Shown here: piece by piece, positions 1 to 64,000 of the stretch | How the letters are laid out: every line of letters begins with the position of its first letter | How positions within the stretch are numbered: position 1 is the first letter of the stretch | DNA from: Halomonas socia | Lineage (GTDB): Bacteria; Pseudomonadota; Gammaproteobacteria; Pseudomonadales; Halomonadaceae | Assembly: GCF_010977575.1 (NCBI RefSeq) | Contig: NZ_CP048812.1 | Coordinates: 1,488,001-1,552,000 of the forward strand | DNA: 64,000 bases | Direction: 5' to 3' | Notes under the pieces: model-generated | Told to the model about the DNA's origin: nothing | Databases searched by the model: none | The model's input: only the letters and a program-made list of their open reading frames with translations | Program-made: the position numbers and the translations under genes

Positions 1-1
1 G

Positions 2-538
2 CTGGGGGTGGCGCTGTCGATTCCCTTCGCGGTGATGGCGGCACGCAACGTCGCGCCGCTGCCGATTTATCTGTTCGGCCGCGCGGTGATTATCGTGTCG
101 CGCAGCTTCCACCCGGTGATCGTGGCCATCCTGTTCGTTGCCGCCGTGGGCTTCGGCCCGCTGGCCGGCATCCTGACCCTGACACTCTATTCCATCGGTT
201 TCGTCGGTAAGCTGCTCGCCGAGGAGATCGAGGAGATCGACTGGGGGCAGGTCGAGGCGATGAAGGCGACCGGCGCGGGCTATTTCGCGATTCTGATCTA
301 CGCCGTGTTTCCTCAAATCCTGCCGCGCCAGGTGGGGCTGTCGATGTATCAGCTCGACAGCAACCTGCGTGCCTCGGCGGTGGTCGGCATCGTCGGTGCC
401 GGGGGCATCGGCGGCACCCTGATGAACGCCTTCGGGCGCTACGACTATGACTTCGCGTTCGCCATCCTGCTGATCATCATTGCGGTGATCCTGATCAGCG
501 AGGGCATCAGCGGCTGGGTAAGGAAGAAAATATGGTAG
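2..538 (+). CDS. phnE: Phosphonate-type ABC transporter permease PhnE, 5'-truncated by window edge
   Basis: The frame is open to the left edge, so only the C-terminal part (about 178 residues) is present. It is an inner-membrane permease with several hydrophobic helices and the EAA-loop signature 'GQVEAMKATGAGYFAILIYA' that contacts the ATPase, followed by 'GIVGAGGIGGTL'. These are typical of PhnE permeases, which import phosphonates, phosphite or related oxyanions with PhnC (ATPase) and PhnD (binding protein). Its stop codon lies inside the start of a second PhnE (ATGGTAG overlap), so the two are translationally coupled and probably form a heterodimeric channel. Substrate cannot be read from the permease. 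phnC and phnD would be expected just left of the window. Confidence 0.9.
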   Translation: MGVALSIPFAVMAARNVAPLPIYLFGRAVIIVSRSFHPVIVAILFVAAVGFGPLAGILTLTLYSIGFVGKLLAEEIEEIDWGQVEAMKATGAGYFAILIYAVFPQILPRQVGLSMYQLDSNLRASAVVGIVGAGGIGGTLMNAFGRYDYDFAFAILLIIIAVILISEGISGWVRKKIW

Positions 539-1341
539 ATCACGCCACTGTGCTGGCCGACCGCGTCTGGCAACGCTACGATCGCCGCGAGCGCCTGATC
601 CGCTATGCCGTGCTGCTGGTGACGATGATGGTGGTCTACTGGGCGGTGCGCGATATCGATATCTTCTGGCCATGGGTGTGGGATGCGCCCAACCAGATAT
701 CGAGCCTTGGCGCGCGCATGTGGCCGCCGGATCCGAGTCGCCTGGCGGCGATCCTCAACGCCATGCTCGAGACAGTGCATATCGCCACCCTGGCGACCCT
801 GCTGACCATCTTCGTGGCCCTGCCGGTCTCCTATATTGCCGCGCAGAACACCACGCCCAACCGCTTCTGCCTGTGGCTGGGGCGCTTCATCCTGGTCTCC
901 AGCCGCTCGGTCAACACGATCATCTGGGCGCTGCTGTTCGTCGCCATCTTCGGCCCTGGGGTGCTGGCCGGGATCCTGGCGATCATGTTCCGTTCGATCG
1001 GCTTCATCGGCAAGCTGATGGGCGAGGCGATCGAGGAGATCGACCGCCGCCCGGTGGAGGCGATGGAGGCCACCGGCGCCTCCAAGGCCAAGGTGATCGC
1101 CTACGCCATCGTGCCCCAGGTAATGCCAGCGTTCTTCGCCATCGTGATCCTGCGCTGGGACATCAATATCCGCGAATCGACGGTGCTCGGGCTGGTCGGT
1201 GCCGGCGGCATCGGGGTGATTCTGCAGGGTTCCATCGATACCTTCGCCTGGCCCACGGTGGCGACCATCCTGATCGCCATCGTGGTGCTGGTGCTGATCG
1301 GCGAGGCGATTACCAGCCTGCTGCGTGGCAAGGTGCTGTAG
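532..1341 (+). CDS. phnE: Phosphonate-type ABC transporter permease PhnE (second subunit)
   Basis: 269 residues, normal length for the family. The N-terminal third has one transmembrane helix and a short periplasmic stretch; the remaining part is the binding-protein-dependent transport permease domain with the EAA loop 'RPVEAMEATGASKAKVIAYA' around residues 170-190 and 'GLVGAGGIGVILQ' after it. The start codon overlaps the stop of the upstream PhnE, indicating one operon and coupled translation. Two adjacent, diverged PhnE proteins are common in phosphonate/phosphite importers. It is the last gene of the operon visible here; the next gene is on the opposite strand 9 bases away. Confidence 0.92.
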   Translation: MVDHATVLADRVWQRYDRRERLIRYAVLLVTMMVVYWAVRDIDIFWPWVWDAPNQISSLGARMWPPDPSRLAAILNAMLETVHIATLATLLTIFVALPVSYIAAQNTTPNRFCLWLGRFILVSSRSVNTIIWALLFVAIFGPGVLAGILAIMFRSIGFIGKLMGEAIEEIDRRPVEAMEATGASKAKVIAYAIVPQVMPAFFAIVILRWDINIRESTVLGLVGAGGIGVILQGSIDTFAWPTVATILIAIVVLVLIGEAITSLLRGKVL

Positions 1342-1350
1342 CGCCGCGGC

Positions 1351-1836
1351 CTAGAGTCGCGGCTCCTGACGTGACGCTGCTTCCGGCGCGGGGTCGCCGG
1401 CCAGGTCGAGGGTCGGCTCATCTACGCCACGACGGCGTAGCCGGGCCACCCTCGCCTCGCCGACGCTGTCCTCCTCGAGATGCATCTCGCGGGCCTGACT
1501 GGTCCAGGCTTCCTGGCTATCGTGCACGGCCGGACGGCGTTCGAAGGAGCGAGTGACTACGGCGCTGGGGGCGAAGCCGCCGCGTAGCTGACCGAGGTGG
1601 TGGGGCAGCAGCCACAGCTCGACCAGCAGCCGCAGCGCGACCATCGCCAGCAGCAGGCCGCCGCCGCCCAGGGCCAGGCTTGGCCAGGCTTCGGCCCAGT
1701 CGGCGCCGCTCAGCCACGGCGTGCGCGGGGCCAGCCACAGCGCCGCGCTGGCCAGCAGGCCGATTTGCAGCAGCAGATGACAGGAAAGCAGGGTGGCGCG
1801 CGCCAGCGGCGCACGAGGGAACAGGAACTGACGCAT
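1351..1836 (-). CDS. Uncharacterised small two-helix membrane protein
   Basis: 161 residues from the ATG that has AGGAGG about nine bases upstream; a start ten codons further up lacks a ribosome binding site. Two hydrophobic helices are visible (roughly residues 14-32 and 52-70) joined by a short Trp-rich loop, then a charged, probably cytoplasmic tail with many Arg and Glu. The helix pair followed by a polar tail resembles small DUF4282-type membrane proteins, but I cannot assign a family. It converges on the phnE operon and is divergent from the host-attachment-family gene. Function unknown. Confidence 0.65.
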   Translation of the reverse strand: MRQFLFPRAPLARATLLSCHLLLQIGLLASAALWLAPRTPWLSGADWAEAWPSLALGGGGLLLAMVALRLLVELWLLPHHLGQLRGGFAPSAVVTRSFERRPAVHDSQEAWTSQAREMHLEEDSVGEARVARLRRRGVDEPTLDLAGDPAPEAASRQEPRL

Positions 1837-2037
1837 AGGGGAAAACCTCCTGGTAAGCGGACGCACAGATGCGCGCGGGTTGCGCCGACTTCCGTGACGG
1901 CGTCCAGATGCTACCCCAGTTCTCGCCCGGCGTCAGTTGATTGGTTGACCCGCTGCTGTGGCCTTGCCACGCTCAAAGATAAGGTCGGCGGATGGCCGTC
2001 GGCCGTCATACCCCAGGGCAACCGCCAAGGAGACACG

Positions 2038-2466
2038 ATGACGACCTATATCGTAGTGGCAGATGCAGCCAGGGCACGCCTGTTTACACGCGATGCGCTG
2101 ACGCTGCAGGAGCAGGAGAGTCTGGTTCACGCCGAAGGTCGCCTCCACGAAGGCGACCTGGTTACCGACAACGGTGCCAATGTGCACGAATCCATGTCGA
2201 CCACATCGCGCTCCTCCGGGGGCGAGAACACCGCATCTCAGCACCAGGCTGAACTGTTTGCCAAGCAGGTGGCTGAGCGACTCTATCAGGCGCGGGTCGA
2301 CAATACCCTGCAGAAGCTGATTCTGGTGGCACCGCCCAAGTTTCTCGGTCTGCTGCGCGACAAGCTCGATGGCCCGACCGCCAAGCGGGTGATTCACTCG
2401 CTGTCCAAGGACCTTTCCAAGTCATCGCTGGGCGACATCCAGGAGGCCGTCAGCGACATGCGCTGA
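2038..2466 (+). CDS. Host-attachment family protein (PF10116-like)
   Basis: 142 residues. The start was set at the ATG preceded by AAGGA; the frame is open far upstream but that part is a shadow of the opposite-strand gene. The N terminus 'TTYIVVADAARARLF' and the later 'LILVAPPKFLGLLRDKL' are hallmarks of the family named 'protein required for attachment to host cells' after an Agrobacterium locus. It is soluble, with no signal peptide, and belongs to an eRF1/baeRF-like fold group. In free-living bacteria the role is unknown and the name should not be taken literally. A pair of strong palindromes follows the gene. Confidence 0.85.
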   Translation: MTTYIVVADAARARLFTRDALTLQEQESLVHAEGRLHEGDLVTDNGANVHESMSTTSRSSGGENTASQHQAELFAKQVAERLYQARVDNTLQKLILVAPPKFLGLLRDKLDGPTAKRVIHSLSKDLSKSSLGDIQEAVSDMR

Positions 2467-2526
2467 TAACGCTACGACTTTCGTATCAAGTTGGGGGTGC
2501 GCTTGCCGATAACCCGAGCTCTACGT

Positions 2527-2565
2527 CGACGCATGGCTGCCATGCGTCGGTGAGTCTTGACTCAC
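2527..2565. repeat. Two abutting perfect palindromes upstream of the chemoreceptor gene
   Basis: Positions 2527-2549 form a 10-bp perfect stem with a 3-base loop (CGACGCATGG / CCATGCGTCG). Directly after it, 2550-2565 is the perfect palindrome GTGAGTC-TT-GACTCAC. The first could terminate the upstream gene, although no T-run follows. The second lies about 20 bases before the chemoreceptor start and could be an operator. Function is inferred from position only. Confidence 0.45.
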
Positions 2566-2583
2566 TATCAACGAGAGCGCCCC

Positions 2584-4440
2584 ATGCTATCCACTCTGCG
2601 AGCCCGTATCCTGGCCACCACCCTGGTGGTGATCGTCCTGGCACTGATCGTCAACGGAGCTGCCAGCTACCTTACCCTCAAGACGCATAACGACGCGCAG
2701 ATCGCCGGCAACCTGAATGCCGTTGCCAGCGGTAATGCCCGCGCCATCGATGAATGGCTTGCGGCGCGTATTTCCATGCTTCAGGCCGTCGAGTCGGGGG
2801 CCCAGAGCGAGGCGCCAATGGAAGCTCTGTTGCAGTTGGAGGCCTCGGGAGGTTTTCTGGCGACCTACGTCGCTGATGAGCGCAGTGGGCATATGGTGTC
2901 GTCAGACGGTTGGGAACCGCCCGCCGACTACGATCCACGCGAACGTCCCTGGTACCAACAGGCCAAGTCATCCGGTGAGACCGTCGTCACCGAGCCCTAT
3001 ATCGATGCTGGCACCGACCAACTGGTGGTGACCATCGCCCAGCCTTTCTACCGCTCTGGCTCGTTGGCTTCCGTGGTTGGTGGCAACATTGCCATTGACG
3101 ATGTGGTCGAGAGCGTGGCCGCGATTGCGCCGACCCCATCCAGCTTTGCCTTCCTGGCCGCTGCCGATGGCATGCTAGTCGCGCATCCCGACCCGGACAT
3201 GGTTCTCATGCCTACCACCGAGTTGAGCGATGCTCTTGATACTGGCTACCTGCAGGCGCTGCTTCAGCGCGATGCCCCGCGACGCCTGACCTTGGGGGGG
3301 CGTCCGCGCCTGCTTCAGACACAGTCGATCTCAGCCGGTAGCGATTGGCAGCTGGTGGTCGCCCTGGACGAGCGCGAAGCCACTGCCGGTCTGCGCGGCG
3401 TACTGACCAGCTCGCTGACCACGCTGATACTGGTCGCACTGGCCGCCAGTCTGGTGCTGGGCGTATTGCTCAAGGTGATCTTCCGGCGGCTGCAGACGGC
3501 TCGCGATGCAATGGACAACATCGCCTCCGGTGACGGCGACCTGACCCAGCGGCTACCCGAGCAGGGCCGTGATGAAGTGGCGCAGATTGCCGCCTCCTTC
3601 AACCGCTTCGTGGCCAAGATGGAGGCGGTGCTGCTCGATGTGCGCGGCAGCAGCGAAGCGGTCAATACTGCCGCCAGCGAGATCGCCTACGGCGGCCAGG
3701 ACCTGTCGCGACGCACCGAGAATGCCGCCTCCAGCCTGCAGCAGACCTCCGCCTCGATGGAGGAGATCACCAGCACCGTGGAGCACACCGCGGCCTCGGC
3801 CCGCGAGGCCAACCAGCTGTCGCAGTCGGCCACGGCGGTTGCTGGCCGCGGCGGCGAGGTGGTCGCCCAGGTAGTGGCGACCATGGACGAGATCACCGCC
3901 GCGTCACGCCAGATCGGCGAGATCGTCAGCGTCATGGATGGCATCGCCTTCCAGACCAACCTGTTGGCGCTCAACGCTTCGGTGGAGGCGGCACGGGCCG
4001 GTGAGCAGGGCCGCGGCTTTGCCGTGGTGGCCGGTGAGGTGCGCCAACTGGCCAGCCGCAGCGCCGATGCCGCGCGTGAGATCAAGGGGCTGATCGAGAG
4101 CTCGAGCGACAAGGTCGACAGCGGCACTCAACTGGTGCGCACCGCCGGCGAGACCATGGACGAGATCGTCGCCAGCATCGCCCGGGTCACCGACGTGCTG
4201 GGTGAGATCACCTCGGCGGCGGGGGAGCAGAGTGAGGGCATCGGCCAGGTCAATGTGGCGGTGGCCGAGCTCGACCGCATGACCCAGGAGAATGCCGCCA
4301 TGGTCGAGGAGTCGACGGTGGCCGCCGAGCAGCTCAAGGAGCAGGCTGCACGGCTCAACGGTACGATTGGGGTCTTCACCCTGGCGACGTCCAAGGGCAC
4401 GCAGACACTGTCGAAGCCCTCACTGCCTCAGGGGATGTAG
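2584..4440 (+). CDS. Methyl-accepting chemotaxis protein with a dCache sensor domain
   Basis: 618 residues from the ATG after a GAGAG-type site. Order of parts: N-terminal transmembrane helix (about 8-30), periplasmic double-Cache domain (about 35-265), second helix (about 272-298), HAMP linker (about 300-352), and the cytoplasmic signalling domain with the conserved hairpin tip '[21 protein letters not shown]'. The sensor contains '[12 protein letters not shown]' followed by '[19 protein letters not shown]', which resembles the amino-acid-binding dCache pattern (Y, R, WY, and a downstream Asp), so an amino acid ligand is plausible but not proven. It signals through CheW/CheA to flagellar motors. 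No C-terminal CheR-binding pentapeptide is visible. Its 3' end overlaps the convergent LysR gene by 13 bases. Confidence 0.95.
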
Positions 4441-5354
4441 GGCAAGTCGATCTCGTCGCTGCGTGAAATGCCGGCAGTCATCTGTCGGCACAGCTTGAGG
4501 AACTCGCGCATGCCGGTGGTCAGGTACTTGTGGCGGTGCCAGATGAAGGTGAACTGACGCTTCAGGTCCAGCTCCGGCGTGGCGAGCGGCACCAGGCTGC
4601 CGCGGCGAAAGGCGTCGCGTAACGCCAGCCGCGAGACGCAGCCGATCCCCAGCCCCGACTCCACGGCGCGCTTGATGCCCTCGGTATGCTCGAGCTCGAG
4701 CAGGGTGTTGAAGCGCCCGCGGCGGTGCCGCGCGGCGTGTTCCAGGGTCAGCCGGGTACCCGAGCCCGGCTCGCGCATGATCCAGTCCTCGCGCAGCAGC
4801 CGATCCATGTCCAGGGCGCCGGCGCCGGCCAGGGGGTGGCGCGGCGAACAGAATACCACCAGCTCATCCTCCACCCACGGTTGCATCACCACGTCCTCGT
4901 GCTGGCAGTCGCCCTCGATCAGGCCCAGGTCCAGTTCGTGCTGAACGATGCGCTCGATGATCGCACTGGTGTTGCGCACCTGCAGGCGTACGCGGCTGTC
5001 CGGATGCCGCTGCATGAAGTCGCTGATCAGCAGCGTGGCCAGGTAGTTGCCGATGGTCAGGGTGGCGCCAACGTCCAGCGAGCCGATGCCGCGCTGGCCG
5101 CGTAGCAGCTCCTCGATCTCCTCGGCGCGGTCGAGCAGGGCGACCGCCTTGGGCAGGATTTGAAAGCCCAGCGCGTTGAGCTTGAGGCGTTTGCCAATGC
5201 GGTCGAGCAATTGGCAGTCGAACTGCCGCTCGAGCTCGGCCAGGGCGGTGCTGGTTGCCGATTGCGAGAGGGCCAGTGCGTTGGCCGCGCGCGATACGCT
5301 CTCGTGTTGAGCAACGGCAACGAAGACTTCCAGTTGGCGTAGGGTATAGCGCAT
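4428..5354 (-). CDS. finR: LysR-family transcriptional regulator, probable FinR
   Basis: 308 residues with an N-terminal winged helix-turn-helix ('[19 protein letters not shown]', then '[16 protein letters not shown]') and a C-terminal effector-binding domain. It is divergent from the ferredoxin-NADP reductase gene next door. This arrangement, and the reductase type, match Pseudomonas finR-fpr, where FinR activates fpr under oxidative (superoxide) stress. The symbol rests on this context; CysB/CbbR-type LysR regulators look similar in sequence. A GATAA-GCG-TTATC palindrome in the shared intergenic region is a candidate binding site. Confidence 0.8.
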
Positions 5355-5390
5355 CTCGGGCTCCCGGGCTCATTGAATATCTGCATTATA

Positions 5391-5403
5391 GATAAGCGTT
5401 ATC
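5391..5403. promoter_or_regulatory. Palindrome GATAAGCGTTATC between LysR regulator and fpr
   Basis: A perfect 5-3-5 inverted repeat sits 37 bases above the LysR start and about 110 bases before the fpr start, in an AT-rich stretch of an otherwise GC-rich region. LysR proteins bind interrupted palindromes between divergent genes, so this is a reasonable operator candidate. Position and symmetry are the only evidence. Confidence 0.35.
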
Positions 5404-5515
5404 CATACAACCCATTTAACAGATATGAGCGCGGCGCTTAGACTACATGGCATAAACACGGCGGCGGCTTATGCGCCTATGGAATACTTACGTTATCCTC
5501 ACCCGGGAGCCGGTC

Positions 5516-6292
5516 ATGAGCAAGTTCGCACTGGAAGAAGTGCTTAGCGTTCACCACTGGAACGATACCCTGTTCAGTTTTCGCACCACGCGCGAGCGCA
5601 GCCTGCGCTTCAAGAACGGCCAGTTCGTGATGATCGGCCTCGAGGTGGGCGGTAAACCGCTGATGCGCGCCTACTCCATCGCCAGTCCCAACTACGAGGA
5701 TCACCTCGAGTTCTTCAGCATCAAGGTGCCGGACGGCCCTCTCACCTCGCGCCTGCAGCACCTCAAGGTCGGCGACCAGATCATGGTCAGTCGCAAGCCC
5801 ACCGGCACCCTGATAACCGACGATCTGCTGCCGGGCCGCAACCTCTACCTGCTCTCCACCGGCACTGGACTTGCACCGTTCATGAGTCTGATCCAGGACC
5901 CCGAGGCCTACGAGCGCTTCGAGAAGATCGTGTTGATCCACGGCGTGCGTACGGTCAGCGAGCTGGCCTATGCGGACTTCATCTCCAAAGAGCTACCGGC
6001 CCATGAATACCTCGGCGACGAGATCGCCGAAAAGCTGGTCTATTATCCAACCGTGACCCGTGAGGAGTTCCACACCACCGGGCGCCTTACCGACCATATC
6101 TGCACCGGCAAGCTGTTCGAGGATACCGGCCTGGCGCCGCTCGATCCCAAGCAGGATCGCGCCATGATCTGCGGCAGCCCGGCGATGCTCGACGAAACCA
6201 GCGCGCTGCTCGACGACCTGGGCTTCAATATCTCGCCGCGCATGGGCGAGCCTGGCGACTACGTGATCGAACGGGCGTTCGTCGAGAAGTAA
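5516..6292 (+). CDS. fpr: Ferredoxin-NADP(+) reductase
   Basis: 258 residues from the ATG that begins 'MSKFALEEVLSVHHW', the standard start of bacterial Fpr; upstream in-frame starts would add an atypical extension. FAD-binding motif 'RAYSIASPNYEDHLEFF' (about 51-67), then the NADP-binding part with 'LLSTGTGLAPFMSLIQDPE' (about 110-130) and 'MICGSPAMLDE'; the C terminus ends 'VIERAFVEK'. Length equals the 258-residue subclass IA enzymes of Pseudomonas. It exchanges electrons between NADPH and ferredoxin or flavodoxin, supplying iron-sulfur enzymes and oxidative stress defence. Probably controlled by the divergent LysR regulator. Confidence 0.96.
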   Translation: MSKFALEEVLSVHHWNDTLFSFRTTRERSLRFKNGQFVMIGLEVGGKPLMRAYSIASPNYEDHLEFFSIKVPDGPLTSRLQHLKVGDQIMVSRKPTGTLITDDLLPGRNLYLLSTGTGLAPFMSLIQDPEAYERFEKIVLIHGVRTVSELAYADFISKELPAHEYLGDEIAEKLVYYPTVTREEFHTTGRLTDHICTGKLFEDTGLAPLDPKQDRAMICGSPAMLDETSALLDDLGFNISPRMGEPGDYVIERAFVEK

Positions 6293-6359
6293 GCAGGCCC
6301 TGTGGGCAGCGCGCCTAGCGCCTAGCACCAAGCCGCTCATTGACGGGCAGCGAGTGTCG

Positions 6360-6403
6360 AACCACGAAGCCCGCCGAGCTGATGCTTGGCGGGCTTCGTG
6401 GTT
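6360..6403. terminator. Very strong 16-bp hairpin between convergent fpr and glnK
   Basis: Arms 6360-6375 and 6388-6403 are perfectly complementary over 16 bases (core CACGAAGCCCGCC) around a 12-base loop. It lies between the fpr stop and the end of the opposite-strand P-II gene, where a bidirectional terminator is expected. There is no clear T-run on either side, so it may act as an mRNA-stabilising or Rho-assisted structure. Confidence 0.55.
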
Positions 6404-6446
6404 GATGCTTATCTTGTATGGAACACCATTCTGCGGCGCTCGGCGC

Positions 6447-6803
<357 letters not shown>

Positions 6804-6871
6804 CTATGGGTGGGGCGGGCCCCAGGTTCAAGCGCTATCTGCTACAAGCATACACCGCCCGGCTAGATATG

Positions 6872-6895
6872 AAAAAAGGCCCCCCGAAGGGGGCC
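6872..6895 (-). terminator. Rho-independent terminator after amtB
   Basis: On the minus strand a GGCCCCC / GGGGGCC stem (6878-6895) with a TTCG loop is followed by TTTTTT (6872-6877), about 35 bases past the amtB stop. It separates the glnK-amtB transcript from the downstream P-II gene. Confidence 0.85.
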
Positions 6896-6929
6896 AGGGG
6901 AGCACGCCAGCTCACTCGGTATAGCGCCG

Positions 6930-8180
6930 TTACTTCTTGGCGACGCTGAATTCGGGATAGGCTTCGAGGCCGCACTCGGCGATATCGACGCCTTCGTACT
7001 CTTCTTCTTCGCTGACCCGGATGCCCATGATCGCCTTGAGCACCAGCCACACGGCCAGGCTTGCCGCGAAGACCCAGACGAAGATGCCAATGATGCCGAT
7101 GATCTGGGCGCCAAAGGAGGCGTCGGCGTTCGACAGCGGCACCGCCAGCACGCCCCAGATTCCGACCACACCGTGCACCGAGATGGCACCGACCGGATCA
7201 TCGAGCTTGAGCTTATCGAGGCTGACGATGGCGGCCACCACGATGGCACCGCCCACAGCACCGATCAGCGTGGCACCCAGTGCGGAGGGCGCGAGGGGCT
7301 CGGCGGTGATCGCAACCAGGCCGGCCAGTGCGCCGTTCAGGGCCATGGTCAGGTCGGCCTTGCGGAACCACAGCTTGGCCAGGATCAGTGCGGTGATCAC
7401 ACCACCGGCGGCCGCAGCGTTGGTGTTGACGAACACCTGGGCGACGTTGTTGGCTGAGATGCCGTCGGACATCTTCAGCTCGGAGCCACCGTTGAAGCCG
7501 AACCAGCCCATCCACAGGATGAAGGTACCCAGGGTAGCCAGCGGCAGGTTGGCACCGGGGATGGCGTAGATGGCGCCGTCCTTGCCGTACTTGCCCTTAC
7601 GCGGACCCAGTACCAGCACACCGGCCAGGGCTGCAGTCGCGCCGGCCATGTGCACGATGCCGGAACCGGCGTAGTCGGAGTAGCCCATCGCGTCGAGCCA
7701 GCCACCGCCCCAGGTCCAGTAGCCGGAGATCGGATAGATGACGCCGGTCATAACCACCGCGAAGGCCAGGAAGGCCCACAGCTTCATGCGCTCGGCCACG
7801 GCACCCGAGACGATCGACATCGCAGTGGCAACGAATACCACCTGGAAGAAGAAGTCGGAGCGCATCGAGTAGTAGGGCGCATCCTCGTCGCCGGAGGTGA
7901 TGGCGTCGAGAGTATTCTCGCTGCCGATCAGGAAGCCCAGATTGGGCAGGAAGCCGCCGCCGGCGCTGGAATACATGATGTAGTAACCGACCAGCAGATA
8001 CATGGTGCAGGCGATGGCGAACAGCGCGATGTTCTTGGTCAGAATTTCGGCGGTGTTCTTGGAGCGTACCATGCCGGCCTCGAGCATCGAGAAGCCGGCG
8101 GCCATCCACATGACGAGTACGCCGCAGATGAGAAAGTAGAAGGTGTCGAGCGCGTATGTCAGCTCTGCTAATTCTGTCAT
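6930..8180 (-). CDS. amtB: Ammonium transporter AmtB
   Basis: 416 residues from the ATG with AGGAGA seven bases upstream (a start seven codons earlier has no site). Eleven transmembrane helices are expected. The N terminus 'LTYALDTFYFLICGVLVMWMAAGFSMLEAG' and 'WGGGWLDAMGYSDYAGSGIVHMAGATAALAG' (conserved pore His and gating region) are characteristic, as is 'GILVAIHG'-like 'ISVHGVVGIWG' near the C terminus. It conducts ammonium or ammonia and is blocked by uncomplexed GlnK. It is cotranscribed with glnK at 8290-8628 from a sigma-54 type promoter, consistent with NtrC control under nitrogen limitation. Confidence 0.96.
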   Translation of the reverse strand: MTELAELTYALDTFYFLICGVLVMWMAAGFSMLEAGMVRSKNTAEILTKNIALFAIACTMYLLVGYYIMYSSAGGGFLPNLGFLIGSENTLDAITSGDEDAPYYSMRSDFFFQVVFVATAMSIVSGAVAERMKLWAFLAFAVVMTGVIYPISGYWTWGGGWLDAMGYSDYAGSGIVHMAGATAALAGVLVLGPRKGKYGKDGAIYAIPGANLPLATLGTFILWMGWFGFNGGSELKMSDGISANNVAQVFVNTNAAAAGGVITALILAKLWFRKADLTMALNGALAGLVAITAEPLAPSALGATLIGAVGGAIVVAAIVSLDKLKLDDPVGAISVHGVVGIWGVLAVPLSNADASFGAQIIGIIGIFVWVFAASLAVWLVLKAIMGIRVSEEEEYEGVDIAECGLEAYPEFSVAKK

Positions 8181-8289
8181 TAGGTGTTCTCCTGTGCCCA
8201 TGTCGTGCCTGGTTGGGCCGCGTTAGTGTCCGCGTTGAGCATCGTTTTTCTGGATTCCCGCGTCCTTGGGCGAAGCGCTGGGGCGCCGC

Positions 8290-8724
<435 letters not shown>

Positions 8725-8792
8725 CTAATCAGTTGTGTAGAGGATGGCGTGCACCATAGTGCGAAGTCGTCACGAGAGGGAGTAGGAGGCTT

Positions 8793-8809
8793 TGCACCAA
8801 AACAGGGCC
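8793..8809. promoter_or_regulatory. NtrC-like enhancer site upstream of glnK
   Basis: TGCACCAAAACAGGGCC matches the NtrC consensus TGCACC-N5-GGTGCA at 13 of 17 positions when compared with the strong enterobacterial site. The left half is perfect. It is about 90 bases above the -24 element, a typical enhancer distance. It also lies upstream of ubiK on the other strand. Confidence 0.5.
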
Positions 8810-8920
8810 TCGAGGAAAGCTCAATGCCTCATAATAGAGCGCTGCTTGGGCATGCGTGCCACTGGCAGCTTGCGTATGCTTGGGTATGAGGCATATCCGC
8901 TGGACGACGAGGAGAATCAC

Positions 8921-9253
8921 GTGACCCATCAAGATCGATTTGGCCGTCTGGCCCGTGAGCTGGGCGAGCGGTTGCAGGGTGCCTCCCAGGCGCCGGAGGA
9001 GATTCACAAGGGTGTGCAGCAGGTGGTGCGCGGCGCTTGCGAGCGTCTCGAGCTGGTATCCCGCGAAGATTTCGATATTCTCATGGATGTACTGCAGCGC
9101 ACCCGCAGCCGCGTCGAGGCGCTGGAAGCGCGGGTCGCTACGCTAGAAGCAGCGCTCGACGAGGGCGCGGCACCCAGCGATGAAAGCCACCGCGAGGCTA
9201 GCGGCGACACCCCACCGGCCGAAGATGCCGGCGGCGGCGAGCCTTCGCGCTGA
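8921..9253 (+). CDS. ubiK: Ubiquinone biosynthesis accessory factor UbiK (BMFP family)
   Basis: 110 residues, starting at a GTG with GAGGAGAA just upstream; the longer reading frame has no site. The protein is mostly helical. Its C-terminal half is a coiled coil ('REDFDILMDVLQRTRSRVEALEARVATLEAAL') followed by an acidic, Pro-rich tail. This is the YqiC/BMFP family; UbiK interacts with UbiJ and the ubiquinone-synthesis complex and is needed for aerobic ubiquinone formation. It precedes comM in the same direction with a 31-base gap, possibly one transcript. Confidence 0.9.
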   Translation: MTHQDRFGRLARELGERLQGASQAPEEIHKGVQQVVRGACERLELVSREDFDILMDVLQRTRSRVEALEARVATLEAALDEGAAPSDESHREASGDTPPAEDAGGGEPSR

Positions 9254-9284
9254 CGCCACGTCATTTCACCGGCGAGGGACCGCC

Positions 9285-10796
9285 ATGACGCTTGCCATCA
9301 TCAATACCCGCGCCAGCCTGGGGCTCGATGCGCCTGAAGTGCTGGTCGAGGTGCACCTGGCCAACGGCCTGCCGGGCCTTACCCTGGTGGGGCTGGCCGA
9401 GGCGGCGGTAAAGGAGAGCCGCGAGCGGGTACGCAGCGCGCTGATCAACGCCGGCCTCGAGTTTCCCACCACCCGCCGCATTACCCTCAACCTGGCGCCC
9501 GCCGACCTGCCCAAGGAAGGCGGGCGCTTCGACCTGCCGATTGCGCTGGGCATCCTGGTCGCCTCGGGGCAGGTGCCGGGGGAGGCGTTGGAGACGGTGG
9601 AGTGCCTCGGTGAGCTGGCGCTGGACGGCAAGCTGCGCCCGGTCACCGGGGTGCTGCCAGTGGCGCTGGCTGCGCGGCGTGCCGGGCGCACGCTGATCGT
9701 GCCCCGTGCCAACGCCGACGAAGCGGCCCTGGCCACTGGGCTCGAGGTACTGCCGGCAGAGCATCTGCTGGAGGTGGTGGCGCACCTGCTGGGTCAGCGG
9801 CACCTAGCGGCACATAACACCGAACCGCGGCCCCTCGAGGCCGTGGCCAGCGGCATGGATCTGGCCGAGGTGCGCGGCCAGCAGCAGGCGCGCCGCGCCC
9901 TGGAGATCGCTGCGGCCGGTGCGCACAACCTGCTGCTGGCCGGCCCGCCGGGCACCGGCAAGACCATGCTGGCCAGCCGGCTGCCGGGCATCCTGCCGCC
10001 GCTGGAGGAGGATGAGGCGCTGGAAGTGGCGGCAATCCGCTCGGTGATCGGGCTGCCGCTCACCGACGACTGGGGGCGGCGGCCGTTTCGTACCCCGCAC
10101 CATACCGCCAGCGCCGTGGCATTGGTCGGCGGCGGCTCCAAGCCGCGCCCAGGGGAAATCTCGCTGGCCCATCATGGCGTGCTGTTTCTCGACGAACTGC
10201 CGGAGTTCTCGCGCCATGTACTTGAGGTGATGCGCGAGCCGATGGAGTCGGGCAGCATCGCGCTGTCGCGGGCCAATCATCAGCGCCGCTATCCGGCGCG
10301 CTTTCAGCTCGTTGCAGCCATGAACCCTTGCCCCTGCGGCCACCTTGGCGATCCGCGCAGCCGCTGCCAGTGCAGCGCCGCGCAGATCCAGCGCTACCAG
10401 CAGCGTCTCTCCGGGCCGCTGCTGGACCGGATCGACCTGCAGGTCGAAGTGCCGGCACTGCCGCCGGAGCAGCTGACCTCTCAGCAGGCCGGCGAAAGCT
10501 CTGCCGCGGTGCGCGAACGGGTGCTGGCCGCCCGCGTCCGGCAGGCCCGGCGCGGTGCGCTCAACGCCCATTTGCCGGGGCGCGAGCTGGAAGCCGCCTG
10601 CGCCCTGGACAGCGCCACCCGCGCCTGGCTGGCCGGGGTGCTGGAGCGGCTCAACCTTTCGGCGCGGGCCTACCATCGCGTGCTGCGCGTGGCCCTGACC
10701 CTGGCCGACCTGGCCGGCGATGCGCGCCCCGAGCGTCGCCAGCTGATGGAGGCGATCGGCTACCGCCAGCTCGACCGGCTGCTCAAAAGCGGCTAA
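9285..10796 (+). CDS. comM: YifB/ComM-family Mg-chelatase-like AAA+ ATPase
   Basis: 503 residues from an ATG shortly after ubiK. N-terminal ChlI-like domain (about 1-190; 'GLPGLTLVGLAEAAVKESRERVRSA' region), AAA+ ATPase domain with Walker A 'GPPGTGKTM' near residue 222 and Walker B 'GVLFLDELPEF', a Cys cluster 'MNPCPCGHLGD...RCQC', and a C-terminal helical domain. ComM homologues are hexameric helicases that promote branch migration when transformed DNA is integrated. Length matches the family. High confidence in family; competence in this organism is not shown. Confidence 0.95.
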   Translation: MTLAIINTRASLGLDAPEVLVEVHLANGLPGLTLVGLAEAAVKESRERVRSALINAGLEFPTTRRITLNLAPADLPKEGGRFDLPIALGILVASGQVPGEALETVECLGELALDGKLRPVTGVLPVALAARRAGRTLIVPRANADEAALATGLEVLPAEHLLEVVAHLLGQRHLAAHNTEPRPLEAVASGMDLAEVRGQQQARRALEIAAAGAHNLLLAGPPGTGKTMLASRLPGILPPLEEDEALEVAAIRSVIGLPLTDDWGRRPFRTPHHTASAVALVGGGSKPRPGEISLAHHGVLFLDELPEFSRHVLEVMREPMESGSIALSRANHQRRYPARFQLVAAMNPCPCGHLGDPRSRCQCSAAQIQRYQQRLSGPLLDRIDLQVEVPALPPEQLTSQQAGESSAAVRERVLAARVRQARRGALNAHLPGRELEAACALDSATRAWLAGVLERLNLSARAYHRVLRVALTLADLAGDARPERRQLMEAIGYRQLDRLLKSG

Positions 10797-10807
10797 GCCA
10801 GCCCCTC

Positions 10808-11299
10808 TTAAAGTGCGGTGGCGTCGAAGGCCCCATACAGCGTCTCCTGCCACTGCGGCTCGCTGTCGCCCAGGCGGCGCAGGCGCATGTGCAGCGCATA
10901 GGGCAGCAGCTCGCGGTCGGAGAGCGTCAGCCGCGGGCCATCGGCGTTCAGGCGGGTCTCCAGCAGCCATTGATTGTCCCGCGAGTCGCTGTCCTGCATC
11001 TCCGGCGCCCAGTCGATGACCTGCGGCCCGTCGCTGGGGGCCAGCAGCGCCCGGCTAAGGCTCTCGGTGAAGCGCGACTGGCTGATCCCCAGGCCGTCGT
11101 CGACCTCGGGCGTGGCCAGCAGCACCACCACGTCGGGGGTGTCGCGGGTCCAGACCGGTTCGCGCAGCAAGCTGGCGGTGGCCGTTTCGCCGAGGCCGAA
11201 CAGTGCCTGGCGCAGCAGGGTGGGAGCATCCGGGGCGCTGGCGCAGCCGCTGAGCAGCAGGCCGAGCAGCGCTGCTCGCAGGAGAGTAGGTCGTTTCAT
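10808..11299 (-). CDS. Uncharacterised lipoprotein
   Basis: 163 residues with an N-terminal lipoprotein signal: 'MKRPTLLRAALLGLLLSGC' with a lipobox ending LSGC, so Cys19 should be lipidated. Mature protein has no motif I recognise. It shows a repeated acidic/hydrophobic pattern compatible with a periplasmic beta-rich domain. Its start overlaps the stop of the alpha/beta hydrolase gene by four bases (ATGA), so it is translated with that gene. Ends 11 bases from convergent comM. Function unknown. Confidence 0.8.
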   Translation of the reverse strand: MKRPTLLRAALLGLLLSGCASAPDAPTLLRQALFGLGETATASLLREPVWTRDTPDVVVLLATPEVDDGLGISQSRFTESLSRALLAPSDGPQVIDWAPEMQDSDSRDNQWLLETRLNADGPRLTLSDRELLPYALHMRLRRLGDSEPQWQETLYGAFDATAL

Positions 11300-12276
11300 G
11301 TGCCCAGCCGCTTTACGTCGTGGGGCACCAATTCATCGAGGAAAACGCTTAGCTCATCGAAGAGCACCTGACGAATGGGTTCGGCCTCGTTGACCAGGTG
11401 GTGGCGCGCTTCGGGGTGGCGATGGATCCGGGCGCGCGGAAACTTGCGTGTCATCACCTCGAGGTTCCAGGCCCAGTCGACGGTCAGGTCCTGCTCGCCC
11501 TGCAGAATCAATACCGGCAGCTGGCTTGTCGGCAGTGCGATCAGCTGCGGCATCCAGCGGCGCATGGCGCTGACCCAGGTCAGTGTCAGGTAGTCGGCCT
11601 GCAGTGGGTCGGCCTCGCGCAGGAAGGCGGTGAAGTCGCTGTCGGAGGAGTTGGGGCGATACTTGCGCGGCAGAGTGGTGATGAAAGGGCTGGCCAGGCG
11701 GTGCAGCCAACTCGACTGTGGCCAGCCCAAGGGCCTCACCAGCGGTGCCAGTAGCGCCAGGCCCTGCCAGGCGCTGGCCTTGCCATGGCGCAGCGCGTCG
11801 GTGGCGAGGATCGCCGCGCCGGTGCTCTGGCCGATGCCAACCCAGGGCTTGGGAATCAGCCCCTGGTGGTCGAGCTGGGCCTGCAGCGCGGCAAGGCACT
11901 CGCCGTAGTCGTCGAAGTCATCGATGGTGGCTCGCTCGCCGCTCGACAGGCCGTGCCCCGGCAGGTCCCACAGCACCACCCGCCAGCCCTGGGCGAGTAG
12001 TCGCTCGAGCAGGTGGCGGTAGAGCCCCAGGTGATCGAAGTAACCGTGCACCACGAAGGCAGTGCCACGTGGCGTGCTGGGTGTCCAGACCTGAGTCCAC
12101 AGGCGAAAGCCGCGTGCATCGAGATAGCCGACGTGCAGCGCGACGTGATCGTCCAGCAGCGGCGCGAGCTGGTAGTGTGCGAGATAGTGATCGAGATGTG
12201 GCGTCCATGGCGTACTGCCGGGCACGCGGGCCGGCGCGATGGGCCCGAGGGCCTGCAGCGGTGCGAAATCGGTCAT
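11296..12276 (-). CDS. Alpha/beta hydrolase (monoacylglycerol lipase/S33-like)
   Basis: 326 residues. Contains the oxyanion/HG region 'GTAFVVHGYFDHLGLYRHLLERL', the nucleophile elbow 'GIGQSTGAA' with the Ser around residue 150, a late Asp in 'ILQGEQDLTVD' and a catalytic His near the C terminus ('RHHLVNE'). This is the serine aminopeptidase/monoacylglycerol lipase clan with lysophospholipase-like features. No signal peptide, so cytoplasmic. First gene of a two-gene unit with the lipoprotein downstream. Precise substrate unknown. Confidence 0.85.
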   Translation of the reverse strand: MTDFAPLQALGPIAPARVPGSTPWTPHLDHYLAHYQLAPLLDDHVALHVGYLDARGFRLWTQVWTPSTPRGTAFVVHGYFDHLGLYRHLLERLLAQGWRVVLWDLPGHGLSSGERATIDDFDDYGECLAALQAQLDHQGLIPKPWVGIGQSTGAAILATDALRHGKASAWQGLALLAPLVRPLGWPQSSWLHRLASPFITTLPRKYRPNSSDSDFTAFLREADPLQADYLTLTWVSAMRRWMPQLIALPTSQLPVLILQGEQDLTVDWAWNLEVMTRKFPRARIHRHPEARHHLVNEAEPIRQVLFDELSVFLDELVPHDVKRLGT

Positions 12277-12395
12277 CCAACCCTCCCTAGTACGCTCATG
12301 CTAGCGCCGGCAGGCCTGGCAAGCCATATTGCGACAGCGACATTTCATCATTTGGTCGAGTCTGGCAGACCGCGGTGACATTTTCAGGTAGCATG

Positions 12396-12410
12396 TGGAA
12401 GCCATTTCCA
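12396..12410. promoter_or_regulatory. Inverted repeat TGGAA-N5-TTCCA upstream of malate synthase
   Basis: A perfect 5-5-5 inverted repeat followed by an AT-rich segment (TAAAAAATG) about 85 bases above the glcB start. It is a candidate regulator site for the glyoxylate/glycolate regulon. Which regulator is not visible. Confidence 0.35.
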
Positions 12411-12423
12411 TAAAAAATGTTAC

Positions 12424-12441
12424 TTTTAGGAACACCTAAAA
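12424..12441. promoter_or_regulatory. Perfect palindrome TTTTAGG-aaca-CCTAAAA upstream of malate synthase
   Basis: Seven-base arms with a four-base centre, 50 bases before the glcB ATG. Its position in the probable promoter/leader and its AT-richness in a GC-rich genome suggest a repressor or activator operator; it could also form a weak mRNA hairpin. No match to a known regulator is claimed. Confidence 0.4.
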
Positions 12442-12491
12442 CGACCCACGGCCGGTATGCGCTACCGGTCACAGCGCATCAGGAGACTCTC

Positions 12492-14666
12492 ATGACTGAC
12501 CGTGTCACCCGCCATCGTCTTCAGGTGGCCTCCGAGTTGGACCGTTTCATCAACGACCAGGCCCTGCCTGGCACTGGCGTCGATGCAGAGACCTTTTGGT
12601 CCGGTGTCGATGCGCTGTTTCACGATTTGACCCCGAAGAATCGCGAATTGCTCGCCGAGCGCGAGCGTCTGCAGGGCGAGCTCGACGCCTGGCACCGTGG
12701 AAACCCCGGCCCGGTCGGCGAAATGCCCGCCTATCGCGACTTTCTCAAGCGCATTGGCTACCTCGCCGAGGCCCCGGCCAAGGTCGCCGCCACTACCCAA
12801 AACGTCGATGCCGAGGTCGCCACCCAGGCCGGCCCGCAGCTGGTGGTGCCGGTAAACAACGCCCGCTACGCGCTCAACGCCGCCAATGCGCGCTGGGGCA
12901 GCCTTTACGATGCCCTCTACGGTACCGATGCCATCAGCGAGGATGATGGCGCCGAGAAGGGCACCAGCTACAACCCCAAGCGCGGTGACAAGGTCATCGC
13001 CTACGCCCGCGGCGTCCTCGACCGCGCCGCACCGCTGGCCACCGGCTCGCACCGCGATGCCGTCAACTATGCGCTGCGCGACGGCCATCTGGTGGTGACC
13101 CTCGACGGTGGCCGCGAGACCGGCCTCAAGGATCCCGGCAAGCTGGTCGGCTTCCAGGGCGACGTAGCCAAGCCCCAAGGCATCCTGCTCGCCAATCACG
13201 GCCTGCATCTGGAAATCCAGTTCGATACCAGCCACCCGATCGGCAAGACCGACCCGGCCGGCGTCAAGGACCTGCTGGTCGAGGCCGCACTGACCAGCAT
13301 CATGGACTGTGAAGACTCGGTGGCGGCGGTCGACGCCGAAGACAAGGTGGTGGTCTATCGCAACTGGCTGGGTTTGATGAAGGGCGACCTGGAAGAGCAG
13401 CTGGAGAAGGGTGGCAAGACCATCACCCGGCGTCTCAATCCTGACCGCCAGTACCAGACCCCCGACGGCGGCAGCCTGACCCTGCCGGGTCGCGCGCTGA
13501 TGTTCGTGCGCAACGTCGGCCACCTGATGACCAACCCCGCGGTGCTCGACGCCGACGGCAACGAGCTGCCGGAAGGCATCCTCGATGCGGTGGTCACTGG
13601 CTTGCTGGCGCTGCACGACCTCAACAAGGGTGACGGCGAGCCGCGCAACTCGCGTGCCGGTTCGGTGTACATCGTCAAGCCCAAGATGCACGGCCCCCAG
13701 GAAGTCGCCTTCGCCAACGAGCTGTTCGGTCGCGTGGAAGACATTCTGGGCATGGCTCGCGATACCCTCAAGATGGGCATCATGGACGAGGAGCGGCGTA
13801 CCACCGTCAACCTCAAGGCGTGCATCAACGCCGCGGCCTCGCGGGTGGTGTTCATCAATACCGGCTTCCTCGACCGTACCGGCGACGAGATGCACACCGC
13901 CATGGAAGCTGGTCCCATGATTCGCAAGGGCGACATGAAGGGCGCCAAGTGGATCGGTGCCTACGAGCGCAACAACGTGCTGGTCGGCCTGGCCTGCGGG
14001 CTGCGCGGGCGCGCCCAGATCGGCAAGGGTATGTGGGCCATGCCCGACCTGATGGCGGCCATGCTCGAGCAGAAGATCGGCCACCCGAAGGCTGGCGCCA
14101 ACACCGCCTGGGTGCCGTCGCCCACCGCCGCGGCGCTGCACGCCTTGCACTACCACCAGGTCGACGTTGCGGCAGTGCAGCGTGAACTGGAAGGCCAGGG
14201 CGACATCGACCTGCTCGACGACCTGCTGACGGTGCCGGTGGCCGAGAGCGCCGACTGGTCCGATGAGGAGATCCAGCAGGAGCTCGACAACAATTGCCAG
14301 GGCATCCTCGGCTACGTAGTACGCTGGGTCGAGCACGGCGTGGGCTGTTCCAAGGTGCCGGATATCCACAACATCGGGCTGATGGAAGACCGCGCCACGC
14401 TGCGCATCTCCAGCCAGCACCTGGCCAACTGGCTGCATCACGGAGTGGTCGACGCCGAGCGCGTGCAGAAGACCCTGGAGCGCATGGCCAAGGTGGTCGA
14501 CGAGCAGAACGCCGGCGACCCCGGCTACACTGCCATGAGCGCGGACTTCTTGGCCTCCAGCGCCTTCAAGGCCGCCTGCGACCTGGTGTTCAAGGGGCGC
14601 GTGCAGCCGGCGGGCTACACCGAGCCGCTGCTCCACGAGTGGCGTCAGGTGCACAAGGCGAAATAA
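12492..14666 (+). CDS. glcB: Malate synthase G
   Basis: 724 residues, the characteristic length of isoform G (isoform A is about 530). Starts at the ATG after AGGAGA. Condenses glyoxylate with acetyl-CoA to give malate in the glyoxylate bypass or in glycolate use. Visible signatures include '[12 protein letters not shown]', '[19 protein letters not shown]', '[13 protein letters not shown]', '[19 protein letters not shown]' and the C-terminal acid region '[17 protein letters not shown]'. It stands alone with its own promoter region holding two palindromes. A large open frame on the opposite strand is only a codon-bias shadow. Confidence 0.97.
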
Positions 14667-14703
14667 TCGGCATCGGGCTACGGGTATCGGGCTGGTCCTA
14701 ATG

Positions 14704-14731
14704 CCCGTAGCCCGTAGCCCGTAGCCCGTAG
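14704..14731. repeat. Four perfect tandem heptamers (CCCGTAG) after glcB
   Basis: CCCGTAG is repeated four times without interruption between glcB and the next gene. The upstream GGGCTACGGG at 14675-14684 is complementary to the repeat and can pair in several registers, so the RNA can form alternative hairpins. It may act as a terminator-like structure. The unit length makes slippage likely between strains. Confidence 0.75.
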
Positions 14732-14773
14732 CTGAGCTATCTTGGGGCCATTGCCAGGCCGCAAGGAACCTCC

Positions 14774-15187
14774 ATGACCGTAATGACCGCAGCCGCCATT
14801 GAGGAATTTCTCGACGAGGTGTTTCCGCATCGCCAGGGAACCATCGAGGGCGTCGACGAGATGCGCGCCACCATGAGCCTGGCCATCGAGGACGAACACC
14901 TGCGGCCCGGCGCCTGCGTCTCGGGCCCGAGCATGATGGGGCTGGCCGACGTCTGCCTCTACGTGGCGATCCTGGCGCAGATCGGCCCCGAGCCGATGGC
15001 GGTGACCAGCGACATGAACTGCCACTTCCTGCGCCGCGCCCGCGGCGACCGCGACCTGATCGCCAACGCTCGCGTGGTCAAGCTCGGCCGGCGTCTGGCG
15101 GTGGGCGAAGTGCAACTGTTCTCCGCCGGCGACGAGGAGCCGGTGGCGCTGGTGACGGCGACTTACGTACTACCCGATGCCGATTGA
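14774..15187 (+). CDS. PaaI-family hotdog-fold thioesterase
   Basis: 137 residues with AAGGAA upstream of the ATG. Single hotdog domain: 'GPSMMGLADVCLYVAIL' is the central helix region and 'SDMNCHFLRRARGDRDLIANARVVKLGRRLAVGEVQLFS' the strand region of PaaI/YdiI-type acyl-CoA thioesterases. Acts on acyl-CoA in the cytoplasm; substrate unknown. Its 3' end overlaps the convergent DUF423 gene by 25 bases. Confidence 0.88.
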   Translation: MTVMTAAAIEEFLDEVFPHRQGTIEGVDEMRATMSLAIEDEHLRPGACVSGPSMMGLADVCLYVAILAQIGPEPMAVTSDMNCHFLRRARGDRDLIANARVVKLGRRLAVGEVQLFSAGDEEPVALVTATYVLPDAD

Positions 15188-15555
15188 GCGCGCAGGGCGG
15201 TGACGGCAAGCATTACCCAGCCGGCGATAAAGGCGACGCCGCCCAGCGGCGTGATCATGCCCAGCCGGCCGATGCCGCTCAGCGCCAGGGCGTAGAGCGA
15301 CCCCGAGAACAGCACCATGCCCAGTGCCCACAACCCTAGCGTCAGCTGCTGGCCGCGGCACGGCTGGCCGGCGCGCCAGGCCAGCACCCCGAGCATCGCC
15401 AGGGTATGCCACATCTGATAGCGCACGCCGGTCTCGAAGGCCGTCAGCAGCCGCGCCGAGAGCTGGCCCTGCAGGCCATGAGCGGCGAAGGCGCCGAGCG
15501 CCACGGCCAGGCCGCCGCTAAGCGCTATCGCCAGCCACCAGGAGGTGTCGCGCAT
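15163..15555 (-). CDS. DUF423 (YgdD-family) membrane protein
   Basis: 130 residues, four predicted transmembrane helices. The N-terminal 'LSGGLAVALGAFAAHGLQGQL' followed by 'YQMWHTLAMLG' is the family signature of DUF423 proteins (E. coli YgdD). Function unknown. The start has a GGAGATT site upstream. It is convergent with the thioesterase and divergent from thiS. Confidence 0.9.
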   Translation of the reverse strand: MRDTSWWLAIALSGGLAVALGAFAAHGLQGQLSARLLTAFETGVRYQMWHTLAMLGVLAWRAGQPCRGQQLTLGLWALGMVLFSGSLYALALSGIGRLGMITPLGGVAFIAGWVMLAVTALRAQSASGST

Positions 15556-15656
15556 GGGGAAATCTCCTTGTCGAACGCGTTCATACCGTACCCCGCCGGC
15601 GATTAACAGGCTACAATAGTGGCCCCCGAACCGCTGCGATTCGCTGGAGGACCGCC

Positions 15657-15857
15657 ATGCAGATCCTGCTCAACGGCGAAGCCAGAACCCTCGAGGCCGA
15701 GGCCACGATCAGCGACCTGATCGCCTCCCTCGACCTGACCGGCCGACGCATTGCCGTCGAGGTCAACGAAGAGATCGTGCCGCGCAGCCAGCATGCCCAG
15801 CAGGGGCTGGCCGACGGCGACCGCGTCGAAATCGTCCACGCCATCGGCGGGGGCTAG
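15657..15857 (+). CDS. thiS: Sulfur carrier protein ThiS
   Basis: 66 residues with the ubiquitin-like fold pattern and the essential C-terminal Gly-Gly ('HAIGGG') that is adenylated by ThiF and converted to thiocarboxylate. Donates sulfur for the thiamine thiazole ring. Preceded by GGAGG; ten bases separate it from thiG. A TACAAT -10-like hexamer occurs at 15612-15617. No TPP riboswitch is seen in the 100-base upstream gap. Confidence 0.95.
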
Positions 15858-15867
15858 AGGAGCCATC

Positions 15868-16665
15868 ATGACAGATCGTTATCAGGACCAGCCGCTGCAG
15901 GTGGCCGGGCATCGCTTCGCCTCGCGCCTGCTGGTCGGCACCGGCAAGTACCGCGATTTCGACGAGACCGCTGCCGCCATCCAGGCCTCCGGCGCCGAGG
16001 TGGTGACCTTCGCGGTGCGGCGCACCAACCTGGGACAGGAAGCCGGTGAGCCCAATCTGCTCGACGTGGTGCCGCCGGAGCGCTATACCCTGCTGCCCAA
16101 TACCGCGGGTTGCTACACCGCCAAGGATGCGGTGCGTACCTGCAAGCTGGCCCGCGAGCTGCTCGACGGCCACAAGCTGGTCAAGCTCGAGGTGCTCGGC
16201 GATGACGCGACGCTCTACCCCAACGTGGTGGAGACGCTGAAAGCCGCCGAGACGCTGATCGCCGATGGTTTCGATGTGATGGTCTACACCAGCGACGATC
16301 CCATCGTCGCCAAGGAGCTTGAGCGCCTGGGCTGCTGTGCGGTGATGCCGCTGGGTTCGCTGATCGGCTCCGGCCACGGCATTCAGAATCCGCACAACCT
16401 GCGCCTGATCATCGAGCAGGCCGAGGTGCCGGTGCTGGTCGATGCCGGGATCGGCACCGCCTCCGACGCCGCCATGGCCATGGAGCTGGGCTGCGATGGG
16501 GTGTTGATGAACTCGGCCATTGCCCACGCCCGCCAGCCGGTGCTGATGGCCGGCGCCATGAAGCAGGCCGTCGAGGCCGGCCGTGCCGCCTTTCTGGCCG
16601 GACGCATGCCGCGCCGCCAGAGCGCCGAGCCCTCCTCGCCCTTCGCCGGCCGTATCAACGGCTGA
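15868..16665 (+). CDS. thiG: Thiazole synthase ThiG
   Basis: 265 residues; start ATG after AGAGGAG. TIM-barrel enzyme that makes the thiazole phosphate from 1-deoxy-D-xylulose 5-phosphate, dehydroglycine and ThiS thiocarboxylate. Motifs: '[13 protein letters not shown]', '[20 protein letters not shown]', 'VKLEVLGDD' (Schiff-base Lys region), '[15 protein letters not shown]' and '[28 protein letters not shown]'. In operon with thiS; the next gene trmB follows after 30 bases, a common thiSG-trmB order in Pseudomonas-like genomes. Confidence 0.97.
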
Positions 16666-16695
16666 ATGTCCGCTACGATGAGACCCGCGTGACGC

Positions 16696-17442
16696 ATGAG
16701 TGATACCCACCACGACCGATCCGACGCCGCCACCAGTGCGCCCGAGAGCCCCGCGGCGCCGCTGCACCGGCGCGGCATCAAGAGCTATGTGCTGCGCGCC
16801 GGGCGCATGACCATTGCCCAGACCCGCGGTCTCGAGGAGATCTGGCCGCGGCTGGGGCTGACCCTGGCCGAGGGTCGCCAGGACCTCGGCGCGCTGTTCG
16901 GGCGGCGTGCACCGAGGGTGGTGGAGATAGGTTTCGGCATGGGCGCTTCGCTGATCGAGCAGGCCGAAACCCACCCGGATACCGACTTCATCGGCATCGA
17001 GGTACACGCCCCCGGGGTCGGCAAGCTGCTCGACGAGGCCGACAAGCGCGGCCTGAGCAACCTGCGCGTGTACCGCGAGGACGCCCTGCGGGTACTCGAG
17101 GAGTGCCTGCCCGAGGCCAGCCTCGATACCCTGCAGCTGTTCTTCCCCGACCCCTGGCCGAAGAAGAAGCACCACAAGCGGCGCATCGTCCAGCCGGCCT
17201 TCGTCGAGCTGGTGCGCACCCGCTTGAAGCCGGGCGGCACCTTTCACCTGGCCACCGACTGGGCGGCCTACGCCGAGTGGATGGCCGAGGTGATGGATGC
17301 CGCGCCGGGCTATCGCAACACCGCGGCGGAGACGGCACCCTATGTGCCGCGCCCCGAGTTCCGGCCGCTGACCAAGTTCGAGGCCCGCGGCGAGCGCCTC
17401 GGCCACGGCGTATGGGACCTGATCTACGCCCGCGATACCTAA
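16696..17442 (+). CDS. trmB: tRNA (guanine-N7)-methyltransferase TrmB
   Basis: 248 residues. SAM-binding motif '[16 protein letters not shown]' near residue 75, '[15 protein letters not shown]', and the signature '[25 protein letters not shown]'. Methylates G46 in the variable loop of many tRNAs. The N-terminal about 30 residues are variable and polar as usual. Likely last gene of the thiS-thiG-trmB transcript. Confidence 0.96.
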
Positions 17443-17732
17443 GCGGAAGCGCCACTCCTATCACTGTGTCCTGGCCCATGCATGGTCGGGGCTATCACGC
17501 TCGTAGCTGATCCTCCGGCAGGCCTACGAGGAGGCGCTGTAAACCCGTCCCTGGGCGCTAAACGCCCTGCTGCACTCCCGCATCCTGCTTCGCTTGCAGG
17601 GCCGGTGCTGGCCATCCATGGCCAGCCCGTTCGGAGCAATGCTCCTCACCCCTGGCGTTGAACCTCCTTTTCGACCTACCGCCGGCGCTCCTCGCTGCAA
17701 TAGCTTTGGGCGCAGTTATTGTCGGGGTAGAA
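17443..17732. repeat. Palindrome-rich intergenic spacer, no gene
   Basis: No credible coding frame. The stretch holds a series of short perfect palindromes: GGGCG/CGCCC near 17,555, CTGGCCAT-CC-ATGGCCAG at 17608-17625 and GGAGCA-A-TGCTCC at 17633-17645, plus an interrupted CTCC/GGAG pair around 17,510-17,535. It looks like degraded extragenic palindromic elements of the type common between Halomonas genes. I could not define unit borders. Confidence 0.5.
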
Positions 17733-17760
17733 AAGAAAAAGCCGCTCCGGAAGGAGCGGC
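17731..17760 (-). terminator. Rho-independent terminator of the candidate sRNA
   Basis: On the minus strand an 8-bp perfect stem GCCGCTCC/GGAGCGGC (17741-17760) with a TTCC loop is followed by TTTTTCTTTT (17731-17740). Orientation is unambiguous because the plus strand lacks a T-run after the stem. Confidence 0.9.
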
Positions 17761-17850
17761 GAAAGACCGTGACTAGCTTGATGAGGAGAAACCATGGCAG
17801 AAAACCTGACATTCTCTGCGATGGCGTGTGGCGCCTGGCAAGCGCCACGG
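17733..17850 (-). ncRNA. Candidate Fur-regulated small RNA (about 117 nt)
   Basis: Seen on the minus strand: TTGACG, 17-base spacer, TATCTT, then a transcript that opens with a perfect 7-bp hairpin (GTGGCGC/GCGCCAC, 17828-17848), continues through about 65 bases with little structure, and ends in a textbook intrinsic terminator. The unstructured part contains TTTCTCCTCATC, complementary to Shine-Dalgarno sequences, as expected for a base-pairing repressor. A Fur-box-like palindrome overlaps the -10 and spacer. There is no gene downstream on this strand before trmB, so the promoter would serve only this RNA. By analogy with RyhB, PrrF and NrrF it could be an iron-sparing sRNA. Alternative: the terminator belongs to the AEC gene and the promoter is fortuitous. 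Confidence 0.6.
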
Positions 17851-17855
17851 TTGTT

Positions 17856-17884
17856 AAGATAATCGTTCGCATTCGCGACGTCAA
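17856..17884 (-). promoter_or_regulatory. Sigma-70 promoter with overlapping Fur-box-like site for the sRNA
   Basis: The -35 TTGACG (17879-17884) and -10 TATCTT (17856-17861) are separated by exactly 17 bases. The plus-strand sequence GATAATCGTTCGCATTCGC (17858-17876) matches 12 of 19 positions of the classical Fur box, including the full first hexamer and CATT. Fur binding here would block RNA polymerase. Start of transcription is estimated at 17848-17851. Confidence 0.55.
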
Positions 17885-17906
17885 GCGTAACGAGAATATT
17901 TTTTAT

Positions 17907-18824
17907 TTAACCTCCGGTCAGGCGCAGCCACAGCGGCAGCGTCAACATCGCCAGCAGCGTCTGGCCGGTGATCAGCGCGGCCATCAGCTCGGCGTCGCCG
18001 CCCAGCTGGCGGGCCAGGATATAGGCCGAGGTAGCGGTGGGCAGGGCGGCGAACAGCAGCGCTACGTCGCGGCTCACCGGGTCCAGGCCGAGCAGCAGGG
18101 CGAGCGCCAGTACCAGGCCTGGCATCGCCACCAGCTTGAGCAGGTTGGCGGCCCATACGCCGCGGTCGAGGCGTACCAGCGCACGCGGGCGCAGCGCCAC
18201 GCCGACCGCGACCAGGCCCAGCGGTAGCGCTGCGCTGCCCAGCAGGCCGACGGTCTGGGCGCTCCAGCCGGGCAGGCCGATGCCGCTCAGGTTGAGCGCA
18301 ATGCCCGCCAGGCAGGCAAGTATCAACGGGTTGCGCGCCAGCGCCAGCAGGCTCTTGCCGAGGCTGGCCGGGCCCAGGGTGCCGGCGGCGATGAAGCTCG
18401 CCACGCACAGCACGTTGACCACCGGCACCATCAGCGCCACCGCTACCGCGGCGACGGTGGCCCCGGCGCTGCCGTGCAGGGCGCTGGCGCCGGCCACGCC
18501 GACATAGGTATTGAAGCGCAGCGCGCCCTGGAATACCGAGGTGAAGGCCGCCGGGTCTAGCCCCAGCCGTTGGCGCAGCCGCCACAGCAGGGCGCCGAGA
18601 ACGGCCATGACGCCGAGCAGCACCAGCGCTACCCGCCCCACCGGGACCTGGCTGACGTCCGCCGTGGCCAGCGTCGCCACCAGCATGGCGGGAAACAGCA
18701 AAAAGTAGATCAGCTTCTCCAACTGGGGCCAGAAATCACCGCCCGGCAGGTGTTTCCAACCCAGCGCGGCGCCCAGCAGGATCAGCAAGAACAGCGGGCC
18801 CAATGCTCCGGCCACATCACCCAT
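17907..18824 (-). CDS. AEC-family (auxin efflux carrier type) transporter
   Basis: 305 residues from the ATG with AAGGAG six bases upstream; the longer frame has no site. About ten transmembrane helices in two inverted halves. N-terminal 'LGPLFLLILLGAALGWKHLP' and the C-terminal repeat 'PTATSAYILARQLGGDAELMAALITGQTLLAMLTLP' are typical of bacterial AEC permeases (malate/auxin efflux-like). Substrate unknown. It is divergent from the FixH-like/SCO pair; the candidate sRNA promoter begins about 20 bases after its stop. Confidence 0.9.
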   Translation of the reverse strand: MGDVAGALGPLFLLILLGAALGWKHLPGGDFWPQLEKLIYFLLFPAMLVATLATADVSQVPVGRVALVLLGVMAVLGALLWRLRQRLGLDPAAFTSVFQGALRFNTYVGVAGASALHGSAGATVAAVAVALMVPVVNVLCVASFIAAGTLGPASLGKSLLALARNPLILACLAGIALNLSGIGLPGWSAQTVGLLGSAALPLGLVAVGVALRPRALVRLDRGVWAANLLKLVAMPGLVLALALLLGLDPVSRDVALLFAALPTATSAYILARQLGGDAELMAALITGQTLLAMLTLPLWLRLTGG

Positions 18825-18939
18825 GGGGCGCTCCTTGTCATTGACCTTGGGATGCGACAACCTTTCACAGGTTGCCATGAGGCAAACGCTGATAAGCTTA
18901 CCGGCTATTGCCACTGCATTGGAGGGTCCTGGTGACGCC

Positions 18940-19452
18940 ATGACCACGTTGCCCCCAGCCTCGGATGAGGCGACCCCGCGCTCACCGCTGCTCAATCTGC
19001 TGATCATGGTCACGCTGGTAACGGTGGTCGTGGCGATGTGGTACCTCGGCAACTACTATCTGCGCGGCAGCAGCGACGACGTCACCTGGTATCCGCCGAG
19101 TTCGCCCTGTGACCTCCATCAGGGTGCCTGTGAGGCGAGCCTGGGCATGGCGTCGCGACTGTCGCTGGATTTCGACGGCGAGCTGCGCGAGCTCGAGGTG
19201 CTTCCCGTCGAGGTCCAGTTGGACAACGTCGAGGCGCGGGCGGTGACGGTCGAGCTGGTGGGTCGCAATATGCACATGGGTGTGCATCGCTTTATCCTCG
19301 AGTCACAGGGCAACGGGGTGTTTCGCGGCGACGCTCAGATCGGCGTGTGCACCGAGGCGGTGATGCCGTGGCGCGCCCAGGTGGTGATCGAGACCCCTCA
19401 GGGTCGCAAGGGCAGCTGGTTCGACTTCGATATCAAGAGGAGTGCGGTATGA
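18940..19452 (+). CDS. FixH-like membrane-anchored periplasmic protein
   Basis: 170 residues. One N-terminal transmembrane helix ('LLNLLIMVTLVTVVVAMWYLG', about 17-38) then a periplasmic beta-rich domain with 'NMHMGVHRFILESQGNGVFRGDAQIGVCTEAVMPWRAQVVI', a pattern seen in FixH/YtkA-like copper-related proteins. Its stop overlaps the start of the SCO gene (ATGA), so the two are coupled. This suggests a role in copper delivery or cytochrome oxidase assembly. The start is the best choice but GGAGGG lies 14 bases away, longer than ideal. Family assignment moderate. Confidence 0.7.
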   Translation: MTTLPPASDEATPRSPLLNLLIMVTLVTVVVAMWYLGNYYLRGSSDDVTWYPPSSPCDLHQGACEASLGMASRLSLDFDGELRELEVLPVEVQLDNVEARAVTVELVGRNMHMGVHRFILESQGNGVFRGDAQIGVCTEAVMPWRAQVVIETPQGRKGSWFDFDIKRSAV

Positions 19453-20039
19453 CGCGCAAGACGCTGTGGGCGGGCCTCGCCTCGCTGGTGCTGGTGGTGG
19501 CCCTCGGTACCATCTGGTGGGTGCAGCAGCAGGGCGATGACGGCGAGCCGCGCGGCGGTGAGGTGGCGCTGCCCTCGACCCAGGGCGAGTTCTCGCTGGC
19601 ATCCATGGAGGACGACGAGTTGGCGGTGCTGTTCTTCGGCTATACCTACTGCCCGGACATCTGCCCGATGACCCTGGCGGTGATTCGCCAGGCGCTGCAG
19701 CAGCTCGATGAACAGCACGCCGAGCGCCTCGTGCCGGTGCTGATCACCGTCGATCCGGCCCGCGATACCCTCGAGCGCCTCGAGGAGTACGTCGGTTACT
19801 TCGGCGAGCAGTTCATCGGTGCCCGCGGCAGCGAGGAGCAGCTCGACGATATCGCCGAGCGCTACAACCTGTTCTGGCGTAAGCACGACATGGAAGACTC
19901 GGCGATGGACTACGCTGTCGACCACAGCTCCTCGATGTACCTGGTCGACCGCCACGGCGAGATCCGTCAGCGGGTGCTCTACTCGCCGACCCCGCACTCG
20001 CTGATCTCGGCCGTCAGGCACGAGTTCAACGGCGGCTGA
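19449..20039 (+). CDS. SCO1/SenC-family copper chaperone/thiol protein
   Basis: 196 residues. N-terminal membrane anchor (about 5-25) and a periplasmic thioredoxin-like domain with the copper-binding 'GYTYCPDICPM' (CxxxC) and the third ligand His in 'VDHSSSMYLVDRHG'. SCO proteins metallate the CuA site of cytochrome c oxidase or act as periplasmic thiol reductases. Coupled to the FixH-like gene by a four-base overlap. No oxidase genes are in the window. Confidence 0.93.
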   Translation: MTRKTLWAGLASLVLVVALGTIWWVQQQGDDGEPRGGEVALPSTQGEFSLASMEDDELAVLFFGYTYCPDICPMTLAVIRQALQQLDEQHAERLVPVLITVDPARDTLERLEEYVGYFGEQFIGARGSEEQLDDIAERYNLFWRKHDMEDSAMDYAVDHSSSMYLVDRHGEIRQRVLYSPTPHSLISAVRHEFNGG

Positions 20040-20063
20040 GGCGCGGCTTCACGCAGTCGGGGC

Positions 20064-21113
20064 TCAGGGCGACCCTGCCGGGCCGCCGCTGAGCCGTTCG
20101 ACCATGGCATGCAGCGCCTGGAGCTGATGCCCGTCGCGGGTCTCGTGGCCGGGAGAGGGCTCCCAGCTGCTTTCATCGAAACCCCACCAGTCCCAGCAGC
20201 CCTGGGGGTTGGCCATGCTGGTGGCGGCCTGGGGGTAGAGCACGGCCAGGCGATTCGCCGTGGCCCAGGCGTTGAGCCCGGTATGGCGGACGAAGGCGTC
20301 CTCGATTTGCTGCTGGCTCATGTTGCAGCCGTGCAGCGCCACCACCAGGCCACAGGGTGCGCCCTCCTCGCAGGTCTTGGGCAGGTAGAGCTGGCCCTGC
20401 TCGGCGAGCCCTGAGCCGCGATAGAACTCGCCCTGATCGAAGGGCAGCAGTGTGCCTCGGCCGTCCTCCTCGGGGAGCACTAGGCCGCCGTACAGCCAGT
20501 TCAACGCCTCGCCCGCCGCATCGCGATCACAGGCCAGCAGGTGAGGGCTGCCGCCGAGGCGGCAATCGGCCAGCTCGGTGATGTGGGCCAGGCCGGTGCC
20601 GCCCACCGGCCAGCCGTGGCCGACCTCCTCGGCGCTGATGAACGTCAGCTGTTCAGGACGCTCCAACCATCCACGATATTGCGTGGCCAGCATCTCGCCG
20701 AGCGCCGGGTCGACCACCTCGTCCTCTTCGCCGTGCCACACGAAGACCCGCTGTTGGGCCAGCGCCTCGGCCGCGCCGAGGCGCTCGTCGGCGCGGTAGG
20801 CGGTCAGGCGACCCTCCAGCTCGGCCAGGCTGGGTGAACCGTGGCGCTGGGTCATGCACTGCCCCAGCGCCAGGCGTAGGCTGCCCTGGGCGCAGCCCCA
20901 GGGACCGGCGGCGAACACGCCCAGGCCACGATAGGTCTCGGGAAAGGCCACCGCCAGTTGGGTGGCCATATAGCCACCCGACGAAACACCCAACACACTG
21001 ACCCGAGCGGGGTCGATGTCGAGCACGGGCAGAGTGGGAAGGGTGTCGCTGTCGGCCAGCGCCGGACCGCCAAGGCCCAACGCCAGACCGCACGCTAGCA
21101 GAGTGGGTTTCAT
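20064..21113 (-). CDS. Secreted extracellular PHB depolymerase-like esterase
   Basis: 349 residues. Signal peptide 'MKPTLLACGLALGLGGPALA' followed by a mature esterase domain with the lipase box 'GVSSGGYMA' (Ser about residue 47), 'VFVWHGEEDEVVDP' (acid region) and a cysteine-containing lid part 'GLVVALHGCNMSQQQIEDAF'. This is the pattern of polyhydroxybutyrate depolymerase/esterase PHB family proteins. The start is placed at the ATG five bases after the FKBP stop; no ribosome binding site is evident, so translation is probably coupled. A TTG three codons upstream is possible. Confidence 0.82.
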   Translation of the reverse strand: MKPTLLACGLALGLGGPALADSDTLPTLPVLDIDPARVSVLGVSSGGYMATQLAVAFPETYRGLGVFAAGPWGCAQGSLRLALGQCMTQRHGSPSLAELEGRLTAYRADERLGAAEALAQQRVFVWHGEEDEVVDPALGEMLATQYRGWLERPEQLTFISAEEVGHGWPVGGTGLAHITELADCRLGGSPHLLACDRDAAGEALNWLYGGLVLPEEDGRGTLLPFDQGEFYRGSGLAEQGQLYLPKTCEEGAPCGLVVALHGCNMSQQQIEDAFVRHTGLNAWATANRLAVLYPQAATSMANPQGCWDWWGFDESSWEPSPGHETRDGHQLQALHAMVERLSGGPAGSP

Positions 21114-21118
21114 CGCGA

Positions 21119-21805
21119 TCAATCGTCGATGCCGAGCAGCTCGACCTTGAAGATCAGCGTTTCGTTGGGGCCGATCGGGCCGCCGGTACCGGCTTCACCG
21201 TAGGCCAGTTCGGAAGGCAGGTAGATCATCCAGGTATCGCCGACGCTCATCAGCTGCAGGGCTTCCTGCCAGCCCTCGATGACCTGGTCGACGCGGAAAC
21301 TGACCGGCTCGCCGCGCTGGTAGGAGCTGTCGAATACGGTACCGTCGATCAGCGTGCCCTCATAGTGCACCTCGACGCTATCCGAGGCGCTCGGCGACGG
21401 GCCGTCACCGGACTCCACCACCTGATACTGCAGGCCCGAGTCGGTGACCTCGACGCCCTCCTCCTCGGCGTTCTCGGCCAGAAAGGCTTCGCCGGCCTCG
21501 CGGTTGGCCTCGGCGGCCTGGGATGCCTGGGCCTCGCGGCTGGCCATGGCGCTCTCCTGGAAGCGGGTCAGCGCCTCGGCCATCTGCGCCTCGCTCATGG
21601 CCAGCTCGCCGCCGGCATAGACATCCTCGATGGCCTGGGTGAAGGCGTCGAGATCGAGTGCTTCTACGTCCTGTACCAGGCTCTGGCCGAGGGTCACGCC
21701 GAGGCTGTAGCTGAGCTTCTCCTCGTCGCTTTCAGGGGCGGCCAGGGCCAGCGGCGCGGCGGCCAGCAGAGTGCCGAATGCCGCAGCGGAAACCAGTGTC
21801 TTCAT
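21119..21805 (-). CDS. FKBP-type peptidyl-prolyl cis-trans isomerase (FkpA/Mip-like)
   Basis: 228 residues from the ATG with GAGGA upstream. Signal peptide 'MKTLVSAAAFGTLLAAAPLALA', then a helical dimerisation domain ('DEEKLSYSLGVTLGQSL' to about 120), then the FKBP domain with 'VEVHYEGTLIDGTVFDSSYQRGEP' and 'LPSELAYGEAG'. Acts as a periplasmic isomerase and chaperone. Directly upstream of the esterase gene with a six-base gap, so likely cotranscribed. Confidence 0.95.
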   Translation of the reverse strand: MKTLVSAAAFGTLLAAAPLALAAPESDEEKLSYSLGVTLGQSLVQDVEALDLDAFTQAIEDVYAGGELAMSEAQMAEALTRFQESAMASREAQASQAAEANREAGEAFLAENAEEEGVEVTDSGLQYQVVESGDGPSPSASDSVEVHYEGTLIDGTVFDSSYQRGEPVSFRVDQVIEGWQEALQLMSVGDTWMIYLPSELAYGEAGTGGPIGPNETLIFKVELLGIDD

Positions 21806-21898
21806 GCAGAGTCCTCGATTCAATGTAAGGCGTCGTGTCTCGGACTCTATCAGGCGCCATGAGTTTCCGCACCCGCGCCATCACGGTGCAACAACTGA

Positions 21899-22333
21899 CT
21901 ACACGACCAGTACCGGGCACTTGGCCATGCTGGCGACTCGCTGCGAGACACTGCCAAGAATGCTCGACTCGCCGTTGGTACCCTTGGAGCCGAGCACGAT
22001 CAGGTCGCACTCGCGCTTGCGGGCGAAGCGCACGATGGTGCTCGATGGCCGGCCGCCCTTGACGAAGGCGCGCACCCCCTCGACGCCGAGCTCGATGGCG
22101 CGGTGCTTGGCGTTGAGGGCGATCTCGGTGGCGTACTCCTTGAGCGCATCGTCGGGAATGTCGAGCTTGGCCGGGCGCACCATCGACAGCGACGCCTCGA
22201 GCAGGCTGTGATGCTTGAACACGCACAGCACATAGAGCTCGGCGCCGGTCAGCTGCTGCAGTTCGATGGCCTTGTCCAGCGCCCGCAGGGCGCGCTTGGA
22301 GCCGTCGACCGGGACCAGGATTCGCTTGAACAT
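21899..22333 (-). CDS. teaD: Universal stress protein TeaD, partner of the ectoine TRAP transporter
   Basis: 144 residues from the ATG after AAGGAGA. UspA fold with N-terminal '[19 protein letters not shown]' and the ATP-binding G-2x-G-9x-G(S/T) motif '[19 protein letters not shown]'. It follows teaC by 28 bases. In Halomonas elongata TeaD is an ATP-binding UspA protein that modulates TeaABC activity; same position and family here. Cytoplasmic. Confidence 0.92.
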
Positions 22334-22361
22334 CGTCACCTTCTCCTTGTGGGGCGAGGGC

Positions 22362-23645
22362 TCACCGGAACGCCAGGTCACGCAGGAACAGCGCGATCTG
22401 CGGGAACATGATGATCAGAGCCGCTGCCAGTATCAGCATGAAGATGAACGGCGGCGTGCCGCGGATCACCTCCCAGTAGGGGCGTTTGAAGATGGCGATG
22501 GCGGTGAAGATATCGCAGCCGAAGGGTGGCGTGGCCGAGCCGATCGCCACCTGTAGGGTGATCAGCACGCCGACGTGTACCGGGTCGAGGCCGGAGGCAG
22601 CGATCGCCGGGGCGAAGATTGGCGTCAGCACTAGGATCACCACGATGGGGTCGACGAACATGCAGGCGACGAAGAAGGCCACCGAGATGGCGATCAGCAC
22701 GCCCACCGGTCCGGCCTCGTTGATGCCCACCGCGGCGAGAATCTCCTGGGGAATCTGGGCAAACGAAATTACCCACGAGAAGCCGTTGCCCACTGCTACC
22801 AGGATGAAGACCACGGCGGTGATCAGCCCGGTAGACTTGGCGATGGTGTAGATATGCTGCAGCTTGAGCGAGCGGAACACCACGAACTCCAGCAGCACCG
22901 CATACAGCACGCAGGCGGCGGCGGCCTCGGTAGGGCTGAATATGCCGCCGTAGATACCGCCGACGATGAGTACCGGAAAGCCCAGCGGCCATAGCGCCTT
23001 CTGCACCGCAGTGAGGCGCTCGCGCCAGCTCGACTTGGGCTCGGTGGGCACGTCCTTGATCACTGCATACATCACGCAGTAGATCGAGAACATGAACAGG
23101 ATCAGCAGCCCTGGGCCGATACCGGCGATGAACAGCTCGCCGATCGAGGTGCCGGAGATTACCCCGTAGATGATCATGCCGATGCTCGGCGGGATCAGGA
23201 AGGCGATGTCGCTGGAATTGATGATCAGCGCCAGGGTGAAGGGGTCCTTGTAGCCGGCCTTGAGCATGCGCGGGCGCAGCGGCGAGCCGACTGCCACCAC
23301 GGTCGCCTGGGTCGAGCCCGAGACCGCGCCAAATAGCGTACAGGACGCAGCGGTACTCACCGCCAGACCGCCCTTCACGTGGCCGACGAAGCTCATCACC
23401 ATGTCGATCAGGCGATGCGCGGACTGACCGCGGGTCATGATGTCGGCGGCGAGAATGAACATTGGCACGGCGATCAGCGCGGTGGGGCGGATTCCACCCA
23501 ACATTTGCTGGATCAGGGTTTCCATCTGGCCGGTGCCGCCGAAGGTCATGTAGAAACCGACGAAGGCGGCGGTGACCAGTGGGATCATCATCGGGAAGCC
23601 GAGCAGCAGCAGCACGATCATGATGGAGATAATGATTGTCGTCAT
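22362..23645 (-). CDS. teaC: Ectoine TRAP transporter large permease TeaC
   Basis: 427 residues from an internal ATG ('[23 protein letters not shown]'); the upstream frame overlaps teaB. DctM family with about 12 helices and signatures '[17 protein letters not shown]', '[19 protein letters not shown]' and the C-terminal '[19 protein letters not shown]'. Couples sodium gradient to uptake of substrate delivered by TeaA. Close in size to the H. elongata protein. Part of teaABCD. Confidence 0.95.
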
Positions 23646-23661
23646 TGGTGCGTTCCCCGCG

Positions 23662-24249
23662 TCAGACTTCGGTTTCCGTGTCCTTGTATCCGTCGACCAC
23701 ATGGGTCGAGAGATAGACGTCACGAGAGGTCAGGTTCTTGAAGGCGGTGAGCAGGTACTGGATCCCGGTGATGGTGAAGCCCACCGGTACCCACAGGTAC
23801 ATGATCCACACCGGAATACTCAGCGACGGCAGCACCCGGCCGCGGCTGTAGGTGGTCTGGATATAGCCGATCGAGTAGTAGCAGAGCGTGAACATGACCA
23901 GCGCGGTGAACAGACAGATGAAGATCATCAGCCAGCGGCGCCCACCGGTGGGCAGGGCGTCGTAGATCGCCGACATGCGGATGTGGCGGCCGTGGCGAGC
24001 GGCATAGCCGATGCCAGCAAAGGTGATCATCACGATCAGGATGCGGTTGATCTCTTCGGAGAAGTGCAGGCTCTCGCCGAACACGAAGCGGCCGATGACG
24101 TTGGCCACGGTGTTGATCGCCATCAGGATCACCCCCACGGCGAGTATCATGGCCTCGATCTTGCTGATCCAGGTATCGACCACGCCCAACGGGCCAGGCA
24201 GGGTGGAGCGGTAGTGTTGTTCGGCGACGTCTTCTTCGTTCATGTCCAT
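23662..24249 (-). CDS. teaB: Ectoine TRAP transporter small permease TeaB
   Basis: 195 residues; GAGGAG upstream of the first ATG. Four transmembrane helices of the DctQ family; '[72 protein letters not shown]' contains the typical 'E-E--R' and 'H-R--' positions. Pairs with TeaC. A 16-base gap separates it from teaC and about 200 bases with a hairpin from teaA. Confidence 0.94.
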
Positions 24250-24382
24250 GTCGAAGGACTCCTCGCGGTCTGGATGGCGTGTCAGTTTGCGTGTAAACGA
24301 ACGGTGACACCCCCAGCCTATGCCGTCGCGCCGGCACTTGCAGGCGCAGAATCAACGCTGATTGGCCGGGTGGCAACGACGA

Positions 24383-24406
24383 GGGGGCAGCCTTGCGGCT
24401 GCCCCC
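24383..24406 (-). terminator. Intercistronic hairpin between teaA and teaB
   Basis: A perfect 10-bp stem (GGGGGCAGCC/GGCTGCCCCC) with a 4-base loop, about 45 bases after the teaA stop and before teaB. It lacks a T-run on the minus strand, so it may attenuate transcription or protect teaA mRNA, giving more binding protein than permease. Confidence 0.6.
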
Positions 24407-24450
24407 TGTGTGCTTAGCTGCGTCGCACGCTTGGCGTGCGCGGCGCGGCA

Positions 24451-25467
24451 TCACTCGTTGGTGACGGCCTCGAGGTCGTCCTTGAACTGCTCGAGCAGTT
24501 CGGCGCCGCGATCGCCGGTCATTTCCACGAAGCGCTCTTCAACCTGCGGGGCGCGCTCGCGGAAGGCCTGGATCTGCTCCTCGTCGAGGCGCGTCACGGT
24601 GACTTCGTCGGAGGCCTCCTGGATCGCCTCGAGCGACTCATCGGCGAGCCCGGAAATGTGCTCGATGATGTGCTCGTAGGCGGCCTCGGTAGCGTCGCGC
24701 ACCAGTTGCTGGTCCTCTTCGGAAAGGCCGTCGAAGAAGTCCTGGTTGGCCATCATCGCAGTGGTGAACCAGCCGTGGCCGGTGAACACCAGGTTGGGCG
24801 AGACCTCATACAGGCCGCCGGACTCGATCCAGAAGATCGGGTTTTCCTGGCCCTGGATGATGTTGGTCTGCAGGCCACCGTAGACCTCGCCCCACGGCAG
24901 CGGGGTCGGCGTGGCGCCGAAGGCGCGGTAGGTCTCGGAGAGCAGCGGGTTGGTCATGGTGCGGATGTTCTTGCCGCGCAGATCATCCGGGCTGGTGAAG
25001 GGTTCATCGAGGGTGACGACCATCTCGCCTTCCGGATACATCTTGAGCAGCTCGAGGCCCTGTTCGGCATACAGCTCGGGGAAGGTCTCGTTGATCGCCG
25101 TGGAGGTGTTGAAGAATTCGATCACGGTCTCTTCATCGGTAGGCAGCAGATAGGGGATGAAGAAAATCTGTGCCTCAGGAATCAGCGACCCGGTAAAGCC
25201 CGGCGACTGATTGACGAACTGCAGGATGCCGGCCTGGGTCTGCTCCATGATGTCGTCGGACTCGCCGAGCTCACCGAAGCGATAGACTTGCACGGTGTGA
25301 TCGGAGTTGTCCTCGACATACTCCTTGAAGGCGACGGCGAAGACATCCTGAACATCGCCTTCGAATTCCTCGTGGGCATAGCGCCAGTTATCGGCATTGG
25401 CGGCGGCGGAAAGGCCGAACAGCAGGGCGCCGACACTGGCGGCAGTCAACAGGTTGCGTACTATCAT
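24451..25467 (-). CDS. teaA: Ectoine/hydroxyectoine-binding protein TeaA
   Basis: 338 residues. Signal peptide ends 'SAAANA', mature start 'DNWRYAHEEFEGDVQDVFA'. Long stretches ('YVEDNSDHTVQVYRFGELG', 'NQSPGFTGSLIP', 'GATPTPLPWGEVYGGLQT', 'NPIFWIESGGLYEVSPNL') agree with my memory of H. elongata TeaA. It captures ectoine and hydroxyectoine in the periplasm for TeaBC. The promoter must lie in the 90 bases before it; expression of the H. elongata homologue is salt-induced. Confidence 0.96.
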   Translation of the reverse strand: MIVRNLLTAASVGALLFGLSAAANADNWRYAHEEFEGDVQDVFAVAFKEYVEDNSDHTVQVYRFGELGESDDIMEQTQAGILQFVNQSPGFTGSLIPEAQIFFIPYLLPTDEETVIEFFNTSTAINETFPELYAEQGLELLKMYPEGEMVVTLDEPFTSPDDLRGKNIRTMTNPLLSETYRAFGATPTPLPWGEVYGGLQTNIIQGQENPIFWIESGGLYEVSPNLVFTGHGWFTTAMMANQDFFDGLSEEDQQLVRDATEAAYEHIIEHISGLADESLEAIQEASDEVTVTRLDEEQIQAFRERAPQVEERFVEMTGDRGAELLEQFKDDLEAVTNE

Positions 25468-25557
25468 TTTTGTCTTCCCTCACAAGGTTGAGCCAGCATA
25501 AACAGATCCTGGCTGGCTGAAGTGCAGGTTTAAAAACATGCAGTTGTGCATTTCAGG

Positions 25558-26103
25558 CTAGCGCGCGCCCTGTAAGGGGTCAAGGCGGCTTTCGAGGGTT
25601 TGCAGGGCGTGAAGGTGGTGTTTTTTCTGTTCTGGCAGCCAGGCGGAGAGGCGTTCAGCCAGGGGCGGGTCGGTCTCGCGTAGTGGGCGTATCGCACCCG
25701 ACACCAGCAGTGTCTCGTCGCTGCTGCGCTGCAGCATGCGCAGCGCCTCACGCTCGCTCAGCAGCTCGGCGCGCTTGAGTGTGTCGCGCAGTTCGGCGAT
25801 CTCGGGGTTGGTGAGCGCTCGCTGCTTGAGCTCGCGGCGACGCTCTCGCAGCGGCTGGGTCAGCTCGCCCTGCCAGCGGCGCAGCGCGTCGAGCTCGGCG
25901 TCGTGACCGTCAGATACGGTGAGGCCGTGGCTAGCCAGCCAGCAGTGCCAAAGCAGCTCGCAGACATCGGCGCCGGCTTCGTCCTGCAGCTGCAGGCAGG
26001 CTGCCGCGACGCCCTCGCGGGCATAAAATGCCAGCGCGAAGTCCCATAGCGGCGCGTCGCGCAGAGAGGCCCGCAAGCGCGCCAACAATTGGGTAGAATC
26101 CAT
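25558..26103 (-). CDS. TIGR02444-family protein of unknown function
   Basis: 181 residues from an ATG with AGGA upstream. N-terminal part 'PLWDFALAFYAREGVAAACLQLQDEAGADVCELLWHCWLASHGL' is the recognisable domain of this small family, usually found next to an ABC-F gene in Pseudomonas relatives, as here. The remainder is Arg-rich and helical. No catalytic motif. Divergent from the ABC-F gene (53-base gap). Confidence 0.82.
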   Translation of the reverse strand: MDSTQLLARLRASLRDAPLWDFALAFYAREGVAAACLQLQDEAGADVCELLWHCWLASHGLTVSDGHDAELDALRRWQGELTQPLRERRRELKQRALTNPEIAELRDTLKRAELLSEREALRMLQRSSDETLLVSGAIRPLRETDPPLAERLSAWLPEQKKHHLHALQTLESRLDPLQGAR

Positions 26104-26156
26104 GCCATTCGTTCCTACGGGGTGGCGAGCCACCCTGCCGACCTACCGGAGCCAGC

Positions 26157-28106
<1,950 letters not shown>

Positions 28107-28334
28107 CGCACTCACGACATTCGCCGGGAAAGTGCAAGTCGCGACCCCCGGATTGAAACCCTGGCGCTGCACTCGCAACCTGTCCGTCGAGGCACAACAT
28201 AATCCCTCACGAGTGCCCCTCGCTCGCCATCCCTGGCGAGCGCCGGACGTTGCTTCGTTTGCGCCAGCAATCCGGGGTATATGTGGCTTTTGCGCTTCCC
28301 CGGCTCTGCTTAATGCTGCTGGCGCTCGGCGCTT

Positions 28335-28772
28335 TCAGCTCTCCAGCAGAAATGTCACCGGCCCATCGTTGATCAGCGCCACCTGCATATCGGCGCCGAA
28401 CTCGCCGCAGGCGACCCACGGCCAGCTCGCCTGGGCGCGGGTCAGCAGGTAAGTGAACAGTCGCTCACCCTCATCGGGCGGCGCGGCGCTGGAGAAACTC
28501 GGGCGCAGGCCCTTGCGAGTGTCGGCGGCCAGGGTGAACTGCGACACCAGCAGCAGCCCGCCCTCGGCCTGCTGTAGATCGCGGTTCATCTTGCCCTCGG
28601 CGTCGCTGAACACCCGGTAGTGCAGCAGCTTATGCAGTAGCTTGTCGGCGCGGACCTCGTCATCGCCCTTCTCGACGCCGATCAGTGCCAGTAGGCCATG
28701 GTCGATGGCGCCGACCGTCTGGCCATCGACCTCGACGTTGGCGCGGCGTACGCGTTGTATCAGGGCTCGCAT
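28335..28772 (-). CDS. dtd: D-aminoacyl-tRNA deacylase Dtd
   Basis: 145 residues from ATG ('[21 protein letters not shown]'), the normal length. Contains 'SQFTLAAD' and the Gly-cisPro 'NDGPVTF' near the C terminus that provide chirality-based proofreading. It hydrolyses D-aminoacyl-tRNAs (for example D-Tyr-tRNA). The frame upstream of the ATG is not conserved. Separated from yheS by 228 bases of palindromic, noncoding sequence. Confidence 0.96.
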
Positions 28773-28823
28773 GCCACGTCTCCTGGCAATCATGGATGTG
28801 GTGCGAGAGCGTAACACGGTGAT

Positions 28824-29669
28824 CTACCAGGCGCGGCACACCATCACATCGCAGTGCGGCTCCGCCAGCAGCTGCTCGGTGAGCTGGCCCTGGCGGCCCA
28901 GTGGCCCGCGGCTACCCAGCGCCAGCAGGTCCGGCGGCTGTCGGCGCAGGCGGTTCATCAGCACCTCCAGCGGGTCGCCCTGCTCGAGCTCCAGGTGCAC
29001 CTCGGGCACGGCGTCGAACTCGCTCATCAGTTGGTCGATCTCGCGCTCCAGCTGCTGGCGCAGGCGTGCGACTTCACGATCACGCCAGTGGGCGTAGTGG
29101 CTCTCGGAGCCCAGCTCGCGCTCGCCGGGGATGTTCCAGGCGTGGAGCAGGGTGACGCTGGCCTCGGGGAAGCGCTTGAGGGTCTCGCGCAGGGTGTGGC
29201 GGCAGGTCAGCGAGAAATTGACCGGCACCAGGATGTCCTGCCAGGTCTGGGTCGCCAGATGGCTCACCGAGAGCACCGGGCAGGGCGCGCCGCGCAGTAC
29301 CCGGGCCAGGGTGGTGCCGCCGACCAGATCGAGCTGGCCGCGCTTGCGGTGGGCGCCGAGCACGATCATGTCGACCTCGCGCTCATGGGCCTCGCGGATG
29401 ATCTCGGCGTAGGGCGCGCCGGCCACGGTCTGCAGCAGCGTGGCCGGCTCGGCGAGGGCGTAGTCTTCGCGCAGGTCGGTCAGAATGCGCTGCATCTCCT
29501 CGACCACCAGCGGTTCCAGGTCGCGCAGCGCCTGGCGCGGCAGGTGCGGGTCGAGCACGTGGATGACATCGAGGCGCGCGCCGCTTTCGTTGGCCATGCG
29601 CAGGGCGCGGGCAAAGGCGGCGCGGTTCTCGGCGGACAGGTCGCAGGCAAACAGCAGGGTGTGGGCCAT
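28824..29669 (-). CDS. Tandem-domain universal stress protein (UspE-like)
   Basis: 281 residues from the ATG with GGGAGGGAAG upstream. Two Usp domains: residues about 2-145 ('TLLFACDLSAENRAAFARAL ... GAHRKRGQLDLVGGTTLARVLRGAPCPVLSV') and 150-280 ('DILVPVNFSLTCRHTLRETL ... GSRGPLGRQGQLTEQLLAEPHCDVMV'). The first shows the glycine-rich nucleotide loop less completely. UspE-type proteins support survival under stress. Stands alone; neighbours are dtd and thiD. Confidence 0.9.
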   Translation of the reverse strand: MAHTLLFACDLSAENRAAFARALRMANESGARLDVIHVLDPHLPRQALRDLEPLVVEEMQRILTDLREDYALAEPATLLQTVAGAPYAEIIREAHEREVDMIVLGAHRKRGQLDLVGGTTLARVLRGAPCPVLSVSHLATQTWQDILVPVNFSLTCRHTLRETLKRFPEASVTLLHAWNIPGERELGSESHYAHWRDREVARLRQQLEREIDQLMSEFDAVPEVHLELEQGDPLEVLMNRLRRQPPDLLALGSRGPLGRQGQLTEQLLAEPHCDVMVCRAW

Positions 29670-29829
29670 GAGCTTCCCTCCCTCGATGCGGATCACGTGG
29701 CGCCGCCTGTGGCGATGGCGCCGTCACTCCCCAGCATGGTGCCAGTTGTCAAAGCCTGCAAGCTGAGGGGCCCCCACCCCACGGTTATCACAGCAAGCAG
29801 TAGCGTCCGAGACTGATCCGTCGCCTCGT

Positions 29830-30642
29830 TTACCACCAGGCGTGGAAGTGGTGCACCGGGCCATGGCCGCTGCCGACCCGCAGCCGCACGCTGGCGGTGA
29901 GCGCCTTGTTCAGCCACCGCTTGGCGGCGCCCACTGCTTCGGGCAGGTCGTCGCCGCGGGCCAGGCAGGCAGTCACCGCCGACGACAGCGAGCAGCCGGT
30001 GCCGTGGAGGTTGTCGGTGGCGATGCGCGGCCCGTCGAGCCAGCGTGCGTCGCCGGCATCGGCGAGCAGGTCGGGGCAGCGCTCGCCGCGCAGATGGCCG
30101 CCCTTGAGCAGCACATGGGGCGCGCCGAGGGCGCCCAGCGCCGGCAGCAGCGCTTCCATCTCATCGGGGCAGGTGGGGGTGTGGCGTTCGAGCAGCACCG
30201 CCGCCTCGGGCAGGTTGGGAGTGATTAGGTCGGCCAGCGGCACCAGGATGTCGCGTACCGCGGCGATACCGGCGTCGTCGACCAGCACGTCGCCGCTCTT
30301 GGCGACCATCACCGGGTCGAGCACCACCCAGCGCGGGCGACGGCGCGTCAGCGCCTCGCGGATCACCTCGGCGACCTCGCGGCTTGCCACCATGCCGATC
30401 TTAACCGCGTCGATCTCGACGTCGTCGAACAGCGTATCGAGCTGGGCGGCGATGAAGTCGGCGGGTACCGGATGCACCGCGGTGACGCCACGGGTGTTCT
30501 GGGCGGTCAGTGCGGTGATCACGCTGGTACCATAGGCGCTCAGCGCCGAGAAGGTCTTGAGGTCGGCCTGGATGCCTGCGCCGCCGCTGGGGTCGGAGCC
30601 GGCAATGGTCAGGGCATTGGGAATCGAAACGGGAGCGGTCAT
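29830..30642 (-). CDS. thiD: Hydroxymethylpyrimidine/phosphomethylpyrimidine kinase ThiD
   Basis: 270 residues. Ribokinase-like fold with '[28 protein letters not shown]' at the N terminus, 'VKIGMVAS', '[14 protein letters not shown]' and the catalytic '[10 protein letters not shown]'. Phosphorylates HMP and HMP-P in thiamine synthesis, complementing the thiSG genes elsewhere in the window. No TPP riboswitch is visible upstream. Divergent from the YqaA-like gene with 62 bases between. Confidence 0.96.
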
Positions 30643-30704
30643 GGCAAGGGCGTCAGGGTGGTGTCGATGAAGGCTAGGCTACTGCAGATGACGGGGTGGG
30701 CGCC

Positions 30705-31136
30705 ATGCTGAGCCTGTTCGTGGTGGCGCTGGTCAGTGCCACCCTGCTGCCCGGCGGCTCCGAAGTGTGGCTGGCGCGCCAGTGGTGCCTGGGCCAGCCG
30801 GCGCTGGCGCTGTGGCTGGTGGCCACCAGCGGCAACACCCTGGGCAGCCTGATCAACGTGTGGATGGGCCGCTATGCGCGGCGCTTCCAGGATCGGCGCT
30901 GGTTTCCAGCCAGCCCCGCGGGGCTGGCCCGCGCCGAGCGCTGGTATCACCGCTTCGGCGAGTGGAGCCTGCTGCTCTCCTGGGCGCCAGTGATCGGCGA
31001 CCCGCTCACCGTGCTGGCCGGGGTGTTCCGGCTGCCGTGGTGGCGGGCGATCCTGCTGATTACGCTGGCCAAGGGCACCCGCTACGCGGTGGTGCTGTAT
31101 CTGGCCCATGCCTGGTTGGTGCCGCTGTGCCAGTGA
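30705..31136 (+). CDS. YqaA-family (VTT/DedA-like) membrane protein
   Basis: 143 residues using the ATG after GGGGTGG; a GTG three codons earlier is an alternative. Four hydrophobic segments; 'LVSATLLPGGSEVWL', 'TSGNTLGSLINVWMGR' and 'RFGEWSLLLSWAPVIGDPLTVLAGVFR' are the family pattern. VTT-domain proteins are implicated in lipid scrambling or envelope homeostasis; the exact role of YqaA is unknown. Converges with the TRAP permease gene, leaving six bases. Confidence 0.88.
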   Translation: MLSLFVVALVSATLLPGGSEVWLARQWCLGQPALALWLVATSGNTLGSLINVWMGRYARRFQDRRWFPASPAGLARAERWYHRFGEWSLLLSWAPVIGDPLTVLAGVFRLPWWRAILLITLAKGTRYAVVLYLAHAWLVPLCQ

Positions 31137-31142
31137 CACACA

Positions 31143-32555
31143 CTACAGTACCGAGGGCAGCCAGGTGGCCAGCGCCGGGAACAGCGCCAGCGCACCCAGC
31201 ATCGCCAGCTGCAGCAGGATGAACGGGATCACGCCGCGGTAGATCGCAGTGGTTGGTACCGAGTCCGGGGTCACGCCACGCAGGTAGAATAGCGCAAAGC
31301 CGAACGGCGGGGTCAGGAACGAGGTCTGCAGGTTGATGGCGATCATGATCCCCAGCCAGATCGGGTCGACGCCCATGGCCAGCAGCACCGGCCCGACGAT
31401 CGGTACCACCACGAAGGTGATCTCGATGAAGTCGAGGATGAAGCCGAGCAGGAAGATCACCAGCATCACCACCAGGGTGGCGCCGACCACGCCGCCGGGC
31501 AGCGACTCGAACAGCTCGGTGACCAGGTGCTCGCCGCCGTAGGCGCGGAACACCAGCGAGAACAGTGCCGCGCCGATCAGGATTAGGAACACCATGCTGG
31601 TGACGTGGGTGGTGGTGCGCGCCACGTCCTTGAGCACCGGCAGTGACAGGCGGCGCTTGGCCAGCGCCAGCAGCAGTGCGCCGAAGGCGCCCACCGCTGA
31701 GGCTTCGGTGGGGGTGGCGAAGCCGCCGAGGATCGAGCCGAGTACCGCCACGATCAGCAGCACCGGCGGTACCAGTCCCTTGAGCAGCAGCGGCCACAGG
31801 CTGCCGCGATGATCGAGTTCGCGCATCAGTTCCTGGCGGTCGGCGGGCGGTGCGGCCTCGGGCTTGAGCCAGGCCACCGCGCTGACGTAGAGGATATAGA
31901 CCACCACCAGGATCAGGCCGGGAATCAGTGCGCCGATGAACAGGTCGCCCACCGACAGGGTGCGCGGGCTCCATACCCCCATTGCCAACTGGGCCTGCTG
32001 GTAGGCGTTGGAGAGCACGTCGCCGAGCAGCACCAGGGCGATCGACGGCGGGATGATCTGGCCCAGGGTGCCGGTGGCGCAGATGGTGCCGGTGGCCAGC
32101 GCCGGCGAGTAGCCGCGCTTGAGCATGGTCGGCAGCGACAGCAGGCCCATGGTGACCACGGTGGCGCCGACGATGCCGGTGGACGCGGCCAGCAGCATGC
32201 CGACCAGCACCACCGAGATGCCTAGGCCACCGCGCAGCGCGCCGAACAGCAGTGCCATGGCATCGAGCAGGGTCTCGGCGACTCGCGACTTCTCGAGCAG
32301 CACCCCCATCAGCACGAACAGCGGCACCGCCAGCAGGGTCTGGTTGGTCATGATGCCGTAGAGGCGGTTGGGCATGGCCGACATGAAGCGGCCCTCGAAA
32401 GGCACCGCCACGCCCAGGCTCTGCAGTGCGAAGCCCAGGCCGGCGAAGGCCAGCGCGGTGCCGGCCAGCGACAGCGCCACCGGGTAGCCCAGCATCAGCA
32501 CGCCGCACACGGCGAAGAACAGGACGAATGGCATGTAGACGAGCACGGCTTCCAC
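31143..32555 (-). CDS. TRAP transporter large permease (DctM family)
   Basis: 470 residues starting at GTG with GAGGAG upstream; the GTG follows the stop of the small permease with no gap. About 12-13 helices. Signatures: 'GYPVALSLAGTALAFAG', 'LFVLMGVLLEKSRVAETLLDAM', 'SPALATGTICATGTLGQIIPPSIALVLLGDVL' and the C-terminal 'TSFLTPPFGFALFYLRG'. The size and 'IIPPSI' motif place it in the mannitol/chloroaromatic-type group. No solute-binding protein gene adjoins it, so the substrate is unknown. Confidence 0.93.
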   Translation of the reverse strand: MEAVLVYMPFVLFFAVCGVLMLGYPVALSLAGTALAFAGLGFALQSLGVAVPFEGRFMSAMPNRLYGIMTNQTLLAVPLFVLMGVLLEKSRVAETLLDAMALLFGALRGGLGISVVLVGMLLAASTGIVGATVVTMGLLSLPTMLKRGYSPALATGTICATGTLGQIIPPSIALVLLGDVLSNAYQQAQLAMGVWSPRTLSVGDLFIGALIPGLILVVVYILYVSAVAWLKPEAAPPADRQELMRELDHRGSLWPLLLKGLVPPVLLIVAVLGSILGGFATPTEASAVGAFGALLLALAKRRLSLPVLKDVARTTTHVTSMVFLILIGAALFSLVFRAYGGEHLVTELFESLPGGVVGATLVVMLVIFLLGFILDFIEITFVVVPIVGPVLLAMGVDPIWLGIMIAINLQTSFLTPPFGFALFYLRGVTPDSVPTTAIYRGVIPFILLQLAMLGALALFPALATWLPSVL

Positions 32556-33107
32556 TTACAGTATCTCCTCGTGCTCGTGGGTCTCCTCGGCCGGCAGGCG
32601 CCCGCGCAGGATCAGTAGCTGGCGCCAGGCCTGGGCAACACCCTGCAGCAGCAACAGCAGGCACATCAGCGGGATCAGCGTCTTGAGCAGGAACACCGCC
32701 GGCAGGCCGCCGTCGGAGGAGCGTTCGAGGATCGCCCAGCTGCTGGCCACGTAGCGCAGGCTGCCGAGGCCCAGGAACAGCACCACCGGGATCAGCAGCA
32801 ACAGGGTGCCGAACAGCTCGATCCAGGCGCGGCCGCGGGGCGACAGGCGGCGGTTGAAGACGTCGACGCGCACATGGCCGTCGTGCTTGAGGGTGAAGGC
32901 GGCGGCCAGCATGAAGACCGCGGCGTGCATGTACATCACCGACTCCTGCATGACGATGCTGTGCACGTTGAACAGATAGCGCATCACCACGATGGCGAAT
33001 TGCACCAGCATCATCACCAGCACCAGCCAGGCAATGCTGCGGCCGATCACCTCGGTGAAGGCATCGAGTCGGGACAGCAGCACCGGCTCGCGAGTCGCGC
33101 GGCTCAT
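32556..33107 (-). CDS. TRAP transporter small permease (DctQ family)
   Basis: 183 residues, start chosen at the ATG after GAGAGGTCCC. Four helices; 'DAFTEVIGRSIAWLVLVMMLVQFAIVVMRYLFNVHSIVMQESVMYMHAAVFMLAAAFTLKHDGHVRVDVF' holds the conserved 'E' and 'HV-VD' features. Forms a pair with the downstream large permease. The upstream neighbour on this strand is an EEP nuclease across a 150-base gap, not a binding protein. Confidence 0.92.
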   Translation of the reverse strand: MSRATREPVLLSRLDAFTEVIGRSIAWLVLVMMLVQFAIVVMRYLFNVHSIVMQESVMYMHAAVFMLAAAFTLKHDGHVRVDVFNRRLSPRGRAWIELFGTLLLLIPVVLFLGLGSLRYVASSWAILERSSDGGLPAVFLLKTLIPLMCLLLLLQGVAQAWRQLLILRGRLPAEETHEHEEIL

Positions 33108-33257
33108 GGGACCTCTCAACGGTAAACGGTTGTTCTATCGTGGCGCGACATGATCGCCGATTATGCACACAAAATCATCCACCATTGCCTGCGGCGCAGC
33201 CCCCCTCGACCTACCCCCGGCATCCTTCGCTTAGGGACAAGCGCGATCATCCAGGGC

Positions 33258-34073
33258 TCACCCCGTGGACTTGATACGTCCCAGCGCCTGCTGGCAGGCC
33301 AGCGGCAGGGTCAGGTCGACGGCGATCGGCAGGTGATCGGAGAACAGTTGATCGAGAACCCGCACCTCGGTGGTGGCCAGCGACGAGGAGAGCAGGATGT
33401 GGTCCAGCGCGCGGCGCGGCTGCCAGGAGGGGTAGCTGGGCAGCGGCAGCACCGGGTGCAGCGGCAGCGAGCGGCAGAAGCGGTCGTGGGTGTGTAGCTG
33501 CTCAGGCGTGCAGTTGAGGTCGCCCATCACCACCACGTGGCGCAGCGGGGCGATGATCTCGCTGAGATAGTCGAGCTGGCGCACCCGGGAGCGATGGCTC
33601 AGCGCCAGATGGGCGACGAACAGATGCAGGGCATCGGGGCCGTCGCCGTAGCTGGCGTGGATGGCGCCGCGCCCGGGCAGGGTGCCGGGCAGGCGGTGCT
33701 CCTCGATGCGTGCCGGCGGCAGCCGCGACAGCAGCCCGTTGCTGTGCTGGGCGAAGCGCCCCAGGTTGCGATTGAGCTGCTGGAAGTGGTGCGGGAAGCC
33801 GGCGCGGCTGGCCAGGTACTCGACCTGGTTGACGTTGCCGGAGCGGAAGCTGCCGCCGTCGACCTCCTGCAGGCCGACGATGTCGAACTTGCCGAGCACC
33901 TCGCTCATCAGGTCGAGGCGCCCGGCGCGCTTGGGGTGCGGCAGAAAGTGCTGCCAACTGCGGGTCAGGTAGTGGTGATAGGCCGAGGTGTGGATGCCGA
34001 CCTGCAGGTTGAAGGTCAGCAGCCGCAGGTGGCTGGCATCGCGGTGGCGATGCAGGACGTCGGCCTGACTCAC
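33258..34073 (-). CDS. Endonuclease/exonuclease/phosphatase (EEP) family protein
   Basis: 271 residues. EEP fold motifs in order: 'LRLLTFNLQVG' (Asn near residue 22), 'FDIVGLQEVDGG' (metal Glu), 'VVMGDLNCTPEQ' (Asp and Asn) and 'RALDHILLSS' (Asp-His). A metal-dependent phosphoesterase acting on nucleic acid, sugar phosphate or lipid; substrate unclear. Commonly located beside dsbA and cytochrome c4 in Pseudomonas-like genomes. It follows dsbA on the minus strand (two-base gap), so they may be cotranscribed. Confidence 0.9.
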   Translation of the reverse strand: MSQADVLHRHRDASHLRLLTFNLQVGIHTSAYHHYLTRSWQHFLPHPKRAGRLDLMSEVLGKFDIVGLQEVDGGSFRSGNVNQVEYLASRAGFPHHFQQLNRNLGRFAQHSNGLLSRLPPARIEEHRLPGTLPGRGAIHASYGDGPDALHLFVAHLALSHRSRVRQLDYLSEIIAPLRHVVVMGDLNCTPEQLHTHDRFCRSLPLHPVLPLPSYPSWQPRRALDHILLSSSLATTEVRVLDQLFSDHLPIAVDLTLPLACQQALGRIKSTG

Positions 34074-34075
34074 GC

Positions 34076-34708
34076 TTACTGGCTCCGTTCTTCTCGCACC
34101 ATGTCGATCAGTGCATCGGCCACCTGCGGCATGTTCTCGAGGCTGCCGGCGCTCGACGGGCTGACCACGTAGCGGCCGTCGATGACCAGCGCCGGCACGC
34201 CCATCAGTTGCATGGCACGCATCCGCGAGTGGGCCTGGTTGACCTGGCTGCGTACACCGAAGGAGTCCAGCGCCTGGCGCGCCTCGTCTTCGCTGACGCC
34301 GTAGTCGCTGAAGAAGTTGGCGATGTCGTCGTCATCGGTGAGCCCACGACCCTGCTCGTGGATGGCATCGAAGAAGTCGGCGTGAAGATCCTCGCGAATG
34401 CCGAGTTCCTCGGCGGCATAGTAGGCCGCGGCGTGCTTGTTCCAGTCGCCGCCCATGGTCGCCGGCATATGGATCACGGCGACGTCGTCGTCGAGCTCCT
34501 CGAGCCAGGTGTTGAGGCTGGGCTGCAGGCGGTTGCAGTGTGGGCAGCCGTACCAGAACACCTCGGTGACCTCGATCATGTCGGTATCGACGCGGGTTTC
34601 CACCGCCTCGTCGAGCGCTTCATAGTGCTGGCCCTCTACCACTTGCTGGGCGGCAACCAGGCCCGACAGGCCGAGGCCGGCCACCGCGACCATCAATGTC
34701 TTGAACAT
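34076..34708 (-). CDS. dsbA: Periplasmic thiol:disulfide oxidoreductase DsbA
   Basis: 210 residues from the ATG with GAGGAGAA upstream. Signal peptide 'MFKTLMVAVAGLGLSGLVAA', then a thioredoxin fold with active site 'YGCPHCNRL' (CPHC), the inserted helical domain and the cis-Pro loop 'MGVPALVIDGRYVV'. Introduces disulfide bonds into secreted proteins and is reoxidised by DsbB. The longer upstream frame is noncoding. The Shine-Dalgarno matches the anti-SD stretch in the candidate sRNA, but that is shared by many genes. Confidence 0.95.
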   Translation of the reverse strand: MFKTLMVAVAGLGLSGLVAAQQVVEGQHYEALDEAVETRVDTDMIEVTEVFWYGCPHCNRLQPSLNTWLEELDDDVAVIHMPATMGGDWNKHAAAYYAAEELGIREDLHADFFDAIHEQGRGLTDDDDIANFFSDYGVSEDEARQALDSFGVRSQVNQAHSRMRAMQLMGVPALVIDGRYVVSPSSAGSLENMPQVADALIDMVREERSQ

Positions 34709-34829
34709 GCTGTTATTCTCCTCGGCGCATCGCGCATAACGTATGACGCCCGGCAGGTCGGACGCCACTCTTTGAGCAGGCGCACCGGCCAGGGTTCCCG
34801 GGACATGATGCAGCAAATCGTCATGCGGT

Positions 34830-34860
34830 AAAACGCCGAAGGCGGCCAATGGCCGCCTTC
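34830..34860 (-). terminator. Rho-independent terminator after cytochrome c4 gene
   Basis: Minus-strand 10-bp perfect stem GAAGGCGGCC/GGCCGCCTTC (34838-34860) with a 3-base loop, then CGGCG and TTTT. A second smaller hairpin (GGCCCCGC/GCGGGGC) precedes it. Located 45-75 bases after the cytochrome stop and before dsbA. Confidence 0.7.
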
Positions 34861-34904
34861 CAGGCCCCGCAAGGCGCGGGGCGTGACACTCTGCCGCAGC
34901 TGGC

Positions 34905-35525
34905 TTAGTCGTGCAGGCCGTAGAGGTAGTTGGCGACCGCTTGCATGTCGGCATCGCTCATCTTGGCGGCGATGTCACGCATCATGTTGTTGGGGTCGTT
35001 GGCGCGCTCGCCGGCGGCGAAGTCCTGCAGCGTCGACACGGTGTAGTCGGGGAACTGTCCGGCGAGACCCGGATAGACGGCGCTGCCGATGCCCTCGCCG
35101 GTGGGGGTGTGGCAGGCAGCACAGCTGGGAATGCCCTTGGCCATGTCGCCGCCGCGGTAGAGCGCCTCGCCGCGTGCCAGCAGCTCGGCCTCGTCATCGG
35201 CCTGGCCGATGTTGGCATCCTGTTCGGCGTAGAAGGCCGCCACGTCCCAGGCGTCCTGGTCGGAGTAGTCGTCGACCTGACCAGCCATCTCGGGTATTAC
35301 GCGCTCGCCGTCGCGGATCTCCATGATCTGCTTGGCGAGGTAGGAGGCCTGCTGGCCCGCCAGGTGCGGGAAAGAGGCCGACGGGCTGATGCCCTCCTGG
35401 CCGTGGCAGGCGGCACAGGTGCCGGCCAATTCCTGGCCTGCGGCCGGGTCGCCCTCGATTTCTTCTGCGTGGGCCACACCCACGGCGCCCACGGTAATTG
35501 CCAGGCTTGCCAGTAACTTTCTCAT
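34905..35525 (-). CDS. Diheme cytochrome c4
   Basis: 206 residues. Signal peptide 'MRKLLASLAITVGAVGVAHA', then two class I cytochrome c domains, each with CxxCH: 'CAACHGQEG' (about residue 36) and 'CAACHTPTGEG' (about 135), with Met ligands in 'MAGQ' and 'MRDIAAKMSD'. Periplasmic electron carrier to terminal oxidases. Partner of dsbA and engB in the conserved order of related genomes. Confidence 0.94.
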   Translation of the reverse strand: MRKLLASLAITVGAVGVAHAEEIEGDPAAGQELAGTCAACHGQEGISPSASFPHLAGQQASYLAKQIMEIRDGERVIPEMAGQVDDYSDQDAWDVAAFYAEQDANIGQADDEAELLARGEALYRGGDMAKGIPSCAACHTPTGEGIGSAVYPGLAGQFPDYTVSTLQDFAAGERANDPNNMMRDIAAKMSDADMQAVANYLYGLHD

Positions 35526-35802
35526 CGCTAATCCACTATGCCGTTTCGTTGTTTACCGGTACGCACCCTGGGTGCCGCCCGGGCCCGCGGTGACCGCAGC
35601 CGAGCCCGCCAGTCGCGCGACAGCCATGCCGTAAGCGGGCAGGTCGCTGTCGACGAGAGCACGGTGGTACACTAGCGTGCCCCAGGTCGCAGACAAAAGA
35701 CACCGCATTATAACGAATCCGCCCGATAACGTGAATGCGGCTGCACTGCGCCGTGCGTCATCAATCGTCGAATACCGGCCCCAGACAGGATCTCGCTTCC
35801 CC

Positions 35803-36411
35803 ATGTCGCGCCTCAACTACCAGACTGCCCGCTTTCTTACCAGCGCCCCGACCCTGGCGCAGTGCCCGCCCGATGCCGGCGCCGAGGTCGCCTTTGCCGG
35901 CCGCTCCAATGCCGGCAAGTCTAGCGCCATCAATGCCCTGACCCAGCAGAAGGCCTTGGCGCGCACCTCCAAGACCCCCGGCCGCACCCAACTGATCAAC
36001 TTCTTTTCGCTGGTCGGCGGCGAGTCCCAGCGGCTGGTCGACCTGCCCGGCTACGGCTACGCCAAGGTGCCGGAGAAGGTCAAGCTCGAGTGGCAGCGCC
36101 ACCTCGCCGACTACCTGCGTAACCGTCAGTCGCTGCGTGGCCTGGTGCTGGTGATGGACGTGCGTCACCCGCTCAGCGAGTTCGACGAGATGATGCTCGG
36201 CTGGGCCGACGAGCAGGACATGGCGGTGCACATCCTGCTGACCAAGGCCGACAAGCTCAAGAGCGGTGCGGCCAAGAACGAACTGCAAAAGGTCCGCGGG
36301 CGGCTGCGTGAGTGGGAAGACCTGGTCAGCGTGCAGCTGTTCTCGTCGCTCAAGCGCGAGGGGGTCGACGAGGCCCAGGCCAAGCTGGACGAGTGGCTGG
36401 TCGCCGACTAA
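35803..36411 (+). CDS. engB: Ribosome biogenesis GTPase EngB (YihA/YsxC)
   Basis: 202 residues from the ATG '[16 protein letters not shown]'. G-motifs in order: '[13 protein letters not shown]' (P-loop), '[12 protein letters not shown]' (G2), '[11 protein letters not shown]' (G3), 'LLTKADKL' (G4), 'FSSLKREG' (G5). Needed for large-subunit assembly. Its TAA stop lies in the CTAA that is duplicated on both sides of the inserted MITE-like element, which starts directly after the stop. Confidence 0.96.
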
Positions 36412-36541
36412 GGAAATACTGCATAACGCTCGGTGCTGTGCTCCGTGCGCTTTGTGACCCACAAGGATGTGGGAAATGCGTGGGTTCGTCGGGAACGAAC
36501 CTAGCTGCTTCATCCCGCTCGCCGATTTATGCAGTGTTTCC
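36412..36541. mobile_element. MITE-like element with 15-bp terminal inverted repeats and CTAA target duplication
   Basis: The 130-base stretch begins GGAAATACTGCATAA (36412-36426) and ends with TTATGCAGTGTTTCC (36527-36541), inverted repeats matching at 14 of 15 positions. CTAA directly precedes (36408-36411) and directly follows (36542-36545) the element, as a 4-bp target duplication would. Inside are two clean hairpins: CCCACA-AGGA-TGTGGG (36458-36473) and GGTTCG-N7-CGAACC (36483-36501). It has no coding capacity. CTAA fits the YTAR target of IS5-group elements, whose ends also begin with GG, so it may be mobilised by such a transposase. It lies exactly between the stop codons of two convergent genes. 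Confidence 0.8.
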
Positions 36542-37276
36542 CTAACCCAGGTCTGCCAGTAGATCCGGCAGCTCGCTGACGTGGCGTAGCCGGTGAACCC
36601 CCGGCGGCAGGCTGGCAGTGCCTTCATCGCGGACGTCGATCCACGCCACGCGCATACCCAGCCGCTGGGCCGGCAATACGTCCTCACGCCATGAATCACC
36701 CACGTGCAGGGCCCGCGACGGGCGGCTGCCGAGACGTGCCAGGGCGGCCAGGAAGGGCCGCGCATCGGGCTTGGGGGCGAGCATCTCGCCGGCGGCGATG
36801 GTGACCCGGAAATGCGCGGCGATGGGCAGCCGGGCCAGGTCGACATTGCCGTTGGTAATCGCGCCGAGGCGATAGCGGCCGCCGAGCGCTTCGAGCAGGG
36901 CGGCGACCTCAGGGTAGGGCGTCAGCCGGTGGCGCAGGTCGAGAAACTGCGCCAGCCCCGCGGCTGCCCACATCGCGGCGGCGCTGCGCGGCAGGCCGTA
37001 CTCTTCCAGCAGCTCTAGCAGGGCGCGCTCACGAATCCAGGTAAAGTCACCGCGGCGCAGCGGCACGCGCTCGGCCAGCTGCTGGCGGCGTGTCTGGTAG
37101 GCGCTGAGGGGAAAGCGCTCGGCGTAGCGCCCCAGGCTCGCCGACTGTGCACCGTGCCAGGCGGCCAGCGCCTCGTCCAGCCAACGGTAGTGGCCGTGTT
37201 CGGCGTGCTCCATGACCGGGCGGTTGTCCCACAGGGTATTGTCGAGATCGAAGGTCAGCGCATCGATGGGCGGCAT
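36542..37276 (-). CDS. HAD-superfamily hydrolase, YigB-like
   Basis: 244 residues from the ATG ten bases after xerC. HAD motif I 'ALTFDLDNTLWDN' (nucleophile Asp near residue 9), motif II 'LGAITNGN', motif III Lys in 'LAPKPDARPFLAAL' and motif IV 'ALHVGDSWREDVLPA'. This matches YigB, a phosphatase acting on FMN and flavin precursors, which sits after xerC in E. coli as well. Its TAG stop uses the right-hand CTAA copy of the MITE-like insertion. Confidence 0.9.
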   Translation of the reverse strand: MPPIDALTFDLDNTLWDNRPVMEHAEHGHYRWLDEALAAWHGAQSASLGRYAERFPLSAYQTRRQQLAERVPLRRGDFTWIRERALLELLEEYGLPRSAAAMWAAAGLAQFLDLRHRLTPYPEVAALLEALGGRYRLGAITNGNVDLARLPIAAHFRVTIAAGEMLAPKPDARPFLAALARLGSRPSRALHVGDSWREDVLPAQRLGMRVAWIDVRDEGTASLPPGVHRLRHVSELPDLLADLG

Positions 37277-37286
37277 GGCAGGCGTC

Positions 37287-38195
37287 TCAGGGTGTCGGGT
37301 CACGGCGCCGCTTGGCGCGAGGGTGTGCGGCGTCGTAGCTGGCGGCCAAGTGCTGCCAGTCAAGGCGCGTATAGACCTGAGTGGTGGAGAGGTTGGCGTG
37401 GCCGAGCAGCTCCTGCACCGCGCGCAGATCCTGGCTCGACTCCAGCAGGTGGCTGGCGAAGGAGTGGCGCAGGCGGTGCGGGTGAAGGTGCTCCGGCAGG
37501 CCGCGCTGGCGGGCCAGGGTGGCGAGGCGCAGCTGGATCGCGCGGTGGCCGAGACGCCGCCCGCGCTGGCCAACGAACAGCGCTGGCTCGGCACTTGCGG
37601 CCAGATGGCTGCGCACTGCCAGCCAGGCCTCCAGCGCCTGGCGCGCCCGCGCCCCCACCGGCACCTGGCGTGGCTTGCTGCCCTTGCCGATGACCCGTAC
37701 CCGCTGGGCCTGGAGCTGGTCGATATCCAGCGCGGCGAGCTCGGCGAGGCGCAGGCCGCTGGAGTAGAGCAGTTCGAGCATGGCCTGGTCGCGCCGCGCC
37801 AGCGGCGAGTCGTCGTGGGGCGTGTCGAGAAAGCGGCCGAGCAGGTCGACGTCGACCGGGCGCGGCAGGTGGCGCGGCTGGCGCGGGGCCTGGGTCAGGC
37901 TCACCGGGTTGTGGGCCAGCAGACCGCGGCGCACCAGGTGGTCGGCGAAGCGCGACAGCGCCGCACGGCGCCGCGCCAGGCTGCGCGCGGCCAGGCCGCG
38001 GCTGCGCTCGGCGCCGAGGAAGCGCCGCAGCAGCGCCACATCGAGGGCATTCCAGGCGTCGAGTTCGGCGGCCTCGGCAAAACGGGTCAGCGCGGCCAGG
38101 TCCTGGCGGTAGGCGGCGACGGTGGCCGGGCTGGCGTGGGTGGACAGCTCGGCCAGGAAGGTCGCGACCTCATCCTGCAGGGTGGGAGCGCTCAC
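37287..38195 (-). CDS. xerC: Tyrosine recombinase XerC
   Basis: 302 residues. Start is a GTG overlapping the DUF484 stop by four bases (GTGA); the longer frame reads into DUF484. SAM-like N-terminal domain (about 5-90), catalytic domain with Arg in 'YSSGLRLAELAAL', Lys in 'VIGKGSKPRQVPV', 'HPHRLRHSFASHLLE' (H-x-x-R), and 'LGHANLSTTQVYT' with nucleophile Tyr near residue 277. Acts with XerD at dif to resolve chromosome dimers. Confidence 0.95.
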   Translation of the reverse strand: MSAPTLQDEVATFLAELSTHASPATVAAYRQDLAALTRFAEAAELDAWNALDVALLRRFLGAERSRGLAARSLARRRAALSRFADHLVRRGLLAHNPVSLTQAPRQPRHLPRPVDVDLLGRFLDTPHDDSPLARRDQAMLELLYSSGLRLAELAALDIDQLQAQRVRVIGKGSKPRQVPVGARARQALEAWLAVRSHLAASAEPALFVGQRGRRLGHRAIQLRLATLARQRGLPEHLHPHRLRHSFASHLLESSQDLRAVQELLGHANLSTTQVYTRLDWQHLAASYDAAHPRAKRRRDPTP

Positions 38196-38908
38196 GCCGG
38201 CGGCCCGTGACGTACCAGCAGCCGCGCCACCACGTCGCCGAGGTACTCGGTGAACAGGGTGTCGAGGCTGGCGCGGAAGTGCTCCGGGTCGGGGCTGGCG
38301 AGTACCAGGTAGCCCAGCGGCTCGCCCAGCGATAGCCGGCTGATGGCGCAGGATCCGGGCTGCTCGGGGGCCGGCAGGTGTGGCAGCAGGCGCTTCCAGT
38401 CGGTCACCGTGAGCCGTGTGCAGCGGCTGGTGCGACCGTCGAGCAGCGCCGCCAGGCGGGTGCCGGCGGCGTCGTCGAGGACGTGTCGCGGCGGCTGCGG
38501 CGGGCGCGGCTCGCGATCGGTGAGGCTGGCCGGACACCACAGCGCCACCGCTGGGGTGCGAAAGCGCTCGGCCAGCTGGGTGGCCAGGGCCTGGCCCATG
38601 GCGTCGTTGTCCTCGGCCTCGAGCAGGGCCAGCACCATCTCGCGGGTGCGCCGGTACTGCGCCTCGTTGTGGCGTGCCGACTCCAGCAACTGCTCGAGGC
38701 GCCATTCGGCGCTCTCGGCGCGCTCGCGCAGGTCGTGAACCAGGCGTTCGAGCAGCGAGGTGGCGCCGCGGGTCTCGGGGTGCGGCACCTTGAGCTGCTG
38801 CAGCAGGCCTTCGCGGCCGACGAAGAAGTCGGGGTGGCGCGCCAGCCACTCGGCGACGCGCTCGGGGGCCAGCGTCTGGCGCGGTTCGGGGGCCGGGGCT
38901 CGGGCCAT
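38192..38908 (-). CDS. DUF484 family protein
   Basis: 238 residues. N-terminal 'VAEWLARHPDFFVGREGLLQQLKVPHPETRGATSLLERLVHDLRERAE' is the standard opening of DUF484, followed by a coiled coil and a GAF-like C-terminal domain. Conserved between dapF and xerC in gammaproteobacteria. Molecular function unknown. Translationally coupled to xerC. Confidence 0.92.
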   Translation of the reverse strand: MARAPAPEPRQTLAPERVAEWLARHPDFFVGREGLLQQLKVPHPETRGATSLLERLVHDLRERAESAEWRLEQLLESARHNEAQYRRTREMVLALLEAEDNDAMGQALATQLAERFRTPAVALWCPASLTDREPRPPQPPRHVLDDAAGTRLAALLDGRTSRCTRLTVTDWKRLLPHLPAPEQPGSCAISRLSLGEPLGYLVLASPDPEHFRASLDTLFTEYLGDVVARLLVRHGPPA

Positions 38909-38937
38909 ACGGGACTCCTTCTATCGCAGCGGGGCGG

Positions 38938-39770
38938 TCAGGTCAGTGCCACCCGACCGTCGAAGACCCGGGTCGCCGGGCCGGTCATGATCAGGCTGGC
39001 CGCGTCGCCGGGCCAGTCGATGGTCAGCTCGCCGCCGGGCAGGTGCACCCTTACCGGGCTCTCGAGGACACCCTGGCGGATGCCGCAGGCGACCGCCGCG
39101 CAGGCCCCGGTACCGCAGGCCAGGGTCTCGCCGCTGCCACGCTCAAAGACCCGCAGGCGGATCTCATGCGGCGATACCACCTGCATGAAGCCGGCATTGA
39201 CCCGCTGGGGAAAGCGCGGATGCCGCTCGATGGCCGGGCCGAGGCGCGCCACTGGGGCGGCATCGACGCTGTCGACGCGCACCACCGCATGCGGGTTGCC
39301 CATCGACACGGCGCCGATCTCGAGACGCTCACCGTCGACCTCGAGCGGGTAGGTCAGCCGCTCTTCGGCGGCATCGAAGGGGATCGCCTGGGGGCGAAGC
39401 GCGGCGCGCCCATGTCGACGCTGACCTGGCCATCGTCCTCCACCACCAGGGTCAGCGGGCCGCCCTGGGTCTCGACGCGGATCTGGTGCTTGTGGGTCAG
39501 GCGCTGGTCGCGCACGAAGCGCGCGAAGCAGCGCGCACCGTTGCCGCAGTTTTCCACCTCGCTGCCGTCGGCGTTGAAGATCCGGTAGCGGAAGTCCATG
39601 TCCGGGTCGTGGGGCGGCTCGACGATCAGCAACTGGTCGAAGCCGATGCCCAGGTGGCGGTCGCCGAGCTGGCGGATCTGCTCGTCGCGCAGCCGCGCGC
39701 GCTGGGTGACCAGGTCGACGACCATGAAGTCATTGCCGAGCCCGTGCATCTTGGTGAAGTGCAGCAGCAT
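38938..39770 (-). pseudogene. dapF: Diaminopimelate epimerase DapF, single-base frameshift
   Basis: The N-terminal part (39770 down to about 39,392) reads '[21 protein letters not shown]' through the first catalytic Cys in 'ENCGNGARC' to '[12 protein letters not shown]', then shifts into nonsense and stops at 39354. The expected continuation, '[40 protein letters not shown]', is in the next frame and runs on through the second Cys in '[14 protein letters not shown]' to 38938. One C (minus strand) is missing at a homopolymer (plus-strand G run 39390-39394; six would restore the frame). DapF converts LL- to meso-diaminopimelate and is normally essential, so a sequencing error in the G run is the likeliest reason. 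lysA, whose stop overlaps the dapF start, is intact. Confidence 0.88.
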
Positions 39771-41047
39771 CAGCGTGCCTCCTCGGGCTCGGGCAGCAGC
39801 GCTTCGCCGGCCCATAGGTCGCTGAGGCGTTCGCGGCGGCGCACCAGGTGCAGCCGGTCGCCATCGACCATTACCTCGGCGGGGCGCGGGCGGCTGTTGT
39901 AGTTGGAGGCCATCACGAAGCCGTAGGCGCCCGCCGAACGCACTGCCAGCAGGTCGCCGGCGGTGATCGCCAGTTCGCGCTCCTTGCCCAGGAAGTCGCC
40001 GGTCTCGCAGACCGGGCCGACCACGTCATAGGTGCCGGTGTCGCGGGGCGCGCGGGTATCCACCGGCAGGATCGCCTGCCAGGCCTGGTAGAGTGCCGGG
40101 CGGATCAGGTCGTTCATGCCGGCGTCGACGATGGCGAAGCTCTTCTCTTCGCCGGGCTTGAGGAACTCGACCCGGGTCAGCAGCACGCCGGCGTTGGCGG
40201 CGATCGAGCGCCCGGGCTCGAACAGCAGCGTCAGCGGCTGGCCGTGCTGCCACTGCGAGAGCCGCTCGAGCAGCGAGGCGGCGTAGTCGAACGGCGCCGG
40301 CGGGCGCTCGTCGCGGTAGGGCACGCCGAGGCCACCGCCGAGGTCGAGGTGCTCGACCTCGATGCCGCGCGCCTTGAGCTTGTCGAGCAGCAGCAGCAGG
40401 CGGTCGAGGGCGTCGAGGAACGGCGCCAGCTCGGTGAGCTGCGAGCCGATATGACAGTCGAGGCCGACCACTCTGAGGTTGGGCAGCGCCGCGGCGCGCT
40501 CGTAGACCGTCAGCGCCTCGTTCACCGGGATGCCGAACTTGTTGGCCTTGAGCCCGGTGGAGATGTAGGGGTGGGTCCTGGCGTCGACGTCGGGGTTGAC
40601 GCGCAGCGATACCGGCGCGACCTTGCCCAGCCCGCCGGCCACCGCGTCGAGGCGCTCGAGTTCCGGCAGCGACTCGACGTTGAAGCACTTGATGCCCACC
40701 TCCAGTGCCCGGGCCATCTCGTTCTCCTGCTTGGCGACGCCGGAGAACACCACCTTGGCGGGGTCGCCGCCGGCCGCCAGTACCCGTTCCAGCTCGCCCA
40801 CCGAGACGATGTCGAAGCCGGCGCCGAGGCGTGCCAGCAGGCCCAGTACCGCCAGGTTGGAGTTGGCCTTGACCGCATAGCAGATCAGGTGCGGGTGGCT
40901 GCCCAGCGCCTCGCTGTAAGCGCGGAAGTGGCGCTCCAGGGTGGCTCGGGAGTAGACGTAGCAGGGCGTGCCGATGCGCTCGGCGACCTGCATCAGCGGC
41001 ACGTCTTCGGCGTACATCACCCCGTCGCGGTATTCGAAATGATCCAT
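39770..41047 (-). CDS. lysA: Diaminopimelate decarboxylase LysA
   Basis: 425 residues. PLP-dependent fold type III enzyme with the Schiff-base Lys in '[16 protein letters not shown]', '[17 protein letters not shown]', 'HIGSQLTEL' , '[10 protein letters not shown]' and the active-site Cys in '[15 protein letters not shown]'. Converts meso-diaminopimelate to lysine. Its TGA stop shares one base with the dapF ATG. Follows lptM by two bases, part of the leftward operon. Confidence 0.97.
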
Positions 41048-41049
41048 GC

Positions 41050-41208
41050 TCAGCTCTCGTCGTCGTCGTCGTCAGGCGTGGCGTCGTCGGCCGGGTCGCC
41101 GTAGCGTTCGGCGGCCTGGGCGTCATCGGGGTGATAGAGCGGCCCCTTCTGGCCGCAGCCGGTCACCAGCAGCAGCGCCAGGGCCAGCAGTGCCGCGCGC
41201 GCGATCAT
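41050..41208 (-). CDS. lptM: LPS translocon maturation lipoprotein LptM (YifL-like)
   Basis: 52 residues. Short lipoprotein signal '[27 protein letters not shown]' with lipobox VTGC and the family-defining 'CGQKGPLY' right after it, then an acidic tail of Asp residues. LptM promotes oxidative maturation of LptD, the outer-membrane LPS translocon. Its start overlaps argH by four bases (ATGA) and it ends two bases before lysA, the classical position of yifL homologues. Confidence 0.92.
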
Positions 41209-42602
41209 GCCGGCCTCCGGGCCAGGTCGTCGCGGGCGCGCTGGGCGGCGGCGCGCACCTGATCCGGCGCGGTGCCGCCGATATGGTTGCGTGCCGCCAC
41301 CGAGCCCTCTAGGGTCAGCACCTCGAAGACGTCTTCGCCGATGGTGTCGGAGAACTCGCGCAGCTCGTCGAGGCTCATTTCGGACAGGTCCTTGCGCTGC
41401 GCGATGCCGTAGGCCACCGATTGGCCGACGATCTCGTGGGCGTCGCGGAAGGCCACCCCCTTGCGTACCAGGTAGTCGGCCAGGTCGGTGGCGGTGGAGA
41501 AGCCGCGCCGCGCCGCCTCGCGCATGTTGTCGGGCTTGGCCTCGATGGCCGGGATCATGTCGGCGAAGGCGCGCAGGCAGCCCTTGACGGTGTCGAGGGT
41601 GTCGAACAGCGGCTCCTTGTCCTCCTGGTTGTCCTTGTTGTAGGCCAGCGGCTGCGACTTCATCAGCGTCAGCAGGCTCATCAGGTGGCCGTAGACCCGG
41701 CCGCTCTTGCCGCGCACCAGCTCGGGCACGTCGGGATTCTTCTTCTGCGGCATGATCGACGAGCCGGTGCAGAAGCGATCGGGCAGGTCGATGAAGTCGA
41801 ACTGGGCGCTGGTCCACAGCACCAGCTCCTCGCTCATCCGTGACAGGTGCATCAGCAGCAGGCTGGCGAAGGCGGTGAACTCGATGGCGAAGTCGCGATC
41901 GCTGACCGCGTCGAGGCTGTTCTCGGCTGGGCGCTCGAAGCCCAGCAGCTCGGCGGTGACGTGACGATCGATGGGGTAGGTGGTGCCGGCCAGGGCGGCG
42001 GCGCCCAGCGGCATCACGTTGACCCGGCGGCGGCAGTCGGCGAGGCGCTGCTGGTCGCGGGCGACCATCTCCTGCCAGGCCAGCAGGTGGTGGCCGAAGG
42101 TCACCGGCTGGGCGGTCTGCAGGTGGGTGAAGCCGGGCATGATGGTGTCGGCCTCGCGGCTGGCGAGCTCGATCAGCCCTTCGCGCAGGCGGCCGAGCTC
42201 GGCGTCGACGATGTCGATCTCGTCGCGCAGGTAGAGGCGGATATCGGTGGCCACCTGGTCGTTGCGCGAGCGGCCGGTGTGCAGCTTCTTGCCGGTGATG
42301 CCGATCTTGTCGGTGAGCCGCGCCTCGATATTCATGTGCACGTCTTCCAGCGGCACCGACCAGGCGAACTCGCCGCGGGCGATCTCCTCGGCGATCTCGC
42401 CGAGCCCGACGATGATGGCATCGCGCTCGGCGTCGCTGAGCACTCCGACCCGGGCCAGCATGGTGGCGTGGGCGATGGAGCCGCGGATGTCGTGCTGGGC
42501 AAGGCGCTGGTCGAAGTCCACCGAGGCGGTGAAGCGGGCCACGAAGGCGTCGGTGGGCTCGCTGAAGCGGCCGCCCCAGGACTGGTTGGTTGGTTTGCTC
42601 AT
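41205..42602 (-). CDS. argH: Argininosuccinate lyase ArgH
   Basis: 465 residues from '[18 protein letters not shown]'; an ATG four codons earlier is also possible. Fumarase/aspartase superfamily signature '[20 protein letters not shown]' and the '[17 protein letters not shown]' region are present. Cleaves argininosuccinate to arginine and fumarate. First gene of the leftward run argH-lptM-lysA-dapF-DUF484-xerC-HAD and divergent from hemC across about 230 bases. Confidence 0.97.
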
Positions 42603-42836
42603 CGGGCTGGGCATCCTGCTGTGATCTTGTCGGCGGTGATACGGTCAAAGACGCGCGCTCATGGCCGCAAAGTGTACCAGAGTCGCGCAGGCTGGCCACG
42701 CTGCGCGCCGTCACGAGCGCGGCGCATTTTTCCTGCTTGCGCCGGTGCATTATGATGGTGACATCATGCGAGGGTGCGCTCCTCGCCTTGCTCATCGCCC
42801 GGCCGCAACCGGCCGGGCCCATCCAGGGAGCCTTCC

Positions 42837-43778
42837 GTGCCCGCTTATACCACCCTGCGTATTGCCACCCGCAAGAGCCTGCTCGCCATGTGGCAGGCCG
42901 AACACGTGCGTGACCGCCTGATGGCGGTGCACCCCGGCCTCGAGGTGGAACTGGTGGCGATGTCCACCCGCGGCGACAAGATTCTCGACACCCCGCTGGC
43001 CAAGGTCGGCGGCAAGGGGCTGTTCGTCAAGGAGCTCGAGGAGTCGATGCTCGACGGCCGCGCCGATATCGCCGTGCACTCGATGAAGGACGTGCCGATG
43101 CACTTCCCCGAGGGCCTGGGGTTGTCGGTGATCCTCGAAGGCGCCGAACCCACCGACGCCTTCGTTTCCAACCGCTATGACTCGATCGATGCGCTGCCCG
43201 AGGGCGCGCGTATCGGCACCTCGAGCCTGCGCCGCGGCCTGCAGATGCGCGAGGCGCGCCCCGATTTCGAGGTACTGAGCCTGCGCGGCAACGTCCAGAC
43301 CCGCCTCGGCAAGCTCGACGCCGGCGAGTTCGATGCCATCATCCTGGCCACCTCCGGCCTGCGGCGGCTGGGGCTGGCCGAGCGCATCACCGCCGAACTG
43401 TCGCCCGAGGTGTGTCTGCCGGCCTGTGGTCAGGGCGCGCTGGGCATCGAGTGCCGCAGCGACGACCACGCCTTGATCGAGCTGCTGGCGCCGCTGGATG
43501 ACCCCGCTACCGCCACCCGGGTGCGCGCCGAGCGGGCCATGAACACTCGCCTGGAGGGCGGCTGCCAGGTGCCTATCGGCGGCCATGCGATCTTCGAGAA
43601 CGACGGCCAGACGCTGTGGCTGCGCGCGCTGGTGGGCAATCCCGAGGGGACCCGCGTGCTGCGCGCCGAAGGCCGCGGTTCGGCCAGCGAGCCTGAGACG
43701 CTGGGCATACGCGTTGCCGAAGACCTGCTCGACCAGGGCGCCGGGGAGATCCTCGCTCAGGTTTACGGCGACGCCTGA
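42837..43778 (+). CDS. hemC: Porphobilinogen deaminase (hydroxymethylbilane synthase) HemC
   Basis: 313 residues from a GTG with GGGAG upstream; the longer frame lacks conservation. '[18 protein letters not shown]' opens the protein, '[15 protein letters not shown]' is the catalytic Asp region and Cys in '[13 protein letters not shown]' carries the dipyrromethane cofactor. Condenses four porphobilinogen to hydroxymethylbilane. Its TGA overlaps the hemD ATG by one base. Confidence 0.96.
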
Positions 43779-44569
43779 TGGCGTGGCCGATCCTGCTGAC
43801 GCGCCCCGCCGAACGCGGCGTGCGGCTGGCCGCGGCGCTGGTCGCCGAGGGTCACTCCGTTCAGCACCTTGAGGTGATGCAGCTCGAACCGCTCGAGGAG
43901 GATGCCCGCCAGCGCAGCGCCTGGCTCGACGTCGATCAGTTCGTGCGCATCGTGGTGGTCAGCCCCTTCGCTGCCGAGCGACTGGCCGCGGCGCTCGACC
44001 GCTACTGGCCGCAGCTGCCGCTGGGCCCGGCCTTCTACGCAGTGGGGCAGGCCACCGCGAAGACGCTGCACCGCTGCCTGGGGGTGCGGGTCCACGTGCC
44101 GCCAGCGGGCGGCGGCGATACCAGCGAAGACCTGTTGGCGCTACCGTCGCTGGCGCGCCTTGCCGAGCAGAAGGTGCTGCTGGTGGCCGGCGAAGGTGGC
44201 CGGCCGCTGCTCGCCGAGACCCTGGCGGCGCGTGGCGCCCGGGTCACGCGTCTGGCACTCTATCGACGAGTGCTGCGGCCGCCGCAGGGAGCCGCCGCCG
44301 AGCGCCTGAAACACGGCGACTATATGGCGTTGGTGATCTCCAGCGGAGAACTGCTCGAATATCTGGCAGGATGGTGTCAATCACGCGCCTTGAACCAACC
44401 GCTAATCGTTTCCAGTCGGCGCTTGGCTACACTGGCAGGCAGCCTGGGGTTCACCGATGTGCGGATTGCCGGTGGTGCCTCGGTGGCGGCCCTGAGTGCA
44501 GCAGTCGCCGATATCGAGGCGCGGGACGATGGCGCAGCAATCGATCATGACGATCTTGAAAAGGGCTAG
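43778..44569 (+). CDS. hemD: Uroporphyrinogen-III synthase HemD
   Basis: 263 residues. HemD domain starting 'WPILLTRPAERGVRLAAALVAEGHSVQHLEVMQLEPL', with 'VVVSPFAAERLAAAL', 'FYAVGQATAKTL' and 'VLLVAGEGGRPLLAETLAARGARV'. Cyclises hydroxymethylbilane with inversion of ring D. Second gene of hemCDXY; hemX follows after six bases. Confidence 0.94.
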   Translation: MAWPILLTRPAERGVRLAAALVAEGHSVQHLEVMQLEPLEEDARQRSAWLDVDQFVRIVVVSPFAAERLAAALDRYWPQLPLGPAFYAVGQATAKTLHRCLGVRVHVPPAGGGDTSEDLLALPSLARLAEQKVLLVAGEGGRPLLAETLAARGARVTRLALYRRVLRPPQGAAAERLKHGDYMALVISSGELLEYLAGWCQSRALNQPLIVSSRRLATLAGSLGFTDVRIAGGASVAALSAAVADIEARDDGAAIDHDDLEKG

Positions 44570-44575
44570 CGACAG

Positions 44576-46096
44576 ATGAGCAAGCAACCACACGATCAGG
44601 ACGATAACCAGACGCCATCCGGTGAGACCCCGCCTGAGACGTCTTCCCGCGATGCTGGCGACACCACCGCGACCTCATCTGATCCCGCCGCGCCGGGCAA
44701 GAGCGGCGGCCGCTCGCGCAGCCGGCGGCGCGGCGCCAAGGCGCCTGCCGACAGCACCGCCGCGGCCAAGTCCAGCGATACCGCCGCGGCTAAATCCGGC
44801 AATACCGCTGCGGACAAGCCAAGTGAGACGTCCGCGGCGAAGGCCGGCGCCGTCGCCCAGGCTAGCGGTACGTCTGACGCCAAGTCCGCCAGTACGCCCA
44901 CTGCTGGGGGCTCCGCCAACAAGCCGTCGAGCGCGGCCGCCAAGCCCGGCGCCGATGCGGCGGGGAAAACGTCCACCAGCAAAGCAGGCGGCGCGGGCAA
45001 GCCGCCCCCGGCGTCGCCGGCCACGCCGCCGCCCCGCGACGGCGGCGGAAGCAAGAGCGGGCTGATTGCCCTGGTGCTGGCGATACTGCTCGGCCTGGCG
45101 CTGCTGCTGGCCGCCTGGCAGGGCTGGGAACGGCTCGAGGCGCAGCAGCAGCGCATCGCCGATCTCGAGGCACGCAGCGGTGAGGCGGCGACGCGCGACG
45201 AGCTGGCGGCGCTGGAGGAGCGCCTCGACGAGGGCGAAAGCGAGCGCGATGCGGCACTGGATGACGCCCTCGCCGAACTGCGTGACGAGTTCAGCGCCTA
45301 CCGCGGCGAGGTCGACGAGACCCTCGACCGCGTGCTCGACGAGCTTTCCAGCGAGCAGGATGCCGACGAGCGCGAGTGGCTTCACGCCGAGGCCGCCTAC
45401 CTGCTGCGCCTGGCCAATCAGCGCCTGCAGCTGGAGCGTGATGCCGACGGCGCCGCGGCGCTGCTGCGTACCGCGGACGGCCGCCTGCGCGATGCCGACA
45501 ATCCTGCGCTGACCCCGGTACGCCGGGCGATCTCGTCGGAGCTGGCGGCCCTGGACTCGGTGCCACGGGTTGACCGCACTGGCCTCTATCTGGCCCTCGA
45601 CGCCCAGCAGGAACAGCTCGCCGGCCTGCCGCTGGGCCAGGACATCGAGCAGATCGCCGCCGAGTCCGGCATCGAGCAGCCGCCTTCCGGCAATTGGCAG
45701 CAGCAGCTGTCGCGCTTCGGCGCCGAGTTGCGCGACCTGGTCACGGTGCGCCGCCACGACGAGGCGCTGGAGGCACTGATCGCTCCCGAGCAGGAGGCCT
45801 ACCTGCGCCAGAACGTCCGGCTGCTGATCGAACAGGCCCAGCTGGCGCTGCTCAAGGAAGAGGAAGCGCTGTACGAGGCCAGCCTCGACAAGGCGCTCGC
45901 CCTGGTCGAAGCCTACTACGACACCGACAGCGAGGGTGTGCAGCGGGTCCTCGAGCGCCTTGGCGAGCTGCGCGAGGCGGCAATTCGCCCCGAACTGCCG
46001 GATATCAGCGGCTCCCAGCAGGCGCTGGCCGAGTTTATCGAACGGCGCTTCAACGGCCGTATGGATAACGGCGACGATGCGGGAGACGAGGCATGA
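44576..46096 (+). CDS. hemX: HemX family membrane protein
   Basis: 506 residues. The first about 150 residues are low complexity, rich in Ala, Lys, Ser, Thr and Pro with repeated 'AAKS', 'TAA' motifs and predicted disordered. Then a transmembrane helix ('GLIALVLAILLGLALLLAAWQGWERL', about 162-187), a coiled coil (about 188-265), and the conserved HemX domain ('EWLHAEAAYLLRLANQRLQLERD', 'QLSRFGAELRDLVTVRRHD', 'LLIEQAQLALLKEE'). HemX proteins carry a methyltransferase label in databases but lack the SAM site; likely a scaffold in heme synthesis. Overlaps hemY by four bases. Confidence 0.9.
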   Translation: MSKQPHDQDDNQTPSGETPPETSSRDAGDTTATSSDPAAPGKSGGRSRSRRRGAKAPADSTAAAKSSDTAAAKSGNTAADKPSETSAAKAGAVAQASGTSDAKSASTPTAGGSANKPSSAAAKPGADAAGKTSTSKAGGAGKPPPASPATPPPRDGGGSKSGLIALVLAILLGLALLLAAWQGWERLEAQQQRIADLEARSGEAATRDELAALEERLDEGESERDAALDDALAELRDEFSAYRGEVDETLDRVLDELSSEQDADEREWLHAEAAYLLRLANQRLQLERDADGAAALLRTADGRLRDADNPALTPVRRAISSELAALDSVPRVDRTGLYLALDAQQEQLAGLPLGQDIEQIAAESGIEQPPSGNWQQQLSRFGAELRDLVTVRRHDEALEALIAPEQEAYLRQNVRLLIEQAQLALLKEEEALYEASLDKALALVEAYYDTDSEGVQRVLERLGELREAAIRPELPDISGSQQALAEFIERRFNGRMDNGDDAGDEA

Positions 46097-47316
46097 GAAA
46101 ACTGATCCTGATCGTCGTCCTCGGTCTGGCGCTGGGGGCCCTGTTCGGCCAGCTGATGGTCAGCGTGCCCGGCTACTGGCTGGTGCGGGTCGGCGACACC
46201 TCGCTGCAGACCTCGTTCTGGTTTGGGCTGATTCTGCTGCTGGGAGGATTTCTGGTGCTGCACTTCGCGCTGCGTGTGCTCAGCCGCCTGCGCCATCCGG
46301 TCAGCCGGCTCAAGCTGTGGAACAGCCGCACCCGCAACCGCAACGCCATGAAGAGTACCGTACGTGGCCTGGTGGCGCTGGCCGAGGGGCGCTGGAAGCG
46401 CGCCGAGAAGGCGCTGGTCAAGTCGGCGGACGACTCCAGCACGCCGCTGGTCAACTACCTCTCCGCGGCGCTGGCGGCCCACTACCAGGGTCGCTACGAC
46501 CAGGCCGACACCCTGCTCAAGCGCGCTCACCTGAGCACCGAAGGCGCTGATACCGCGGTGGGCATGATGCAGGCCCAACTGATGCTCGACCGTCATCAGT
46601 TCGAGGAAGCCCTGGCGACCCTGACCCGCCTCGACAAGCAGCTGCCCAACCACCCCCAGGTGCTCAAGCAGCTCAAGCAGGCCTATCTCAGCGTCAACGA
46701 TTGGGACGGCCTGCGGCGGCTGATTCCGCGCCTCGCCGCCCAGCAGCTGATCGCTCCCGAGGAGCGCCAGACCCTCGAGCAGCGCGCCTACCGCGAGCTG
46801 ATCGTGCAGGCGGCGCGCCAGCCCGGTGACATCGAACGAGTGCGCAACCTGTGGGCCGACATGCCCGACTACCTGCGCGGCGATATCGAGCTGGTGGTGA
46901 TCTACGCCGAGGCGCTGGTGCGCGGCGGCGAGGAGGGCATCGCCGAGCGCCTGCTGCGCCACTCGCTCAAGGAGCACTGGGATCATCGCCTGGTGCTGCG
47001 CTACGGCCTGCTCAGCGTCGACGCGGCGCGCCAGTTGGTCTATGCCGAGAAGTGGCTGCAAGAGCGCCCCAACGACCCGGACCTGTTGCTCACCCTGGGC
47101 CGGCTATCGCTGCGCAACGCCTACTGGGGCAAGGCGCAGGAGTACTTCGAGGCCAGTCAGCGCCAGCGCCCCAGCGGCGTGGTGTGCGCCGAGCTGGCGC
47201 GGCTCTACGCCAACCTCGGCGAGCACAACAAGAGCCAGCTCTACTATCGCCAGAGCGTCGAGCTGCTCGACAAGTCGCTGCCCTCGCTTCCCCAGCCCAG
47301 CGACGACAATCGCTGA
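46093..47316 (+). CDS. hemY: HemY family tetratricopeptide membrane protein
   Basis: 407 residues. Two N-terminal helices ('LILIVVLGLALGALFGQLMV' and 'SFWFGLILLLGGFLVLHFALRVL') and a long helical TPR domain including 'LLLTLGRLSLRNAYWGKAQEYFEASQRQRPSGVV'. Gammaproteobacterial HemY is not the protoporphyrinogen oxidase of the same name; it associates with heme synthesis enzymes. Last gene of the operon, followed by an intrinsic terminator. Confidence 0.93.
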   Translation: MRKLILIVVLGLALGALFGQLMVSVPGYWLVRVGDTSLQTSFWFGLILLLGGFLVLHFALRVLSRLRHPVSRLKLWNSRTRNRNAMKSTVRGLVALAEGRWKRAEKALVKSADDSSTPLVNYLSAALAAHYQGRYDQADTLLKRAHLSTEGADTAVGMMQAQLMLDRHQFEEALATLTRLDKQLPNHPQVLKQLKQAYLSVNDWDGLRRLIPRLAAQQLIAPEERQTLEQRAYRELIVQAARQPGDIERVRNLWADMPDYLRGDIELVVIYAEALVRGGEEGIAERLLRHSLKEHWDHRLVLRYGLLSVDAARQLVYAEKWLQERPNDPDLLLTLGRLSLRNAYWGKAQEYFEASQRQRPSGVVCAELARLYANLGEHNKSQLYYRQSVELLDKSLPSLPQPSDDNR

Positions 47317-47337
47317 GCTTGCCATCTTGCTCTCCTG

Positions 47338-47360
47338 GGCGCCGTCAGGCGCCTTTTTTT
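47338..47360 (+). terminator. Rho-independent terminator of hemCDXY
   Basis: GGCGCC-gtca-GGCGCC stem (47338-47353) followed by seven T residues (47354-47360), 22 bases after the hemY stop. Confidence 0.9.
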
Positions 47361-47460
47361 ATACCTGGTAAAACGTATCCAGTGTTTTTCTCTTTTGTAT
47401 ACGTCATTGGTCTATCCTTGCTTGTCCAAGTGGTCAAAAATTGCCTACCCTGTGACTGTT

Positions 47461-47474
47461 TGACCGAAAGGTCA
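47461..47474 (+). promoter_or_regulatory. Inverted repeat TGACC-GAAA-GGTCA upstream of the purine permease
   Basis: A perfect 5-bp stem with a GNRA-type GAAA loop, 50 bases before the permease start. It could be an RNA hairpin in the leader or a protein operator. It follows a possible TTGTCC-N18-TACCCT promoter. I could not match it to a known riboswitch. Confidence 0.3.
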
Positions 47475-47523
47475 GGGTCGCCTGCGGCGCTCCTGCTCTA
47501 CGACAGCCAACAACAACAGGACC

Positions 47524-48903
47524 ATGACGATGCAACACTCCTCCACTACTGCCGACACGGCCTCAGCGTCGTCTAGCCAGGCCCCGGGTGAGGGCAACTG
47601 GCTGGAGCGCTATTTCCGCATACGCCATCGTGGCTCGACTCTGCGTACCGAGGTGCTGGCCGGTGTTGCCACCTTCCTCGCCTCGATGTACATCATCGTG
47701 GTCAATCCGGCGATCCTCAGTGATGCCGGGATTCCGTTCTCGGCGGCACTCTCGGCCACTGTGCTGATCAGCTTCATGAGCAGCCTGGCCATGGGTCTGT
47801 ATGCGCGCAACCCGATCCTGGTGGCGCCGGGCATGGGCATGAACGCGCTGTTCACCTACACCCTGGTGCACGGTGCCGGGCTGTCGTGGGAGGTGGCGCT
47901 GGGCTGCGTGTTCTGGTCGGGCGTGCTGTTCGCGGCCCTGGCGCTGTTCAATGTGCGCAAGGCGATCATCGAGGCGATCCCGGCCTCGCTGCGCTATGCC
48001 ATCACCTGCGGTATTGGCCTGTTCATCACCTTCATCGGGCTCAAGAATGCCGGCTTCATCGTTGGCAGCGACGCTACCCTGGTGTCGCTGGGCAGCATGG
48101 ACCCGACCCTGATCACCTTCTTCATCGGCATGATGGCCACCGTGATCATGGTCATCATGCGCTTCAACGGCGCGCTGATCCTGGGCATCGCCCTGACCAC
48201 CCTGCTGGCCACGCCGATGGGGCGGATGTGGGGTGGCGATGTGATGGTCGAGTGGAGCGGCCTGGCCGCCTGGCCCGACTTCAGCGCCGTCATGCAGGTG
48301 GATATCTGGGGCGCGCTGAAGGTCGCCTACCTGCCGTTCATCTTCGTGATGCTGTTCACCAACTTCTTCGATGCGCTGTCGTGCTTCATGGCGCTTTCCG
48401 AGTCCGCCGACCTCAAGGACAAGGACGGCAATCCGCGCAACCTCAAGCGCTCGATGACCGTGGATGCCTTCGCCTCGATGATCGCCGCACCGCTTGGCAC
48501 CAGCGCCGCCCAGACCTTTATCGAGTCGGGCGCCGGGGTGGCCCAGGGCGGGCGTACCGGGCTGGTGGCGGTGGTCATCGCGGTGCTGTTCCTGCCGTTC
48601 CTGTTCCTTTCGCCGCTGCTGTCGCTGGTGCCGTCGATCGCCACCGCCCCGGCGCTGGTGCTGGTCGGGCTGTTCATGCTGGCGCCGATCGGCAAGATCG
48701 ATTGGACACGCTACGACCAGGCCTTCCCGGCCTTCCTGGCGATCATCCTGATGCCGCTGACCTACTCGATCACCCTGGGGATCGCCTTCGGCTTCCTGAG
48801 CTTCGTGATCATCAAGCTGTTCACCGGCCGCGGTATCGAGATCAAGCCGGCGATGTGGGTCTCGGCGGCGCTCAGCGTGGTGATGCTGGTCACCACCCAC
48901 TGA
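47524..48903 (+). CDS. NCS2-family purine permease (AzgA/GhxP-like)
   Basis: 459 residues. N-terminal 'LERYFRIRHRGSTLRTEVLAGVATFLASMYIIVVNPAILSDAG' and 'NPILVAPGMGMNALFTYTLV', plus 'MLFTNFFDALSCFMALSESADL', are typical of the adenine/guanine/hypoxanthine branch of NCS2 transporters. About 14 membrane segments. Proton-linked nucleobase uptake. An alternative start two codons later is possible. Single-gene unit ended by a strong terminator. Confidence 0.92.
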   Translation: MTMQHSSTTADTASASSSQAPGEGNWLERYFRIRHRGSTLRTEVLAGVATFLASMYIIVVNPAILSDAGIPFSAALSATVLISFMSSLAMGLYARNPILVAPGMGMNALFTYTLVHGAGLSWEVALGCVFWSGVLFAALALFNVRKAIIEAIPASLRYAITCGIGLFITFIGLKNAGFIVGSDATLVSLGSMDPTLITFFIGMMATVIMVIMRFNGALILGIALTTLLATPMGRMWGGDVMVEWSGLAAWPDFSAVMQVDIWGALKVAYLPFIFVMLFTNFFDALSCFMALSESADLKDKDGNPRNLKRSMTVDAFASMIAAPLGTSAAQTFIESGAGVAQGGRTGLVAVVIAVLFLPFLFLSPLLSLVPSIATAPALVLVGLFMLAPIGKIDWTRYDQAFPAFLAIILMPLTYSITLGIAFGFLSFVIIKLFTGRGIEIKPAMWVSAALSVVMLVTTH

Positions 48904-48921
48904 TCGAGCGTCTGGCCGACG

Positions 48922-48952
48922 AAAAAGGGGGCTGCCAACGGCAGCCCCCTTT
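48922..48952. terminator. Bidirectional terminator between purine permease and mscS
   Basis: Perfect 10-bp stem GGGGGCTGCC/GGCAGCCCCC (48927-48949) with AAC loop, AAAAA on the left and TTT on the right, so it can end transcription from both convergent genes. Similar to the core of the tea hairpin. Confidence 0.85.
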
Positions 48953-48973
48953 GCGTGGGTGACAAGAGCGTGA

Positions 48974-51337
48974 TCAGTCCTCGTCGAAATCGCCCTTGAA
49001 CTTTGGATTGGGTTTAGCCCGAGGATCGTAGCGGTCGTCGGTTTGGCTGTCTTGCGCTTTAGGCTGACCTGCAGGACTTCCATCAATGGTAAAGTTCTGC
49101 TGCATGACACGCAGGTTGGCCGGTGGCGCTGACCCCGTTTTGTCCTGCCCAAAGTACATGGTGGTGTGCGGGAAGGGAATCTCGATGCCCTTGGCGTCGA
49201 AGTGCAGCTTGACCAGACGGTTGTAGGCGCGGCCTACCGCCCACTGCATGCCCGGGGTGGTCTTGATGCGCACCCGCACATTCACCGAGCTGTCGGCGAG
49301 TGCGACGACCCCCGCGACTTCCAGCGGGGCAAGGATATTCATCTTGCTATCCTCGCTTGCGGCCAGTTCGTCGAAGGCCTCACGCAGGGCAATGATGGCG
49401 TCATCGATGCTCTCGCGGTAGGCGATGCCGTACTCACCGACGTGATAGCCGAACTCGCGCATGTAGTTGGAGACGGTGTCCACGCTGGAGAAGGGCACGA
49501 TATGGTAGGTGCCGTTGAGATCACGGATGCCCACCGAGCGAATGCTGAGTCGCTCGGCGGTACCGGTGACACCGCCCACCGTGACCACATCGCCGGTGTT
49601 CATGGCGTTCTCGATCTGGATGAATACACCGGTGATGATGTCCTGCACCAGCTTCTGGGCACCGAAACCGATAGCCAGGCCGAGGACACCGGCACCGGCG
49701 ATCAGCGGGCCGATATTGATGCCGATCTCGGCCAGCACGATCATCAGCGTGATGGTCACCAGGGCGATCGCCAGGGCGTTGCGGAACAGTGTCAGCAGCG
49801 TCTTGGCGCGGGGGTCGGGCTCGCCGGTACCGGTTTCGGGATTGAGCTTGTGCTCGATCAGGCTGGCCAGGCCCAGCCAGGCGCCCACGGCCACGGCCAG
49901 GATTATCGCCACGCTGATCAGTCTGCCGATCAGCCCACGGCCGGCCTCGGAGGCGTACCAGGCGGCGGCATCGAAGGCGCCCCAGGCGTTCAGCACCAGC
50001 ATGATCACGGCGATCAGAATCACCGCGCGGATCACCCGCAGAGCGTTGGGGACGTAGCTGTTGAGGCGTGGCTCGAGCATCGGCAGCTTGCGGCGCATAT
50101 CGTCGGAGAGACGAATATGGCGGCCGATGGTCTGGGTCAGCAGTGCCGACAGCAGCGCACCGGCACCGACTACCAGTAGTGTCTGCAGGGTGGCGATCAT
50201 CACGAACGGCAGGGCATCCTCAGGACGCACCAGCGTCACCACCAGCACCATCAGGAAGTAGATGATTGCCAGCCAGTGCCACAGCCGCGCGAACAGCTGC
50301 AGCGACATGCGCGTGGCGCTCAGCGAGCTGCGCTCGGCCATGCCTTCGATGGCGTGGCGCAGCTTGAGGCGATTCTTGAGCACCTTGCCGACGGCGTAGA
50401 TGAAGGCGCCGAGCATGATCAGCGTGCCGACGCTCTGGCCCAAAGCCGGCGACAGATAGAAGTTGAGCAGCGGCACCACCACCAGCAGGCCGTAGCCCAC
50501 CAGGCCGATCAGTCGCGCGATCCAGCGGTTCCAATAGGAGGCCTCTTCAGCGGCGATTGGCAGCAGGCGCAGCCCCTCGTAGCGCGAGGCGAACAGCATG
50601 CGCACCGCAGCCTTGAACAGCTCGATGACCAGGAAGGCGTTGAGGAACAGCGAGGCGCGGGTCGAGAGTTCGCCGGTCTCGCCCACCGCGAAGGTGGCGA
50701 TCAGGTTGCCGCCGACGTAGGCCAGAGCGACCACCAGCACGTCGATCACCGCGGCTACCGCCACCGCGATCACCAGGCGCAGGATCGGCGTCAGGCCGGC
50801 GCCTTCCCGCGACCACAGGCTGATGCGTGTAAAGGCAGGCTTGGCCAGGTAGCGGAAGCCGATGAACAGCGCGAAGGTCGCCAGTATCACCAGCCCCAGG
50901 TTGATCGCGGCGCTCATGAAGGCGGCGCTGTCGAAGCCCGGCTCGCCGGTGGGCTGGCCGCTGAACAGGCCGCCGATCACGCTGATCAGGTTGTTGAACT
51001 GGCCACCGATGTCGCCGGCGATGTTGCTGGTCGCCTCGGCTAGCCGGCGTGGCAGCGAAACCTGCTCGGCGGCCTGGCCGCTAGGCGCGGCGGCGGCGAT
51101 GGCTTCGGCGGAGACTTCACCCTCGAGGCCCAGTGGCGCCACCGGGTCTTGCTGCGACAGGCCGCGCAGCTCCTCGATCAGGCGATTGCGTGATTGCTCG
51201 TCTTCGAGCAGGTCGGCCAGGGTATCGTAGGCTGGTGGCGGCGCGGTGGGCTCGGCCTGCTGGGCATGAGCCGGTGCCAGCAGCAGCAGGGCCATCAGCA
51301 GGCCGGTGAGTATCGTGAAGAGACGTGGTGCAAGCAC
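48974..51337 (-). CDS. Large MscS-family mechanosensitive channel
   Basis: 787 residues starting at GTG after GGAGG. Signal peptide ('LFTILTGLLMALLLLAPAHA'), a periplasmic helical domain (to about 130), then about ten or eleven transmembrane helices and the C-terminal MscS pore and vestibule. The pore helix region is 'IGPLIAGAGVLGLAIGFGAQKLVQDIITGVFIQIENAMNTGDVV', close to the MscS consensus. Members such as YbiO/YjeP release solutes during hypo-osmotic shock, relevant in a halophile that accumulates ectoine. C-terminal about 60 residues are hydrophilic. Confidence 0.93.
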   Translation of the reverse strand: MLAPRLFTILTGLLMALLLLAPAHAQQAEPTAPPPAYDTLADLLEDEQSRNRLIEELRGLSQQDPVAPLGLEGEVSAEAIAAAAPSGQAAEQVSLPRRLAEATSNIAGDIGGQFNNLISVIGGLFSGQPTGEPGFDSAAFMSAAINLGLVILATFALFIGFRYLAKPAFTRISLWSREGAGLTPILRLVIAVAVAAVIDVLVVALAYVGGNLIATFAVGETGELSTRASLFLNAFLVIELFKAAVRMLFASRYEGLRLLPIAAEEASYWNRWIARLIGLVGYGLLVVVPLLNFYLSPALGQSVGTLIMLGAFIYAVGKVLKNRLKLRHAIEGMAERSSLSATRMSLQLFARLWHWLAIIYFLMVLVVTLVRPEDALPFVMIATLQTLLVVGAGALLSALLTQTIGRHIRLSDDMRRKLPMLEPRLNSYVPNALRVIRAVILIAVIMLVLNAWGAFDAAAWYASEAGRGLIGRLISVAIILAVAVGAWLGLASLIEHKLNPETGTGEPDPRAKTLLTLFRNALAIALVTITLMIVLAEIGINIGPLIAGAGVLGLAIGFGAQKLVQDIITGVFIQIENAMNTGDVVTVGGVTGTAERLSIRSVGIRDLNGTYHIVPFSSVDTVSNYMREFGYHVGEYGIAYRESIDDAIIALREAFDELAASEDSKMNILAPLEVAGVVALADSSVNVRVRIKTTPGMQWAVGRAYNRLVKLHFDAKGIEIPFPHTTMYFGQDKTGSAPPANLRVMQQNFTIDGSPAGQPKAQDSQTDDRYDPRAKPNPKFKGDFDED

Positions 51338-51558
51338 GCTTCTACCTCCGTGAGTCAGCGTGAAAAGGCGAGTGGCGACATAGATACAGCGCGACCATGA
51401 TGTCGCATCTCAACATGCCGGCGCCAAGGCCGACAAGTCGATGACCGTCATGTGCGCGTCATGAGACGCGACGACACTGGCTGCGAGCCACATTCCGACC
51501 TCATTATACGCACGATTTAATCTATACAAAAATTGTACATATGGCGATAATAGTGCCA

Positions 51559-51574
51559 CTGTAATTGTCAACAG
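51559..51574. promoter_or_regulatory. LexA-like box CTGT-N8-ACAG upstream of a zinc-ribbon gene
   Basis: The sequence CTGTAATTGTCAACAG fits the gammaproteobacterial SOS box outline (CTG-N10-CAG). It lies just after a possible TATACA-N17-GATAAT promoter (51523-51551) and 53 bases before the small gene. About one such match per 65 kb is expected by chance, so support is weak. Confidence 0.25.
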
Positions 51575-51626
51575 CTACTGCCTTGGTGATCAGGGAAGAG
51601 CATCACGCATTTAGGAGGAGCCCCCG

Positions 51627-51839
51627 ATGTTGGAAGTCCCCTTGGAGCTGCGCTGCAACGTTTGCGGCCACGACCGTTTCACTCTCCCGGCAGCGGACGC
51701 CATGGATCAGGATGTACGCTGCGGCGAATGCCTGGCCTTCAAGTGTCACGCCGACGACCTGGAGCAGCATATGCTGGCGGCCGCCTCTAGCCTGCCGCCG
51801 CAGCCCGGGAAAACCCCGCGGCGGTTGAACGCCGTCTGA
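51627..51839 (+). CDS. Small zinc-ribbon protein of unknown function
   Basis: 70 residues, ATG preceded by AGGAGGAG. Two CxxC knuckles, 'CNVCGHD' (about residues 10-16) and 'CGECLAF' (about 32-38), form a likely zinc ribbon; the C terminus is Pro/Arg-rich. Followed by an intrinsic terminator with its own upstream promoter region, so it is an independent gene. No closer family recognised. Confidence 0.75.
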   Translation: MLEVPLELRCNVCGHDRFTLPAADAMDQDVRCGECLAFKCHADDLEQHMLAAASSLPPQPGKTPRRLNAV

Positions 51840-51870
51840 ACCGAACATTGGCAAGCATGCGGTAACTCCT

Positions 51871-51894
51871 CCACCCGTTCGCGGGTGGTTTTTT
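51871..51894 (+). terminator. Rho-independent terminator after the zinc-ribbon gene
   Basis: CCACCCG-TTCG-CGGGTGG stem with the stable UUCG loop, followed by six T residues; 32 bases after the stop. crcB therefore needs a promoter in the short gap after it. Confidence 0.92.
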
Positions 51895-51934
51895 ATGTCT
51901 GCTAATATGGCCGCTGGCGTAAGGGGGAAGTGCC

Positions 51935-52342
51935 GTGTTCGATGTCCATCCGTTGATATGGGTCGGTGCCGGGGGGGCGCTTGGGGGCGTGCTGCGGGTC
52001 TGGCTCACGGCTGTCGTCACCGCTCGCTGGGGGGCGGTGTTTCCCTGGGGCACGCTGGCGGTCAACCTCAGCGGGGCACTGCTGCTCGGCCTGCTGGCCG
52101 GCGCCTGGGGGCTCGACGTGTTGCTGCTGCAGGGGCCGACCGCCAGCTGGTGGCTGCTCGCCGTGGGCGTGCTGGGTAGCTACACCACCGTCTCCTCCTT
52201 CAGCCTGCAGACGCTGACGCTGCTGCGCGGCGCCGTGCCGTGGCGCGGCTACCTGAACATCGCCGCCTCGCTGCTCGGCTGCCTGCTGGCGGTTTCGCTG
52301 GGCCTGATCGTTGGCCGGCTGGTGGTGGGGGGCGCGCTATGA
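51935..52342 (+). CDS. crcB: Fluoride exporter subunit CrcB (first)
   Basis: 135 residues starting at GTG with AAGGGGGAAG upstream. Four helices, with 'GAGGALGGVLRVWLT' and 'WGTLAVNLSGALLLGLLAG' matching the Fluc family, and the 'GVLGSYTTVSSFSLQTL' segment holding the central Na site region. Stop overlaps the next crcB by four bases (ATGA). Tandem genes suggest a heterodimeric channel. No fluoride riboswitch is visible upstream. Confidence 0.9.
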   Translation: MFDVHPLIWVGAGGALGGVLRVWLTAVVTARWGAVFPWGTLAVNLSGALLLGLLAGAWGLDVLLLQGPTASWWLLAVGVLGSYTTVSSFSLQTLTLLRGAVPWRGYLNIAASLLGCLLAVSLGLIVGRLVVGGAL

Positions 52343-52740
52343 CGTCGGCACTCGCCAACTATGCGGCGGTGGCGGCCGGCAGCGCCCTGGGGGCGATGGC
52401 GCGCTACCTGGTCTCGCTGTGGCTGCTGGCAGCCCCCGGCGGGCTGCCCTGGGGCACCCTCTGCGTCAATCTGCTGGGCTCGATCGCGATTGGCCTGATC
52501 GTCACGCTCAGCGGCGGGCGCTGGCCGCTGTCGCCGCGCATGCAGCTGTTCCTGATTGGCGGCTTCTGCGGCGGCTTCACCACCTTCTCGATCTTCAGCC
52601 TCGAGGTGCTGACCCTGGCCGGTACCGGTGCGCCGGGCATGGCGCTGCTCTACATCGGCCTGTCAGTGGTGCTGTGGCTGGCCGGCGCCTGGCTGGGCAG
52701 CGGCGCTGGCGAATGGCTCAATCGTCATCCGGGTCGTTAG
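52339..52740 (+). CDS. crcB: Fluoride exporter subunit CrcB (second)
   Basis: 133 residues. Four helices with 'AAGSALGAMARYLVSLW', 'WGTLCVNLLGSIAIGLIV' and the signature 'GFCGGFTTFSIFSLEVLTL', closer to the canonical Fluc consensus than the first copy. Passive fluoride efflux channel in the inner membrane. Its 3' end overlaps the convergent retropepsin-like gene by 23 bases. Confidence 0.94.
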   Translation: MTSALANYAAVAAGSALGAMARYLVSLWLLAAPGGLPWGTLCVNLLGSIAIGLIVTLSGGRWPLSPRMQLFLIGGFCGGFTTFSIFSLEVLTLAGTGAPGMALLYIGLSVVLWLAGAWLGSGAGEWLNRHPGR

Positions 52741-53275
52741 CCACCAGCTCGGCATCCTCGCTGCAATTGGCGCCATTGATAAAGGTTTCGCGCACGTCGA
52801 GCAGGCCCAGATGCTCGATGGTGCGACGCCCCAGCAGCAGCGGATAGAACATCTCGCTGCGGTCGCGCAGCCCGACCTGCTCCTCATAGCGACGATCGCC
52901 GATGCAGAACTCCATCAGCACCACGGCGCGCCTGGCGCTACCGCCCGCGCCGCGAACCTTGATGCTGCGGTAGATCGGCTTCTCCAGCTCCTCGGTGAGC
53001 ACTGCGTCGCTGCGCTCGTCCTCCAGCTCGAGGCGGAAGCGCACCCACTCCTCGCCATCTTTCTCGAAGCGTTCGATATCGCGGGCGTCCAGCGATGAGG
53101 TCAGGGCGCCGCTGTCGAGCTTGGCCTTGACGGTGGTGCCCCAGGGTTCAACGGTGGCCATCTCGATCCAGCCGAAGACCGGCTCGTCGGCACTGGCGGT
53201 AAGCGATGAGGTGGCCAGCAGTAGGGCGCTGGCGGCGCCGGTCAGGTGGCGCGAAAGTGCAGCACGGGGTGGCAT
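52718..53275 (-). CDS. Periplasmic retropepsin-like protein (RimK-associated/'ATP-dependent zinc protease' family)
   Basis: 185 residues. Signal peptide 'HLTGAASALLLATSSLTASA', then a retropepsin-like domain with the aspartyl-protease type motif 'AKLDSGALTSSLDA' and later 'YPLLLGRRTIEHLGLLDV'. The family is labelled ATP-dependent zinc protease in databases, but the sequence shows an Asp-Ser-Gly protease-like site and a secretion signal, so that label is doubtful. Substrate unknown. Confidence 0.87.
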   Translation of the reverse strand: MPPRAALSRHLTGAASALLLATSSLTASADEPVFGWIEMATVEPWGTTVKAKLDSGALTSSLDARDIERFEKDGEEWVRFRLELEDERSDAVLTEELEKPIYRSIKVRGAGGSARRAVVLMEFCIGDRRYEEQVGLRDRSEMFYPLLLGRRTIEHLGLLDVRETFINGANCSEDAELVANDPDDD

Positions 53276-53375
53276 GGGATCTCCTTGTCTTATGCAACGC
53301 AGGGATAGAGTACCATTGCGGCGAATAATTCCCTCGCTGGGTGCCAGCCTGGCGCAAAGCTCCCGAGGAGCACCG

Positions 53376-54119
53376 ATGTTACCCGACTACTCGTGGCTCG
53401 CCTGGAGCCTGATCATCTTCTCCACCTATCTTACCGGTGTCTCCAAGGGCGGCTTCGCCGGCGGCTTTGGCACCCTCTCGGTGCCGCTGATGGCACTGGC
53501 CATTGGACCCATCGAGGCGGCCGGCCTGCTGCTGCCGCTGCTACTGGTGATGGATGCCTTCACCGTCAAGGCGTGGTGGGGGCATCACGACCGCGCCGAG
53601 GTGCGGCGCATCCTTCCCGGGCTGGCGCTGGGGGTCGTCATCGGCACGCTGCTGATCGGCAGCCTCGACGAGAACGGCGTGCGCCTGCTGCTTGGGGCGC
53701 TGTCGCTGAGTTTTGCCGCCTACATGCTGTTCAGGCCCGCCGCGGGACGTCCCATCGCCTCGTTCTGGGCGCTGCCGGCGGGTATCGGCTGCGGCTTCAC
53801 CAGCTTTCTGGCTCACGCCGGCGCGCCGCCGATCAACCTCTACCTGATTCCCCGCCGCCTGGCCAAGCGCACCTTCATCGCCACCTGCGCCATCGTGTTT
53901 GCCGCCGTCAACCTGATGAAGCTCGGCCCCTACCTGTGGCTGGGCGAGATCAACCTGACCAGCGCCTGGGCCTCGCTGGCACTGGTGCCGGTGGCCTGGG
54001 CCGGGGTCAAGAGCGGCCTGTGGCTGCAGCACCGGGTCAACGAGACGCTGTTCTACCGCCTGATCATCATTGCCATGGCCGTCGTCGGTGTGCAGCTGAT
54101 GATCAAGGCGCTGGGGTGA
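53376..54119 (+). CDS. Sulfite exporter TauE/SafE family protein
   Basis: 247 residues from the ATG after GAGGAG. About eight helices in two repeats; 'FSTYLTGVSKGGFAGGFGTLSVPLMAL' and 'GIGCGFTSFLAHAGAPPINLYLIPRRL' are the paired family motifs. Members export or import organosulfonates, sulfite or similar anions; substrate unknown here. Single gene ending before a terminator. Confidence 0.9.
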   Translation: MLPDYSWLAWSLIIFSTYLTGVSKGGFAGGFGTLSVPLMALAIGPIEAAGLLLPLLLVMDAFTVKAWWGHHDRAEVRRILPGLALGVVIGTLLIGSLDENGVRLLLGALSLSFAAYMLFRPAAGRPIASFWALPAGIGCGFTSFLAHAGAPPINLYLIPRRLAKRTFIATCAIVFAAVNLMKLGPYLWLGEINLTSAWASLALVPVAWAGVKSGLWLQHRVNETLFYRLIIIAMAVVGVQLMIKALG

Positions 54120-54130
54120 GGGGCGAGCAC

Positions 54131-54154
54131 AAAAAAGCCCCGCAGTGGCGGGGC
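54131..54154 (-). terminator. Terminator of the iolR-iolG-iolB transcript
   Basis: On the minus strand GCCCCGC/GCGGGGC (54137-54154) with a 4-base loop is followed by TTTTTT (54131-54136), about 50 bases after the iolB stop. It may also slow read-through from the convergent TauE gene. Confidence 0.8.
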
Positions 54155-54202
54155 GAAGAGACGTCAGGCTAGAAAGACTGACAGGACACGCATTACCGGT
54201 GA

Positions 54203-55003
54203 CTACCTCACGAGCCATTCGTGAGCAGGATCGTTCTGAAACTTCCATGCCCGCTTTGGGCCAGCCATCACGTTGAGGTAGTAGAGGTCATAGCCGTGGG
54301 CGGCTCCCACCGGATGGTAGCCGCGTGGCACTATCACGCAGCAACCGTTCTCCACTGCCATGGTGTCGTCCAGGCTACGGTCGTCGGTATAGACCCGCTG
54401 GAAGGCAAAGCCCTGGGAGGGGGTGATGCGGTGGTAGTAGGTCTCCTCGAGGATCGACTCCTCGGGCAGGTTGTCCACGTCATGCTTGTGGGGCGGATAG
54501 CTAGACCAGTTGCCAGCCGGGGTGTAGACCTCCACCACTAGTAGGCTGTCTGCCGGCTCGGTCTCCGGCAGGATGTCCTGAATATATCGGGTGTTGGTAC
54601 CGCTACCGCGGGTGCTGCGTTTGACCTGGTCGGGGGTGATCAGGCGCGGCGCATGATTGCCGTGGCCGGGTGCGCTGCAAACCGCCAATTCCAGATCGGT
54701 GGTGGCCTCGACGCTGTAGCTCACCCCGTCGGGTAGATAGACGGAGTAGGGCGGGACCTTCTCGAAGATATCCATGCGCTCGCCGATGTTCTCCCAGCGG
54801 TGTTCGCCGCTGGACACGGTGGCGCGTCCAGTAAGCAGCACCAGGCAGTGTTCGCGGCCCTCGGTATTGGCCTCGAGGCGTTGGCCTTTCGTCAGCTTGT
54901 GGACGCGGAAGCCCACATGTTCCCAGTTAGCGGATGCCGGGGTGACTTCGAGTACCTTGCCCTGGGAATCCGGCTCATTCGGGCGGACCAGTAGTGACGT
55001 CAT
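54203..55003 (-). CDS. iolB: 5-deoxy-glucuronate isomerase IolB
   Basis: 266 residues from 'MTSLLVRPNEPDSQGKVLEVTP'. Bicupin with 'VGFRVHKLTKGQRLEANTEGREHCLVLLTG', 'SSYPPHKHDVDNLPEESILEETYYHRITPSQGFAFQRVY' (metal His/Glu) and 'VIVPRGYHPVGAAHGYDLYYLNVMAG'. Converts 5-deoxy-glucuronate to 5-dehydro-2-deoxy-gluconate in inositol breakdown. Follows iolG by 20 bases. Confidence 0.95.
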   Translation of the reverse strand: MTSLLVRPNEPDSQGKVLEVTPASANWEHVGFRVHKLTKGQRLEANTEGREHCLVLLTGRATVSSGEHRWENIGERMDIFEKVPPYSVYLPDGVSYSVEATTDLELAVCSAPGHGNHAPRLITPDQVKRSTRGSGTNTRYIQDILPETEPADSLLVVEVYTPAGNWSSYPPHKHDVDNLPEESILEETYYHRITPSQGFAFQRVYTDDRSLDDTMAVENGCCVIVPRGYHPVGAAHGYDLYYLNVMAGPKRAWKFQNDPAHEWLVR

Positions 55004-55023
55004 GGGTCGCTCCTGTGAGGTAG

Positions 55024-56019
55024 TCAATGGGTGGAGTCCAGGGCGATGCGGCGCCCTTCCTTCAGCGATTGCTCGGCGGCTTCGGCCAGGCGCAGGGCCT
55101 CCAGACCATCTTCAGCGCCGGCGAGGGGCGCGCGCTTTTCTCGCCAGGCATCGACGAAGTCGCCAATCTCGCGGCTATAGGCCTCGGCGTAGCGCTCCAG
55201 AAAGAACCAGAGCGGCTTTTCTTCTACCTGGCCGGGCTCGCCGGTGAAGCGTAGACGGGTCTCGCTCTCGTTCTGGGCCTGCAGCATGCCGGCGCTGCCG
55301 AAGGCTTCAATGCGCTGGTCGTAGCCATAGCAGGCGCGGCGAGAGTTGTTGATATGGCAGAGACGACCGCTGGCAGTGGTCAGGATGACCATGGCGGTGT
55401 CCACGTCGCCGGCCTTGCCGATGGCCTGGTCGATCAGGCAGCTGCCTGTGGCCTGGACATGAGTTATGGGCTCATCCAGTAACCAGCGGGCCATATCAAA
55501 GTCATGGATCATCATGTCGCGGAACAGCCCGCCGGAGGCGCCGACATATTCCGCCGGGGGCGGTGCCGGATCGCGACTGATGATGGTCAAGGTCTCCAGT
55601 TCGCCGATACGTCCGCTGGCGACGGCTTGCTTGAGGGCAGCGAACTGTGGGTCGTGGCGGCGATTGAAGCCCAGCGCGCAGGTTACCGGGTGGCTCTCGA
55701 GCACCTGCAGTGCATCGCGGGTCCGCGCCAGGTCGAGGGCGATAGGCTTCTCGCAGAGGATCGCCTTGCCGGTGTGAGCGGCCTGTTCCAGGTAGTCGGC
55801 GTGGGTCGAGGTGCTGGAGGCGATCAGCACGGCGTCGATGTCGCCGTTTTTGAAGATGGCGTCGACGCTCAGGGCCTTGGTACCGTACTGGGCTGCAAGC
55901 TCTTCGGCCGATGGGGCATGGTAGTCGGCCACGGCAGCCAGCGTCACTCCAGGGTGTCGATCAATGGCCTGGGCGTGCACCTGGCCGATGCGCCCGGCGC
56001 CAATCAGGGCGAGTCTCAT
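55024..56019 (-). CDS. iolG: Inositol 2-dehydrogenase IolG
   Basis: 331 residues. GFO/IDH/MocA oxidoreductase: Rossmann motif 'LALIGAGRIGQVHAQAI', 'ILCEKPIALDL' with the catalytic Lys, and 'GLFRDMMIHDFDMARWLL' with the active-site His. Oxidises myo-inositol to scyllo-inosose with NAD. Middle gene of the leftward iolR-iolG-iolB unit. Confidence 0.93.
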   Translation of the reverse strand: MRLALIGAGRIGQVHAQAIDRHPGVTLAAVADYHAPSAEELAAQYGTKALSVDAIFKNGDIDAVLIASSTSTHADYLEQAAHTGKAILCEKPIALDLARTRDALQVLESHPVTCALGFNRRHDPQFAALKQAVASGRIGELETLTIISRDPAPPPAEYVGASGGLFRDMMIHDFDMARWLLDEPITHVQATGSCLIDQAIGKAGDVDTAMVILTTASGRLCHINNSRRACYGYDQRIEAFGSAGMLQAQNESETRLRFTGEPGQVEEKPLWFFLERYAEAYSREIGDFVDAWREKRAPLAGAEDGLEALRLAEAAEQSLKEGRRIALDSTH

Positions 56020-56049
56020 AGCAACTTCTCCTTATTGTTGGTTCAGTCG

Positions 56050-56913
56050 TCAGGCGCGTTCCGCATCCGGGTCTTGTGTCTTGGCGTCCCGCGCCTTGTC
56101 CTGGCGCACGCCCAGTGCAATGGCCAGGGTCTGGGTCAGGCACAGCGAGGCGGTTAGCCCTCGGAAGCTCTTGACCTCGGCTTCATGGACGACGAGCACC
56201 ACATCGGCCAGCCGGGCCAGCGGGCTCAGGCTGGAGTCCGTGATCACCACCAGGGGTAACTCGCGCTGGCTGGCCGCTTCAGCGACCTGGCGACTCTCCT
56301 CGGCATAGGGGGAGAAGCTGACTACTAGCAACGCATCCTTGTCGCCGATAGATCGCACCTGTTCGCCATACATTCCACCCTGGCCGTTGACCAGGAAGGC
56401 GCGTTTGTCGATGTGATGCAGTGCATAGGTCATATAGCTCGCCACCACGAAGCTGCGCCGGGCACCCATCACATGCACTGCCTGGGCGCGCTCGAAGATA
56501 TCCAGCGCCTGCTCCAGATGGCGTGGGTCGATGCGACCCGGCAACTGCTCGAGTACCTCCCGATTGGCATCGGCGAACTCCCATAGCAGTTGGGTGCTGT
56601 CGGGGGTTTCGCCGGTGGCACTGCGCACGGCGCGAATCCGTTCGGTGTAATTGGGCAGCTCGTCCACCAGCCGAGAGCGGAACAGCTGCTGCATTTCCGA
56701 GAAACCCTTGAAGCCGAAACTGTTGGCAAAGCGGATCAGGGTGGAGGGGGTAACCCCGGCCTGCTCGGCCAGCTTGGCCACGGTGGCGAAGGCAACCTCT
56801 TGCGGATGATCGAGCAGAAAGCGCGCAGTCTGCTGCAGGCGCCGGCTCAGCGACGGATAGTCTGCCGCAATGCGCGCCTCCAGCTCGTTGAAATCCTGGG
56901 GGGTGGTGTGCAT
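56050..56913 (-). CDS. iolR: RpiR/MurR-family transcriptional regulator of the inositol cluster
   Basis: 287 residues. N-terminal HTH_6 domain ('AKLAEQAGVTPSTLIRFANSFGFKGFSEMQQLFR', about 40-80) and C-terminal SIS sugar-phosphate-binding domain ('VHVMGARRSFVVASYMTYALHHI', 'ALLVVSFSPYAEESRQVAEAA', 'VVITDSSLSPLARLADVVL'). RpiR-type IolR proteins repress iol genes until an inositol catabolite binds. Divergent from the ABC importer; the intergenic region has an inverted repeat that is a candidate operator. Confidence 0.9.
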   Translation of the reverse strand: MHTTPQDFNELEARIAADYPSLSRRLQQTARFLLDHPQEVAFATVAKLAEQAGVTPSTLIRFANSFGFKGFSEMQQLFRSRLVDELPNYTERIRAVRSATGETPDSTQLLWEFADANREVLEQLPGRIDPRHLEQALDIFERAQAVHVMGARRSFVVASYMTYALHHIDKRAFLVNGQGGMYGEQVRSIGDKDALLVVSFSPYAEESRQVAEAASQRELPLVVITDSSLSPLARLADVVLVVHEAEVKSFRGLTASLCLTQTLAIALGVRQDKARDAKTQDPDAERA

Positions 56914-56986
56914 CTGTCGTCCTTCCTGTTCGCCGCCTTGCTGAGTGTTAGCGATGGAGCAAATGTGTATGAGCAGTCTAGGCGTA

Positions 56987-57013
56987 TTGGTATAAAAATT
57001 CCATTTATACCAA
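56987..57013. promoter_or_regulatory. Inverted repeat TTGGTATAAA-N7-TTTATACCAA in the iol divergent region
   Basis: Ten-base perfect arms with a 7-base centre, in a strongly AT-rich stretch between iolR and the ABC binding protein. A second related segment TATTGGAAT lies at about 57,044-57,052. The symmetry and divergent location make it a likely IolR operator. Confidence 0.55.
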
Positions 57014-57124
57014 AGTATAGAACATATGATTTGATTAATCTTAGTATTGGAATCTATATTTCATCCTGCCAATGCGCATCACACAGCGAACAGCACATAA
57101 CGACAACCAAAGAGGACATCACCC

Positions 57125-58075
57125 ATGACACGCCTATCCCAATGGCTACTCGCCTCGACCACTGCTGCGGCCCTCATGGCCGGTGCAGCACAGGCACAAG
57201 AACAGGAACAAGCAGAGAACCGCTTCGTCATGGTGACCCATGGCGTTCCCTCCGACCCCTTCTGGTCTGTGGTCAAGAACGGGGCAGAGGCGGCTGCCGA
57301 CCTCGTCGGTGCCACCTTGGAATACCGCGCACCCTCCACCTTTGACATGGCCAGAATGCGGCAACTCGTCCAGGCCGCGGTGGCTTCGGCTCCGGATGGC
57401 CTGATCGTCTCCTTCACCGATGAGGACGCGCTGGGCGGCGTCGTTCAGAACGCCGTCGACAATGACATTCCGGTGATCACCATCAACTCCGGCGGCGATG
57501 TCTCGCGCGACTACGGCGCTCGTCTTCACATAGGGCAAAGTGAATATGAAGCGGGTAGGCGAGCCGCCGAGCGTATGCAGGAGATGGGTGTCGAGAAAGG
57601 GGTCTGCATCAATCATGAGCAGGGCAATCAGGGGCTCGACCAGCGCTGCGACGGCTTCGTCGAGGGCTTCGACGGTAATGCCGAGCAGCTGGCAACGACA
57701 TACGACCCTACGGCGATTCGCAACGCCATCGTCGCTTATCTCAACGAGAACAGCGATGTTCGCGGCGTTCTGACCCTGGGTGCCTTGGCAGCGGACCCAA
57801 TGATTCGTGCCATGCGTGATCAGGGCGCCATCGACATGTTCACCCTCGGCACCTTCGACCTCTCTCCAGGCATCCTGGAGGCCCTTGAGGCGGGTGAGCT
57901 GGACTTCGCCATCGACCAGCAGCAGTACCTGCAGGGCTACCTGCCCGTCACTTTCCTCGACCAGTACGTCAAGAACGGCCTGCTTCCGGCGGGGGATGTT
58001 CCCACCGGTCCGGGATTCGTGACTCAGGAAAACGCCTCTCAAGTCATCGAACTGAGCAAGCAAGGCGTTCGCTGA
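57125..58075 (+). CDS. ABC sugar-binding protein, probably for inositol
   Basis: 316 residues. Signal peptide ending 'GAAQAQ', then a periplasmic-binding-protein type 1 domain ('FVMVTHGVPSDPFWSVVKNGAEAAADLVGATLEYRAP', 'GLIVSFTDEDALGGVVQNAVDNDIPVITINSGGD'). Ligand in the ribose/inositol-binding class. First gene of the rightward iol transcript, so inositol or a related polyol is inferred from context. Confidence 0.88.
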   Translation: MTRLSQWLLASTTAAALMAGAAQAQEQEQAENRFVMVTHGVPSDPFWSVVKNGAEAAADLVGATLEYRAPSTFDMARMRQLVQAAVASAPDGLIVSFTDEDALGGVVQNAVDNDIPVITINSGGDVSRDYGARLHIGQSEYEAGRRAAERMQEMGVEKGVCINHEQGNQGLDQRCDGFVEGFDGNAEQLATTYDPTAIRNAIVAYLNENSDVRGVLTLGALAADPMIRAMRDQGAIDMFTLGTFDLSPGILEALEAGELDFAIDQQQYLQGYLPVTFLDQYVKNGLLPAGDVPTGPGFVTQENASQVIELSKQGVR

Positions 58076-58127
58076 TATCCACCTAATCGTGCGGCCCGGT
58101 GTACCCGGGCCTTGGGAGTCGATTGTC

Positions 58128-59261
58128 ATGAAGTCCAATGAATCCTCCAATCCGATGGCAGTCCCAGGGGCTCAGCCCCAGGATGAGCGCCTCCAGAAGG
58201 TCACCCTCTGGAAAAAGGCGCTAAGCCGACCCGAACTGGGCGCCCTGGCCGGGACCGTCCTGGTCCTCTCCTTCTTTATCGTCGCCGCCAGCGGTACCGG
58301 CATGTTTACCCCGGCCGGCATTCTCAATTTCCTCGAAGTGGCGGCTCAGTTGGGCATCATCGCCACCGCCGCTGCGCTGTTGATGATCGGTGGTGAGTTC
58401 GATCTGTCCATTGGCTCGATGATCGGCCTGGCCGGCATCCTCATCGCCATTCCTGCAGTGGAGTACGGCTGGCCGCTTTGGGCCGCCATCCTGTTGGCCT
58501 TCTCCTGTGCAGCCTTGGTGGGCTGGATCAATGGCAATCTGGTCAACAAGACGGGCTTACCTTCCTTCATCGTCACCTTGGGGTTCCTGTTCATCCTGCG
58601 CGGCCTGGCCATCGGTATCAGCCGCCTGTTGACCGGGCGTACACAGGTCGGCGGCGTGCATGAGCATGTCCCGGGTGACTGGTTCGCGGCCCTGTTCTCT
58701 GGGGAGGTGGCCACAGGTCTGTTCGCCTGGATGGCGACTCAGGGTTGGATTGCCACCAACTTTGCCGGTAATCCGGTGGTTACCGGCATCCCGGTTTCCA
58801 TCGTCTGGTGGCTCGGCCTCACGGCTGTGGCGACCTGGATCCTGCTCTGCACCCCCTACGGCAACTGGATTTTTGCCAGCGGTGGCGACAAGAATGCCGC
58901 TCGCAACTCCGGGGTGCCGGTGCAACGAGTCAAGATCTCTTTGTTCATATTCACTGCCTTCTCCGCCACCATCTATGCCTGTATCCAGGTGATGGACACC
59001 GGCTCTGCGGACACCATCCGCGGGATGCTCAAGGAGCTCGAGGCGATCATCGCCGTGGTCATCGGTGGTGCCCTGCTCACCGGGGGCTATGGCTCCGCCA
59101 TTGGCGCGGCACTGGGTGCGCTGATCTTCGGCATGGTGCAGATGGGTATCTTCTATACCGGCGTCAACACCGATTGGTTCCAGGTCTTCCTCGGAGTGAT
59201 GCTGCTGGTCGCCGTGCTGTTCAACAATTTCATGCGCAAGAAGGCGATGGAGGCCAAGTGA
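58128..59261 (+). CDS. ABC sugar transporter permease (inositol-type)
   Basis: 377 residues from '[12 protein letters not shown]', with GGGAG upstream. About nine or ten helices; '[22 protein letters not shown]' and '[22 protein letters not shown]' are the RbsC/FrcC family signature. Pore subunit for the preceding binding protein; the ATPase gene starts one base after its stop. Confidence 0.9.
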
Positions 59262-59262
59262 G

Positions 59263-60123
59263 ATGAGCGAACGTACTCCCATGATCGAGATGCGTAGCGT
59301 CAGCAAGCACTTCGGCAGCGTCATCGCCCTGAGCGACATCTCGATGCAAGTGTGTTCCGGTGAAGTCATGTGCCTGCTGGGTGACAACGGCGCCGGCAAG
59401 TCCACCCTGATCAAGACCCTGTCGGGTGTCCATAGTCCATCCCATGGGGAGATTTACCTGGATGGCAAGCCAGCGCACTTCAAGTCTCCTGCTTATGCGC
59501 TGGACGCCGGTATCGCCACCGTTTTCCAGGATCTGGCAATGATCCCCTTGATGTCTATTACCCGCAACTTCTTCATGGGGCGCGAACCCACCGTCGGCTG
59601 GGGACCCTTCAAGCGCATCGATTGGAAGTATGCCGATCGGATCGCCAAGGAGGAGATGGCCAAGATCGGCATCGACGTGCGCGATCCCGCACAGCCTGTG
59701 GGCACCCTCTCGGGCGGCGAGCGCCAGTGCGTGGCCATCGCTCGTGCGGTCTATTTCGGTGCCAAGGTACTGATTCTGGATGAGCCCACCTCGGCACTCG
59801 GGGTCAAGCAGGCCTCAGTGGTGCTGCGCTATATCGCCAAGGCGCGGGCCGACGGCCTGGCGGTCATCTTCATTACTCACAATGTTCACCACGCTTTCCC
59901 GGTGGCCGATGCCTTCACCTTGCTGTCGCGCGGCGGCAGTCTCGGCACCTTTCGCAAGGCAGACATCACCCGTGAAGAGGTGCTGAACATGATGGCCGGT
60001 GGCGCCGAACTCGAGAGTCTTGATGCCGAACTGGCCGAATTCCAGCGCAGCGACACGGAGCAGAAGGCGAACCGTGGAAGTGCCTCACCCCAGCAGGAGG
60101 CTTCGAGCGCCTCTGGCACATAA
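59263..60123 (+). CDS. ABC sugar transporter ATPase (FrcA-like, single cassette)
   Basis: 286 residues, one ABC domain instead of the two found in RbsA/MglA. Walker A 'GDNGAGKST' (about 44), signature '[14 protein letters not shown]' and Walker B '[12 protein letters not shown]', then switch His in '[10 protein letters not shown]'. Fructose-type (FrcA) ATPases have this layout and act as homodimers. C-terminal about 30 residues are polar. Followed by a 332-base gap holding an isomerase remnant before iolC. Confidence 0.92.
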
Positions 60124-60216
60124 TGTGACCACATCTGGTTGCCTGACACCGCCGGGCGGGAGATACCGAGTCCTGCGTGTGCAGGTGGATGACAAGACCT
60201 TTGATGGAGCTGTGGC

Positions 60217-60387
60217 GATGCCCCCGGTCGCTGCGAGCCCGGCACCGGCGAGATTCACTACCCGGCCATCGCTCGAGCGCTTGTCGAGATCGGCTATAGC
60301 GGGACCGTTGGTCTGGAGGCCTGGGCCTCAGGTGATGACGAGCTGGCCCTGGGGCGCTTCCGGGAAGCTTTTACCCGCTACCTCTAA
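60217..60387 (+). pseudogene. C-terminal remnant of a hydroxypyruvate isomerase/IolI-like TIM-barrel gene
   Basis: Reading 60217-60387 in one frame gives 'DAPGRCEPGTGEIHYPAI' followed by 'ARALVEIGYSGTVGLEAWASG' and a C-terminal '..FREAFTRYL' with TAA. 'APGR-EPGTGEI-YP' is the hallmark near the C terminus of the hydroxypyruvate isomerase family (Hyi/OtnI). Upstream, the frame hits a stop and a base appears missing at 60,212-60,217 (GTGGC-GAT instead of GTGGCCGAT); no start or N-terminal barrel is present between the ATPase stop and here. A partial gene of about 56 codons therefore survives. The remaining part of the gap, 60124-60216 and 60388-60455, shows nothing else. Confidence 0.7.
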
Positions 60388-60455
60388 TTCCTGACTAAAA
60401 AGCGTCGAGCGCTCGGCAGCAGGCCGCCATACGACAAGCGACGCGGAGAGAGACT

Positions 60456-62402
60456 ATGCAACAGATGAATACCGATAACCGTCCCCTGGATTTGATCTGC
60501 CTGGGTCGCGTCGCCGTCGACCTCTATGCGGAGCAGATCGGCAGCCACCTGGAGGACGTTGCCAGCTTTGCCAAGTACCTGGGCGGTAGCTCCGGCAACA
60601 TGGCCTACGGTACGGCGCGCCTGGGGCTCAAGTCCGCGATGCTGTCGCGGGTCGGTAACGAGCAGATGGGACAGTTCGTGCGCGAGGAGTTGCAGCGGGC
60701 CGGAGTCGATACCTCGGCCCTGCAGACCGACCCGGAGCGCCACACCGGCTTGGTACTGCTGGCACTCAAGGATCGCGACACCTTTCCACTGCTCTTCTAT
60801 CGCCGCGATTGCGCCGACATGGCCATCGATCACGAGGCTATCGACCCGGCCTTCATCGGGCGGGCCCGGGCGCTGGCCATCACTGGTACCCACCTCTCCA
60901 CCGAGACGACGCGCCGAGCCTGCCGCAAGGCGCTGGATGCGGCCGCCGAGTACGGCGTCAAGCGGGTGCTCGATATCGATTATCGGCCGGTGCTCTGGGG
61001 CTTGACCACACCGGGCGACGGTGAGACCCGCTTTGTCGCCGATGAGACGGTTACCACCGGCCTGCAGTCCTGGCTCGGCGACTTCGACCTGATCGTTGGC
61101 ACCGAGGAGGAGTTTCATATCGCCGGCGGTAGCACCGATACCCTGGAAGCGTTGCGCGCGGTACGCCGGATCAGCGATGCCACCCTGGTGTGCAAGCTCG
61201 GCGCACTGGGCTGCGTGGTCTTCGAGGGCGAGCTCCCCGAGCGGATCGAGGATGGCATCCTCGTCCGAGGGGTCAAGGTCGAGGTGCTCAACGTGTTGGG
61301 CGCCGGCGACGCCTTTATGAGCGGCCTGCTGCGGGGCTGGCTGAGGGGCGAGGATTGGGCGACCAGCTCAAGCTACGCCAATGCCTGCGGGGCGCTGGTG
61401 GTCTCCCGTCACGGATGTGCACCGGCCATGCCTACCGAGGAAGAACTGTTCGACTACCTGGCCCGTCGTGACGAGGTGCCCCGCCCCGATAAAGACGAGC
61501 GTCTGAACCATCTGCATCGGGTCACCACCCGCACGCCGGTCAGCTGGCCCGAGGTGTGTGGTCTGGCCTTCGATCACCGGCGTCAGCTTACCGAGATGGC
61601 TCGGGAGGAGCATGCCGATACCGAGCGTCTGCCGCTGCTCAAGCAACTGCTGGTCCGGGCAGCCGAGCAGGGCGCGCGTTCTAGTGGCCTGTCCACACCG
61701 GCGATTCTGGTCGACGACGTGCTTGGTCAGGATGCCCTCAATGACGCCAGCGGTCGCGGCTGGTGGATCGGCCGCCCGGTGGAGCTGCCGAGCTCACGCC
61801 CGCTGCGCTTCCAGCACGGTGATGACCTGGGCAGCGAGCTGCGCCACTGGCCGGCCGAGCACATCATCAAATGCCTGGTGTTCTACCATCCGGACGATGC
61901 CCTGGAGCTGCGCCTGGAGCAGGAGGCGCGTCTGCGCCAGCTCTATCGCTCGGCTTGCGACAACCACCTCGAGTTGCTGGTGGAAGTGATTCCACCGTTC
62001 AACATGCCCCAAGATGACACCACTCTGCCGCGCAGTTTGCAGCGTCTCTACAACCTTGGCATTCGCCCTGACTGGTGGAAGCTGCCGGCCATGTCGGATG
62101 TCGCCTGGCGGGCAGTGGGGCGAATTATCGACACCCAGGACCCCCGCTGCCGAGGTGTGGTGCTGCTTGGCCTCGATGCACCCATGGACGAGTTGAAGCA
62201 GGGCTTCGGCTCCGCCGCCCGGCAGCCGCGCTGCAAGGGATTCACCGTAGGTCGCACCCTGTTCGCCGCGGCGAGTCGCGAGTGGTTAGGGGGGCGCATT
62301 GATGATGCCACCCTAGTGAGCCGCGTCGCCGACAACTATGCCGAACTGATCCAGGAGTGGCGACGCCTGCGCAGCGCCGCCCCCCAGTTGGAGGAAGCCT
62401 GA
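60456..62402 (+). CDS. iolC: 5-dehydro-2-deoxygluconokinase IolC fused to a DUF2090 domain
   Basis: 648 residues. N-terminal PfkB/ribokinase domain (about 1-325) with 'LDLICLGRVAVDLYAEQIGS', 'YLGGSSGNMAYGTARLGL' and the catalytic 'NVLGAGDAFMSGLLRG'. C-terminal DUF2090 domain (about 335-640; 'VCGLAFDHRRQLTEMA' onward), related to class I aldolases. In inositol degradation IolC phosphorylates 5-dehydro-2-deoxy-gluconate; the fused domain may supply the IolJ aldolase-like step. Two-domain IolC is common in proteobacteria. The stop is one base before the iolD ATG. Confidence 0.94.
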   Translation: MQQMNTDNRPLDLICLGRVAVDLYAEQIGSHLEDVASFAKYLGGSSGNMAYGTARLGLKSAMLSRVGNEQMGQFVREELQRAGVDTSALQTDPERHTGLVLLALKDRDTFPLLFYRRDCADMAIDHEAIDPAFIGRARALAITGTHLSTETTRRACRKALDAAAEYGVKRVLDIDYRPVLWGLTTPGDGETRFVADETVTTGLQSWLGDFDLIVGTEEEFHIAGGSTDTLEALRAVRRISDATLVCKLGALGCVVFEGELPERIEDGILVRGVKVEVLNVLGAGDAFMSGLLRGWLRGEDWATSSSYANACGALVVSRHGCAPAMPTEEELFDYLARRDEVPRPDKDERLNHLHRVTTRTPVSWPEVCGLAFDHRRQLTEMAREEHADTERLPLLKQLLVRAAEQGARSSGLSTPAILVDDVLGQDALNDASGRGWWIGRPVELPSSRPLRFQHGDDLGSELRHWPAEHIIKCLVFYHPDDALELRLEQEARLRQLYRSACDNHLELLVEVIPPFNMPQDDTTLPRSLQRLYNLGIRPDWWKLPAMSDVAWRAVGRIIDTQDPRCRGVVLLGLDAPMDELKQGFGSAARQPRCKGFTVGRTLFAAASREWLGGRIDDATLVSRVADNYAELIQEWRRLRSAAPQLEEA

Positions 62403-62403
62403 T

Positions 62404-64000
62404 ATGCACACTATTCGTCTCACCATGGCCCAAGCGCTGGTCAAGTTCCTGGCCGCCCAGCGCATCGAGCATGAGGGGCGCGAGGTGCCACTGTTCGAGG
62501 GTGTCTTCGCCATCTTCGGCCACGGCAACGTGGCCGGCCTTGGGGAAGCGCTCTACCACGCCCAGGACGCCCTGCCGACCCTGCGCGCCCATAATGAGCA
62601 GACCATGGCCCATGCGGCCATCGCCTTTGCCAAGGCCAACGGCCGGCGACGGCTGATGGCAGCCACCAGCTCCATCGGGCCGGGCGCCACCAACATGGTG
62701 ACCGCTGCGGCCTTGGCCCATGCCAACCGCCTGCCGGTCCTGCTGCTGCCGGGGGACACCTTCGCCACCCGTGAACCCGACCCGGTGCTGCAGCAGGTGG
62801 AGCACTTCGGTGACCCGACCATCACGGTCAATGACTGCTTCCGTCCGGTGTCGCGCTTCTTCGATCGCATCACCCGCCCGGAGCAGCTGCTGACTAGCCT
62901 GCCCCAGGCCATTGCCACCCTGCTCGACCCGGAGCACTGCGGCCCCGCGACCCTGGCGCTACCCCAGGACGTCCAGACCTTCGCTTACGACTATCCTGAG
63001 GCCTTCTTCACCCCGAGGGTGCACCGCATCCGCCGCCCCCAACCGGACTCGCGGGAGCTGGAAGACGCCATTGCCGTCCTGGCACGTGCCAAGCGACCAC
63101 TGATCCTAGCCGGTGGGGGTGTGCACTATGCCGACGCCTGCGAGCGTCTCGGCGAGTTCGCCCAGGCCCATGGCGTGCCGGTGGCCGAGACACAGGCTGG
63201 AAAGGGGGCCCTGGCCGACGCACATCCCTGTGCGGTGGGCGCCATCGGTGTCACCGGCAGCGTCGTCGCCAACCGCCTGGCTGAGCAGGCGGACGTGATT
63301 CTCGCCGTGGGCACCCGCTTGCAGGATTTCACCACCGGATCCAGGGCACTCTTCGAGCGTGACGACGTCACCCTGGTAGCCCTCAACGTGGGGCGCTTCG
63401 ATAGTCAGAAGCATCACGCCATACCGCTGGTCGGTGATGCTCTTGTTGGCCTTGCGGCACTCGACACCGGCTTGGCCGAGTGGTGTGCCTCCGACGCCTG
63501 GCGGGAGCAGACCGGCAGCCTCAAGCGCGAATGGGCCGAGGTGGTGGCTCGCGTCACCGCCGACGACGGTCGCGAGCTGCCCACCGACGCCCAGGTGATT
63601 GGTGCGGTCAATCGCCAGGCCGGGGAGGACGGCACCGTGGTCTGCGCCGCCGGCGGGCTTCCGGGTGAGCTGCACAAGCTGTGGCAGGCCTCCGGTCCGG
63701 GCAGCTACCACGTGGAGTACGGCTTCTCGTGCATGGGCTACGAGATCGCCGGCGGCCTGGGGGTCAAGATGGCGCGTCCCGAGCGCGAGGTGTTCGTGAT
63801 GGTGGGGGATGGCTCCTACCTGATGCACAACTCCGAGCTCGCCACCTCGGTGATGCTAGGCCACAAGCTGGTCGTGGTGGTGCTCGACAACCGCGGCTAC
63901 GGCTGCATCAACCGCCTGCAGCAGGCCACCGGCGGGGCTGGTTTCAACAACCTTCTCGAGGACTGCCGCACGGTAGCGGAAGGCGCACCGAAGATGGATT
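62404..64000 (+). CDS. iolD: 3D-(3,5/4)-trihydroxycyclohexane-1,2-dione hydrolase IolD, 3'-truncated by window edge
   Basis: 532 codons are present and the frame is open at the edge; full IolD is about 610-640 residues. ThDP-dependent enzyme of the acetohydroxyacid synthase family: N-terminal 'VPLFEGVFAIFGHGNVAGLGEALY' with the catalytic Glu equivalents in 'NEQTMAHAAIAFAKA', a middle domain 'KRPLILAGGGVHYADA', and the C-terminal ThDP motif 'GDGSYLMHNSELATS' (about 467) leading to 'DNRGYGCINRLQ'. Opens the inositol-derived ring. Starts one base after iolC, so cotranscribed; iolE and other genes may follow outside the window. Confidence 0.95.
   Translation, partial: MHTIRLTMAQALVKFLAAQRIEHEGREVPLFEGVFAIFGHGNVAGLGEALYHAQDALPTLRAHNEQTMAHAAIAFAKANGRRRLMAATSSIGPGATNMVTAAALAHANRLPVLLLPGDTFATREPDPVLQQVEHFGDPTITVNDCFRPVSRFFDRITRPEQLLTSLPQAIATLLDPEHCGPATLALPQDVQTFAYDYPEAFFTPRVHRIRRPQPDSRELEDAIAVLARAKRPLILAGGGVHYADACERLGEFAQAHGVPVAETQAGKGALADAHPCAVGAIGVTGSVVANRLAEQADVILAVGTRLQDFTTGSRALFERDDVTLVALNVGRFDSQKHHAIPLVGDALVGLAALDTGLAEWCASDAWREQTGSLKREWAEVVARVTADDGRELPTDAQVIGAVNRQAGEDGTVVCAAGGLPGELHKLWQASGPGSYHVEYGFSCMGYEIAGGLGVKMARPEREVFVMVGDGSYLMHNSELATSVMLGHKLVVVVLDNRGYGCINRLQQATGGAGFNNLLEDCRTVAEGAPKMD

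Follow-up and report, generated by a model that had tools for sequence, protein, structure and literature searches.

The minus strand of a 64,000-nucleotide stretch of Halomonas socia DNA, analysed here as a whole and termed the window, carries a complete small RNA (sRNA) gene plan at positions 17884-17731, comprising a promoter, a Fur-like box, a 5′ hairpin, a middle hairpin, a single-stranded core and a terminator. Judged from its sequence, the locus is very probably the prrF gene of H. socia, specifying an RNA that is presumed to be repressed by Fur, to depend on Hfq and to spare iron by pairing with the start sites of mRNAs. The computed results are homology to PrrF, a conserved structure with a Fur-like box, the presence of FUR-family and Hfq genes, and complementarity to start sites of candidate target genes. 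The same DNA had earlier been interpreted from its letters alone as a candidate Fur-controlled sRNA gene, and the claims of this sequence-only reading are taken up below where the results bear on them.

Organisation of the locus

The predicted promoter, TTGACG-N17-TATCTT, consists of a -35 hexamer (TTGACG, 17879-17884), which lies at similar spacing to the core in most loci of the family, and a -10 hexamer (TATCTT, 17856-17861), separated by a 17-base spacer. Already proposed in the sequence-only reading, it is the sole promoter-like match on the minus strand within 17400-18100; the plus strand contains one more, and shuffles of this region lead to an expectation of 0.1 matches on both strands together. 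The predicted transcript of about 116-120 nt occupies 17850-17731, with its start placed by reference to the -10 hexamer. It begins with the 5′ hairpin GUGGCGCUUGCCAGGCGCCAC (17828-17848), followed by the middle hairpin (17791-17825), which is predicted by folding in most of 34 relatives, and by the core CUCCUCAUCAAGCUAGUCACGGUC (17765-17788), the presumed target-pairing region. The intrinsic terminator (17731-17760) is formed by a stem-loop at 17760-17741, GCCGCTCC-TTCC-GGAGCGGC, with eight pairs, seven of them G-C, and by a U-rich tail at 17740-17731, TTTTTCTTTT. The low-structure stretch that had been called anti-Shine-Dalgarno was well seen, since it contains the core, which is near-invariant in one clade of relatives (clade A).

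Two protein genes flank the sRNA gene. Downstream and convergent on the plus strand is trmB (16696-17442; TIGR00091, 191.9 bits, above its cut-off). Upstream and co-directional on the minus strand is a gene for an auxin-efflux-type (AEC) transporter (17907-18824; TIGR00946, 72.1 bits, below the cut-off of 246), which is a neighbour of the sRNA gene in many relatives. The transporter stop at 17907 lies about 22 bases before the sRNA -35 hexamer and about 56 bases before the predicted start, and the shared direction makes read-through from the transporter possible. The RNA could thus derive from the 3′ untranslated region of the transporter gene, or be its terminator region, as a single terminator could serve both genes. 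This is an improbable explanation, because a conserved promoter with a Fur-like box lies between transporter and sRNA; moreover, RNAs with a -35 hexamer and Fur-like box persist at loci L041-L046, where the fetched stretch showed no transporter, and PrrF-like RNAs occur in other families with neither trmB nor transporter detected. Both genes also went undetected at all 32 loci L069-L100. Within the family, one or other of these genes was found in the fetched stretch at 46 of 50 loci, the four with neither being L032, L033, L044 and L046. An independent prrF gene therefore remains the preferred reading of the locus.

Homology to PrrF

No Rfam family matches the window at curated cut-offs. Among weaker matches, PrrF (RF00444) is the top one in 17400-18200 and the only strong one, covering the entire model (1-150 of 150) at 49.5 bits (E 3e-7). 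As this score falls below the RF00444 gathering cut-off of 90, annotation based on cut-offs misses the locus. The Rfam model includes the promoter, and the transcript was therefore rescored without it, giving 35 bits (E 6.5e-5). The single-stranded PrrF core UCUCCUCAUCA-GCUA-UCACGG is present at the locus, together with a 5′ hairpin and a terminator of the PrrF type, both of which covary. On these sequence grounds the RNA is a PrrF homologue, none having been found described in the family of the window, but not a curated RF00444 entry. Weak matches to mir-593, Bp1_684, ylbH and other Rfam families lie far below their cut-offs and are taken as chance.

Scores of the same order are found in relatives. 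When 14 loci of the window family were compared with Rfam, 20 matches at E ≤0.1 were obtained, all to PrrF (33.4-73.0 bits) and distributed over 13 loci, with L047 lacking any Rfam match at E 0.1 or better; none of the 20 reaches the cut-off of 90. Twenty loci from across the order gave 32 matches, again all to PrrF, of which 26 score 43-84 bits and six score 127-162 bits, compared with 49.5 bits here. The latter six, the only ones to pass the cut-off, all belong to family f21, which holds Stutzerimonas stutzeri; passing the cut-off thus seems to signal membership of f21 rather than homology.

Relation to known iron-responsive RNAs

PrrF1 and PrrF2 of Pseudomonas resemble the H. socia RNA in the order of their parts, the 5′ hairpin, the core UCUCCUCAUCA-GCUA-UCACGGU, the terminator and the Fur-like box over the promoter. 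They differ in that a single match was found in the H. socia genome and in the neighbouring genes, which here are trmB and the AEC transporter.

Several other iron-responsive sRNAs invite comparison. RyhB of enterobacteria is a Fur-repressed, Hfq-type, iron-sparing RNA, NrrF of Neisseria is a Fur-repressed iron sRNA, and ArrF of Azotobacter vinelandii, a relative of PrrF, reportedly acts on sodB and feSII. The sequence-only reading had likened the candidate to RyhB, PrrF and NrrF as analogues; the kind of RNA is supported, but PrrF proves to be a homologue in sequence and so goes beyond a mere analogue. NrrF gave no Rfam match in 17400-18200, and RyhB is absent from the six Rfam matches up to E 10 in that region. 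A motif shared with the RyhB core, CGCNGAGAA, does occur in the RNA; it forms part of the middle-hairpin stem, however, and is not constant among relatives. As RyhB also gave no match, interpretation of the motif as a RyhB core was rejected. A passage of PMC4211561 states that PrrF and RyhB have no sequence homology in common.

The earlier remark that no iron sRNA has been described in Halomonas agrees with the open-access papers listed by the searches, among which neither a native PrrF nor another iron sRNA was found for Halomonas or the marine genera tried, and nothing was found on PrrF in Oceanospirillales. Where PMC12096840 touches on PrrF, it does so for P. aeruginosa only. Passages of three articles describe a PrrF1 scaffold as an engineering tool in H. 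bluephagenesis (PMC12164125, PMC13101641, PMC13414033), and its P. aeruginosa origin is stated outright in the last of these.

RNA structure and covariation

The 120-nt minus-strand RNA has a predicted folding energy of -51.9 kcal/mol (z -5.87), which none of 200 shuffles equalled. This best fold pairs the core with the 5′ end and differs from the conserved three-hairpin fold, which when enforced reaches -50.1 kcal/mol and is less stable by 1.8 kcal/mol. The covariation speaks for the conserved fold rather than the one that occludes the core: in the 5′ stem and the terminator stem, both sides have changed in 10 of 13 pairs, and 96.3% of alignment cells pair, compared with 36-55% for slid partners. 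Changes on both sides are seen in 44 cells against 13.1 in shuffles, and the observed covariation was reached in 0 of 500 shuffles. The 5′ hairpin of the sequence-only reading thus has support from covariation. The alternative in which the core pairs with the 5′ end may be a real second state in the window genus, or an effect of the folding model only.

The core hardly changes in one of two clades. It reads CUCCUCAUCAAGCUAGUCACGG with little variation there, and among the 23 clade-A transcripts of alignment A1 a single sequence departs from it, at one position. In the second clade, made up of genera g11 and g20, the core is shifted and reads about UCUCCYYCUCAUUGCUAGUCACGG. In these two genera the loop of the 5′ hairpin reads UUGAUGAG, or nearly so (L036-L039, L047-L049), and is complementary to the CUCAU(U) of the shifted core, so that a pseudoknot or self-inhibition is possible. 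A separate peculiarity is a GC-rich insert in the middle-hairpin loop at L034 (1316-1440) and L035 (1455-1579), which is missing from a sister copy about 0.2 kb away.

This pattern of change also bears on whether the locus encodes a small protein, given that a mechanically called 108-aa open reading frame with a TTG start (17558-17884) crosses the region. Such a protein is extremely unlikely, because single-base gaps separate relatives inside the region and conservation follows paired stems and an unpaired core.

The Fur-like box and the genes for Fur and Hfq

The 19-bp Fur-box consensus is GATAATGATAATCATTATC. The palindrome noted earlier across the -10 hexamer and spacer, GCGAATGCGAACGATTATC (17858-17876, minus strand), agrees with it at 13 of 19 positions, and 1.0% of 200 resampled 90-base promoter stretches contain a site as good (p 0.010). 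According to a rule given in part of PMC6922518, 14 matches are required of a Fur box; the H. socia box is one short of this, and relatives reach up to 17. Among 69 promoter stretches from the family, 24 attain 14 matches and 45 do not, including seven from promoterless tandem units or decayed units. In 50 of the 69 the box is significant at p ≤0.05, the 19 misses being made up of the same seven units (three in L036, three in L037 and one in L040) and 12 stretches with p 0.055-0.105.

The position of the box is also shared. The best site begins at +8 from the start of the -35 hexamer in 38 of the 69 stretches and at +14 in 11. At six loci (L032, L033, L043-L046) it lies instead upstream of the -35 hexamer, at -26 (-20 in L043), with 13-16 matches, as if control had been kept during turnover of the site. 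An upstream best site, at -21 or -26 and with 12-13 matches, is likewise seen in one copy each at L031, L034 and L035.

The weaker box of the window genus, at 13 of 19 in all five of its loci (L001-L005), with some members of the family at only 12, leaves room for a stress-responsive sRNA of PrrF descent that is not under Fur control in this genus. We regard this as improbable, since the box is widely conserved in both position and sequence, the displaced sites at the six loci named above fit continued control, and relatives found with a model containing no promoter also have the box (33 of 35, see below). Repression by Fur thus remains the favoured interpretation, and the H. socia genome contains an Hfq gene (101 bits) and two FUR-family genes, which score 150 and 57 bits.

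Distribution among relatives

Conservation in relatives had been set beforehand as a test of the sequence-only reading, and promoter, Fur-like box, 5′ hairpin and terminator proved to be kept in close and more distant relatives alike. A search with the window DNA found the locus in 186 of 201 family genomes, representing 22 of 24 genera. A transcript-only model without promoter, R1, was built from 34 family transcripts and matched 198 of the 201 genomes and 23 of the 24 genera, part of this coverage being by construction because the model derives from family sequences; in genera g3 and g5 it gave weak matches. One match was found in 144 of these genomes, two or more in 54 and none in three. 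The H. socia genome has one, at 17735-17850, its sequence being one of the 34 sources of R1; a weak R1 match elsewhere in the window (54131-54227, 14.4 bits) is taken as chance. Nor does every R1 match mark a gene: L099, a second match in genome G015 of the window family, is doubtful, with neither the core nor a significant box.

Across the order, R1 was positive in 58 of 390 sampled genomes, 18 belonging to the window family. A sample of 369 genomes from the whole class gave four positives, each a member of the order. These samples were drawn evenly, and in searches of more than 40 genomes the filters were stricter, at the cost of weak matches. Among 42 R1 matches examined with their upstream DNA, 35 have the core, and in 33 of these 35 a Fur-like box is present at p ≤0.045, even though the box is absent from the R1 model; the exceptions are L096 (p 0.085) and one copy at L082 (p 0.070). 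Matches with the core occur in seven other families (f2, f7, f16, f21, f35, f37 and f38, the family of Oceanobacter). The exact core pattern was found in 22 stretches, including those of Oceanobacter kriegii (three matches), Thalassolituus, Oleispira, Bacterioplanes and Stutzerimonas. At L087 (family f20) a strong Fur-like box (16 of 19) stands without a clear core. The R1 matches L085, L088, L089, L091 and L098 have neither core nor box and are regarded as chance.

Proposed function and predicted targets

We infer expression of this RNA, its repression by Fur, its dependence on Hfq and the repression of its targets along the following lines. When iron is sufficient, Fe-Fur would occupy the promoter box and block transcription. 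As iron becomes scarce, the gene would yield an RNA of about 117 nt that ends at its own terminator, and Hfq would bind the U-rich tail of this RNA. By base pairing, the core would then cover the start codon and ribosome-binding site of mRNAs that encode iron-rich but dispensable proteins. Translation of these mRNAs would be blocked and their decay hastened, and iron would be spared. The first half of the core, together with CCAUGGUUU, would address the mRNAs for a high-potential iron-sulfur protein (HiPIP), a LutA-like Fe-S subunit and a 932-aa aconitase, and the second half perhaps that for sdhC (succinate dehydrogenase). In addition, CAUGG in the 3′ arm of the middle hairpin is a potential partner for the AUG and spacer of target mRNAs.

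Predicted pairing was compared with a background of 397 start regions, which a simple script had called in the window plus 400 kb of the H. socia genome and which served for each of the eight genomes studied. Because GC-rich start regions reach the same values, duplex energy alone fails to separate targets, and z-scores against shuffled cores were therefore used. A search for complementary sites in the H. socia genome returned 148, barely more than the 133 of the control. Similar values are reached by a few percent of background start regions, belonging to genes without an evident iron link.

The HiPIP gene (PF01355) beats all 397 background regions by z-score in four of six genomes (G000, G049, G014, G023) and ranks at 3.3% in G010 and G011; by energy alone, that of G011 is unremarkable (20%). 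The gene for an Fe-S subunit that we take to be LutA-like, an 80-residue piece of which has below-cut-off matches only, to Fe-S oxidoreductases, beats all 397 in G000 and G049 and ranks at 4.0% in G014 and 2.3% in G023; three of the other four genomes gave no match to it, and G001 gave distant matches only. For both genes, only the relatives provide independent evidence, since the H. socia copies were first found by complementarity search. The acnA gene (aconitase family, about 932 aa) ranks at 0.8-4.3% in seven of eight genomes (0.8% in G000, G014 and G011, 1.5% in G001, 1.8% in G049, 4.3% in G023 and G010), the eighth being G015 at 15.1%.

The case of sdhC concerns the second half of the core. 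With this half, sdhC beats all 397 regions by energy in six of eight genomes, with 2.3% and 4.5% in the others, and by z-score it ranks at 0-1.8% in seven genomes and 9.1% in G015. Scored with the whole core, sdhC does not stand out (10-86%), and the division into halves was a choice made once the sequence had been seen.

The classic target, superoxide dismutase, mostly seems to lie outside the targets of the window family. Twelve of 14 dismutase genes were scored. Superoxide dismutase (PF02777, Fe and Mn types taken together) fails in six of eight genomes (22-55%) and passes in G011 (1.3%) and G001 (2.3%), where both proteins begin MAFELPALP. As a second gene ('sod2') in four other genomes, a dismutase of this MAFELPALP type fails in all four (10-31%). 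The candidate targets leuC (36-80%) and an 885-aa aconitase (8-91%) each fail in three of three genomes. Apart from the two dismutases, these candidates were thus weak or negative. By these scores, start-site pairing is plausible for a group of iron-sulfur proteins that for the most part excludes superoxide dismutase, and the target set of PrrF in this family has likely been rewired.

Should the RNA act as proposed, a large group of salt-loving bacteria, some of biotechnological use, would possess an iron-sparing regulator that is invisible at the Rfam cut-off. The way in which an sRNA regulon is rewired would moreover become testable in a system with a nearly fixed seed that would have lost superoxide dismutase and gained HiPIP together with a lactate-type Fe-S protein.

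A wider picture is put forward tentatively, with the balance leaning somewhat against it. PrrF may be order-wide and have a two-part seed, one part directed at the ribosome-binding site and AUG of the HiPIP, LutA-like and aconitase mRNAs and the other at the GUG of sdhC; the regulon of the family may lack superoxide dismutase; arrays of up to five units may be driven by a Fur-controlled promoter on the first unit only; and read-through RNAs may carry a second, PrrH-like signal.

Tandem arrays and additional copies

Some relatives have tandem copies, resembling those mentioned for PrrF of P. aeruginosa in part of PMC4211561. L036 (1020-1735, minus strand) contains five PrrF-like units head-to-tail, the last of them degenerate, and L037 (1048-1749) contains four head-to-tail units, each ending in a terminator-like stem. 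In both arrays a -35 hexamer and Fur-like box are found on the first unit only, and the later units might be transcribed by read-through or from unseen promoters. By comparison, the five copies in a row at L081 (1084-2337) in family f38 each have their own Fur-like box. Such arrays are natural tests of sRNA dosage and read-through. Finally, L040 contains a third, diverged copy at 1516-1627, with the core CUCCUCAUCACGUUAGUCGCGG and without a Fur-like box or TTGAC, which suggests that this copy is decaying or differently controlled.
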